From Geodermatophilus sp. DF01-2 (GTDB lineage Bacteria; Actinomycetota; Actinomycetes; Mycobacteriales; Geodermatophilaceae): 38,436 nucleotides of DNA. Location of the stretch: contig NZ_SPQN01000038.1 in assembly GCF_004571065.1 (NCBI RefSeq), positions 1-38,436 on the forward strand. Direction: 5' to 3'. The notes under the pieces are model-generated. The model saw only the letters and a list, made by a program, of their open reading frames with translations, made no database searches and was not told where the DNA came from. The stretch's first letter is position 1; every line of letters begins with the position of its first letter. Positions 1-38,436 of the stretch are shown here, piece after piece. Both the position numbers and the translations under genes were made by a program.

Positions 1-36
1 TCCACGAGACAGCCGACGAGAGCTACGGTTCGACAC
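1..36 (-). CDS. 5' fragment of an outward-facing gene, probably a transposase (partial)
   Basis: On the minus strand AGGAGG is followed after 5 nt by GTG (34-36), and the reading begins V-S-N-R-S-S-R-R-L-S-R before the window ends. Only about 12 codons are present, so no domain can be recognised. The identical start occurs on the plus strand at 38399. The call as a transposase is an inference from its presence in a repeated, mobile-looking element and from the ribosome-site-sequestering leader hairpin typical of insertion sequences. Confidence 0.4.
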   Translation of the reverse strand, partial: MSNRSSRRLSRG

Positions 37-94
37 GACATCCTCCTGGTTGGGGTTGGGACACCAAGCCCGTTCACCCCACCAGGGGGATGTC
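37..94 (-). promoter_or_regulatory. Leader hairpin that hides the ribosome binding site (left copy)
   Basis: Mirror image of the structure at 38341-38398. Two arms of about 19-20 nt pair with one C-A mismatch and one bulged A, and the AGGAGG motif lies entirely inside the stem directly before the GTG. See the right copy for the pairing. Confidence 0.6.
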
Positions 95-205
95 CTGGGT
101 CTTCAACCGCTCAGGGAGTTACTACCGACGACGGTTCCGTCCCCGGCCGTGACCGTGCGGTGCCGCAGGGGCTCTGCGACACCGCACGGCCGGTCAGGTG
201 CACCG

Positions 206-225
206 TCGGGGCCCACGGCCCCCGA
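206..225 (-). terminator. Possible terminator hairpin after the ScyD-like gene
   Basis: TCGGGG (206-211) pairs with CCCCGA (220-225) around an 8-nt loop, starting about 10 nt after the stop codon of the minus-strand gene ending at 235. The stem is short and there is no U-tract, so this is a weak call. Confidence 0.3.
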
Positions 226-234
226 TGTCAGGGG

Positions 235-1788
235 TCAGGGCGCGGCGTCCCCCGGGCCCTGGTCAGGCGTCCCGTCGTCGTCCTGCGGCGCCGGGGTCGC
301 CGGGTCCGACGTGGTCGGCTCGGGGGTGGTCGGGTCCGGGGTCGTCGGGTCCGGCGTGGTCGGCTCCGGCGCCTCCCCGGCCGCGGCCACCGGCAGCGGC
401 GCCGGTTCGACGCCGTCGAACGAGATCTCCCAGACCTGACCGCCGGTGTCGGGCAGCGGCGTTCCGTCGCCGCCGGGCAGGACCAGCCCCTCTGCCGGCG
501 CGATGCTGAACGCCGACACGAAGACGCCGTCGTCACCCACGGCCAGCCCGGCCGGGAAGGGGACGTCGACCGACCGGTAGGACAGGTCCGCGAGGTCGAC
601 GGCGACCACGTTGCCCTGCGGCTCGGTCGACTCGAAGTCCGGAGTCGACCCGAACAGCTGGGAGACGTAGAGCCGGGACCCGTCGTCCTCGACGGCCACT
701 CCGGTGATCCCGGTGAAGCCGTGGAGGGTCAGGATCGCGTCGCCCTCGGCGGTGTAGACCCGCGCCTCGCCCGCGCCCGGGACCAGCGAGCCGAGCCCGC
801 CGACGTAGACGTTCCCGTCGGCGTCGGCGGCCAGGGACGTCGGCACGAACTCCGGCGTCGTCTCGTCGCCCTCCACGGTCGGGTAGGTGGCGAAGACGGT
901 CACCTCGAACGGCGGCACGCAGGCCGTAGGGTTGGCGGGCGTCCCGGTGGCGCAGTCCTCGGGGACGGCGGCGAAGTCGGGCTGGACCTTCCACACGGTG
1001 TTGGCCGCGGCATCGGCGACCAGCGCGTAGCCGTCCGCGCCGGCCGGCCCGTCGGGGGTCGGGTCGACGAACAGGATGCTGAACGGGTTGCTCTCGAGCT
1101 GCGCGCCGTCGGGGTTCTGCTCGGCCTCGACGTCGACGAAGTCCACGTACGGGAACACGGCCTGCTCACCGTCGACCACCTCGGCCACGAGGAGGTTCCC
1201 CAGCGTCTCGGCGCCCGGCAGGTCGGTGATCCCCGGGATCGGGAACGGCGGCGGCCCGCCCTCGACCACGATGTACTGACCCGGGACGTCGGTCCCGTCG
1301 GCGCCGCTGGATCCCGCCTCGGCGAAGCTGCCGTCCGGGCCGGCGAGGGAGAACAGCCCGTCGACCACGCGCGCGGCCTCGGGCTCGTCGGCCTCCGGGT
1401 CGGAGATCGCCGTGACGCCGGCGGTGCCCCCCGCGCAGAGCTGGGCGGGTGGTTCCTCGGCCGGTGGTTCCTCGGCCGGTGGCGGCTCCACCGGTGGTTC
1501 CTCGGCCGGTGGCGGCTCCACCGGCGGTTCCTCGACCGGCGGTTCCTCCGCCGGTGGTTCCTCGCCGGAAGGCGCTTCGGGCAGAGCGACGCACGTGTCG
1601 CCGCCGGATCCGGCCTCGGCGACCAGGAGCGACCCGTCCTCGGCCCAGTTGAGCTGACGGGGGTTGTCGAGCCCGGTCGCTACGACGCGAGGGGCGTCCG
1701 GGGTGCCGTCTTCCTCGACGGCCACCGCGGTCGTCGCGCTCCCGAGCAGGAGAGCGAACGAGCCCGCGGCGACGAGGGTCCTGCGCAT
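235..1788 (-). CDS. ScyD/ScyE-like secreted beta-propeller protein
   Basis: 517 aa, exported. Residues 1-23 form a signal peptide (RR, hydrophobic core, AVA cleavage site). The mature part has repeated YVTN/NHL-like blades (for example residues with VRVVATGLDNPRQL-like entry, then VYVGGLGS, LYVSQLFG and VFVSAFS strands) as in the ScyD/ScyE family, whose actinobacterial members have no settled function. Two low-complexity regions stand out: a Pro-Glu spacer near residues 75-115 (EEPPAEEPPVEPP units) inserted inside the propeller, and a C-terminal tail of TTPDP/TTPEP units rich in Asp and Pro, which suggests a wall-spanning or surface-exposed stalk. ATG 1786-1788 has an AGCGGAGGAACC ribosome site. 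It is transcribed alone, downstream of the pxp-MFS operon. The family call rests on overall pattern, not on a catalytic motif. Confidence 0.7.
   Translation of the reverse strand: MRRTLVAAGSFALLLGSATTAVAVEEDGTPDAPRVVATGLDNPRQLNWAEDGSLLVAEAGSGGDTCVALPEAPSGEEPPAEEPPVEEPPVEPPPAEEPPVEPPPAEEPPAEEPPAQLCAGGTAGVTAISDPEADEPEAARVVDGLFSLAGPDGSFAEAGSSGADGTDVPGQYIVVEGGPPPFPIPGITDLPGAETLGNLLVAEVVDGEQAVFPYVDFVDVEAEQNPDGAQLESNPFSILFVDPTPDGPAGADGYALVADAAANTVWKVQPDFAAVPEDCATGTPANPTACVPPFEVTVFATYPTVEGDETTPEFVPTSLAADADGNVYVGGLGSLVPGAGEARVYTAEGDAILTLHGFTGITGVAVEDDGSRLYVSQLFGSTPDFESTEPQGNVVAVDLADLSYRSVDVPFPAGLAVGDDGVFVSAFSIAPAEGLVLPGGDGTPLPDTGGQVWEISFDGVEPAPLPVAAAGEAPEPTTPDPTTPDPTTPEPTTSDPATPAPQDDDGTPDQGPGDAAP
1446..1566 (-). 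repeat. In-frame 15/30-bp tandem repeats encoding a Pro-Glu spacer
   Basis: The plus strand shows about eight imperfect units of the type GGTGGTTCCTCGGCC alternating with GGTGGCGGCTCCACC. They are in frame and encode EEPPA/EEPPV/EPPPA units of the ScyD-like protein, so copy number can change by whole codons. Confidence 0.8.
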
Positions 1789-2123
1789 GGTTCCTCCGCT
1801 GGCGGTGTCGGCGGTGTGGGGGGAGGCCCCGGGGCTGCACGGTGGGGGGCCGGGGACGGCGCGGTCGCCGTCGATGCCAGCCGAAGCTAGTTCCGGGGCC
1901 GGGCCGGATCCGAGTCCCCAAGACTGGGGACGGACTCCTCCGTCCCATCCCCACCGGCGTGGTCACCACATCTGGTCAGGAGGGGCGCACGGTCCGGCGG
2001 CGCGCGCACCGGGGACGCCCGTCCCGGCCGGAACGGCCTCGGCGTCCGGGACCGCGCGGGTGCGGCTGGACAGGCCGAAGGTGTTCACCGAGAAGCCATG
2101 GGCGGTGCTCCGCGGTGACCGGC
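1789..2123. other. 335-bp intergenic region with an operator-like inverted repeat
   Basis: No gene with credible start and codon use is visible. The region lies upstream of the ScyD-like gene and downstream of the MFS gene (same strand). Its only clear structure is an inverted repeat, GTCCCC-6 nt-GGGGAC, at 1914-1931, about 125 bp upstream of the ScyD-like start. It could be an operator or a weak hairpin; no convincing -35/-10 pair was found next to it. Confidence 0.5.
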
Positions 2124-3365
2124 CTACCCCTTGTGATCGACCTCGGCGGACGGCCTCGTGTCCGCCACCGGAGGGTCGGTGACCAGGCGCGGGCGGGCGG
2201 CCGCGAGCCCGGTGACCACCTGCAGGACCAGCAGCCCGAGGAGCAGGAGCAGCGACGACCGCCACCCGCCGGTCGTGTCGTGCAGCAGCCCCACGGCCAG
2301 CGGCCCCGTGGCGGCGAGCAGGTAGCCCGCACTCTGCGCCGCGGCCGACAGCCGGCCGGTCTGTGCCACGTCCTGCGTGCGCAGCAACACCAGCGTCATC
2401 GCCAACGGGAAGGCCGCACCGGTGCCCAGCCCGTAGAGCAGCGCCCACACGGCCGGCGCCGCAGCGGGCGCGAGGAGCAGCCCGGCGAGGGCGACCGCAG
2501 TGGGCAGAGCCACGCCGGCCACCCAGGCACGCTGGCCGGGCCGGCGGGCCGCCAGCCAGGGGACGACGAGCGAGCACGGTGCGCCCAGTGCCGCCGCGGC
2601 CGCCACGAGGCCACCCGCGGCCACGGCCGAGAGCCCGGCCTCGTCCTGCAGCACGTCGGCCATCCAGGTCAACATCGCGTAGAAGACCAGGGACTGGAGG
2701 CCGAAGAAGGCCGTGACCGCGAGCGCGACGCGGTCCCGCAGCACGGCGGTGAGCGGTACCCGCTCCCGGGGCGGGAGGCCCCTGTCCCGCCGTCGGGCCG
2801 CCAGCACCGCCACCCCGGCCACGGCCGCCAGGATCGGCACCAGCCAGAGCGTCAGGCCGGCGACCGCGCTACCCGCCGCATCGGTCAGTGGCCGGGCCAG
2901 GCCGGCGCCCAGCGCGGCCGAGAACGCCATCGACGCCGTCGTCGCGCCGAGGACCGGCGCGCTGCGCGCTCCGTACTCGGCACGGACCGCTGCCGGGATG
3001 AGCACGTTGCCCACCGCGATGCCCGCGGTCAGCAGCACCGTGCCGGCGAACAGGCCCCACGTACCGGCCGTCCGCAGCGCGGTGCCGAGGGCCAGGACGA
3101 CGACCCCGGCGAGCAGCGCGCGGTGGACGCCGAGCCGGGCCGCCAGCGCCGGGGCGGTGGGGGAGAGCAGCCCGAGGCAGACGAGGGGCAGCGCGGTGAG
3201 CACGGCCAGCGCCGCGGGTTCGATCGAGAACTCCCCGCCGAGCCGGTCGATCACCGGGCCGACGGCGGCGAACGGGCCGCGCAGACAGAGTGCGACGACG
3301 ACGAGGACCGCAGCGGGAGCCAGCCATCCCCACCACCGGCGCCGGCCGGGCGCGGCGGCCGTCAC
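2124..3365 (-). CDS. MFS transporter, CynX/NimT family
   Basis: 413 aa, about 12 hydrophobic helices and a short charged C-terminus, the usual size for CynX/NimT-type major facilitator permeases, which move small anions or organic compounds. The conserved RGPFAAVGPVI-type first helix of this subfamily is present (residues 29-39), followed by a GLLSPTAPALAARLG loop where MFS motif A sits. Its GTG start (3363-3365) overlaps the stop of the upstream 64-aa gene in a GTGA, so translation is coupled. Being last in the NRAMP-pxpABC operon, it is a candidate importer or exporter of 5-oxoproline or a related amino-acid derivative; this substrate is inferred from position only. Confidence 0.85.
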   Translation of the reverse strand: MTAAAPGRRRWWGWLAPAAVLVVVALCLRGPFAAVGPVIDRLGGEFSIEPAALAVLTALPLVCLGLLSPTAPALAARLGVHRALLAGVVVLALGTALRTAGTWGLFAGTVLLTAGIAVGNVLIPAAVRAEYGARSAPVLGATTASMAFSAALGAGLARPLTDAAGSAVAGLTLWLVPILAAVAGVAVLAARRRDRGLPPRERVPLTAVLRDRVALAVTAFFGLQSLVFYAMLTWMADVLQDEAGLSAVAAGGLVAAAAALGAPCSLVVPWLAARRPGQRAWVAGVALPTAVALAGLLLAPAAAPAVWALLYGLGTGAAFPLAMTLVLLRTQDVAQTGRLSAAAQSAGYLLAATGPLAVGLLHDTTGGWRSSLLLLLGLLVLQVVTGLAAARPRLVTDPPVADTRPSAEVDHKG

Positions 3366-3556
3366 GACCCGGAGCGCCGGGTGCTCACCCGGTCCTCCTC
3401 GATCTGGCGTGCCGTCTCCAGCAGTGCGGGGACGAGCACGTCCTCCAGCTCCTCGGCGTGCGGCAGCCCGGCCAGCCCGCGGTCCAGGGACTGCCCCGAC
3501 GTCCCGCCGCGGGCCGGCGCGTCAACCGGCTCGTCCGGCAGGCCGGCTGTGTCCAC
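3362..3556 (-). CDS. Small hypothetical protein in the pxp operon
   Basis: 64 aa, acidic and hydrophilic, no membrane segment, no recognised domain. The start is GTG at 3554-3556, supported by AGGAGG with 5-nt spacing, and the stop overlaps the MFS start (GTGA), both good signs of a real gene. The central part (about residues 24-58, LDRGLAGLPHAEELEDVLV-like) should form one amphipathic helix ending in ETARQIEEDR. It sits between pxpC and the MFS gene and may be an accessory to either; nothing in the sequence shows a function. Confidence 0.65.
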   Translation of the reverse strand: MDTAGLPDEPVDAPARGGTSGQSLDRGLAGLPHAEELEDVLVPALLETARQIEEDRVSTRRSGS

Positions 3557-3617
3557 GGGGTCCTCCTGAGGATCGGGGCCGGTGCACTGCCCGCGTGATT
3601 GTGCGCTCCACTGAGGG

Positions 3618-4454
3618 TCAGGGGCGGAAGCGCAGCGCCTGGCCCGGGCGCAGCTGGCCGCAGCGGTCGACGTCGGTGTCGTCGACGTAGCCGATGACCG
3701 GGTAGCCGCCGGTCACCGGCCCGTCGGCGAGGAAGAGCACCGGCTGCCCGGACGGCGGTACCTGCAGCGCGCCGCGGACCATGCCCTCGCTGGCCAGCTC
3801 GCCGGCGCGCGCCCGCTCCAGCGGGACGCCGGACAGCCGCAGCCCGATCCGGTTGCTCTCGCCGGTCACCTCCCACGCGGTGCCGGTCAGCGCGGCCGCC
3901 GCGTCGTCGGAGAACCAGTCGATGCGCGGGCCGGGCATCACCCGCACGGTGACCTCGCCGCCGGGCGGGTCGGGGACCGGCGCGAGGTCCACCCCCGGCA
4001 TCGGACCCGTGGGCGGACCCACGGGCAGCACGTCGCCGGGGGAGAGGACCGGCGGGCCGAGGCCTGCGAGCAGGTCCGTCGAGCGGCTGCCCAGCACCGG
4101 CTCGACGGCGACGCCGCCCCGCACGGCGACGTAGGTGCGCAGCCCGGTGGCCGGCAGGCCCAGCCGCAGCTCGGCCCCGGCCGGCAGCACGACCGGGGCG
4201 TTGTGCGCGGTCGAGCACCGGGCGCCGGTCGTGGCCACGACCAGGTCCGCCGCGGCCCGCAGCGCCAGCCCGCCGAGGGTCACCTCGAGCACCGCGGCGT
4301 CCGTGCCGTTCCCGACCAGCCGGTTGGCCAGCCGGGCGGCGGCGCGGTCGCAGGCGCCCGAGCGGCCGATCCCGAGCGCCCCCTGCCCGGTCCGGCCGGC
4401 GTCCTGCACCGTGGTGAGCGGTCCGGTCGCCAGCACGGTGAGGGTGCGCGTCAC
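3618..4454 (-). CDS. pxpC: 5-oxoprolinase subunit PxpC (KipA / biotin-dependent carboxyltransferase-like)
   Basis: 278 aa, usual length for the family. With PxpA and PxpB it forms the ATP-dependent enzyme that opens 5-oxo-L-proline to glutamate in the cytoplasm. The N-terminus has the diagnostic GPLTTVQDAGRTGQ and GIGRSGACDRAAARLANRLVGN blocks, the middle has YVAVRGGVAVEPVLGSRSTDLLAGLG, and the C-terminus has SNRIGLRLSG and DGPVTGGYPVIGYV, all typical of the KipA/AHS2 fold shared with urea amidolyase. The start is taken as GTG 4452-4454, since it overlaps the pxpB stop as GTGA and gives the family N-terminus; the frame stays open upstream, but that part has no homology. Confidence 0.93.
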   Translation of the reverse strand: MTRTLTVLATGPLTTVQDAGRTGQGALGIGRSGACDRAAARLANRLVGNGTDAAVLEVTLGGLALRAAADLVVATTGARCSTAHNAPVVLPAGAELRLGLPATGLRTYVAVRGGVAVEPVLGSRSTDLLAGLGPPVLSPGDVLPVGPPTGPMPGVDLAPVPDPPGGEVTVRVMPGPRIDWFSDDAAAALTGTAWEVTGESNRIGLRLSGVPLERARAGELASEGMVRGALQVPPSGQPVLFLADGPVTGGYPVIGYVDDTDVDRCGQLRPGQALRFRP

Positions 4455-5062
4455 CCCTGCTCCGTGAACCGCACCCGGACGCCGGGTCGCAGCAGCGCGG
4501 CCGGGTCGCGGGCCACGTCGAAGACGGCGACGTCGGTGCGGCCGACCAGCTGCCACCCGCCCGGCGACTCCCGCGGGTAGACGCCGCTGAAGCCGCCGGC
4601 GAGGGCCACCGACCCGGCGGGCACCTTCGTCCGGGGAGTGTCCCGGCGGGGGACGTCCCACGGCTCCCCGTCGGGGGTCAGGTAGCCGAACCCGGGCGCG
4701 AAGCCGCAGAAGGCCACCGTCCACTCCGTGTCGGTGTGCCGGCGCACCACCTCGTCGGGCGGCACGCCGAGGAGCGCCGCGACGTCGGCCAGGTCGGCCC
4801 CGTCGTACACGACCGGCAGCTCGACCAGCTCCCCGCCGGCCGTGCGGCCGGGGCGCGGCCGGGTGCGGCGCACCGCCTGCTCGACCGCGGCGAGGGTGGT
4901 CACCGCCGGGTCGGTCGCCAGCAGCACGGTCCGCGCCGCCGGGACGACGTCCACCACGCCCTCGGGCGGGTCGGCCGCCAGCGCGGCGTACAGCCCGAGG
5001 ACGTCGTCGAGGTCGTCGAGCTCGACCAGCAGCGCGCTCGACCCGCTGGGCAGGACGCGCAT
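4451..5062 (-). CDS. pxpB: 5-oxoprolinase subunit PxpB (KipI family)
   Basis: 203 aa. KipI/AHS1-type subunit that works with PxpC in ATP-dependent 5-oxoproline hydrolysis; in Bacillus the KipI homologue was first described as a sporulation kinase inhibitor. Visible family blocks are LPSGSSALLVELDDL at the start, the PPEGVVDVVPAARTVLL stretch, VVYDGADLADVAALLGVPPDEVVRRH, and the conserved CGFAPGFGYL followed by VPRRDTPRTKVPAGSVALAGGFSGVYPRESPGGWQL. The ATG at 5060-5062 overlaps the pxpA stop as ATGA. It is shorter than the open frame, which continues upstream across pxpA without family sequence. Confidence 0.93.
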   Translation of the reverse strand: MRVLPSGSSALLVELDDLDDVLGLYAALAADPPEGVVDVVPAARTVLLATDPAVTTLAAVEQAVRRTRPRPGRTAGGELVELPVVYDGADLADVAALLGVPPDEVVRRHTDTEWTVAFCGFAPGFGYLTPDGEPWDVPRRDTPRTKVPAGSVALAGGFSGVYPRESPGGWQLVGRTDVAVFDVARDPAALLRPGVRVRFTEQG

Positions 5063-5814
5063 CAGGGCGCGAACGGCGCCAGCGACACCCCGGCCGCGGT
5101 GAGCGCCTTCCGCACCCGCCGGGCGATCGCCACCGCGCCCGGGGTGTCGCCGTGGACGCAGATCGACTCCGGCGCCAGCCGCAGCAGCCCGCCCTCGACG
5201 TCGGTGACCGGCTCGCCGGTAGCCATCGCGACGCAGCGGCGGGCGATCTCGGCGGCGTCGTGCAGCACCGCCCCGGGCAGCCGCCGGGAGACCAGCGTGC
5301 CCCCGGGCGTGTACTCGCGGTCGGCGAACGCCTCGTGCACCGTCGCCAGCCCGGCCTCGTCGGCCAGCCGCAGCCACGCCGACCCGGGCAGCCCGAGCAC
5401 GGGCAGGTCGCGGTCGTACTCGACGACCGCCCGCACCACGGCCGCGGCCTGCTCCTCGGAGGAGACGATCGTGTTGTAGAGGGCGCCGTGCGGCTTGACG
5501 TAGCGCACCCGCGTGCCGGCGACCCGGGCGAAGGCCTCCAGCGCGCCGAGCTGGTAGAGCACGTCGGCGGTCAGCTCGTCGGGCTCCACGTCGACGAAGC
5601 GGCGGCCGAACCCGGCCAGGTCGCGGTAGGAGACCTGGGCGCCGACCGCCACCCCCGCCTCCGCGGCCCGCGCGCAGACCCGGCGCATGATCGACGGGTC
5701 GCCGGCGTGGAAGCCGCAGGCCACGTTGGCGCTGGTCACGACGCCGAGCAGCGCGTCGTCGTCCCCGAGCCGCCACTGGCCGAAGCCCTCGCCGAGATCG
5801 GAGTTCAGGTCCAT
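5062..5814 (-). CDS. pxpA: 5-oxoprolinase subunit PxpA (LamB/YcsF family)
   Basis: 250 aa, the normal size. It starts [12 protein letters not shown], the LamB/YcsF signature, and continues with [42 protein letters not shown] and [16 protein letters not shown], which are the conserved metal and substrate pocket blocks. ATG 5812-5814 follows a GAGGAGG-type site 14 bp downstream of the NRAMP-like gene. The order transporter-pxpA-pxpB-pxpC matches the Bacillus ycsF-ycsG-ycsI-kipI-kipA locus in content, with ycsI found here beyond argG. Confidence 0.95.
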
Positions 5815-5828
5815 CGCGGGCGGCCTCC

Positions 5829-7082
5829 TCAGGCGAACAGCTCGATCACCGGGCGGATGGAGTTGACCGCCAGGTACAGGGTCAGCAGCCAGGCCAGCCA
5901 GCCGACCGCCAGCAGCCAGCGCGGGTACCGGTAGCCGCCCAGCAGGTCGGCGCGGGCGGTCGCGACCCAGAGCAGGACGGCGATGCCGACGGGCAGCAGC
6001 AGCCCGTTGAACGCCCCGGCGAAGATCAGCAGCGTGACCGGCGCGGCGCCGATGAGCAGGAACGCCAGCGTGGTGACGGCGATGAAGGCGACCACGAGCA
6101 GCATGCGGGTGCGGTCGCCGGTGCGCCCGCCGGAGGTCAGGAAGGTGACCGAGGTGTAGGACGCGCCGATGACGCTGGTGATCGACGCCGCCCACAGCAC
6201 CACGCCGAACGCCCGGAGCCCGAACTCGCCCGCGGCCGCCCCGAACGCCGTCGCCGCCTGGTTCCCGGTGCCGAGGTCGGCGCCGGCGGTGACGACGCCG
6301 AGGATGGCGAGGAAGAGCAGCACCCGCATGACGCCGGTGATCACGATGCCGGTGACCGATCCGCGGGTGATGTCGCGGACGTGCTCCGGTCCGGTGACCC
6401 CGGAGTCGATCAGCCGGTGGGCGCCGGCGTAGACGATGTAGCCGCCGATGGTCCCGCCCACCAGCGTGGTGATGGCGAGGAAGGAGACGTCCTCGGGGAG
6501 GACGACGTTGCTCAGCGCGCGACCGACCGGCGGGGTCGAGGTGATCGCGATCCAGGCGGTCAGCCCGATCATCAGCAGGCCGAGGACGACGACGATCCGG
6601 TCGACGGCCACACCTGCCCGCCGGTTGAGGAAGATCCCGATCGCGACGAGCGCCGACAGAGCGCCGCCGATCCGTGGGTCCAGGCCGAACATGGCCTCGG
6701 TGCCCAGGCCCGCGCCGCTGATGTTGCCGATGTTGAACACCAGGCCGCCGAGCACCAGCAGCGCGGCCATGAACCAGCCCAGCCCGGGCAGCAGCGCGTT
6801 GCCCAGCTCCTGGGCGCGCTGCCCGGAGACCCCGATGACCCGCCAGACGTTGAGCTGCAGCGCGATGTCGATGACGATCGAGACCGCGATCGCGAAGGCG
6901 AACGCCGCGCCCAGCTGCACGGTGAACGTCGTGGTCTGGGTGATGAAGCCCGGGCCGATGGCCGAGGTGGCCATGAGGAACATCGCGCCCAGCAGCGTCG
7001 ACCGGGTACCGGCCGACATGCGGCCGGCGGTCGCGGGAGGGGCCGGGTGGTGCGGGGCCGAGTGGTGCGGGTCGTCGGGCAC
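5829..7082 (-). CDS. NRAMP-fold transporter (YcsG-like), without the metal-binding motifs
   Basis: 417 aa, 11 hydrophobic helices with the overall NRAMP pattern (GPGFI entry in helix 1, helix 6 followed by the HRLIDSG loop). Canonical metal transporters have DPGN in helix 1 and MPH in helix 6. Here the helix 1 region reads [12 protein letters not shown] and helix 6 reads YAGAH, so the metal ligands are missing. In Bacillus the NRAMP-like ycsG lies in the pxp locus as well, so transport of 5-oxoproline or an amino acid through the shared LeuT-type fold is the better guess. Start: GTG 7080-7082 with a GGGGA site 6 nt upstream; ATG 7017-7019 is the alternative. The N-terminal 20 residues are rich in His and Pro. 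Confidence 0.82.
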
Positions 7083-7220
7083 GGGGGCTCCCCAGTCGGG
7101 CGTGACCGCGACGCTAGGGCTGTGATGGGCCCTCCGCAACGGCCGTGGGGGGACGGCGGCCGGCGCCGGGACGGGCTGGTGCCGCGGCTCCCGACGGCCG
7201 CCTGCGCGCCGAGTCGCGGA

Positions 7221-7279
7221 GACGGTGTGCGCCGAGGCGGAACTCCAGGACGCAGAAGTCCTCCTCAGCGCACACCGTC
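7221..7279 (-). terminator. Long double hairpin downstream of argG
   Basis: GACGGTGTGCGC (7221-7232) pairs perfectly with GCGCACACCGTC (7268-7279), continued by GAGG/CCTC after one mismatch. The loop contains a second hairpin (AGGAC, 6-nt loop, GTCCT). It lies 18 bp beyond the argG stop and about 140 bp ahead of the NRAMP-like start, and so probably ends argG transcription. There is no U-tract. The size and nesting would also fit a dispersed palindromic repeat. Confidence 0.55.
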
Positions 7280-7296
7280 CGGCGCCCCTGCGAGGC

Positions 7297-9630
<2,334 letters not shown>

Positions 9631-9654
9631 TCACGGACCCGTCCCACGACCGAC

Positions 9655-9681
9655 GTTCGGCCGGCGGCGCCCCGTGGGTAT
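9655..9681 (+). promoter_or_regulatory. SigB/SigF-like promoter of the molybdopterin oxidoreductase gene
   Basis: GTTC (9655-9658), 17-nt spacer, GGGTAT (9676-9681). This matches the GTTT/GGGTAT class of actinobacterial stress sigma factors. Transcription would start at about 9688-9690, only 2-4 nt before ATG 9692, which gives a leaderless or nearly leaderless messenger and fits the absence of a ribosome site there. Confidence 0.55.
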
Positions 9682-9691
9682 GGCGACCGCC

Positions 9692-12151
9692 ATGCCTCGT
9701 ATCGACCGCATCGCCGAACCATGGGGAACCCGCACCCCGTACGGCCCGGGGGAGACGTGGCCCACGCGGGTCGACTCCCACCTCGCCGACGGGCTGACCG
9801 AGGCCGACGTCGACCGCTGGGTCCAGTCGGCCACGATCCTGCACAGCAACGGCGACGCCCTGGACATCGCGGTGAAGGACGACCGGATCGTCGGTGTCCG
9901 CGGCCGGGCCGTCGACCGGGTCAACCACGGCCGGCTGGGTCCCAAGGACCTCTTCGGCTGGCAGGCCAACAACTCCCCCGAGCGGCTCACCAAGCCGCTC
10001 ATCCGCAAGAGGGGCAAGCTCGTCGAGACCGACTGGGACACCGCGATGAACGCGGTCGCCGGCCGGTGCAAGGAACTGCTCGAGGAGCAGGGCCCCAGTG
10101 CGATCAGCTTCTACACCACCGGCCAGTTGTTCCTCGAGGAGTACTACACCCTGGGCCTGATCGCCCACGGCGGGATCGGCACGAACCACGTCGACGGCAA
10201 CACCCGGCTGTGCACGGCCACCGCGGCCGCGGCGCTCAAGGAGACCTTCGCCTGCGACGGGCAGCCCGGCTCCTACACCGACATCGACTCCGCCGACGTC
10301 ATCGCCCTGTACGGGCACAACATGGCCGAGACCCAGACGGTGCTGTGGACCCGGGTCCTCGACCGGCTGGCCGGGCCCAACCCGCCCAAGGTGGTCTGCG
10401 TCGACCCCCGGGAGACCCCGGTCGCCCGGGCGGCCACGGTGCACCTGGCGCCGCGGCCGGGCACGAACGTGATGCTGATGAACGCGCTCCTGCACGAGAT
10501 CATCGCCCACGGCTGGATCGACCGGGAGTACATCGAGGCCCACACTGTCGGCTTCGCCGAGCTCGAGAAGCAGATGAAGGCCTACACCCCCGAGGTGGCC
10601 GCCGAGGTCTGCGACGTCCCGGCGGAGCGGATCCGGGAGGCGGCCCGCATCCTCGGGCAGGCGGAGCGGTTGCTGTCCACGGTGCTGCAGGGCTTCTACC
10701 AGGCGCACCAGGCCTCGGCCGCCGCCGTCAGCGTCAACAACATCAACGTCATCCGCGGCATGCTGGGCAAGCCCGGCTGCGGGATCCTGCAGATGAACGG
10801 CCAGCCCACCGCGGAGAACACCCGCGAGGCGGGGGCGGACGGCGACCTGCCGGCGTTCCGCAACTGGGAGAACGACGAGCACATCGCGGACCTCGCGCGG
10901 ATCTGGAACATCGACCCGATGGAGATCCCGCACTACTCCCCGCCGACCCACATCATGCAGCAGCTGCGGTACATGGAGGAGGGCACGATCCGCTTCCTGT
11001 ACGTGACGGCCACGAACCCGGCGGTCTCCCTTCCGGAGCTGGCGCGGATCCGGGAGATCCTGGCCCAGGAGCGGCTGTTCCTCGTCGTCCAGGACATCTT
11101 CCTGACCGAGACCGCACAGCTGGCCGACGTCGTCCTGCCCGCCGCGACCTGGGGCGAGAAGACGGGCACCTTCACCAACGTCGACCGCACGGTGCACCTC
11201 TCGGAGAAGGCGGTGGAGCCGCCCGGTGAGGCGAGGTCCGACCTGGACATCCTCATCGACTTCTCCCACCGGCTCGGCCTGGAGGACAAGGACGGGCAGC
11301 CGCTGGTGAAGTGGACCGACGCCGAAGGCGCCTTCGAGGGCTGGAAGGAGTGCAGCCGGGGCCGCCCGTGCGACTACAGCGGCATGAGCTACGACAAGCT
11401 GCGCGGTGGCAGCGGCATCCAGTGGCCGTGCAACGACGAACACCCGGACGGCTCCGAGCGCATCTACGTCGACGGGCAGTTCTGGGCCCACCCCGACTAC
11501 TGCGAGAGCTACGGCCGGGACATGGTCACCGGGGCGCCGGTCGAGGAGACCGAGTACCGGGCGCTCAACCCGACGGGGAGAGCCGTGCTCAAGGCCGCCG
11601 AGTACGTCGCGCCGCACGAGCTGCCCAGCCAGGAGTTCCCCTTCCAGCTCACCACCGGCCGCACCCTGTACCACTTCCACACCCGCACGAAGACCGGCCG
11701 GGCACCGCAGTTGGACGCCGCCGCCCCGGAGGTCTGGGTAGAGATGTCGGCGAGCGACGCCGCGGACCGGAAGTTCGCCGAGGGCGACCTGCTGGAGGTC
11801 AGCACACCGCGGGGCCGGGTGCGGGCCCGGCTGCGGATCAGCGGGATCCGGCCGGGCGTGCTGTTCCTGCCGTTCCACTACGGCTACTGGGACACCAAGG
11901 ACGGCGCCCGGCCGAAGAAGAAGGAGGACAGCCGGGCCGCCAACGAGCTGACCCTCACCGACTGGGACCCGGTGTCCAAGCAGCCGATCTTCAAGACGGC
12001 GGCGGCCCGGGTCGAGCGGGTCGCCCGCAGCAAGGGCACCCCGGCCGCGGCACCCACCACCACCGGGTCGGCGCCGGTCACCGGCGCCGTCCCACCCACC
12101 GTGGGCGGCGACAGCGCCCGCGTCGAGGAGCTCCTGGGAGGTCAGGCGTGA
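9692..12151 (+). CDS. Molybdopterin oxidoreductase (NasA/formate dehydrogenase-like) without the N-terminal Fe-S site
   Basis: 819 aa. The fold is that of the DMSO-reductase family, nearest in pattern to assimilatory nitrate reductases and FdhF-type subunits: GHNMAETQTVLWTRVLD, VVCVDPRETPVARAA, NINVIRGMLGKPGCGILQMNGQPTAENTREAG, ATNPAVSLPELARI, DVVLPAATWGEKTGTFTNVDRTVHLSEKAV, and a C-terminal domain with TTGRTLYHFHTRTKTGRAP. The probable molybdenum ligand is Cys174 in GNTRLCTATA. The usual CxxC...C...C site for [4Fe-4S] is gone: the segment reads QSATILHSNG (residues 45-54), and the last ligand position is Gly83 in GRLGPKD. The final 50 residues are a Pro/Ala/Thr tail. ATG 9692 was chosen from the promoter position; GTG 9674 and ATG 9680 are alternatives. 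The stop overlaps the next start. Confidence 0.85.
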   Translation: MPRIDRIAEPWGTRTPYGPGETWPTRVDSHLADGLTEADVDRWVQSATILHSNGDALDIAVKDDRIVGVRGRAVDRVNHGRLGPKDLFGWQANNSPERLTKPLIRKRGKLVETDWDTAMNAVAGRCKELLEEQGPSAISFYTTGQLFLEEYYTLGLIAHGGIGTNHVDGNTRLCTATAAAALKETFACDGQPGSYTDIDSADVIALYGHNMAETQTVLWTRVLDRLAGPNPPKVVCVDPRETPVARAATVHLAPRPGTNVMLMNALLHEIIAHGWIDREYIEAHTVGFAELEKQMKAYTPEVAAEVCDVPAERIREAARILGQAERLLSTVLQGFYQAHQASAAAVSVNNINVIRGMLGKPGCGILQMNGQPTAENTREAGADGDLPAFRNWENDEHIADLARIWNIDPMEIPHYSPPTHIMQQLRYMEEGTIRFLYVTATNPAVSLPELARIREILAQERLFLVVQDIFLTETAQLADVVLPAATWGEKTGTFTNVDRTVHLSEKAVEPPGEARSDLDILIDFSHRLGLEDKDGQPLVKWTDAEGAFEGWKECSRGRPCDYSGMSYDKLRGGSGIQWPCNDEHPDGSERIYVDGQFWAHPDYCESYGRDMVTGAPVEETEYRALNPTGRAVLKAAEYVAPHELPSQEFPFQLTTGRTLYHFHTRTKTGRAPQLDAAAPEVWVEMSASDAADRKFAEGDLLEVSTPRGRVRARLRISGIRPGVLFLPFHYGYWDTKDGARPKKKEDSRAANELTLTDWDPVSKQPIFKTAAARVERVARSKGTPAAAPTTTGSAPVTGAVPPTVGGDSARVEELLGGQA

Positions 12152-12630
12152 AGCTCGACATGGCGATCGAAGAACTGCACCGGTCGGAGAACCACCTGGT
12201 CACCGTGCTGATGTCGATGTCGGACAAGCACAAGGCCGACCACGAGGTCTTCTACGTCACCCGGGACATGGCCAAGTGGTCCCGTGAGCACGTGGCCGAG
12301 CTCGCCAGGATCGGACGGGACTTCGGGCTCGACCTGGACCCGGAGGCCTCGGAGGACCCGGGCCTGCTCGCCGGCATGAAGCAGCGGACGTCCGACCTGC
12401 TGGGACGGCGGTCGACACCCGGCCTGCTGCTGCTGGCCGACCTGCGCCACCTCTACCGCGAGGCGGCCGGCACCTCCCTGGACTGGGAGATCCTGGCCCA
12501 GTCCGCGCAGGGCGCCAAGGAACAGGAGCTGCTCGACGTGGCCGAGAAGTGCCACCCGGAGTCGCTCCGTCAGGCGCGGTGGGCCAACGCCCACCTCAAG
12601 GTGGCCTCACCGCAGGTGATCGCGAGCTGA
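12148..12630 (+). CDS. Helical partner protein of the molybdopterin oxidoreductase
   Basis: 160 aa, soluble, almost wholly helical, with no recognised family. GTG 12148 overlaps the upstream stop as GTGA, so it is translated with the oxidoreductase and is probably a partner. The first two helices carry regularly spaced acids and histidines (Glu8, Glu9, His11, Glu14, His16; His28, His32, Glu33; Glu47, His48, Glu51) that look like a ferritin- or hemerythrin-type four-helix bundle able to hold metal, but the spacing does not match a canonical diiron signature. Helix 3 starts near residue 85 (PGLLLLADLRHLYREAAG) and helix 4 near 118. Either an electron-transfer partner or a maturation chaperone would fit. 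Confidence 0.7.
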   Translation: MKLDMAIEELHRSENHLVTVLMSMSDKHKADHEVFYVTRDMAKWSREHVAELARIGRDFGLDLDPEASEDPGLLAGMKQRTSDLLGRRSTPGLLLLADLRHLYREAAGTSLDWEILAQSAQGAKEQELLDVAEKCHPESLRQARWANAHLKVASPQVIAS

Positions 12631-12643
12631 TGGCCGAGGGGCT

Positions 12644-12672
12644 CGGCCCGGGCCGCTCCGCGGCCCGGGCCG
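12644..12672 (+). terminator. Strong GC hairpin ending the molybdopterin oxidoreductase operon
   Basis: CGGCCCGGGCC (12644-12654) pairs perfectly with GGCCCGGGCCG (12662-12672); GC/GC closing pairs extend it to a 13-bp stem with a 3-nt TCC loop. It lies 14 nt after the stop codon of the 160-aa gene. There is no U-run, as is common in GC-rich actinobacteria. Confidence 0.7.
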
Positions 12673-12849
12673 TCCTCCATGACCGCGGCAGCGACGGCGT
12701 AGGAGCCGGGTGGGTGGTTCGACTCGTGGGCACCGCCGCGGCGGCGCAGGCGGCGGGCGGCTGAGGGGTTCGTCCCCCCGGGTCCCGGGTCGGAGCCGGC
12801 AGGCCGATGGCGGGTTTGCCGCGCCCGCGCTGACGGGCACCGAGGGGCG

Positions 12850-13362
12850 ATGGACGCCGAGGTCACCCTCACGGTCGACGGCACGGCCCACCGCCTCACG
12901 GTCGACACCCGCACCACGCTGCTGGACGCCCTCCGGGAACGGCTGGGCAACACCAGTCCGAAGAAGGGCTGCGACCACGGCCAGTGCGGCGCGTGCACGG
13001 TCCTCCTGGACGGCAAGCGGGCGCTCTCCTGCCTCGCGCTGGCGGTTGCCCACGACGGCGCGGAGATCATCACTGCCGACGGCCTTGCGGCGGACGGCGA
13101 GCTGCACCCGGTGCAGCAGGCCTTCCTCGACCGGGACGCCTTCCAGTGCGGCTACTGCACCCCCGGGCAGATCTGCTCGGCGGTCGGCGTCCTGGACGAG
13201 GTGCGGCGCGGCTGGCCCAGCCACGCCGGCCCGGACCTCACCGCCGACCCGGAACTCAGCCACGACGAGGTCGCCGAGCGCATGAGCGGGAACCTGTGCC
13301 GCTGCGGCGCCTACGTGAACATCGTCCCGGCGGTCCAGCAGGCGGGGGGTGGCCAGGCGTGA
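12850..13362 (+). CDS. Xanthine dehydrogenase/aldehyde oxidoreductase family, 2Fe-2S subunit (PaoA-like)
   Basis: 170 aa. Small electron-transfer subunit of a molybdenum hydroxylase. The plant-type [2Fe-2S] ligands are Cys41, Cys46 and Cys49 in GCDHGQCGACTV plus Cys61. The second, alpha-helical [2Fe-2S] site uses Cys100 and Cys103 in CGYCTPGQ and Cys150 and Cys152 in CRCGAY. All eight ligands are present. Unlike E. coli PaoA there is no twin-arginine signal, so the enzyme should stay in the cytoplasm. The start ATG lies after a GAGGGGC site. It is first in a three-gene operon and overlaps the next gene by GTGA. Confidence 0.93.
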   Translation: MDAEVTLTVDGTAHRLTVDTRTTLLDALRERLGNTSPKKGCDHGQCGACTVLLDGKRALSCLALAVAHDGAEIITADGLAADGELHPVQQAFLDRDAFQCGYCTPGQICSAVGVLDEVRRGWPSHAGPDLTADPELSHDEVAERMSGNLCRCGAYVNIVPAVQQAGGGQA

Positions 13363-14366
13363 AGCCGTTCGCCTACGCCCGTCCGGCGGACGTCGCCGAG
13401 GCGGTACGGGACGTCGCCGCCGAGCCGACCGCCGTCTTCCTCGGCGGCGGCACCAACCTGGTCGACCACCTCAAGCTCGGCATCGTCCGCCCGGACCTGG
13501 TCGTCGACGTCCGCACGCTCACCTCGCGCAGCATCGACGACCTCCAGGACGGCGGACTGCGGGTCGGCGCCGCGGTGACCAACAGCGAGCTGGCCGCCGA
13601 CCGGCGGGTCCGCGAGCGGTACCCGGTGCTGGCCCAGGCGCTGCTGGCCGGTGCCACCGGTCAGCTGCGCAACCTGGCCACCACCGGCGGCAATCCGCTG
13701 CAGCGCACCCGCTGCGTCTACTTCCAGGACGCCAGCACCGCCTGCAACAAGCGCGAGCCGGGGACGGGCTGCTCGGCGGTCGGCGGCTACACCCGCTACC
13801 ACGCGGTCCTCGGCGTCCCGGCGGCGCTGCCCGACCCGACGGCGCCCGAGACGTGCATCGCCACGCACCCCTCCGACATGGCCGTGGCGCTGGCCGCGCT
13901 GGACGCGCAGGTGCAGGTGCTCGGCCCGGCCGGTGCGCGCACCGTCCCGTTCGTAGATCTGCACCGGCTGCCCGGCGAGGACCCCTCCCGGGACACGGTG
14001 CTGGAGCACGGTGAGCTGATCACCGCGATCGACCTGCCGCCGCTGCCGGCCGGCGCCCGCTCGGCCTACCGCAAGGTCCGCGACCGGGCCTCCTACGCCT
14101 TCGCCCTGGTGTCGGTGGCCGCGGTCGCGAGCGGGAACGGCGATGTCCGGCTCGCCCTGGGCGGGGTCGCGCACAAGCCGTGGCGCGCCACCCGGGCCGA
14201 GGGTGTGCTGCGCGGCGGGCCGCTGACCGAGGACACCGTGCGCGCCGCGATGGCGGCCGAGCTGGCCGCCGCCCAGCCGCAACCGGGGGTCGACAGCGGC
14301 AACGGCTTCAAGATCCCGCTCGTGACACGCACGGTCGTGGCGACCCTGCGCGACCTGGAGGCCTGA
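13359..14366 (+). CDS. Xanthine dehydrogenase family FAD-binding subunit (PaoB-like)
   Basis: 335 aa. Carries FAD between the 2Fe-2S and the molybdenum subunits. The FAD-binding FLGGGTNLVDHLKLG (residues 28-42) and the ATTGGNPLQRTRC block are clear. It belongs to the PaoB/YagS branch, because the loop after that block has the inserted cysteines (Cys119, Cys129 in CNKREPGTGC, Cys138, and a likely fourth at Cys166) that hold an additional [4Fe-4S] cluster in PaoB. The start GTG 13359-13361 overlaps the stop of the 2Fe-2S subunit. The frame is open far upstream, but that part is the other gene in a second frame. Confidence 0.92.
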   Translation: MKPFAYARPADVAEAVRDVAAEPTAVFLGGGTNLVDHLKLGIVRPDLVVDVRTLTSRSIDDLQDGGLRVGAAVTNSELAADRRVRERYPVLAQALLAGATGQLRNLATTGGNPLQRTRCVYFQDASTACNKREPGTGCSAVGGYTRYHAVLGVPAALPDPTAPETCIATHPSDMAVALAALDAQVQVLGPAGARTVPFVDLHRLPGEDPSRDTVLEHGELITAIDLPPLPAGARSAYRKVRDRASYAFALVSVAAVASGNGDVRLALGGVAHKPWRATRAEGVLRGGPLTEDTVRAAMAAELAAAQPQPGVDSGNGFKIPLVTRTVVATLRDLEA

Positions 14367-14367
14367 C

Positions 14368-16458
14368 ATGACCGATCTGCTCGAACCCCGGGCCATCGGC
14401 CGGGACCTCGTCCGGCGCGACGGCGTGGCCAAGGTGCGCGGCACCGCGACCTACGCCTACGAGACGCCGGTCGAGCGACCCGCCTACGCCCACCCCGTCC
14501 AGGCCACCGTCGCTCGGGGCCGGGTCACCGCCATGGACACCGCGACCGCCGAGGGGCTGGACGGGGTGCTCGCGGTCCTCACGCCGTCCACCGCCGAACG
14601 GCTGGCCTCCACGGAGGACCGCGAGTTCGCCGTCCTGCAGTCCGACGAGGTCGCCTTCCGCGGTCAGCTGATCGGCGCCGTGGTCGCCGAGACCTCCGAG
14701 CTGGCCCGCCAGGCCGCCGACTCGATCCGGGTCACCTACGCCGAGCAGTCGCACGACACCGAGCTGTCCGCCGACCGGGACGACCTGTACGCCCCCGGGA
14801 AGGTCAACGCCGGCCACGAGACGGACACCAGCGAGGGGGACGTCGCCGCGGCCATGGCCTCCGCCGACGTGACGATCGAGCAGACCTACACCACGGCGAT
14901 GTACCACAACAACCCGCTGGAGCCGCACAGCACGACGGCGCTCTGGGACCCCGCGGGCGACGGGCACCTCACCCTGTGGGACTCGACCCAGGGCGTGCAC
15001 CCCGACCGGGCTGCCGTGTGCGAGGTCTTCGGGCTGGCGCAGGAGCAGGTTCGGGTGATCTGCCCCTACGTCGGCGGGGGGTTCGGCTCGAAGGGGACCC
15101 CGCACGCGCACGTGATGCTCGCCGCGATGGCGGCGCGGGCGCTGCCGGGCCGCCCGGTCAAGCTGGCGCTGACCCGCCAGCAGATGTTCTTCCTGGCCGG
15201 CTACCGCACGCCCACGATCCAGCGGATGCAGCTGGCTGCCGACCGCGACGGCCGGCTGTCGGCGGTCGCGATCGACGTGGTCGTGCAGACGTCGCGGATC
15301 AAGGAGTTCGCGGAGCAGGCCGGCGTCCCGGCGCGGATGATGTACGCCGCACCCAACCGGCGCAGCACCCACCGGGTGGCCGCGCTCGACGTGCCGGTGC
15401 CCTCGTGGATGCGCGCGCCGGGGGAGTGCCCGGGCATGTTCGGCCCCGAGGTGGCGCTCGACGAGCTGGCCGAGGAACTGGGCATCGACCCGATCGAGCT
15501 GCGCATCCGCAACGAGCCCGAGGTCGACCCGGACACCGGGAAGCCGTGGTCGAGCCGGCACCTGGTGGAGTGCCTGCGCGAGGGCGCCGAGCGCTTCGGC
15601 TGGGCCGACCGCCCGCCAGCCCGGCACCGCGACGGGAACTGGCTGGTGGGCACCGGCGTAGCCGCCTCGGTCTACCCCACCATGCGGCAGGCCCGGTCGA
15701 CCGCGAACCTGCGCTACGAGGACGGTCGCTACGTCGCCGAGATCGGCGCGGCCGACCTCGGCACCGGGGCGTGGACGGTGCTGCCCCAGATCACCGCCGA
15801 CGCTCTCGGTGTCGACGTCGCCGACGTGGACGTGCGGATCGGGGACACCGAGTACCCGATCGCCTCGGTCGCCGGCGGGTCGTCGGGCACCAACACGTGG
15901 GGCTCGGCGCTGGTCGTGGCCGCCCGCGCGTTCCGGGAGAAGTTCGGCGGCTCGCCGTCCGACGGCGACGAGGTCGCCGGCGACGTCGACCAGGCCGCGC
16001 AGGACGAGGACCACGCGGCCTACGCGTTCGGTGCCCAGTTCGTCGAGGCCCGGGTGCACGCCGACACCGGTGAGATCCGGGTGCCGCGGCTGCTCGGCGT
16101 CTTCGCCGCCGGCCGGATCGTCAACCCCCGCACCGCCCGCTCGCAGTTCGTCGGTGGGATGACCATGGGGCTGTCCATGGCGCTGCACGAGAACAGCGTC
16201 TGGGACCCGCAGGTGGGCCAGGTGGCCAACCACGACCTCGCCGAGTACCACGTCACGGTCAACGCCGACGTCGGCGACGTGCAGGCCCACTGGCTCGACG
16301 AGCACGACCCCTTCGTCAACGCGATGGGGTCCAAGGGCATCGGCGAGATCGGGATCGTCGGCACGGCCGCGGCCGTCGTCAACGCCGTCCACCGGGCCAC
16401 CGGCGTCCGGGTGCGGCACCTCCCGGTGACCCTCGACAAGCTGCTGCCCGGCCTGTGA
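14368..16458 (+). CDS. Xanthine dehydrogenase family molybdopterin-binding subunit (PaoC-like)
   Basis: 696 aa, catalytic subunit. It begins with the usual GRDLVRRDGVAKVRGTATYAYE block, has HNNPLEPHSTTALWD (substrate channel), the ICPYVGGGFGSKG molybdopterin loop, WMRAPGECPGMFGPEVALDELA, AGGSSGTNTWGSA, and ends with GSKGIGEIGIVGTAAAVVNAV, in which Glu660 is the expected catalytic glutamate. As in PaoC, the arginine-proline-containing MRAPGE loop is that of aldehyde oxidoreductases rather than of xanthine dehydrogenase proper, so aromatic or aliphatic aldehydes are likely substrates. ATG 14368 follows the preceding stop by one base. No PaoD/XdhC-type maturation gene is seen in this window. Confidence 0.93.
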   Translation: MTDLLEPRAIGRDLVRRDGVAKVRGTATYAYETPVERPAYAHPVQATVARGRVTAMDTATAEGLDGVLAVLTPSTAERLASTEDREFAVLQSDEVAFRGQLIGAVVAETSELARQAADSIRVTYAEQSHDTELSADRDDLYAPGKVNAGHETDTSEGDVAAAMASADVTIEQTYTTAMYHNNPLEPHSTTALWDPAGDGHLTLWDSTQGVHPDRAAVCEVFGLAQEQVRVICPYVGGGFGSKGTPHAHVMLAAMAARALPGRPVKLALTRQQMFFLAGYRTPTIQRMQLAADRDGRLSAVAIDVVVQTSRIKEFAEQAGVPARMMYAAPNRRSTHRVAALDVPVPSWMRAPGECPGMFGPEVALDELAEELGIDPIELRIRNEPEVDPDTGKPWSSRHLVECLREGAERFGWADRPPARHRDGNWLVGTGVAASVYPTMRQARSTANLRYEDGRYVAEIGAADLGTGAWTVLPQITADALGVDVADVDVRIGDTEYPIASVAGGSSGTNTWGSALVVAARAFREKFGGSPSDGDEVAGDVDQAAQDEDHAAYAFGAQFVEARVHADTGEIRVPRLLGVFAAGRIVNPRTARSQFVGGMTMGLSMALHENSVWDPQVGQVANHDLAEYHVTVNADVGDVQAHWLDEHDPFVNAMGSKGIGEIGIVGTAAAVVNAVHRATGVRVRHLPVTLDKLLPGL

Positions 16459-16459
16459 G

Positions 16460-16526
16460 AGGACCCCGCCCCGGCCCACCCAGAGGCTCACCGCGAGCTT
16501 GCGAGCGGTGAGAAGGACGGGGTCCT
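16460..16526. repeat. Nested palindrome, terminator-like or dispersed repeat
   Basis: Outer arms AGGACCCCG (16460-16468) and CGGGGTCCT (16518-16526) enclose a second perfect hairpin, CTCACCGC (16487-16494) with GCGGTGAG (16505-16512). It begins one base after the PaoC-like stop, so it can stop transcription, and on the other side it abuts a gene remnant. The two-tier structure is more elaborate than a simple terminator. Confidence 0.7.
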
Positions 16527-16548
16527 TCCGGGGACCGACCCTCCTGCG

Positions 16549-16830
16549 TCACGACGTCGCGCCGCGCTCCTGCTCGGCGTGGGTGCCCAGCAGCCCGGCG
16601 GGCTCGCCCGTCGGACCCTCCTGGGGCAGCCCGGCGCGGAAGGGAGTCCGGCTTCTGCTCCCCGACCGGGAACGGCGGGAGCAGCGGCACGTCGGGATCG
16701 ACCAGGACCTCGAGGACGACGGGCCGATCGGCTGCCAACGCCCGGCCCCACGTCGGGCCGAGCTCCGCGGGGTCGGTCACCCGGATGCCGGTGAGGCCCA
16801 GCAGGTCGGCGTACGGGCACGCCCACTGCT
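16549..16830 (-). pseudogene. C-terminal remnant of a thiamine-diphosphate enzyme (pyruvate oxidase/acetolactate synthase-like)
   Basis: Reading the minus strand from about 16825 gives PYADLLGLTGIRVTDPAELG, then TWGRALAADRPVVLEVLVDP and DVPLLPPFP, the end of the C-terminal domain of PoxB-like enzymes. After QKPDSL the frame is shifted by one base in the run near 16631-16640, and the next frame continues as GLPQEGPTGEPAGLLGTHAEQE to a TGA at 16549-16551. About 90 of the usual 550-600 residues remain. There is no start, and the upstream DUF427 promoter region follows directly. It is a dead gene, probably cut by a deletion. Confidence 0.75.
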
Positions 16831-16873
16831 GCAGCCGTTCCACGACGACGTCCGCTGCGCTATCCGGCTCCCC

Positions 16874-16900
16874 GGGTGAACACCCCGCGACGCCGGGTAG
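16874..16900 (+). promoter_or_regulatory. SigB-like promoter of the DUF427-FAD oxidoreductase operon
   Basis: GGGT/GGTG at 16874-16878, 16-17 nt spacer, GGGTAG at 16895-16900, 36 nt before the DUF427 ATG. The -10 fits the stress-sigma GGGTA pattern; the -35 is only a partial match. Confidence 0.45.
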
Positions 16901-16936
16901 GGGGACGAGGACCCCGAGGACGACGAGAGGACGCCG

Positions 16937-17731
16937 ATGAGCCTCACCATGGGCAGCGGCCCGCTGGTCGGGACCCGCCGCGGTTCCTTCGATGACGGCA
17001 CCCGCATCTCCGAGCACCCGCTGTACCTGGAGGAGCTGGACCGGCGGGTGCGCGGATACGTCGGCGGCCGGCTGGTGGTCGACGCCGCCGCCCCGCGGCT
17101 GCTGCACCAGGACGGGCAGCTGCCGCGCTGGTGGTTCGACCGGTCCGCGGTCGACGAGGACCTCCTCACGCCCACCGACCGCACCCGGGAGGACCCTGCC
17201 CTCGGCACGGTGCGGTCCTGGGACCTGCACGTGGGTGAGCGGACCGTCCAGGACGCGGCCGAGGACGTCCCCGACCCGGCGCCCGGGCTTCCGCCGCTGG
17301 CCGGCCTGGTGGCCGTCGGGTTCGACGCCCTCGACCGCTGGCTCGAGGAGGACGACGAGGTCATCGGCCACCCCCGGGACCCGTACCACCGGGTGGACAC
17401 CCGGCGCTCGAGCGACACCGTGGTGGTCCGGGTCGGCCGGGAGGTCGTCGCCGAGTCCACCCGGCCGGTCAAGCTCTTCGAGACCGGACTGCCGGTGCGC
17501 TGGTACCTGCCGCCGGAGGACGTGCGGAGCGCGTTCCTCTCGCCCTCCCTGACCCGCACGATCTGCCCGTACAAGGGCATCGCGTCCTACTGGTCGCTGA
17601 CGGTGGGGGACCGGGTCGTCCCGGACGGGGCGTGGACCTACGCCGACCCGCTCGGGGAGGCGCTGCAGGTCCGCGGCTTCCTGTCCTTCCTGGGCGAGGG
17701 CGTCGAGGTCGAGGTCCGGCGCGCGGCCTGA
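16937..17731 (+). CDS. DUF427 protein with two DUF427-like halves
   Basis: 264 aa. The C-terminal half (about residues 155-262) is a full DUF427 domain: SDTVVVRVGREVVAESTRPVKLFETGLPVRWYLPPEDV, then CPYKGIASYWSL and the GAWTYADPLGEALQVRGFLSF block. The N-terminal half (about 35-105) has a diverged copy (RRVRGYVGGRLVVDAAAPRLLHQDGQLPRWWFDRSAVDEDLL). DUF427 is widespread and structurally known, but without an agreed activity. ATG 16937 has GAGAGGACGCCG ahead of it. The FAD oxidoreductase gene starts 26 bp downstream, so the two are very likely one transcript. Confidence 0.88.
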   Translation: MSLTMGSGPLVGTRRGSFDDGTRISEHPLYLEELDRRVRGYVGGRLVVDAAAPRLLHQDGQLPRWWFDRSAVDEDLLTPTDRTREDPALGTVRSWDLHVGERTVQDAAEDVPDPAPGLPPLAGLVAVGFDALDRWLEEDDEVIGHPRDPYHRVDTRRSSDTVVVRVGREVVAESTRPVKLFETGLPVRWYLPPEDVRSAFLSPSLTRTICPYKGIASYWSLTVGDRVVPDGAWTYADPLGEALQVRGFLSFLGEGVEVEVRRAA

Positions 17732-17757
17732 CCGAGCCGGCCCGGGAGGGAAGAGGG

Positions 17758-19305
17758 GTGGAACCGGCCGTGCGTGACGTCGTGGTGGTCGGCGGTGGCC
17801 ACAACGGGCTGGTCGCGGCCTGCGACCTGGCCCGTGCGGGCCTCGACGTCCTGGTGCTGGAGCAGGCCGGGACGTTGGGGGGCGGGACGCGGACCGACGA
17901 GCTGGTGCCCGGGTACCGGTTCGACCTGCACGCCGTCGCGCACAACCTGGTCCAGGCCACCGACCTGGTCGACGACCTGGGGCTGGCCGAGGTGGGCCTG
18001 GAGTACGTCGCGATGGATCCGTTCTCCGTGGCGGTGGGGGAGGACGGCGCGATCGTGCGGTTCTGCCGCGACGTCGACGCGACCGTGGCGTCGATCGCCG
18101 CCGTCGCGCCGGCCGACGCCGACCGCTACCGCGCCTGGATGCGGGACGCGATGCCGCTCGTGGACCTGTTCCGTGCGGGGCTCGACGGCCGGCCGCGGGC
18201 CCGGCAGCTGCCGGGGCTGGCGCGGTCCGCGGCGCAGGCCCTGCGCCGCAACGGGGGGCCGCTGGGGATCGCCGAGCTGCTGGCGTCACCGTACGGGCGG
18301 GTGCTGCGCGAGCGGCTGGCCACCGACCGGGTCCGCGGCCCGGTGGCGGCCTTCGCCGCGCACGCCTCGGCGTCCCCCGGAGCGCCGGGCAGCGCCCTGT
18401 TCGCGCTGTGGCAGGCCTTCTACCACCAGGTGGGGCAGTGGCATCCCGTCGGTGGCTCCCAGGCGCTCACCGATGCGCTGGCCCGGCGGCTGGCCCTCCT
18501 CGGCGGCGAGGCGCGGACCGGTGCTCGGGTGGTGCGGATCGCCCGGGGCGACCGGGTGTCCGGCGTCGAGCTGGCCGACGGGACCTGGGTGGCCGCCCGG
18601 TGCGTGGTGACCGCGGTCGACCCCCGGCCGGCCCTGCTCGAGCTGCTCGACCCGCCCCTGGACGGGCCGGTCGGGGATCGGCTGCGTGCGGCCCACCGCG
18701 GGAACGCCGTCCAGCTGCTGGTGCTGCTCGCCGTCGACCGGCTGCCGGCCTACCCCGGTGCCCGGCCGGGCGACCACGCCGGGCTGCAGTCCTTCGTGGA
18801 CGCCCTCGGCCCACTGGGCGACGGTTTCGCCCAGGCCGAGGCCGGCCGGCTGCCGGACGACCCGGTGCCGACCTACCTGTTCACCCCCAGCGCCCTGGAC
18901 CCGAGGCTGGCCCCGCCCGGGCGGCACACCGTCTACCTGGCCTGCCCCTGCGCACCGGCCCGGCTGCGCGGCGGCTGGTCGGCCGCGCGCGAGGCTTTCG
19001 CCGACCGGATGGTGGACACCGTCGAGCGGCGCGCGCCGGGGTTCCGGGCCTCGATCGTCGACCGGGTGGTCCGGACGCCGGAGGACATGGCCGCCGAGCT
19101 GTCCTGGCCCGGGGCCCACCCCATGCACCTGGACGTGAGCCTGGACCAGCTCGGCCCGCTGCGGCCGACCCGCGCCCTCGCCGGGCACCGCACCCCGGTT
19201 GCCGGACTGTTCGTCACCGGGGCGGGGACGGCGCCCGTGGGCGGGGTCTCGGGAGCGCCGGGCCGGGCCGCCGCCCGTGCGGTGCTGCGCTCCTGGGGCC
19301 GCTGA
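17758..19305 (+). CDS. FAD-dependent oxidoreductase, phytoene desaturase/CrtI-like
   Basis: 515 aa. N-terminal dinucleotide fold VVVVGGGHNGLVAACDLARAGLDVLVLEQ (about residues 8-36) with the GGGTRTDEL turn, as in carotenoid desaturases and related NAD(P)/FAD proteins. The middle holds the conserved AFYHQVGQWHPVGGSQALTDALARRLALLGGEARTGARV block, and the C-terminus has LFVTGAGTAPVGGVSGAPGRAAAR, the FAD-binding ending of the family. No carotenoid synthesis genes lie nearby, so the substrate is unknown. The start is GTG 17758 behind GGGAGGG; GTG 17770 is possible. It follows DUF427 in the same operon. Confidence 0.85.
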   Translation: MEPAVRDVVVVGGGHNGLVAACDLARAGLDVLVLEQAGTLGGGTRTDELVPGYRFDLHAVAHNLVQATDLVDDLGLAEVGLEYVAMDPFSVAVGEDGAIVRFCRDVDATVASIAAVAPADADRYRAWMRDAMPLVDLFRAGLDGRPRARQLPGLARSAAQALRRNGGPLGIAELLASPYGRVLRERLATDRVRGPVAAFAAHASASPGAPGSALFALWQAFYHQVGQWHPVGGSQALTDALARRLALLGGEARTGARVVRIARGDRVSGVELADGTWVAARCVVTAVDPRPALLELLDPPLDGPVGDRLRAAHRGNAVQLLVLLAVDRLPAYPGARPGDHAGLQSFVDALGPLGDGFAQAEAGRLPDDPVPTYLFTPSALDPRLAPPGRHTVYLACPCAPARLRGGWSAAREAFADRMVDTVERRAPGFRASIVDRVVRTPEDMAAELSWPGAHPMHLDVSLDQLGPLRPTRALAGHRTPVAGLFVTGAGTAPVGGVSGAPGRAAARAVLRSWGR

Positions 19306-19518
19306 CGGCGGTTGCCGGTCGTTGGCGGGCGCCGGTCCGGGGTGCGCTCACGGCGGCCCGCGAACCGCGGTCCTCACTCTGTCGTCCGGCCTCTTGCACG
19401 CGGTAGGGCGTCCGGGGCACCGACAGGGGGCGGTCACGACTGGACGACGATGGCTGCCGCTCATCGGCGGAGCGACGACTCGACCGACGCCCGCGGGCTG
19501 CAGGAAGGCAGGCAAGTG

Positions 19519-19929
19519 GTGAAGAGATCGGCACTCGTCCTGGCGGTCGCGGCGATGAGCGCCGCTTGTGACGGCGGCACCGCCGCGACCGGGTTCGCCT
19601 CGGAAGTCGGGGTGCTGGGCTGCGCGAATCTCGTGGCATGGGGAACTGTCGCGGCGACTGAATCCGTTCCCACCGGTTTCGGAGTGACCTTCGACGTGGA
19701 CGAATGGGTGCACCCGGCGGCGGGCGAGACCCCTGTCGTCTTCCTCGCCGACCATCCCGACCGGCAGGTCGGCGCGCCCGAGTGGCCGGAGGCCGAGCGG
19801 ATGCTCGTCGTCGTCTCGGGCCCCGCACCCGCGACGTACTACACCGTGGACCACGGGGCGGAGGCAGTAGCGCAGTGGCGGGAGGCTGGCTCACCACGCC
19901 ACTCCGATGAGGAGTGCGCCCGCGCATAG
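19519..19929 (+). CDS. Small exported protein, possible lipoprotein
   Basis: 136 aa. The N-terminus (VKRSALVLAVAAMSAAC) is a signal peptide ending at a Cys; the -3 residue of the lipobox is Ser instead of Leu/Val, so lipidation is uncertain. The mature part has two further Cys, a strand-rich pattern (GVTFDVDEWVHPAAGETPVVFLADH) and VVVSGPAPATYYTV, resembling secreted small beta proteins but no family I can name. GTG 19519 is preceded by AAGGCAGG; GTG 19516 is the alternative. Codon use around 19620-19690 is a little less GC-rich than that of neighbours, which may mean recent acquisition. Confidence 0.6.
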   Translation: MKRSALVLAVAAMSAACDGGTAATGFASEVGVLGCANLVAWGTVAATESVPTGFGVTFDVDEWVHPAAGETPVVFLADHPDRQVGAPEWPEAERMLVVVSGPAPATYYTVDHGAEAVAQWREAGSPRHSDEECARA

Positions 19930-19973
19930 GCCCACCGGGAGGGCTCGGTCAGGGGGGCGGAGGAGGGACGTCC

Positions 19974-20273
19974 TCAGGCCAGCTGGTCGGTGAGGTCGGT
20001 CAGGGCCGGGACCGTGTGCGTCGGTGGGTGGCGTGGCGTGGCGTGGTCGGGGTACGGGACGAAGAGCGTCCGCAGGACCGCCGAGGCGACCTCGGCGAAC
20101 GGCCGCTGTGCCCCCGCGGCAGCGAGGCCGAAGCCGTCACGCGGCACCGAGGCGAACCACAGCTGCGCCATGTGCTCCGGTGCCCCGACGTCGGCGAACC
20201 GCTTCGCCATCGGCCCCATGTCGGACGGCGTCTGGTTGACGTCGAAGACGATGACGGAGGGTCGGTCGACCAC
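19974..20273 (-). pseudogene. Truncated haloacid dehalogenase, type II (HAD)
   Basis: 99 codons against about 220-230 in intact L-2-haloacid dehalogenases. The N-terminus fits well: VIVFDVNQTPSDMGPMAKRF carries the nucleophile Asp of HAD motif I, and VGAPEHMAQLWFASVPRDGFGLAAAGAQRPFAEV is the start of the cap domain. After residue 68 the match ends in a His/Pro-rich tail, and motifs II-IV are absent. The Gln-Thr-Pro after the nucleophile (usually Glu-Thr-Leu) is also abnormal. It may still be translated (GTG 20271-20273 behind AGAAGAGG), but it cannot be a working dehalogenase. Confidence 0.75.
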
Positions 20274-20415
20274 GGCCTCTTCTCTGCGTACGTGTCGCCG
20301 GATGCCGGCGTGGGACGGACGGGCGGCTCGCGGGATGCCCGGTCGCGTCCTGCCCCGACCGCAGCCGGCCGCCCCCGCGTTCCGCGAACGACGTCCGGGA
20401 GGCCGGAGCGGGGGG

Positions 20416-21192
20416 TCACCCGCCGCCGGTGCTGGAGGACACGAGGACGAGCACCCGCGGCAGCGTCTTGGCGTAGGCGTCGAGGACGCTGGCCACGCCC
20501 GGCCGGACGTCGGCGAGCCCCGCGCGGTCCAGCGCGGCGGGGGTGGCGGCGACCTGCCACGGGACCTGCCGCGCGGCCTCGAACGCCCGGCGCTGCACCT
20601 CGTCGGCGGCGGGGCGGCTGCCGCCCACCTGGGGTCGCAGCGCCGACCACGCGGTCTCCAGGAGCCCCTGCCCGGCCAGCGCCCGCCAGATGCTGTTGAC
20701 CATGGGCGTCTCCAGGGCGGCCCGGATCTCGCCGTAGAGCTGCGGGGCGGGCGCGTCCCACTGCGACGGCGCGGGCTGCCGTGGCTCGACGACGCGCGGC
20801 TCGGGTGCGCGGCCCGGCGCGGGCGGCCGGTCCAGCTCGTCGTCCAGGGCCAGCAGCAGCCCCGCCGTCAGCAGCAACATCCGACTCAACGGCTCGGTGA
20901 ACCGCGCGAGTGCCTCCCGGACCGGCTGATCGGCCGGCGGTGTCACGGCGTCGCCGACCGAGGAGGACAGCTGCTGTGCCAGCGACCGGAACGTCTCGTC
21001 CGGCAGGACGGCGGCGGCCTGCTCGTGGGCGAGGACCAGGTAGCCGGGGGAGAGCGCCAGGGACTTGAACAGGCTGGGGACGAACGGCATCCGGTCCAGC
21101 AGCTGCGCGTACACCGCGGCGACGACACCCGTCGCCTCGCCCTCCTCGACCATGGGATAGGCGGCGAACCCGTTGCCGAGGTCACTGCCCAC
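20416..21192 (-). CDS. DehI-like (group I haloacid dehalogenase family) protein
   Basis: 258 aa, helical. Similar in plan to DehI-family proteins, which hydrolyse 2-haloacids by direct attack of water and consist of two related helical halves: VAAVYAQLLDRMPFVPSLFKSLALSPGYLVLAHEQAAAVL (about residues 24-63) and its counterpart LYGEIRAALETPMVNSIWRALAGQGLLETAWSALRPQVG (about 150-190). Whether the catalytic aspartate is conserved cannot be settled by eye. The start is taken as GTG 21190-21192, with GGGAG 5 nt upstream; GTG 21202 is the alternative. The gene overlaps the upstream hydrolase and is read with it. Confidence 0.68.
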   Translation of the reverse strand: MGSDLGNGFAAYPMVEEGEATGVVAAVYAQLLDRMPFVPSLFKSLALSPGYLVLAHEQAAAVLPDETFRSLAQQLSSSVGDAVTPPADQPVREALARFTEPLSRMLLLTAGLLLALDDELDRPPAPGRAPEPRVVEPRQPAPSQWDAPAPQLYGEIRAALETPMVNSIWRALAGQGLLETAWSALRPQVGGSRPAADEVQRRAFEAARQVPWQVAATPAALDRAGLADVRPGVASVLDAYAKTLPRVLVLVSSSTGGG

Positions 21193-22036
21193 GGTCGCTC
21201 CCACCGTCCGGACCGGGGGTCAGCAGCTCGTCGACGGCGGCCGCGATGACGTCGGGATGGTCCTCGGGGGTGAAGTGCCTGCCTCCGGGGATCCGCCGCA
21301 GGGTGGTCCCGAGGTCGCGGGCGAGACGTTCGCCGTACCCGACCTTCTGGAACCCGTCGGCCTCGCCCCACACGACCCGGGCGGGCAGGCCGAGGGAGGG
21401 CAGCCGGTCGCTGATGGCGAGGGTGTCCTCGACCCGCAGGGAACTCACCTGTCGCATGAGGCTCCGGGCGGCGCCGTGGGCGACATAGGGCTGCCAGTGC
21501 ACGCCGATGGACTCCAGCGCCCGCCGACGGTCGTCGTGGCCGCGGTGGATCAGCTGGACGAAGGACGGGTAGAGCGCGGTCTCGGGCAGGTATCGCAGGG
21601 CCGGGGCGGCGGCCCGCATCGCCTTGACGCTGGGGATCGGCCAGGAGTCGTAGCAGACCGCGTTGGTCAGCACGATGCCCGAGAACCGGTCCGGCTGCCG
21701 GGTCGCGGCGATCTGGGCCACCCCGCCGCCGAGGTCGTGCCCGACCAGGACGGGGGCCTCGATGCCGAGGGCATCCAGCCAGCGCAGCAGCCGCTCGGCC
21801 TGCGCGGTCAGCCCGAGGTCGCGGTGCTCACCGTCGGGGATCGAGTTGCCGTAACCGGTCATCTCCAATGCCAGGCAGCGGCCGCGGACCAGCGGGAGGA
21901 CGTGGCGCCAGAGCCGGGGCGAGGTGGGGACGCCGTGCAGGAGGACGACGGGTGCACCCTCGCCCTGCTCCAGCCAGTGGAACGACTCACCGCCGAGGAC
22001 CTGCCGCTCCTCGCGGGGCGTGGCGGTCGGGTTCAT
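21182..22036 (-). CDS. Alpha/beta hydrolase with Asp nucleophile (haloalkane dehalogenase/epoxide hydrolase-like)
   Basis: 284 aa. HGVPTSPRLWRHVLP (residues 34-48) is the oxyanion-hole loop. The nucleophile elbow VGHDLGGG has Asp101 in place of Ser, the mark of haloalkane dehalogenases, fluoroacetate dehalogenases and epoxide hydrolases. The acid is probably in the VVWGEADGF turn, and the base is His in GGRHFTPEDHPD near the C-terminus. ATG 22034-22036 has AGGAGGA with good spacing. It overlaps the DehI-like gene by 11 bp, and together with the HAD fragment this forms a block with three dehalogenase-type folds. Confidence 0.85.
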   Translation of the reverse strand: MNPTATPREERQVLGGESFHWLEQGEGAPVVLLHGVPTSPRLWRHVLPLVRGRCLALEMTGYGNSIPDGEHRDLGLTAQAERLLRWLDALGIEAPVLVGHDLGGGVAQIAATRQPDRFSGIVLTNAVCYDSWPIPSVKAMRAAAPALRYLPETALYPSFVQLIHRGHDDRRRALESIGVHWQPYVAHGAARSLMRQVSSLRVEDTLAISDRLPSLGLPARVVWGEADGFQKVGYGERLARDLGTTLRRIPGGRHFTPEDHPDVIAAAVDELLTPGPDGGSDRGQ

Positions 22037-22177
22037 CCGATCTCCTCCTGGGTTCCGGGAACGGTGCGGCCTGCCCCTCGGCCGGCCGTCGTCAGCGTGG
22101 CCGGGTGCGGTGGGCCCGGGACGGGCCGGTGGCCTCCCGCCGTCCACGGACCCGGCTGTGCCCGGCCGCAACCCGGC

Positions 22178-22200
22178 CGAACCCCCAGGACCGGGGTTCG
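22178..22200 (-). terminator. Terminator hairpin after the phosphoribosyltransferase gene
   Basis: CGAACCCC (22178-22185) pairs perfectly with GGGGTTCG (22193-22200) around a 7-nt loop, 14 bp beyond the stop of the minus-strand gene and ahead of the hydrolase gene on the same strand. Confidence 0.6.
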
Positions 22201-22214
22201 CCACGGGCGGCGGG

Positions 22215-22877
22215 TCACCCAGCGGCCGAGCGGGCGAGGGCTTCACGGACCTCGTCGTCGGTGGTGGCGCGGAAGTCCTCGTAGCCCTGGCCGACCGCGG
22301 AGAAGGAGTCCGGCGCCCAGAGGCAGACGACGTCGTCCACCTCCGCCGCGAGCCGGTCGCAGGCCCTGGGCGAGGCCACCGGTACGGCCACGGCGAGCCG
22401 GCCGGGTCCCTGCCGGCGGACCGCCGCGACGGCGGCCCGCATGGTCGAGCCGGTGGCCAGGCCGTCGTCGACCACGACCACCGGCCGGCCGGTCAGCGGC
22501 GTGGCCGGGCGCCCCTGCCGGTAGGCGGTCTCCCGGCGGCGCAGCTCCGCGATCTCCCGCTCGCGGGCGCGGTCGAAGGCATCCTCGTCCACCTGCACGT
22601 GACCGAGGACCCACTCCTCGCGAACGGTCTCGACGTCCTGGTCGACGGCGGCGATGGCGCCCATGGCCAGCTCGGGCTGCCAGGGCACGCCGACCTTGCG
22701 GACGACGACGACGTCGAGGGCGCCCCGCAGGACGCGCGCGACCTCCGCGGCGACCACCACCCCTCCTCGGGGGAGGCCGAGCACCACGAGGTCCGGGTCG
22801 GCGTGCCCGGCCAGGCGGACGGCGAGGGCGCGGCCGGCCTCCGTCCGGTCGGTGAACGGCTTGGTCGTCGGAGACAT
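22215..22877 (-). CDS. Phosphoribosyltransferase-family protein
   Basis: 220 aa. The PRPP loop VVVVDDGLATGSTM is at residues 133-146, and the N-terminal PRGGVVVAAEVARVLRG and VVRKVGVPWQPELAMGAIA blocks are those of the type I fold often found in stress loci next to, or fused with, dienelactone-hydrolase and erythromycin-esterase domains. The hood and base residues that determine a purine or pyrimidine are not recognisable, so the substrate is open. ATG 22875-22877 has GGAGGACC upstream. A GGGTAC promoter lies 57 nt before the start, divergent from the promoter of the 79-aa gene. Confidence 0.87.
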   Translation of the reverse strand: MSPTTKPFTDRTEAGRALAVRLAGHADPDLVVLGLPRGGVVVAAEVARVLRGALDVVVVRKVGVPWQPELAMGAIAAVDQDVETVREEWVLGHVQVDEDAFDRAREREIAELRRRETAYRQGRPATPLTGRPVVVVDDGLATGSTMRAAVAAVRRQGPGRLAVAVPVASPRACDRLAAEVDDVVCLWAPDSFSAVGQGYEDFRATTDDEVREALARSAAG

Positions 22878-22933
22878 GGGCAGGTCCTCCTCGGGGCGGC
22901 GGCAGGCTCCTCCGGCACGGTCGTCCCCCACCG

Positions 22934-22957
22934 GTACCCGACAGGGGACGTCGACAC
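22934..22957 (-). promoter_or_regulatory. SigB-like promoter of the phosphoribosyltransferase gene
   Basis: On the minus strand GTGT (22957-22954), 14-nt spacer, GGGTAC (22939-22934). This is an exact match to the GNNT-N14-16-GGGTAC/T pattern of streptomycete SigB promoters, 57 nt upstream of the ATG. Confidence 0.6.
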
Positions 22958-22976
22958 GGAAGGGACCGATGCGGGC

Positions 22977-23001
22977 GTATCGCCGTCGCCGGAGCGGGTA
23001 C
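22977..23001 (+). promoter_or_regulatory. SigB-like promoter of the 79-aa/Ere/hydrolase operon
   Basis: GTAT (22977-22980), 15-nt spacer, GGGTAC (22996-23001), 65 nt before ATG 23066. It is back-to-back with the promoter at 22934-22957, their -35 elements being 19 bp apart. Confidence 0.6.
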
Positions 23002-23065
23002 GGCCGGGAGGAGCGGGCCGCGAGCTCGTGCGGCCCGGTGCCTGCTCGTCGAGGAGGAGATGCGG

Positions 23066-23305
23066 ATGCGCGTGGAAGACCTGTCCGGCGACGACGCTAC
23101 GGTGTACCGGGCCGTCGCCGAGCTGGAGGGAGCGGACGACGCACCGCGCCTGCAGGACGTCGCCCGCCGGGCCGGCCTGGACCTGGACCCGGCCCGCGCG
23201 GCCGTCCACCGGCTGCTGAGCAGCGAACCGAGCCTCCTGCACGAGGTACCGGACACCAGCGGCACCGACCTCGGCCCCGCCTACGAGCTCGCCCCGCGGA
23301 CCTGA
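23066..23305 (+). CDS. Small protein, winged-helix-like
   Basis: 79 aa, acidic. Residues 7-50 (DATVYRAVAELEGADDAPRLQDVARRAGLDLDPARAAVHRLLS) have the helix-helix-turn-helix spacing of a small winged helix, so it may be a DNA-binding or protein-binding regulator. It is the first gene behind a GGGTAC promoter and stands 32 bp before the erythromycin-esterase-like gene. ATG 23066 was chosen over ATG 23060, because the GAGGAGGAG site touches 23060 directly but is 6 nt from 23066. Confidence 0.65.
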   Translation: MRVEDLSGDDATVYRAVAELEGADDAPRLQDVARRAGLDLDPARAAVHRLLSSEPSLLHEVPDTSGTDLGPAYELAPRT

Positions 23306-23337
23306 CGCCACCGAGGACACGGGGGGAGGGCCGGGAC

Positions 23338-24648
23338 ATGGCCGATGTGGACACGCAGGTACGGGAACTCGCCCGGCCGTTGCGGGATCCCGCAGACCTG
23401 GATCCCCTGCTGGACCGGATCAGGGACGCGCGGGTCGTGCTGCTCGGCGAGGCCTCGCACGGCACGCACGAGTACTACGCGTGGCGTGACGTGCTCACCC
23501 GCCGGCTGATCAGCGAGCGCGGTTTCTCCTTCGTCGGCGTGGAGGGGGACTGGCCCGACTGCTACCGGGTCAACTGCTCGGTCGCGCTGGCCACCTCGTC
23601 GGAGTCAGGGGCCGCCGAGGACCCGCGCGAGGTGCTGCGCGGCTACGCGCGGTGGCCGACGTGGATGTGGGCCAACGAGGAGGTCGCCGACTTCACCCGC
23701 TGGTTGCGCGGTCACAACGCGCAGCGCCCGCCCGGCGACCGGGTGGGGTTCTACGGGTTGGACGTCTACAGCCTGTGGGACTCGCTGCGGGCGATCCTCG
23801 GCTACCTGCGCGAGCACGAGCCCGAGCACGTCGAGACCGCGTTGGCGGCCTTCCGGTGCTTCGAGCCCTACGCCGAGGACCCGCAGGCCTACGCCCGGGC
23901 CACCCGGCTGGTGCCCACCGGTTGCGAGGACGCCGTCGTCGCCATGCTGCGCGACCTCCGCGGCCGGGTGGGCGACGAGGGGGCACCGGACCGGGACGCG
24001 GCCTTCGACGCCGAGCAGAACGCCCGCGTCGCCGCCGGGGCGGAGGCCTACTACCGGGCGATGGTGCGCGGGGGGCCGGAGTCCTGGAACGTCCGCGACC
24101 ACCACATGGCCGACACCCTCGACCGGCTCCTGGCCCACCACGGGGACGGCGCCAAGGCGGTCGTCTGGGAGCACAACACGCACGTCGGCGACGCGCGGTA
24201 CACCGACATGGCCGGCAGGGGACTGGTCAACGTCGGGCAGCTGGTGCGGGAGCGGTACGGCGAGGACGACGTCGTGATCGTGGGCTTCGGCAGCCACCAC
24301 GGCAGCGTGATCGCCGGGGACAGCTGGGGGGCGCCCATGCAGCGGATGCCGCTGCCTCCGGCCCGCGACGGCAGCACCGAGGCCCTGCTGCACGACGCCG
24401 TGCCGCAGGCGAGCGCGCTGTTCGTCTTCCCGTCGCAGCTGCCGCGGTGGCTGAGCGAGGAGCGGGCGCACCGCGCCGTCGGGGTCGTCTACCACCCCGG
24501 CGCCGAACGGTGGGGCAACTACGTGCCCACCGTCCTCGGCCGCCGCTACGACGCCTTCTGCTGGTTCGACGAGACCCGTGCCCTGACGCCGCTGCACGAC
24601 GTCCACCCCTCGGGAGCGGAGATGGAGACCTACCCCGATGCCGACTGA
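23338..24648 (+). CDS. Erythromycin esterase-like hydrolase
   Basis: 436 aa, full length. Family blocks: VVLLGEASHGTHEYYAWRDVLTRRLI (residues 31-56), FVGVEGDWPDCYRVN, VGFYGLDVYSLWDSLRAILGYL, VWEHNTHVGDARYTDM and NVGQLVRERYGEDDVVIVGFGSHHGSVIAG. The GEASHG and VEGDW motifs contain the His and Glu that form the active site in EreA/EreB. Most environmental members are not resistance enzymes, and in this context, next to phosphoribosyltransferase and dienelactone-hydrolase genes, a stress-related hydrolase role is likelier than macrolide inactivation. ATG 23338 follows GGGGGGAGGG. The end overlaps the next gene by 11 bp. Confidence 0.88.
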   Translation: MADVDTQVRELARPLRDPADLDPLLDRIRDARVVLLGEASHGTHEYYAWRDVLTRRLISERGFSFVGVEGDWPDCYRVNCSVALATSSESGAAEDPREVLRGYARWPTWMWANEEVADFTRWLRGHNAQRPPGDRVGFYGLDVYSLWDSLRAILGYLREHEPEHVETALAAFRCFEPYAEDPQAYARATRLVPTGCEDAVVAMLRDLRGRVGDEGAPDRDAAFDAEQNARVAAGAEAYYRAMVRGGPESWNVRDHHMADTLDRLLAHHGDGAKAVVWEHNTHVGDARYTDMAGRGLVNVGQLVRERYGEDDVVIVGFGSHHGSVIAGDSWGAPMQRMPLPPARDGSTEALLHDAVPQASALFVFPSQLPRWLSEERAHRAVGVVYHPGAERWGNYVPTVLGRRYDAFCWFDETRALTPLHDVHPSGAEMETYPDAD

Positions 24649-25318
24649 CCGACCGACCGCCCCCTCCCGGCGCACCGTCGAGGTCCCCACGTCCCGGGCG
24701 GCACTCGCCGGTGACCTCGCGGTCCCGGCGACGGCCCGCGGCGTGGTGCTCTTCGCCCACGGCAGCGGCAGCAGCCGGCACAGCCCGCGCAACCAGCAGG
24801 TCGCCACCGCCCTGCAGCAGGCCGGCTACGGCACGCTGCTGATGGACCTGCTGACCGAGGCCGAGGAGGAGGTCGACGCCCGGACCCGGGAGCTGCGCTT
24901 CGACATCGGGCTGCTCGCCGGGCGGCTCACCGACGCCGCCGACTGGCTCGGCCGGACCGACGGGACCGCCGGGCTGCCGCTGGCCACCTTCGGTGCGAGC
25001 ACCGGCGCGGCCGCGGCGCTGATCACCGCCGCGGACCGGCCGGACGCCGTCCGTGCGGTGGTCTCCCGCGGCGGCCGGCCCGACCTGGCCGGCGAGGCGC
25101 TGGGACGGGTCCGGGCCCCCACGCTGCTGCTCGTGGGCGGTGCCGACGAACAGGTGCTGGAGCTCAACCGGGACGCCGCCGCCCGCCTCGCCGCGGAGCA
25201 CGACGTCGCCGTCGTACCGGGTGCGACCCACCTGTTCCCCGAACCGGGAGCGCTCGAGCAGGTCGTCGAGCGGACCGCCGGCTGGCTGGACCGGTGGCTG
25301 CCGTCCCCACCGACCTGA
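24638..25318 (+). CDS. Dienelactone hydrolase-like alpha/beta hydrolase
   Basis: 226 aa. AHGSGSSRHSPRNQQVATAL (residues 40-59) is the oxyanion-hole region typical of the hydrolase domain that accompanies phosphoribosyltransferase domains. The nucleophile is Ser121 in FGASTGAAAAL, the acid is probably in LLLVGGADEQV, and the base is His in VPGATHLFPEPG. It is translationally tied to the erythromycin-esterase-like gene by overlap. In many bacteria this domain is fused to the phosphoribosyltransferase; here both are separate genes on opposite sides of a divergent promoter. Confidence 0.88.
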   Translation: MPTDRPTAPSRRTVEVPTSRAALAGDLAVPATARGVVLFAHGSGSSRHSPRNQQVATALQQAGYGTLLMDLLTEAEEEVDARTRELRFDIGLLAGRLTDAADWLGRTDGTAGLPLATFGASTGAAAALITAADRPDAVRAVVSRGGRPDLAGEALGRVRAPTLLLVGGADEQVLELNRDAAARLAAEHDVAVVPGATHLFPEPGALEQVVERTAGWLDRWLPSPPT

Positions 25319-25332
25319 CCCGCGCGGTCAGG
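25314..25332. terminator. Bidirectional terminator between convergent genes
   Basis: CCTGACC (25314-25320) pairs with GGTCAGG (25326-25332) across a 5-nt loop. The two arms contain the stop codons of both converging genes (TGA 25316-25318 on plus, TCA 25328-25330 for minus), so one hairpin serves both. Confidence 0.65.
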
Positions 25333-26707
25333 ACTCGGGCCGCCGTCGCGAGGCGGTCAGTGCCGCGTCGACGTCGTCGAGCACGGACAGGGGCAGGGGC
25401 TCGTCCGGCAGGGGCCAGTGCGGCCGGTCCCGTCGCAGGGCGGGGCCGTATCGGGCGAAGGCCGGGAAGTCGACGGGGAAGCGGTGCGCGTCGACGCCGA
25501 GCAGGCGGGCCTGGCCGAGCACGTCCCGCCAGTCGCCGGGGCGGGCCAGGCCGATGGAGTCGACGCCGTGGGAGAACAGCAGCAGCGCAGTGTCCTGGTA
25601 GGGGCCGGTGGAGCCGAGCCAGCCGCGGGCACGGTCCAGGGACGGCCGGACCGGGAAGAGGGTCCAGTAGGGGACCCGGGCGCTGCGCAGTGCGGCGATC
25701 GGGTCGTGCAGGACGAAGGACTCCACGAGCAACCGGTCGGTGGGCAGGCCGCGCCCGGCGTACCAGCGGCGGTACAGGTCGGCGACCGGGCCGCTGAGCT
25801 CGTCGGGCTCGTCGAGGACCAGTTCGCGGACCGGGTGCCCGTGGGCGGCGGCCCAGCGGTGGACGTCGTCGGCCAGTTGCGAGGCCAGTCCCCACTCGGC
25901 CTCGGCGGTCTCGGTGTTCGGCGCCGGTGGGTCCCACCGGTCGCGGGTGACCCCGTGACGGTGGAGGAACGCGCTGACCCGGGGACCGCCGCGGAGGTAC
26001 TCGTCGGCGGTGGCCCCGCCCCGCGCGCCGAACTGGAAGACCTGCCGGTCGGCCACGCGGGTCACCGGCCAGCTGCTGCGGTCCCGGACGACGAGAACGG
26101 TGCCCCCGGGGGCGAGGTGGTCGGTGAGGAAGCGCTCGTAGGCCGCGCCGAGGGCCAGGCGCTTGAGACGCAGGTAGGTCATCCAGCGGACCATGAGGCG
26201 GTCCTGGTTGGGGTCGTGCATGTGGTGCACCGACACCTGCGGGTTGGCGGCCAGCAGCGGTGCGGCGACCTGCGCGCCGAACTCCAGCGCCCGGTGCGCG
26301 TCGTCGGGATCGGCGCGGGCGTGCCGGACGGTGACCAGCAGCGTCTGCGGCAGCCACGGGATGCCGAGGGCGGTGTACAGGTGCACGGCGGCGCCGTTGG
26401 AGGAGCCGATCGCCACGGCCGGGTAGCGACGCTGCGGGTAGTGCGACACGACCCAGCCGGCCACCTCCTCGACGTCGAGGTCGCCGAGCCGGCCGGTCGG
26501 CACGCCGCCGGCACCGCCGGCGAGGCTGTAGACCGTCCGGCGCGCGGAGCCGGGCAGCAGCGCCGTGGCGCGCACCGCAGCCGCGGGCAACCGGCCGCGG
26601 CCCAGGTGCGGGAAGTCCCGGCCCTGCAGGGCCGCGGCGGTGGAGCGCAGCATCGCCGAGGCCGAGTCGAAGGCGGCCACCGCCCGCGCCGGCCGCAGCC
26701 CGCTCAC
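25328..26707 (-). CDS. Uncharacterised protein with alpha/beta-hydrolase-like elbow
   Basis: 459 aa, soluble. I do not recognise the family. Features: a GSSNGA turn (about residue 105, after YPAVAIGSSNGAAVHLYTALG) that looks like a nucleophile elbow; His-rich VHHMHDPNQDRLMVRWMTYLRLKRLALGAAYERFL; a strand-loop VLVVRDRSSWPVTRVADRQVFQFG; and a C-terminal half with FVLHDPIAALRSARVPYW and LLLFSHGVDSIGLA. No signal peptide or membrane helix. GTG 26705-26707 has GAGGAG very close (2 nt); the next in-frame ATG is 17 codons on. The upstream alpha/beta hydrolase ends 70 bp before, so they may form a pair. Confidence 0.7.
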   Translation of the reverse strand: MSGLRPARAVAAFDSASAMLRSTAAALQGRDFPHLGRGRLPAAAVRATALLPGSARRTVYSLAGGAGGVPTGRLGDLDVEEVAGWVVSHYPQRRYPAVAIGSSNGAAVHLYTALGIPWLPQTLLVTVRHARADPDDAHRALEFGAQVAAPLLAANPQVSVHHMHDPNQDRLMVRWMTYLRLKRLALGAAYERFLTDHLAPGGTVLVVRDRSSWPVTRVADRQVFQFGARGGATADEYLRGGPRVSAFLHRHGVTRDRWDPPAPNTETAEAEWGLASQLADDVHRWAAAHGHPVRELVLDEPDELSGPVADLYRRWYAGRGLPTDRLLVESFVLHDPIAALRSARVPYWTLFPVRPSLDRARGWLGSTGPYQDTALLLFSHGVDSIGLARPGDWRDVLGQARLLGVDAHRFPVDFPAFARYGPALRRDRPHWPLPDEPLPLSVLDDVDAALTASRRRPES

Positions 26708-26777
26708 GGCTCCTCGCCGGCGGTCCTCGGCCCCGCGTCCGTGGACGCCGTGCTCGTGCGTGACCTCGCGAGCTCGG

Positions 26778-27530
26778 TCACGCCAGCTCACCCGCGAGGT
26801 CCCGGATCGGTCCCGACCACGCATGCGGGTCGGCCCACGGGAAGGTGTGCGCCCCGGGCATCGACGCGAAGCGGCCGTCCCGGGCCTGCTCGGCCAGCGA
26901 GCGGGCCCACCGCTCGGTGCACACCCGGTCCTGGTCCCCGTGCAGCACCAGCACCGGCACGCCCAGCCGCGGGACGGCGTCCTCGAGGCGGTCGGCCAGG
27001 TGGATGTTGACCGTGTGCACCAGCCGGCGGGTGCCAGCCCGCTTCCACTCCGGCATGTGGGACTCGTTCAGACCCGGCGGTTCCCGGCGACCGTCGCGCC
27101 GCCAGGCGATGAGCAGTCGCACCCATCCGCGGAACCGGGGGTCGATCGTGGGGCTGGCCAGTACCACCGCTCGGACCGCCGGGGGATGGCGTGCCGCCGC
27201 ACGGGCGGCGACCTGGGTTCCGCTGGAGTGGCCCATCAGCACCACCCGACCGAGACCGGTGGCGTCGAGCCAGGCGGCCACCGCGTCGCCGTACTCGACG
27301 ACGTCGAGCGGGTGCGGCGGTTCGCCGCTGCCGGCGAAGCCCGGCAGCTCCAGCAGGTGGGCGCGGGTCCACTGTCCCAGCGCGGTCAGTCCGGGGAGGA
27401 GGTAGTCCGCCACCGCCATCCCCTGGACGAGCACGACCTCGGGGAGGCCGTTCCGCGGCGACCCCACCGCGCGGCTGCGCATCCGCCCGAAGGGGGTGTC
27501 CCGGTGGGTCGTCACGGGTTCCGCGGACAC
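26778..27530 (-). CDS. Alpha/beta hydrolase
   Basis: 250 aa. Standard fold: VVLVQGMAVADYLLPGL (oxyanion loop, though with Gln-Gly in place of His-Gly), LLELPGFAGSGEP, the nucleophile Ser102 in LMGHSSGTQVAARAAARHP, acid in VLVLHGDQDRVC and His in PGAHTFPWADP. The missing HG dipeptide is slightly unusual. Substrate unknown. The start is GTG 27528-27530. Same strand as the unknown 459-aa gene 70 bp downstream. Confidence 0.82.
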   Translation of the reverse strand: MSAEPVTTHRDTPFGRMRSRAVGSPRNGLPEVVLVQGMAVADYLLPGLTALGQWTRAHLLELPGFAGSGEPPHPLDVVEYGDAVAAWLDATGLGRVVLMGHSSGTQVAARAAARHPPAVRAVVLASPTIDPRFRGWVRLLIAWRRDGRREPPGLNESHMPEWKRAGTRRLVHTVNIHLADRLEDAVPRLGVPVLVLHGDQDRVCTERWARSLAEQARDGRFASMPGAHTFPWADPHAWSGPIRDLAGELA

Positions 27531-27570
27531 CGGGCACCCCCTTCGGACGCCGAGCCGTCAGCTGGTGGCG

Positions 27571-27804
27571 TCAGCCGCGGAGCCGGCCGGCGAGCAGCTG
27601 CTTGCCCTGCTCGGCCCCCTTGCGGCTCTCCGCCTGGGCCCGGCGGAACAGGTCGGCCAGCTCGTTGTCGCCGTCCCGCTCGGCGTCCTGGACGTAGGTC
27701 TCCAGGCGCAGGGCGTTGCTGAGGCAGGCCTCGGTGAACCAGATGAGGTTGTAGTCCTTGTCCTTGGTGCCGGTGACGTCGCCGGTCTCGCTGCCGCTGG
27801 TCAT
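27571..27804 (-). CDS. Small helical hypothetical protein
   Basis: 77 aa, acidic N-terminus, then two long amphipathic helices (about residues 18-42 and 45-73: YNLIWFTEACLSNALRLETYVQDAE, and ELADLFRRAQAESRKGAEQGKQLL). The Glu spacing recalls half a ferritin-like bundle, but no complete metal motif is seen. ATG 27802-27804 has AGGAGGAACGTC upstream, a strong sign of a real gene. Family not recognised. Confidence 0.7.
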   Translation of the reverse strand: MTSGSETGDVTGTKDKDYNLIWFTEACLSNALRLETYVQDAERDGDNELADLFRRAQAESRKGAEQGKQLLAGRLRG

Positions 27805-27977
27805 GACGTTCCTCCTGGTCGAGAATCGCGGACACCTGGGCCGTCCCGGTGCCTCGTGGCCGCGGGTGGACGTGTTCTGGCACCGGCAGGGACAGTCCAG
27901 TCCACACCGGCTGTTGTCGCCACTCGAGGCGGGGCCGTCCAGGCTGGACCAAGGCCGCTACCGGTGGCGGGGCGACG

Positions 27978-28601
27978 TCAGGCGGCCCGTCGGACCCCGC
28001 AGGTCGCCAGGCGGGCCACGGCCGTGCGGCAGAACCGTTCCTCCAGCTCCAGCCCGATGGACCGGCGGCCGGCCCGACGGGCTGCGACGAGCGTGGAACC
28101 GGTGCCGACGAAGGGATCCAGCAGCAGGCCACCGGGCGGACAGGCCAGCCGGACCAGGGCGGCCATCACCGGGACGGGTTTGGGCACCGGGTGCCCGAAC
28201 CGGCGTCGGAGCTCCGGCGTCCGTTCCAGCACCCGTGCCGCCGCGGCGAGCCGCCCGGCCGGGGGAACCCAACCGGGCGGCGCCGCGAGCAGCACGGTTT
28301 CCCGGCACCCGGGTTCCCGGTGCCAGCACAGCCGGCCGGCGACCCGGAGACCGCTCCCGCCCAGGAGCCGGTCGGTCCGCGCCGCGTTGTGCGTGCCGAT
28401 GCAGACGGCGACGGCGCCGCGGCTGACGCGGGCGCACTCCCGCAGGATCCCGGCCAGCCAGCGGACGTAGTCGTCGTCGGCCATCCGGTCCGTGGTGGTC
28501 CCGTACGGCCGGCCGAGGTTCCACGGCGGGTCGGTGACGACGGCGTCGACGCACCCCGATGGCAGGGCGGGCAGCAGCTGCGCGGCGTCGGCACGGACCA
28601 C
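27978..28601 (-). CDS. Orphan DNA methyltransferase (DPPW class)
   Basis: 207 aa, short for the class. Catalytic motif IV is DPPWNLG (residues 24-30), pointing to an amino-methyltransferase of N6-adenine or N4-cytosine type; the AdoMet motif DPFVGTGSTLVAARRAGRRSIGLEL comes afterwards, near the C-terminus, giving the beta-class order. About 110 residues between them would have to hold the target recognition part (CIGTHNAARTDRLL, CWHREPGCRETVLLAAPPGW). No restriction endonuclease gene is adjacent. The GTG 28599-28601 start gives the family N-terminus (VVRADAAQLLPALPSGCVDAVVT) and lies 18 nt past the stop of the upstream gene; the ribosome site is weak. Confidence 0.82.
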   Translation of the reverse strand: MVRADAAQLLPALPSGCVDAVVTDPPWNLGRPYGTTTDRMADDDYVRWLAGILRECARVSRGAVAVCIGTHNAARTDRLLGGSGLRVAGRLCWHREPGCRETVLLAAPPGWVPPAGRLAAAARVLERTPELRRRFGHPVPKPVPVMAALVRLACPPGGLLLDPFVGTGSTLVAARRAGRRSIGLELEERFCRTAVARLATCGVRRAA

Positions 28602-28618
28602 CAGTGCCCCCGGACCGG

Positions 28619-29455
28619 TCAGGACCGTGCCGCCCGCAGCGCGTACGCGAGGTCGGCGGCCTGCCGGCCGACCCGGGCGTCGTGGACCCGCACGACGACA
28701 CCTCCGGACAGCGACCCGAGCGCACACGCCGCCGCGGTCGCGAGATCCAGCGGCGCGTCGCCGAGGCCGAGGGCGCGCCGCAGGAAGATCTTGTGCGAGA
28801 CGGCGAGCAGGACGGGCAGGCCGAGACGTGCGACGTCGTCCAGGTGGGCGAGCAGCCGGAGCGACTGCTGCCAGGACTTGCCCAGGTCGATCCCGGGGTC
28901 GACGACGACGTGCTCCCGGTCGATCCCCGCCTCCTCCGCCGCCTGCGTCAGCTCCGTGAGCCGGCCGCACACCTCGCCCAGCAGGTCGGCGTAGACGGGA
29001 TCGGGATCCGGCACCCCGGGGGGACGACGGATGTGCGTGGCCACGACCGCCGCGCCCGCCGCGGCCGCCGTCGGCAGGTACGCGGGATCGCCGAATCCGC
29101 TCATGTCGTTGCCGAGCACCGCGCCCTCGGCGAACGCGGCCTCGGCCACGCCGGCGCGCGTGGTGTCCACGGCCAGGGGGACGTCGAACCGGGACCGGAG
29201 CTCGGCCAGCGTCTCGGCGGCCAGGTCGCGCTCCTCGTCCGGAGGAACCTCGGCGACGCCCACCCCTCCGGGCCGCGCGCCCACCTCCAACACGTCGGCG
29301 CCGTCGGCGACCAGTTGCTCGGCGCGGGCCAGCAGCCGGTCGAGGCGGTAGTGGGCGCCGTGGTCGGAGAAGGAGTCCCGGGTCCGGTTCAGGATGCCGA
29401 CGACCAGCGCCCGCTGCGCGACGTCGAACCGGCGGGTGCCCAGCTGCAGGAACAT
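28619..29455 (-). CDS. Dihydropteroate synthase paralogue (FolP2-like), diverged active site
   Basis: 278 aa, family length. The TIM-barrel order of blocks is kept: VGILNRTRDSFSDHG (residues 19-33, normally GILNVTPDSFSDGG), VDTTRAG, GNDMSGFGDPAYL, VVDPGIDLGKSWQQSLRLLAHL, LAVSHKIFLRRALG and the final VRVHD. Two key positions have changed: the pterin/pABA loop GGESTRPG is EVGARPGG, and SRK is SHK. Mycobacterial FolP2 paralogues also lack synthase activity, so this is probably not the folate enzyme and another pterin or a regulatory role is likely. ATG 29453-29455. It ends just before the methyltransferase gene on the same strand. Confidence 0.8.
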   Translation of the reverse strand: MFLQLGTRRFDVAQRALVVGILNRTRDSFSDHGAHYRLDRLLARAEQLVADGADVLEVGARPGGVGVAEVPPDEERDLAAETLAELRSRFDVPLAVDTTRAGVAEAAFAEGAVLGNDMSGFGDPAYLPTAAAAGAAVVATHIRRPPGVPDPDPVYADLLGEVCGRLTELTQAAEEAGIDREHVVVDPGIDLGKSWQQSLRLLAHLDDVARLGLPVLLAVSHKIFLRRALGLGDAPLDLATAAACALGSLSGGVVVRVHDARVGRQAADLAYALRAARS

Positions 29456-29528
29456 GCACCCGGCCTACCGGATGCGGCGCCGGCGCGCTTCCCGGGAGCA
29501 GTCCTCACCCGGTCGGTCACCCCGCCCG

Positions 29529-30203
29529 TCAGGCCGCGTCGGCCGCACGTCGCGCCAGGTCCTCGTAGACGCCCGGGTCGTCGGCGTCCACCACCGGGTA
29601 GCCGGCGTCGGCCCAGTGCAGCGAGGTGCCGGGGTTGTGCACGTCCGAGCCGTCGGCCAGGAAGAAGTGCGGGCTGCCCTGCACCTCGTCGGCGTGCGCC
29701 CGGTAGTCGGCCATCATGGCGCTCCGGGCCCGGCCCTCCTCGAGCGCGGCGGACAGCGCATCGGCGTCGACGAGGTCGCAGCCGCGGGCCACGTCGACCA
29801 CCTCGTGCAGCATGCTGATGCACCGGCTGTCGCGGAAGAACGCCAGCCGCAGGGCCATGTCCAGCTGCTCGGCGGCCGCGGCCGACTGCTCCTTGGCCGC
29901 GTGCACGGCCTCGTCGGCGAGCAGTGCCGTCACCGGCCAGTCCGACGGCTGCCCCTGCCACGGGGCGATGCCGAGGTCGGGCTCGAGACGGCCGACCACC
30001 GGGATCTCGGCCTGCAGCATCCGCATCGGGATGGCGAACCGGTTGACGTCCTCCAGGAGGTACAGCCGGTGGTCGACACGCACCCGGTCGTCGAGATCCA
30101 GCCGGGACCGGGCCGCGTAGAAGCGCTGCAACGCGACGGTCGACCACGCGCAGACCACGTCGGTGTACACGGCCACGGTCCCGGGGGCGACGTCGACTGC
30201 CAT
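29529..30203 (-). CDS. DsbA-family thioredoxin-fold protein (CxxS)
   Basis: 224 aa. The N-terminal strand and active site are VAVYTDVVCAWSTVALQRFY, with CAWS in place of CPWC, so only one redox Cys is present in the motif. A long helical insertion (about residues 40-170) and the cis-Pro strand GSPHFFLADG fit the DsbA/FrnE branch. No signal peptide, hence cytoplasmic. The single-Cys motif suggests isomerase or glutathione/mycothiol-linked chemistry rather than oxidation of dithiols. ATG 30201-30203 has GGGAGGA. It is last in an operon with DUF2795, a 60-aa gene and a zinc ribbon. Confidence 0.82.
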   Translation of the reverse strand: MAVDVAPGTVAVYTDVVCAWSTVALQRFYAARSRLDLDDRVRVDHRLYLLEDVNRFAIPMRMLQAEIPVVGRLEPDLGIAPWQGQPSDWPVTALLADEAVHAAKEQSAAAAEQLDMALRLAFFRDSRCISMLHEVVDVARGCDLVDADALSAALEEGRARSAMMADYRAHADEVQGSPHFFLADGSDVHNPGTSLHWADAGYPVVDADDPGVYEDLARRAADAA

Positions 30204-30246
30204 GCGTCCTCCCTTACCCGTCGGCCCGCCGGGCGCACTCCTCGGC

Positions 30247-30408
30247 TCAGCTCTTGTTGCCGGGCTCGTTGCGACGGGTCTCGAAGGTCTTGTGCCCGTT
30301 GGGGCACGGCGGGATCTCGTGGCCCTGCTGGACGTGCACCTTCTCGCTGCAGTGGGCGCAGTAGAAGTCGCCGGTCTTCCGGGCCTTCTCACCTGCGTGG
30401 GCGGCCAT
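30247..30408 (-). CDS. Zinc-ribbon small protein
   Basis: 53 aa. CAHC (residues 17-20) and CPNGH (35-39) supply three Cys and a His in zinc-ribbon spacing. It starts MAAHAGEKARKTGDFYCAHC and ends in a basic tail. Ribosome site GAGGAG lies ahead of ATG 30406-30408. Members of this small stress-related zinc-ribbon group are common in actinobacteria, and their role is unknown. Confidence 0.8.
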   Translation of the reverse strand: MAAHAGEKARKTGDFYCAHCSEKVHVQQGHEIPPCPNGHKTFETRRNEPGNKS

Positions 30409-30425
30409 GGTCGTCTCCTCGTCGG

Positions 30426-30608
30426 TCAGCGCAGGCCGAGGCCGCCACCCTGCGCGCGGCTGTCCGGGTCGATGCCGAGTTCGCGGAGCAGGTCGGCGTC
30501 CCGGACGGTGTCGACCTCGGCGTCGAGCACCTCCTCGGCCCGCCGTGCCTCCTCCCTGCGCCCGCCGGCGTGCAACGCCTGGACCACGTGACTGCGGTCG
30601 ATGCGCAC
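30426..30608 (-). CDS. Small hypothetical protein
   Basis: 60 aa, highly charged, helical: VVQALHAGGRREEARRAEEVLDAEVDTVRDADLLRELG. No family recognised. GTG 30606-30608 has GAGGAGGA with good spacing. It lies between the DUF2795 and the zinc-ribbon genes in the same operon (gaps 19 and 17 bp). Confidence 0.7.
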   Translation of the reverse strand: MRIDRSHVVQALHAGGRREEARRAEEVLDAEVDTVRDADLLRELGIDPDSRAQGGGLGLR

Positions 30609-30627
30609 GGTGTCCTCCTCGGGTCCG

Positions 30628-30939
30628 TCAGGTGGTCCGGCGCCGCGCGCCCGCGACCCGGTCCTGCTGGGGGGCGCGGCTGGCCTGGCTGATCCCCGGC
30701 GGGGCAGGGGTGCGGGCCTGGGCGCCCGGCTCGGCGTGTGGGGCGGGGTCCAGCCGCAGGGACCGGACCACCTCGTCCCCGTTGCGGTAGTCGACCGGGG
30801 GGACCGCCCGAATGGCGCGCAGGACCTCGGGAGAGGCCCCCCGTCGTTCGGCGGCGGCCAGCAGCGCCTCCTTGTCCGCCGGGTAGTCGACGTCGGTCAG
30901 GGATCGCATCACGTCGTCTGCAGTCACCGCATCGGCCAC
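30628..30939 (-). CDS. DUF2795 protein
   Basis: 103 aa. Residues 1-60 match DUF2795: VMRSLTDVDYPADKEALLAAAERRGASPEVLRAIRAVPPVDYRNGDEVVRSL, a pair of helix-hairpins with the YPADKEAL core. The remaining 40 residues are a disordered Pro/Ala/Arg tail. DUF2795 proteins are often induced by stress but have no known activity. GTG 30937-30939, AGAGGACACC site. First gene of the operon, 55 nt from a GGGTAG promoter. Confidence 0.85.
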   Translation of the reverse strand: MADAVTADDVMRSLTDVDYPADKEALLAAAERRGASPEVLRAIRAVPPVDYRNGDEVVRSLRLDPAPHAEPGAQARTPAPPGISQASRAPQQDRVAGARRRTT

Positions 30940-30993
30940 GGTGGTGTCCTCTCGCCCGTCGGTCCGTGCGTCGGCTCCGCGCGGATCCGGCCC

Positions 30994-31017
30994 CTACCCG
31001 GCCGGCCGGCCGGATAC
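30994..31017 (-). promoter_or_regulatory. SigB-like promoter of the DUF2795 operon
   Basis: On the minus strand GTAT (31017-31014), 14-nt spacer, GGGTAG (30999-30994), 55 nt before the DUF2795 start. Confidence 0.5.
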
Positions 31018-31039
31018 GCAGCCCGTTCCCCGCGGCAGA

Positions 31040-31666
31040 TCACTCCCCGAAGGCGGCACAGGCCACCAGGGAACCCGTGGGCGGGGTCAGCTGGTCCGCC
31101 CCGGGGAGGTCACCGGGGGCGTCGCCGGACACGCCCCCCACGGGCTCCCCGACCACCACGGCCGTGCCGTTGCCCGCGATCAGCTCCTCCAGCAGGGCGG
31201 CCGGGGCCACCAGGGTGGTCAGCTCACCGACGCCCGTGTCCAGGACCAGGACCGGCGGCAGGACGGTGAGGAGCTCGCCGACCGAGGAGAACGCCGAGTC
31301 GTCCGCCGGCGGGCCCTCCGTACCGCACTCCCCGACGTCGTAGAGCCCCATCGTGTGAAACCCGGACGCCAGGCCGTTGACCTCGACCTGGACCTCGACG
31401 CCCTGGTCTCCGTCGCGGAGCCAGGCCGCACCGACCACGGTGCCCTCGGGGTCGACCAGCTCGGTGGTCACCTCCACCGGCTCCAGGACCGGCTCCTCGG
31501 GCCCCTCCTCCAGCGGACCCTCCCCCTCCCCGGGGTCGGGCACGATCGGCGCCTCCTCCTCGGCGAGCACCGCGGCCAGTTCGGTGCGCAGGATCTCGCT
31601 GTCGTCGGCCGCGCAGGAGGTCAGGGCGAACAGGACGGCGGCTGCCGGCAGCAGCGTGCGGCGCAT
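31040..31666 (-). CDS. SodC-like lipoprotein lacking the copper ligands
   Basis: 208 aa. Signal peptide with lipobox ALTSC (Cys at 18), followed by an acidic Glu/Pro linker (about residues 30-65). The rest follows the Cu,Zn superoxide dismutase beta-barrel: VEVQVEVNGLASGFHTMGLYDVGECGTEG, LTTLVAPAALLEELIAGNGTAVVV and the SLVACAAFG ending of SodC proteins, including the two disulfide Cys. The copper motif GFHxH is GFHTM, and the later HAGDLPN and zinc-site histidines are absent. It cannot dismutate superoxide as SodC does and is better seen as a structural relative. ATG 31664-31666 has GAGGAGAG upstream. Confidence 0.75.
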   Translation of the reverse strand: MRRTLLPAAAVLFALTSCAADDSEILRTELAAVLAEEEAPIVPDPGEGEGPLEEGPEEPVLEPVEVTTELVDPEGTVVGAAWLRDGDQGVEVQVEVNGLASGFHTMGLYDVGECGTEGPPADDSAFSSVGELLTVLPPVLVLDTGVGELTTLVAPAALLEELIAGNGTAVVVGEPVGGVSGDAPGDLPGADQLTPPTGSLVACAAFGE

Positions 31667-31783
31667 GGCGGAGGCTCTCCTCGGAAGACGGACGGGAACG
31701 GCGGCATACCCCGGAAGGGGCGGTCCCGGCGCGGGGCCGGCAAGGTGACACGGAGTCGTAACGTCCCCCGTGCCGACGGACGC

Positions 31784-32998
31784 TCAGGACGACGGGTCCA
31801 GCACGACCTTCGTCCATCCCGCCTCGCGCCGGTCGAAGGTCTCGTACGCGTCGAGCGCCGAAGGCATGTCCCCGACCTGGGTGAGCACCGTGGAGGGGTC
31901 GACCGCGCCGGTGCGCACCAGGTCGAGCAGGTGCGGGATGTAGCGGCGGTGGTTGCAGTTGCCCATCTTCACGGTCAGGTTCTTGTTCATCGCCGCGCCG
32001 ATGGGGAAGCTCGTCGCCTGGGGTGGGTACACGCCGATGATGCCGATGCTGCCGGCCTTGGCCACGGCCTGCACCGCCCACTGCAGCGACTGGCTCGGTG
32101 CGTCCCCCGGCACGTACGTGTCTCCGTGCGGGTTCTGCTCAGGAGCCACCTGCGAGCGCTCCTGCTCGAACTGCCCGGCCTGCTGCTGCGCGGCCTCGGC
32201 CGCCGGCCCGGTCTTCGGCCGCTGGGCGTCGATGCCCACGGCGTCGATGACCCGGTCGACGCCGATGCCGCCGGTCAGCTCCCGGACGACGGCGACCGGG
32301 TCCTCGGCGTCGAAGTCGATCGCCTCCGCGCCGCGCGCCCGCGCCTGGTCCAGCCGGGTGCCGACGCCGTCCACCACGAGGACGCGGCCGGCGCCCTGCT
32401 GGAAGGCGCTGGTGACGGCGAACTGACCGACCGGCCCGGCGCCGAGCACCAGAACGGTGTCGCCCTTGCCGACCTCGGCCAGGCGGGCGCCGAACCACGC
32501 GGTGGGGTAGATGTCCGACAGCATGATCGCCGCATCGTCGCCGACCTCCTCGGGCAGCCACACCGGGCCGACGTTGGCGAAGGGGACCCGGGCGTACCGG
32601 GCCTGCAGGCCGTCGACCGGGCCGGTGGTCTGCGGCCCGCCGAAGAAGCAGGTGCCCGCCTCGGGGCCGTTGGGGTTGGCCCGGTCGCACTGCGCGTAGT
32701 AGCCGGCGCGGCAGTAGGAGCAGGTGCCGCAGCCGATGGTCGAGGGGATGACCACCCGGTCACCGGAACGCAGGTTGCGCACGCCCGGACCGGTCTCGCG
32801 GACGACGCCGACCGACTCGTGGCCGAGAATCGTGCCCTCGACCATCCCCGACATGGTGCCGCGCACGAAGTGCAGGTCGGTGCCGCAGATGGCACTCGCG
32901 GTGATCTCCACGATCGCGTCGGTCGGGTCCTGGATGGTGGGGTCGGGGACGTCGTCGAGCCGGATGTCACCGACGCCGTGCCACACGACTGCCTTCAC
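31784..32998 (-). CDS. Zinc-dependent alcohol dehydrogenase, formaldehyde dehydrogenase-like
   Basis: 404 aa. Catalytic zinc ligands Cys38 and His60-Glu61 (CGTDLHFVRG, GHESVG), structural zinc Cys90, Cys93, Cys96 and Cys104, and the NAD Rossmann loop VLVLGAGPVGQFA are all intact. The inserted QRPKTGPAAEAAQQQAGQFEQ region (about 265-295) before PSQSLQWAVQAVAKAGSIGIIGVY is typical of the glutathione-independent formaldehyde dehydrogenase group, so aldehyde oxidation or dismutation is a reasonable guess. ATG 32996-32998 with GAGGAGG. It is divergent from the TIGR02587 gene and has its own GGTT/GGGTAG promoter. Confidence 0.88.
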   Translation of the reverse strand: MKAVVWHGVGDIRLDDVPDPTIQDPTDAIVEITASAICGTDLHFVRGTMSGMVEGTILGHESVGVVRETGPGVRNLRSGDRVVIPSTIGCGTCSYCRAGYYAQCDRANPNGPEAGTCFFGGPQTTGPVDGLQARYARVPFANVGPVWLPEEVGDDAAIMLSDIYPTAWFGARLAEVGKGDTVLVLGAGPVGQFAVTSAFQQGAGRVLVVDGVGTRLDQARARGAEAIDFDAEDPVAVVRELTGGIGVDRVIDAVGIDAQRPKTGPAAEAAQQQAGQFEQERSQVAPEQNPHGDTYVPGDAPSQSLQWAVQAVAKAGSIGIIGVYPPQATSFPIGAAMNKNLTVKMGNCNHRRYIPHLLDLVRTGAVDPSTVLTQVGDMPSALDAYETFDRREAGWTKVVLDPSS

Positions 32999-33031
32999 GG
33001 TGCCTCCTCGGATCGGTCGGGAGGTCGTGCC

Positions 33032-33056
33032 CTACCCGGCGGTCCCGGCCCGAACC
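33032..33056 (-). promoter_or_regulatory. SigB-like promoter of the zinc dehydrogenase gene
   Basis: On the minus strand GGTT (33056-33053), 15-nt spacer, GGGTAG (33037-33032), 34 nt before the ATG. The best -35 match among the set. Confidence 0.6.
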
Positions 33057-33069
33057 CGGCGGTCGTGGA

Positions 33070-33094
33070 GTGGGCCGGCTCCCGGGCTGGGTAG
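33070..33094 (+). promoter_or_regulatory. SigB-like promoter of the TIGR02587/TIGR02588 operon
   Basis: GTGG (33070-33073), 15-nt spacer, GGGTAG (33089-33094), 33 nt before GTG 33127. It is back-to-back with the promoter at 33032-33056. The -35 is weak. Confidence 0.4.
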
Positions 33095-33126
33095 CTGGCT
33101 GCGGGACGACAGGGAGGACGCCGGCC

Positions 33127-33951
33127 GTGGACGACCCCCGGAGCGCGGCGGCGCCGCGCCGGCAGGAGCTGGGCACGAGCGCCGGGCGCGCAGTGGGTGG
33201 AGCCCTGCTGTTCGCCCTGCCGCTGCTCATGACGATGGAGGTCTGGCGCGCCGGGCTGTCCATCCCGCGGTACCGGCTGGCGCTGCTGGTGCTGGCCACC
33301 GTCGTCCTGGTGGTGCTGCTGTGCCGGTTCTTCGGCGCCGGGTCGGAAGGGACCCGCCGGCGGGACTGGCTGGCCGACGCCGGGGTCGCCCTCGCCATGG
33401 CGGCGGCCGTCGCGGCGGGAACCATGACCCTCTTCGGCCTCGTGACGCCCTGGGTCGACTGGCAGGGGGCGCTGTCCCTCGTGGCCATCGAGGCGCTGCC
33501 CGCCGCGGTCGGTGCCTCGTACGCGCGCAGCCAGCTGGGCGCGGGCAGCCGGCGCCCGATGTCCTCGACGTACCGCCACGAGGTCTTCCTGATGGCCGCG
33601 GGCGCGGTCGTCTTCGCCGCCAACATCGCCCCCACGGAAGAGGTCGTCCTGATCGCGGCGACGGCCGGGCCGGTCCGGGCGGCTCTGCTGATCGTGCTCA
33701 GCCTGGCGCTGATGCACGGGTTCGTGTACCGGGTCGGCTTCAAGGGGCAGGAGCGGCTCGAGGGCGGGCCGGTCCGGGCCTTCCTGCTGCTGACCACGGT
33801 CGGCTACGCGGTGGCGCTGGCCGTGTCGGCCTACCTGCTGTGGACGTTCGGCCGGTTCGACGGGGTGGACGCCGGCGTCGCCCTGACCCAGGCCGTGGTG
33901 CTGGCGATGCCGGCCAGCGTGGGCGCGGCCGCCGCGCGGTTGATCCTGTGA
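33127..33951 (+). CDS. TIGR02587 family membrane protein
   Basis: 274 aa, 7-8 hydrophobic helices. The blocks ALLFALPLLMTMEVWRAG, MLFG-like helix 4, RRPMSSTYRHEVFLMAAGAVVFAANIAPTEEVVLIAA and ALMHGFVYRVGFKGQE match the TIGR02587 (DUF2391) group of integral membrane proteins of unknown function. The Glu-rich NIAPTEE stretch within a helix could hold an ion. GTG 33127 has GGGAGGA 8 nt upstream. The next gene starts within its stop (GTGA). Confidence 0.87.
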   Translation: MDDPRSAAAPRRQELGTSAGRAVGGALLFALPLLMTMEVWRAGLSIPRYRLALLVLATVVLVVLLCRFFGAGSEGTRRRDWLADAGVALAMAAAVAAGTMTLFGLVTPWVDWQGALSLVAIEALPAAVGASYARSQLGAGSRRPMSSTYRHEVFLMAAGAVVFAANIAPTEEVVLIAATAGPVRAALLIVLSLALMHGFVYRVGFKGQERLEGGPVRAFLLLTTVGYAVALAVSAYLLWTFGRFDGVDAGVALTQAVVLAMPASVGAAAARLIL

Positions 33952-34397
33952 ACGGGTGGGACGGGCGGGGAAGGGATGACGTGGACGGGACGGACGACAC
34001 GGGAACAGGGGCCGAACCGCCGATGCGCACGACTTCCGGCGAGTACCTGCTGGGCGTCGTCGGTGGCGTCCTCGTCGTGGCCGTGCTGGCGTTCCTCCTC
34101 TACGACGCCCTCGCGGCCCGGCAGGGGGGTCCGCGGCTGTCCGTCGAGGTGACCGCAGTGACCCCGGCCCCGGAGGGGTTCTCGGTGGGGTACGAGCTCC
34201 GCAACGAGGGTGGGGAGACCGCCGAGCAGGTCGAGGTGTCCGCCGAGCTGACCCGGGCCGGCAGCCCGGTGGAGCAGGCCGGCGCGACCGCCGACTACGT
34301 CGCGCCGGGCAGCCGCCGGCAGGGTGCGCTGCTGTTCACCGAGGACCCCCGCAGCGGCGAGCTGCAGGTCACGGTGTCCGGGTACGTGCTGCCGTGA
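33948..34397 (+). CDS. TIGR02588 family protein
   Basis: 149 aa. One membrane helix (about residues 34-54, LLGVVGGVLVVAVLAFLLYDA) then an Ig-like beta domain outside (LSVEVTAVTPAPEGFSVGYELRNEGGETAEQVEVSAEL ... LLFTEDPRSGELQVTVSGYVLP). TIGR02588 proteins occur next to TIGR02587 proteins, and the four-base overlap here supports a two-part membrane complex. The role is unknown. Confidence 0.87.
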   Translation: MNGWDGRGRDDVDGTDDTGTGAEPPMRTTSGEYLLGVVGGVLVVAVLAFLLYDALAARQGGPRLSVEVTAVTPAPEGFSVGYELRNEGGETAEQVEVSAELTRAGSPVEQAGATADYVAPGSRRQGALLFTEDPRSGELQVTVSGYVLP

Positions 34398-34446
34398 GCT
34401 GCGGCTGCGGGGTTGCCGGGCGGCCGGCCGGGGCAGGAGCGGCGGC

Positions 34447-35397
34447 GTGACGATCCGTATCGGAGTGGTGGGAGCCGGCTTCATCGCCGGCCGACACGTC
34501 GACGTACTCAGCGGCCTGGACGCCGTCGAGGTGGCCGGGGTCGCCGACCCGCGGACCGACCGGGCCGAGGTGCTCGCCGGCCGGGCGGGGGCCGCGGCCT
34601 ACGCGCACTGGCAGGACCTGCTCGACGGGGAGCGGCTCGACGCGCTCTGGGTCTGCGTGCCGCCGCACGCCCACGGGGAGGTGGAGGAGGCGGCGGTCGA
34701 CCGCGGGCTGCCGCTGTTCGTGGAGAAGCCGCTGGCCACCGATCTCGCGACCGCCGAGCGGCTGGCCGGCCGGATCGACGCCGCGGGCCTGCCCACCGCC
34801 GTCGGCTACCACTGGCGCTACCTGGACACCCTCGAGCTGGCCCGCGAGCTGCTGGCCGGGGCGCCGGCGCGGATGGTGCTGGGCGCGTGGCTGGACCGGG
34901 CACCCCGCGTGGACTGGTGGGCCCGCCAGGTGGGCTCCGGCGGGCAGACCGTCGAGCAGGCCACCCACCTGTTCGACGTCGCCCGCGTTCTGGTGGGGGA
35001 GGTCGAGAGTGGCTGGGCGGCCGGCTCCCGCTCGCCGGACGGGCCCGGCGACATCCTGGACGTGTGCACCGCCGCGCTGCGGTTCGCCTCCGGCGCCGTC
35101 GGGACCTTCTCCAGCAGCTGCCTGCTGCCGCGGGGCCTGCGGATCGGGGTGGAGCTGGTCGCGCCCGGTCTGGGCATCTGGCTCACCGAGCACCAGCTGA
35201 CGGTCACCGACATCGACGGCGAGCGGACGATCGACCGGGAGGTCGACCCGTTCGAGGCGGAGGACCGCGCGTTCCTCGCCGCCGTCCGCGGCGAGGAGGA
35301 CGACGTCCGAGCGCCGTACGGAGAGGCGCTGCGGACGCACCGCCTGGCGGTCGCCGTCGCGAACGCCGCCGCCGACGGCGGGACGGTGCAGCTGTGA
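34447..35397 (+). CDS. Gfo/Idh/MocA family oxidoreductase
   Basis: 316 aa. NAD(P) fold IGVVGAGFIAGRHVDVL (residues 4-20) with ADPR after strand 2, and the catalytic-lysine motif LFVEKPLATDL (about 95-105), all standard. The C-terminal sheet ends with FEAEDRAFLAAVRGEE. The substrate is a sugar or inositol derivative by family, but not defined here. GTG 34447-34449 with AGGAG 7 nt before. It overlaps the following MDR gene by GTGA. Confidence 0.9.
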   Translation: MTIRIGVVGAGFIAGRHVDVLSGLDAVEVAGVADPRTDRAEVLAGRAGAAAYAHWQDLLDGERLDALWVCVPPHAHGEVEEAAVDRGLPLFVEKPLATDLATAERLAGRIDAAGLPTAVGYHWRYLDTLELARELLAGAPARMVLGAWLDRAPRVDWWARQVGSGGQTVEQATHLFDVARVLVGEVESGWAAGSRSPDGPGDILDVCTAALRFASGAVGTFSSSCLLPRGLRIGVELVAPGLGIWLTEHQLTVTDIDGERTIDREVDPFEAEDRAFLAAVRGEEDDVRAPYGEALRTHRLAVAVANAAADGGTVQL

Positions 35398-36512
35398 GCC
35401 GGCCGGTCCGCACCATCGGCGTCGTCGCGCCGGGGCAGCCGGAGATCCTGGACGACGTCGAGCCGGAGCCGGGTCCCGGGCAGGCGTGGGTGCGCACCGA
35501 GTGGAGCGGGGTGAGCGCCGGGACGGAGGTGGCGATCGTCCGCGGCACCGATCCGCACCACCAGCTGCACTGGGATCCCGACACGCGGTCGTTCGACGGT
35601 GACGGCCCCACGGCGGGTTATCCGGTCCGCGGACTGGGCTACATGGAGGTCGGCCGGGTCACCGAGAGCCGCACCCCGGACCTGGCCGAGGGCCAGCGGG
35701 TCGCCATGGCCTACGGGCACCGCACCGGCTTCTGCGCCGACCCGTCGGCGAAGCCGGTGATCCCGGTGCCCGACGACCTCGACCCGCTGCTCGGCGTCTA
35801 CCTGGCCCAGATGGGACCGATCTGCGTCAACGGGCTGCTGCACGCGGCGGCTCTCCTCGCCGGGCCGGGCGCGGGCGTCGACGCGGGCGTCCGCGACCGG
35901 CACGTGCTGGTCACCGGCGCGGGGGTCATCGGGCTGCTGTCGGCGCTGCTCGCCGTGCAGCACGGCGCGGCGGACGTCGTGGTGGCCGAGCCCTCCGCCG
36001 AGCGGCGTGCGGTCGCCGAGGCGCTGGGGCTGGCGACGCTGGGGGACTCTGCCGATCCGGCCGAACCCACCCACCCGGCCTGGCGCGCGGTCAAGGAGCG
36101 CTGGCGGCACGGGGCGGGGGACGCCGGTGCCGACGTCGTCCTGCAGTGCCGGGGGCACGACGCCGCGCTGGCCACCGGGCTGAAGGCGCTGCGCCCGCAG
36201 GGGACCGTGGTCGACCTCGGCTTCTACCAGGCCGGGGCCGAGGCGGTGCGGCTCGGCGAGGAGTTCCACCACAACGGCCTGTCGGTGGTCTGCGCGCAGA
36301 TCAGCCGGGTGCCGCGCGGCATGGCCGGCGCATGGCCGCGCGCCGCGCTGGCCGAGGTCACCCTCGACCTGCTGCGCGAGCGCGGGGACGACGTCCGCCG
36401 GCACCTGGTCACCGACGTCCTGCCGTTCGACGAGGGGCCGCGGCTGCTGGCCGACCTCGCCGGCCGCCGGCTGGCCGCCCCACCGCTGCAGGCCGTGCTC
36501 GGCTTCGGGTGA
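35394..36512 (+). CDS. Zinc-type MDR dehydrogenase
   Basis: 372 aa. Medium-chain dehydrogenase with WSGVSAGTEVAIVRG near the N-terminus and a Rossmann motif HVLVTGAGVIGLLSALLAV (about 180-198). The typical catalytic Cys and GHE zinc motifs of classical alcohol dehydrogenases are replaced by VSAGTE and GYMEVG, as in the bacteriochlorophyllide/threonine-like branch often paired with Gfo/Idh/MocA enzymes and glycosyltransferases. The end (FHHNGLSVVCAQISRVPRGMAGAWPR) is typical of that branch. Acts with the Gfo/Idh gene on a sugar by inference. Confidence 0.87.
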   Translation: MSRPVRTIGVVAPGQPEILDDVEPEPGPGQAWVRTEWSGVSAGTEVAIVRGTDPHHQLHWDPDTRSFDGDGPTAGYPVRGLGYMEVGRVTESRTPDLAEGQRVAMAYGHRTGFCADPSAKPVIPVPDDLDPLLGVYLAQMGPICVNGLLHAAALLAGPGAGVDAGVRDRHVLVTGAGVIGLLSALLAVQHGAADVVVAEPSAERRAVAEALGLATLGDSADPAEPTHPAWRAVKERWRHGAGDAGADVVLQCRGHDAALATGLKALRPQGTVVDLGFYQAGAEAVRLGEEFHHNGLSVVCAQISRVPRGMAGAWPRAALAEVTLDLLRERGDDVRRHLVTDVLPFDEGPRLLADLAGRRLAAPPLQAVLGFG

Positions 36513-36515
36513 CCC

Positions 36516-37724
36516 GTGCGGGTCCTGCTGGTCGGCAACCACTGGACGCCGGGGCCCGGCGGCGCGGAGACGATGCTGGTCCTCACCGCGGACCTGCTGC
36601 GCGCCGCCGGGCACGAGGTGGTGCCGTTCGCCGTCGCCGAGGAGCGCACGCTGCCGACGCCGGTCCGCGACGCGCTGCCGGTGGCGGCGGGCGCGGGTGC
36701 GCGGACCCGGTTCGGGGAGGCGTGGGCCGGCACCTGGTCGCCACGGACGTACCGGGCGCTGGCGCGGGTGGTCGACGAGGTGCGCCCGGACGTCGCGCAC
36801 GTGCACCACGTCTTCGAGCGGCTGACCGTGTCGGTGCTCGACGCGCTGCAGCGCCGGGGCGTGCCGACGGTGATGACGCTGCACGACTACAAGCCGGTCT
36901 GCCCCAACTTCCGGCTGTTCACCGACGGCGCCCCGTGCACCCGGTGCCTGTCCGGGCGGTACGTGAACGTCGTCCGGCACCGCTGCCTGGAGGGCTCGCG
37001 GTGGCGGTCGGTCGCCGCGGCGGCCGACGCCTACGCCTCCCGGGGCCGCGGCGTCTACGACCGGGTCGACCGCTTCCTCGCGCCGAGTGCGTTCCTCCGG
37101 GACCGGGTGGTGGACGGCGGCCTGCCCGCCGATCGGGTGGAGGTGCTGCCCAACCCGGTCGTCGCGGGGTCCCCTCGGGAGGCGCGGGCCGAGCCGCCCG
37201 TCGTCCTGTACGGCTCCCGGCTGGTGGCGGAGAAGGGCGTGCACACCCTGCTGGACGCCGCCGCCCGGCTGCCGTCCGGGGTGCGGGTGCGGTTGGCCGG
37301 CTCCGGGCGGCTGGAGCGGGCGGTGCGTTCCCGGGTTGTCGTCGAGGGGTTGCCGGTCGACGTCCTGGGGGCGCTGTCGCCGGAGCGGGTCGCCGCCGAG
37401 CTGAGCGCCGCGGCCGCCGCCGTCCTGCCCGCGCTGTGGTGGGAGAACTGCCCGATGGCCGTGCTGGAGGCCGCAGCAGCCGGCGTCCCGGTGGTCGCCT
37501 CGGCGGTGGGCGGGATCCCCGAGCTGGTCGACGACGGCCGGACGGGTCTCCTGGTCCCCCCGGGGGACGCCGCTGCCCTGGCCGGCGCACTGATCCGGCT
37601 GGTCGAGCGGCCCGACGAGGCCGACCGCATGGGCCGGGCGGGGTGGGAGCGCGTCCGCGCCCGGCACGCCCCGGCGGCCCACGTCGCCGCACTGCAGGAG
37701 GTGTATCGGCTCGTCGCGGCGTGA
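36516..37724 (+). CDS. Glycosyltransferase family 4
   Basis: 402 aa. GT-B fold: N-terminal VLLVGNHWTPGPGGAETMLVLTADLLRAAGHEV and VAHVHHVFERLTVSVLDAL; a Cys cluster CPNFRLFTDGAPCTRC common in GT4 enzymes; C-terminal VLYGSRLVAEKGVHTLLDAAARLP and the donor-sugar motif ENCPMAVLEAAAAGVPVVASAVGGIPELVDDGRTGLLV. Likely adds a sugar to a surface polymer, lipid or metabolite. The GTG 36516-36518 start follows the MDR stop by 3 bp, so the three enzymes form one transcript. Confidence 0.92.
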   Translation: MRVLLVGNHWTPGPGGAETMLVLTADLLRAAGHEVVPFAVAEERTLPTPVRDALPVAAGAGARTRFGEAWAGTWSPRTYRALARVVDEVRPDVAHVHHVFERLTVSVLDALQRRGVPTVMTLHDYKPVCPNFRLFTDGAPCTRCLSGRYVNVVRHRCLEGSRWRSVAAAADAYASRGRGVYDRVDRFLAPSAFLRDRVVDGGLPADRVEVLPNPVVAGSPREARAEPPVVLYGSRLVAEKGVHTLLDAAARLPSGVRVRLAGSGRLERAVRSRVVVEGLPVDVLGALSPERVAAELSAAAAAVLPALWWENCPMAVLEAAAAGVPVVASAVGGIPELVDDGRTGLLVPPGDAAALAGALIRLVERPDEADRMGRAGWERVRARHAPAAHVAALQEVYRLVAA

Positions 37725-37832
37725 GCCGTCGCGGGCGGTCTTGTCCCGGAGGTGCGGCGGCGGGATTCTCTCGGCATCGCCGCGGACGCCGGGGGACCGG
37801 GCTCCCGCGGTGGCTCCGGAGGAGGGGCCGTC

Positions 37833-38240
37833 ATGGGCTGGGCGATCGTCAGCGTCGTCGGCTTCGGACTGGCGACGGCGGTGGTCATCGGGTTGGCGCG
37901 GGGCAACACCGCGCGCTGGGAGCACGACCACCGGGCGGCCCGGGCGGTGGTCCGGGCGCGGGAGGAGGCGTCCCTCCGGGTCCGGGCGGCGGCCCTGATG
38001 GCGCAGCGGGTGCCGCCCGACGGCCGGCGGCTGCCGAACCCGCACCTGGTGCACCGGCCGCTCCACCTGCCGCCGCGCGTCGTCGACCGGCTGGCGCACG
38101 CGCGCGGGGTCCTGCACCGGCCGCGTCTGCACCTGCATCTGCCCCACGTCCATCTGCCCCACGTCGGCCGGCACCGGTCCCGGCCGGACCCGCCGTCGGC
38201 GGGCGACGTCGACGAGCCGCCTACCGACGCCACGCCCTGA
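37833..38240 (+). CDS. Single-pass membrane protein with His-rich tail
   Basis: 135 aa. One N-terminal helix (residues 2-22, GWAIVSVVGFGLATAVVIGLA), a charged helical segment (25-65) and a C-terminal tail rich in His, Pro and Arg (LHRPRLHLHLPHVHLPHVG and neighbours, about 14 His in 60 residues) that could bind a divalent metal. ATG 37833 has GGAGGAGG in front. It lies about 110 bp after the GT4 gene and could be read with it. No family recognised. Confidence 0.7.
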   Translation: MGWAIVSVVGFGLATAVVIGLARGNTARWEHDHRAARAVVRAREEASLRVRAAALMAQRVPPDGRRLPNPHLVHRPLHLPPRVVDRLAHARGVLHRPRLHLHLPHVHLPHVGRHRSRPDPPSAGDVDEPPTDATP

Positions 38241-38256
38241 CAGCGGCGGCTGCCGG

Positions 38257-38273
38257 CTGGAACGGCCTTCCAG
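38257..38273 (+). terminator. Possible terminator after the His-rich gene
   Basis: CTGGAA (38257-38262) pairs perfectly with TTCCAG (38268-38273) around a 5-nt loop, 17 bp after the last stop on the plus strand and before the repeat. Confidence 0.45.
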
Positions 38274-38340
38274 GGTTCGGCCGTGCCCAGCTCTGAAATG
38301 GGGCTCCCCGTAGTAACTCCCTGAGCGGTTGAAGACCCAG

Positions 38341-38398
38341 GACATCCCCCTGGTGGGGTGAACGGGCTTGGTGTCCCAACCCCAACCAGGAGGATGTC
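38341..38398 (+). promoter_or_regulatory. Leader hairpin that hides the ribosome binding site (right copy)
   Basis: Arm 38341-38359 (GACATCCCCCTGGTGGGGT) pairs with arm 38379-38398 (ACCCCAACC...GGATGTC): 18 base pairs, one C-A mismatch (38348/38391) and one bulged A (38384). AGGAGG (38388-38393) lies inside the stem and the GTG start follows at 38399. A transcript entering from outside the element would fold this way and be poorly translated. Confidence 0.65.
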
Positions 38399-38436
38399 GT
38401 GTCGAACCGTAGCTCTCGTCGGCTGTCTCGTGGAGA
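38399..38436 (+). CDS. 5' fragment of an outward-facing gene, probably a transposase (partial)
   Basis: GTG 38399-38401 with AGGAGG 5 nt upstream; the reading V-S-N-R-S-S-R-R-L-S-R-G is cut by the window end. An ATG at 38394 lies in another frame, but it touches the ribosome site and its frame reaches the end too; the GTG is preferred for spacing. Too short for family assignment. Confidence 0.4.
   Translation, partial: MSNRSSRRLSRG

Follow-up and report, generated by a model that had tools for sequence, protein, structure and literature searches.

The DMSO and TMAO reductases lack an iron-sulfur cluster, and in them the electron donor reaches the molybdenum directly; TorA and BisC are also MopB enzymes without an N-terminal cluster. 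In the active site of formate dehydrogenase the Mo ligand is followed by a histidine, and an arginine stands before GQN. Chaperones of the NarJ/TorD type are small, helical, translationally coupled proteins without a clear metal site, and cyanobacterial NarM is a small protein needed for the activity of NarB. DorA is a MopB enzyme that has no N-terminal cluster and uses serine as Mo ligand; the accessible sections of the 2023 superfamily survey that describes it mention several members without the N-terminal cluster, with DorA as the named example, and its tree legend marks one family that lost the cluster (PMC10100899).

The stretch of DNA analysed here, referred to as the window, is the 38,436-nt contig NZ_SPQN01000038.1 of Geodermatophilus sp. 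DF01-2, and all positions and residues are numbered on it and on the two ORFs under study (Table 1). Our preferred account, put forward tentatively and with somewhat less than even confidence, is that a predicted NapA-fold enzyme with T, H, D and G in place of the cluster cysteines and its small neighbour likely act as one cytoplasmic complex, that electrons pass without an internal Fe-S relay, that the cluster was lost stepwise with the reaction unchanged, and that the partner serves as a subunit for structure or maturation. A description of this enzyme-partner system was not found in the open-access literature, and the statement of an earlier sequence-only reading, that it knew of no characterised enzyme of this build, agrees with our database and literature searches, which found no characterised relative.

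Table 1. Features of the enzyme-partner pair in the window (38,436 nt)
Feature	Position	Strand	Basis
Enzyme, predicted NapA-fold molybdopterin oxidoreductase without N-terminal cluster cysteines	9692..12151	+	819 aa ORF
T48 codon, cluster-ligand position 1; Cys in three- and four-Cys relatives	9833..9835	+	alignment
H51 codon, cluster-ligand position 2; His in 138/138 cluster-less loci	9842..9844	+	alignment
D55 codon, cluster-ligand position 3; Asp in 138/138 cluster-less loci	9854..9856	+	alignment
G83 codon, cluster-ligand position 4; Gly too in 15/15 three-Cys loci	9938..9940	+	alignment
D86 codon, beside conserved K85; Asp in 138/138 cluster-less vs Gly in 15/15 three-Cys loci	9947..9949	+	alignment
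C174 codon, Mo ligand by alignment; T175 next	10211..10213	+	alignment
GTGA, 4-base overlap of partner start and enzyme stop	12148..12151	+	sequence
Partner, GTG start, predicted ferritin-like four-helix bundle	12148..12630	+	160 aa ORF, model

The enzyme and its Mo site

Pfam places the enzyme in the MopB (DMSO reductase) superfamily, with matches over cut-off to PF00384 (204 bits) and PF01568 (97 bits), as the sequence-only reading had supposed in assigning it the nitrate reductase/formate dehydrogenase fold, and PF04879, the Fe4S4 domain, reaches 13.7 bits, below its cut-off of 22.7. Its further claim that all four cluster cysteines are replaced and the Mo ligand Cys174 is kept was borne out by alignment with four-Cys relatives. 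Among the 7999 database candidates scored there are at least 7957 relatives of the enzyme, and in 115 of the best 120 matches (window copy included) the first 105 residues are free of cysteine; the remaining five have one cysteine each, outside the motif. Where an organism is named, these 120 come mostly from Blastococcus, Geodermatophilus and Modestobacter, and they carry the labels 'nitrate reductase', 'molybdopterin oxidoreductase' and 'anaerobic selenocysteine-containing dehydrogenase'.

The alignment combined 20 database proteins with the enzymes of 169 loci, which comprise 80 from named species genomes (picked by similarity), 13 plasmid records (one an outgroup), the window and 75 other actinobacterial loci. 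The four ligand columns read CCCC in 8 loci, CCCG in 15, (S/T/A)-H-D-(G/D/E) in 138 and S-G-(D/E)-D in 5 degenerate loci; the degenerate loci and three with an unreadable motif (L115, L142, L247) were counted separately. The window is one of the 138 cluster-less loci, which may hold several per species, as they were not de-duplicated. All 138 have H51, D55, K85, D86, C174, T175 and R378, and the last three residues are identical in all 15 three-Cys loci as well. The loss of the cysteines is thus more than chance or sequencing error, because 115 of the 120 best matches are Cys-free and H51 and D55 are present throughout the cluster-less loci.

When the 138 cluster-less enzymes were compared with 35 three-Cys enzymes, a group that includes the 20 database proteins, only columns 51, 55 and 86 of 819 were fixed (>93%) in both groups yet different. 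Columns 51 and 55 differ partly through the definition of the groups, but column 86 does not, and the consistent choice of His and Asp as replacements, as read from the alignment, is not due to that definition either. By this measure the change appears confined to the surroundings of the former cluster. The neighbouring K85 presumably corresponds to the lysine that sits between cluster and pterin in NapA.

The enzyme scores below the cut-offs of three NCBIfam models. Against the NapA model TIGR01706 it scores 316 bits (cut-off 930.55), and it differs from NapA (Desulfovibrio desulfuricans, 2nap) in lacking the cluster cysteines, in having a ferritin-like partner and in showing, by eye, no export signal. 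Against NF047855, the model for the assimilatory nitrate reductase NasC, it scores 415 bits (cut-off 1100); NasC/NasA/NarB share its MopB architecture and, like them, it is probably cytoplasmic, although without the cluster cysteines. Against the formate dehydrogenase model TIGR01591 it scores 458.7 bits (cut-off 666.25), and it has T175 and N369 where the two Fdh-like rows, L256 and L257, have His and Arg. R378, which we take to be the active-site Arg354 of D. desulfuricans NapA, is also present in 6 of the 8 four-Cys rows; the residue after the Mo ligand is Met in 6 of the 8, the window enzyme having T175 instead. Judged from these rows, the active site is Nap-like in Arg378, but Thr175 differs from the nitrate-reductase-like and formate-dehydrogenase-like rows compared. 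Mycobacterium smegmatis MSMEG_6816 (720 aa) and MSMEG_2237, picked for the domain architecture of NarB, were considered as possible characterised members, and no tie to the family was found in the accessible parts of the three sources (PMC7816997, PMC3662644, PMC4222082), so that their phenotypes carry no weight here.

Near relatives include plasmid-borne 'nitrate reductases' of Deinococcus, Hymenobacter, Halomonas and Curtobacterium, which belong to the same family and share the Mo-site residues and the partner of the window. These enzymes are 54-62% identical to the actinobacterial three-Cys enzyme L044 and, unlike the window enzyme, they keep CxxCxxxC, with only the fourth Cys replaced by Gly.

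Probable order of cluster loss

Two maximum-likelihood trees of 48 and 47 rows (the second under a mixture model and with L150 left out) were built after filtering at 74% identity and removal of broken genes, and were rooted on the four-Cys rows; both are quick trees with SH-aLRT support and no bootstrap. In both, the cluster-less enzymes form one clade (SH-aLRT 96) beside the actinobacterial three-Cys enzymes, with three-Cys enzymes from Deinococcus, Hymenobacter and Halomonas branching outside both. Long branches call for caution over the four-Cys rows and the Staphylococcus three-Cys row, the placement of which is unsure. Because the cluster-less clade adjoins three-Cys relatives with Gly as fourth residue, erosion of the cluster was probably stepwise, from four to three to no cysteines; an ancestor would first have exchanged the fourth Cys for Gly, and the other three would have gone afterwards, once. 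The scores for PF04879 in six relatives agree with such a sequence of events, at 56-67 bits in two four-Cys enzymes and 35-41 bits in three three-Cys enzymes, while one early cluster-less enzyme is not matched at all.

The cluster loss is apparently independent of that in DorA, because the Mo ligand of the window enzyme is Cys174 and not the Ser of the DorA/TorA/BisC group. It looks like an independent loss within the Cys-ligand branch that holds the nitrate reductases and formate dehydrogenases.

The partner protein and its pairing with the enzyme

The model of the partner, built from 72 of 81 rows, has a mean pLDDT of 92.2 and is folded as a ferritin-like four-helix bundle, in keeping with the helical protein that the sequence-only reading described as overlapping the enzyme's stop codon; the Glu/His richness noted there is moderate (14 E and 8 H in 160 aa). 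The window partner matches no Pfam or NCBIfam family. Relatives number 1043 among 1194 protein-database candidates, and no relative was confirmed on viral contigs. The model shares its fold with DUF892 (YciE/YciF, XCC3681) and other ferritin-like proteins, and DUF892 matches 5 of the 81 partner relatives weakly (best E 1e-4). A weak alignment to DUF892 (profile comparison probability 69) places E14 at the conserved helix-A Glu but M41 at the helix-B His, so that the ligand set is not clearly kept, and the predicted bundle appears to have no clear di-metal site.

The partner adjoins the enzyme at 136 of the 138 cluster-less, all 5 degenerate, 12 of the 15 three-Cys and none of the 8 four-Cys loci; the two cluster-less exceptions are L219 and, at a contig end, L250. 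Its start, as picked by script, overlaps the enzyme stop in 71 of the 80 named-species loci, and in Halomonas KO116 a single 942-aa protein combines the enzyme with the partner as its C-terminal domain. A second apparent fusion, L230, was not counted, because its enzyme frame is interrupted by a stretch of unread bases (X). At one further locus, on a plasmid of Gloeothece PCC 7822 (L142:6475-9600), a three-Cys enzyme and its partner are both frame-broken, and an annotated HPP gene is still open.

In a less biased sample of 345 genomes of the class (cut-offs of E 1e-180 for the enzyme and E 1e-5 for the partner), the enzyme occurred in 56, the partner in 62 and both in 54. Of the eight partner-only genomes, one has its enzyme cut by contig ends and two keep enzyme fragments; in two more the partner is broken or partial and the enzyme missing; and in the remaining three (L293:4908-5354, L294:6019-6480, L300:5241-5690) the partner looks intact, with no enzyme in the 10 kb searched. 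The first of these three lies between an aldehyde dehydrogenase and a Mo enzyme of the xanthine dehydrogenase family. Among 296 genomes of the phylum the partner was matched in 19; it adjoins the enzyme in 17, and the other two (L025, L026) hold fragments without the enzyme. The co-occurrence of cysteine loss and partner is thus not strict: in 3 of the 62 partner genomes a partner that looks intact stands without a nearby enzyme, and 2 of the 56 enzyme genomes lack the partner. Because of those three genomes and the 3 of 15 three-Cys loci without a partner, the two proteins are not inseparable. The pairing pattern fits a partner that would act with the enzyme, and would have done so already before the last three cysteines went.

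With its small size, helical build, translational coupling and lack of a clear metal site, the partner could also be a chaperone of the NarJ/TorD type that serves maturation alone and is no subunit, the enzyme then working by itself. We regard this as unlikely, given the ferritin-like fold, the fusion to the enzyme C-terminus in Halomonas and the lack of a Pfam match to a chaperone family in the window partner or the 81 members; chaperone folds are also absent among the 50 folds listed for the model, an absence that proves nothing.

Gene neighbourhood, electron donor and reaction

A D-glutamate cyclase family gene (PF07286) lies at window positions 8806-9603 on the same strand and ends 88 bases upstream of the enzyme, and a set of the CoxS-CoxM-CoxL type, encoding a Mo enzyme of the xanthine dehydrogenase family, lies at 12850-16458, directly downstream of the pair. 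Among the loci searched (E 1e-20), the cyclase gene has this position only in L059, as does the Cox set; CoxS and CoxM neighbours were matched at L059 and L087, less closely at L237 and nowhere else, and CoxL at L059 and L087. A gene for a DUF326 four-helix-bundle copper-binding protein occurs at about 9 kb or nearer to the enzyme in 21 of the 169 loci (e.g. L147:3913-4314, L058), on either side and strand, a neighbourhood that may be due to chance in these genomes. Besides the partner, none of the unannotated clusters of neighbouring ORFs is common to more than 26 of 152 loci, and positions are scattered.

Since there is neither an iron-sulfur cluster nor a common neighbour besides the partner, direct donation from outside to the molybdenum is the simplest reading. 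Electrons would pass between Mo and an outside donor with no internal iron-sulfur relay, the donor reaching Mo directly as in the DMSO and TMAO reductases, and H51, D55 and D86 would fill the former cluster pocket. Because the Mo-site residues are unchanged between three-Cys and cluster-less forms, the reaction is presumably unchanged too, probably the reduction of nitrate or a similar oxyanion. A hint towards nitrate or nitrite may lie in HPP genes, found same-strand at no more than 1.4 kb from the enzyme end in 7 of the 15 three-Cys loci and at up to 1.8 kb in 6 early cluster-less loci, among them L246 with a broken enzyme gene. Of the 5 plasmid loci L138-L141 and L144, 4 have the HPP gene, and a formate/nitrite transporter gene lies at one three-Cys locus. 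Beside the main cluster-less group a tblastn search (E 1e-6) revealed no HPP gene. A NarG is encoded in the genome of the window itself, and no NirB there reaches the family cut-off, so that a role in nitrate assimilation is doubtful here. Against our preferred account we count these three observations, T175 in place of Met, and the separability of enzyme and partner.

The main alternative to direct donation is that the enzyme needs no outside electrons and catalyses a hydration, a transhydroxylation or an oxo transfer between two small substrates at Mo. The missing relay and the lack of a common neighbour would suit such chemistry, and the accessible sections of the superfamily survey include acetylene hydratase and pyrogallol transhydroxylase as members of this kind (PMC10100899). 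Arg378, which is Nap-like, and the HPP genes beside three-Cys relatives nevertheless point to oxyanion reduction, and we consider the alternative unlikely.

Remodelling of the partner after cluster loss

Eight loci of families f19 and f22, from another class of the phylum, make up the earliest cluster-less branches. Their enzymes show 63.7% identity to the three-Cys enzymes and 65.9% to the later cluster-less ones, and their partners show a mean identity of 49% to those of 11 three-Cys loci (L206 being left out of this group) but 30.5% to the partners at 127 later cluster-less loci; a partner tree separates the two types with support 99. As early cluster-less partners are still of the three-Cys type, the cluster was lost without a visible change of partner type, and strong remodelling came later. 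The later partners have D40, R100, E114 and H136 in common (90 to 98%), and this remodelling could be a compensation for the loss.

These observations bear on the proposal of the sequence-only reading that the partner is a replacement electron carrier, with a metal in the helical bundle feeding the Mo site. We judge it decidedly doubtful, as the partner precedes the loss (it stands beside 12 of the 15 three-Cys loci), its type did not change when the cluster went, and clear di-metal ligands are missing, on a weak alignment that sets M41 against the DUF892 helix-B His for a protein with no Pfam match. The partner thus did not arrive as a substitute for the cluster, but it may have taken on a compensating role later, after remodelling. 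It is likewise rather improbable that the former pocket was turned into a His-Asp-Asp mononuclear metal site (H51, D55, D86), with the ferritin-like subunit remodelled afterwards. Returning to our preferred account, the ferritin-like partner would be a structural or maturation subunit and not an electron carrier.

In five relatives at ~50% identity, all of one genus (L231-L235; G411, G569, G368, G431, G309), H51 and R378 are lost, and in three of the five the Mo-ligand Cys as well; in the two inspected, the HTRTKTG stretch is gone and the partner carries an insert. These may be pseudo-enzymes kept as scaffolds, but decay of the family as a whole is very improbable, as C174, T175, K85 and R378 are unchanged in the other 138 of 138 cluster-less loci.

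Implications for the family

Labels such as 'nitrate reductase' and 'selenocysteine-containing dehydrogenase' should be taken as unproven for these genes. One branch holds living intermediates with four, three and no cysteines, together with fixed replacements, and if the independent loss is true, the need for the cluster in catalysis would become directly testable by comparing close relatives.
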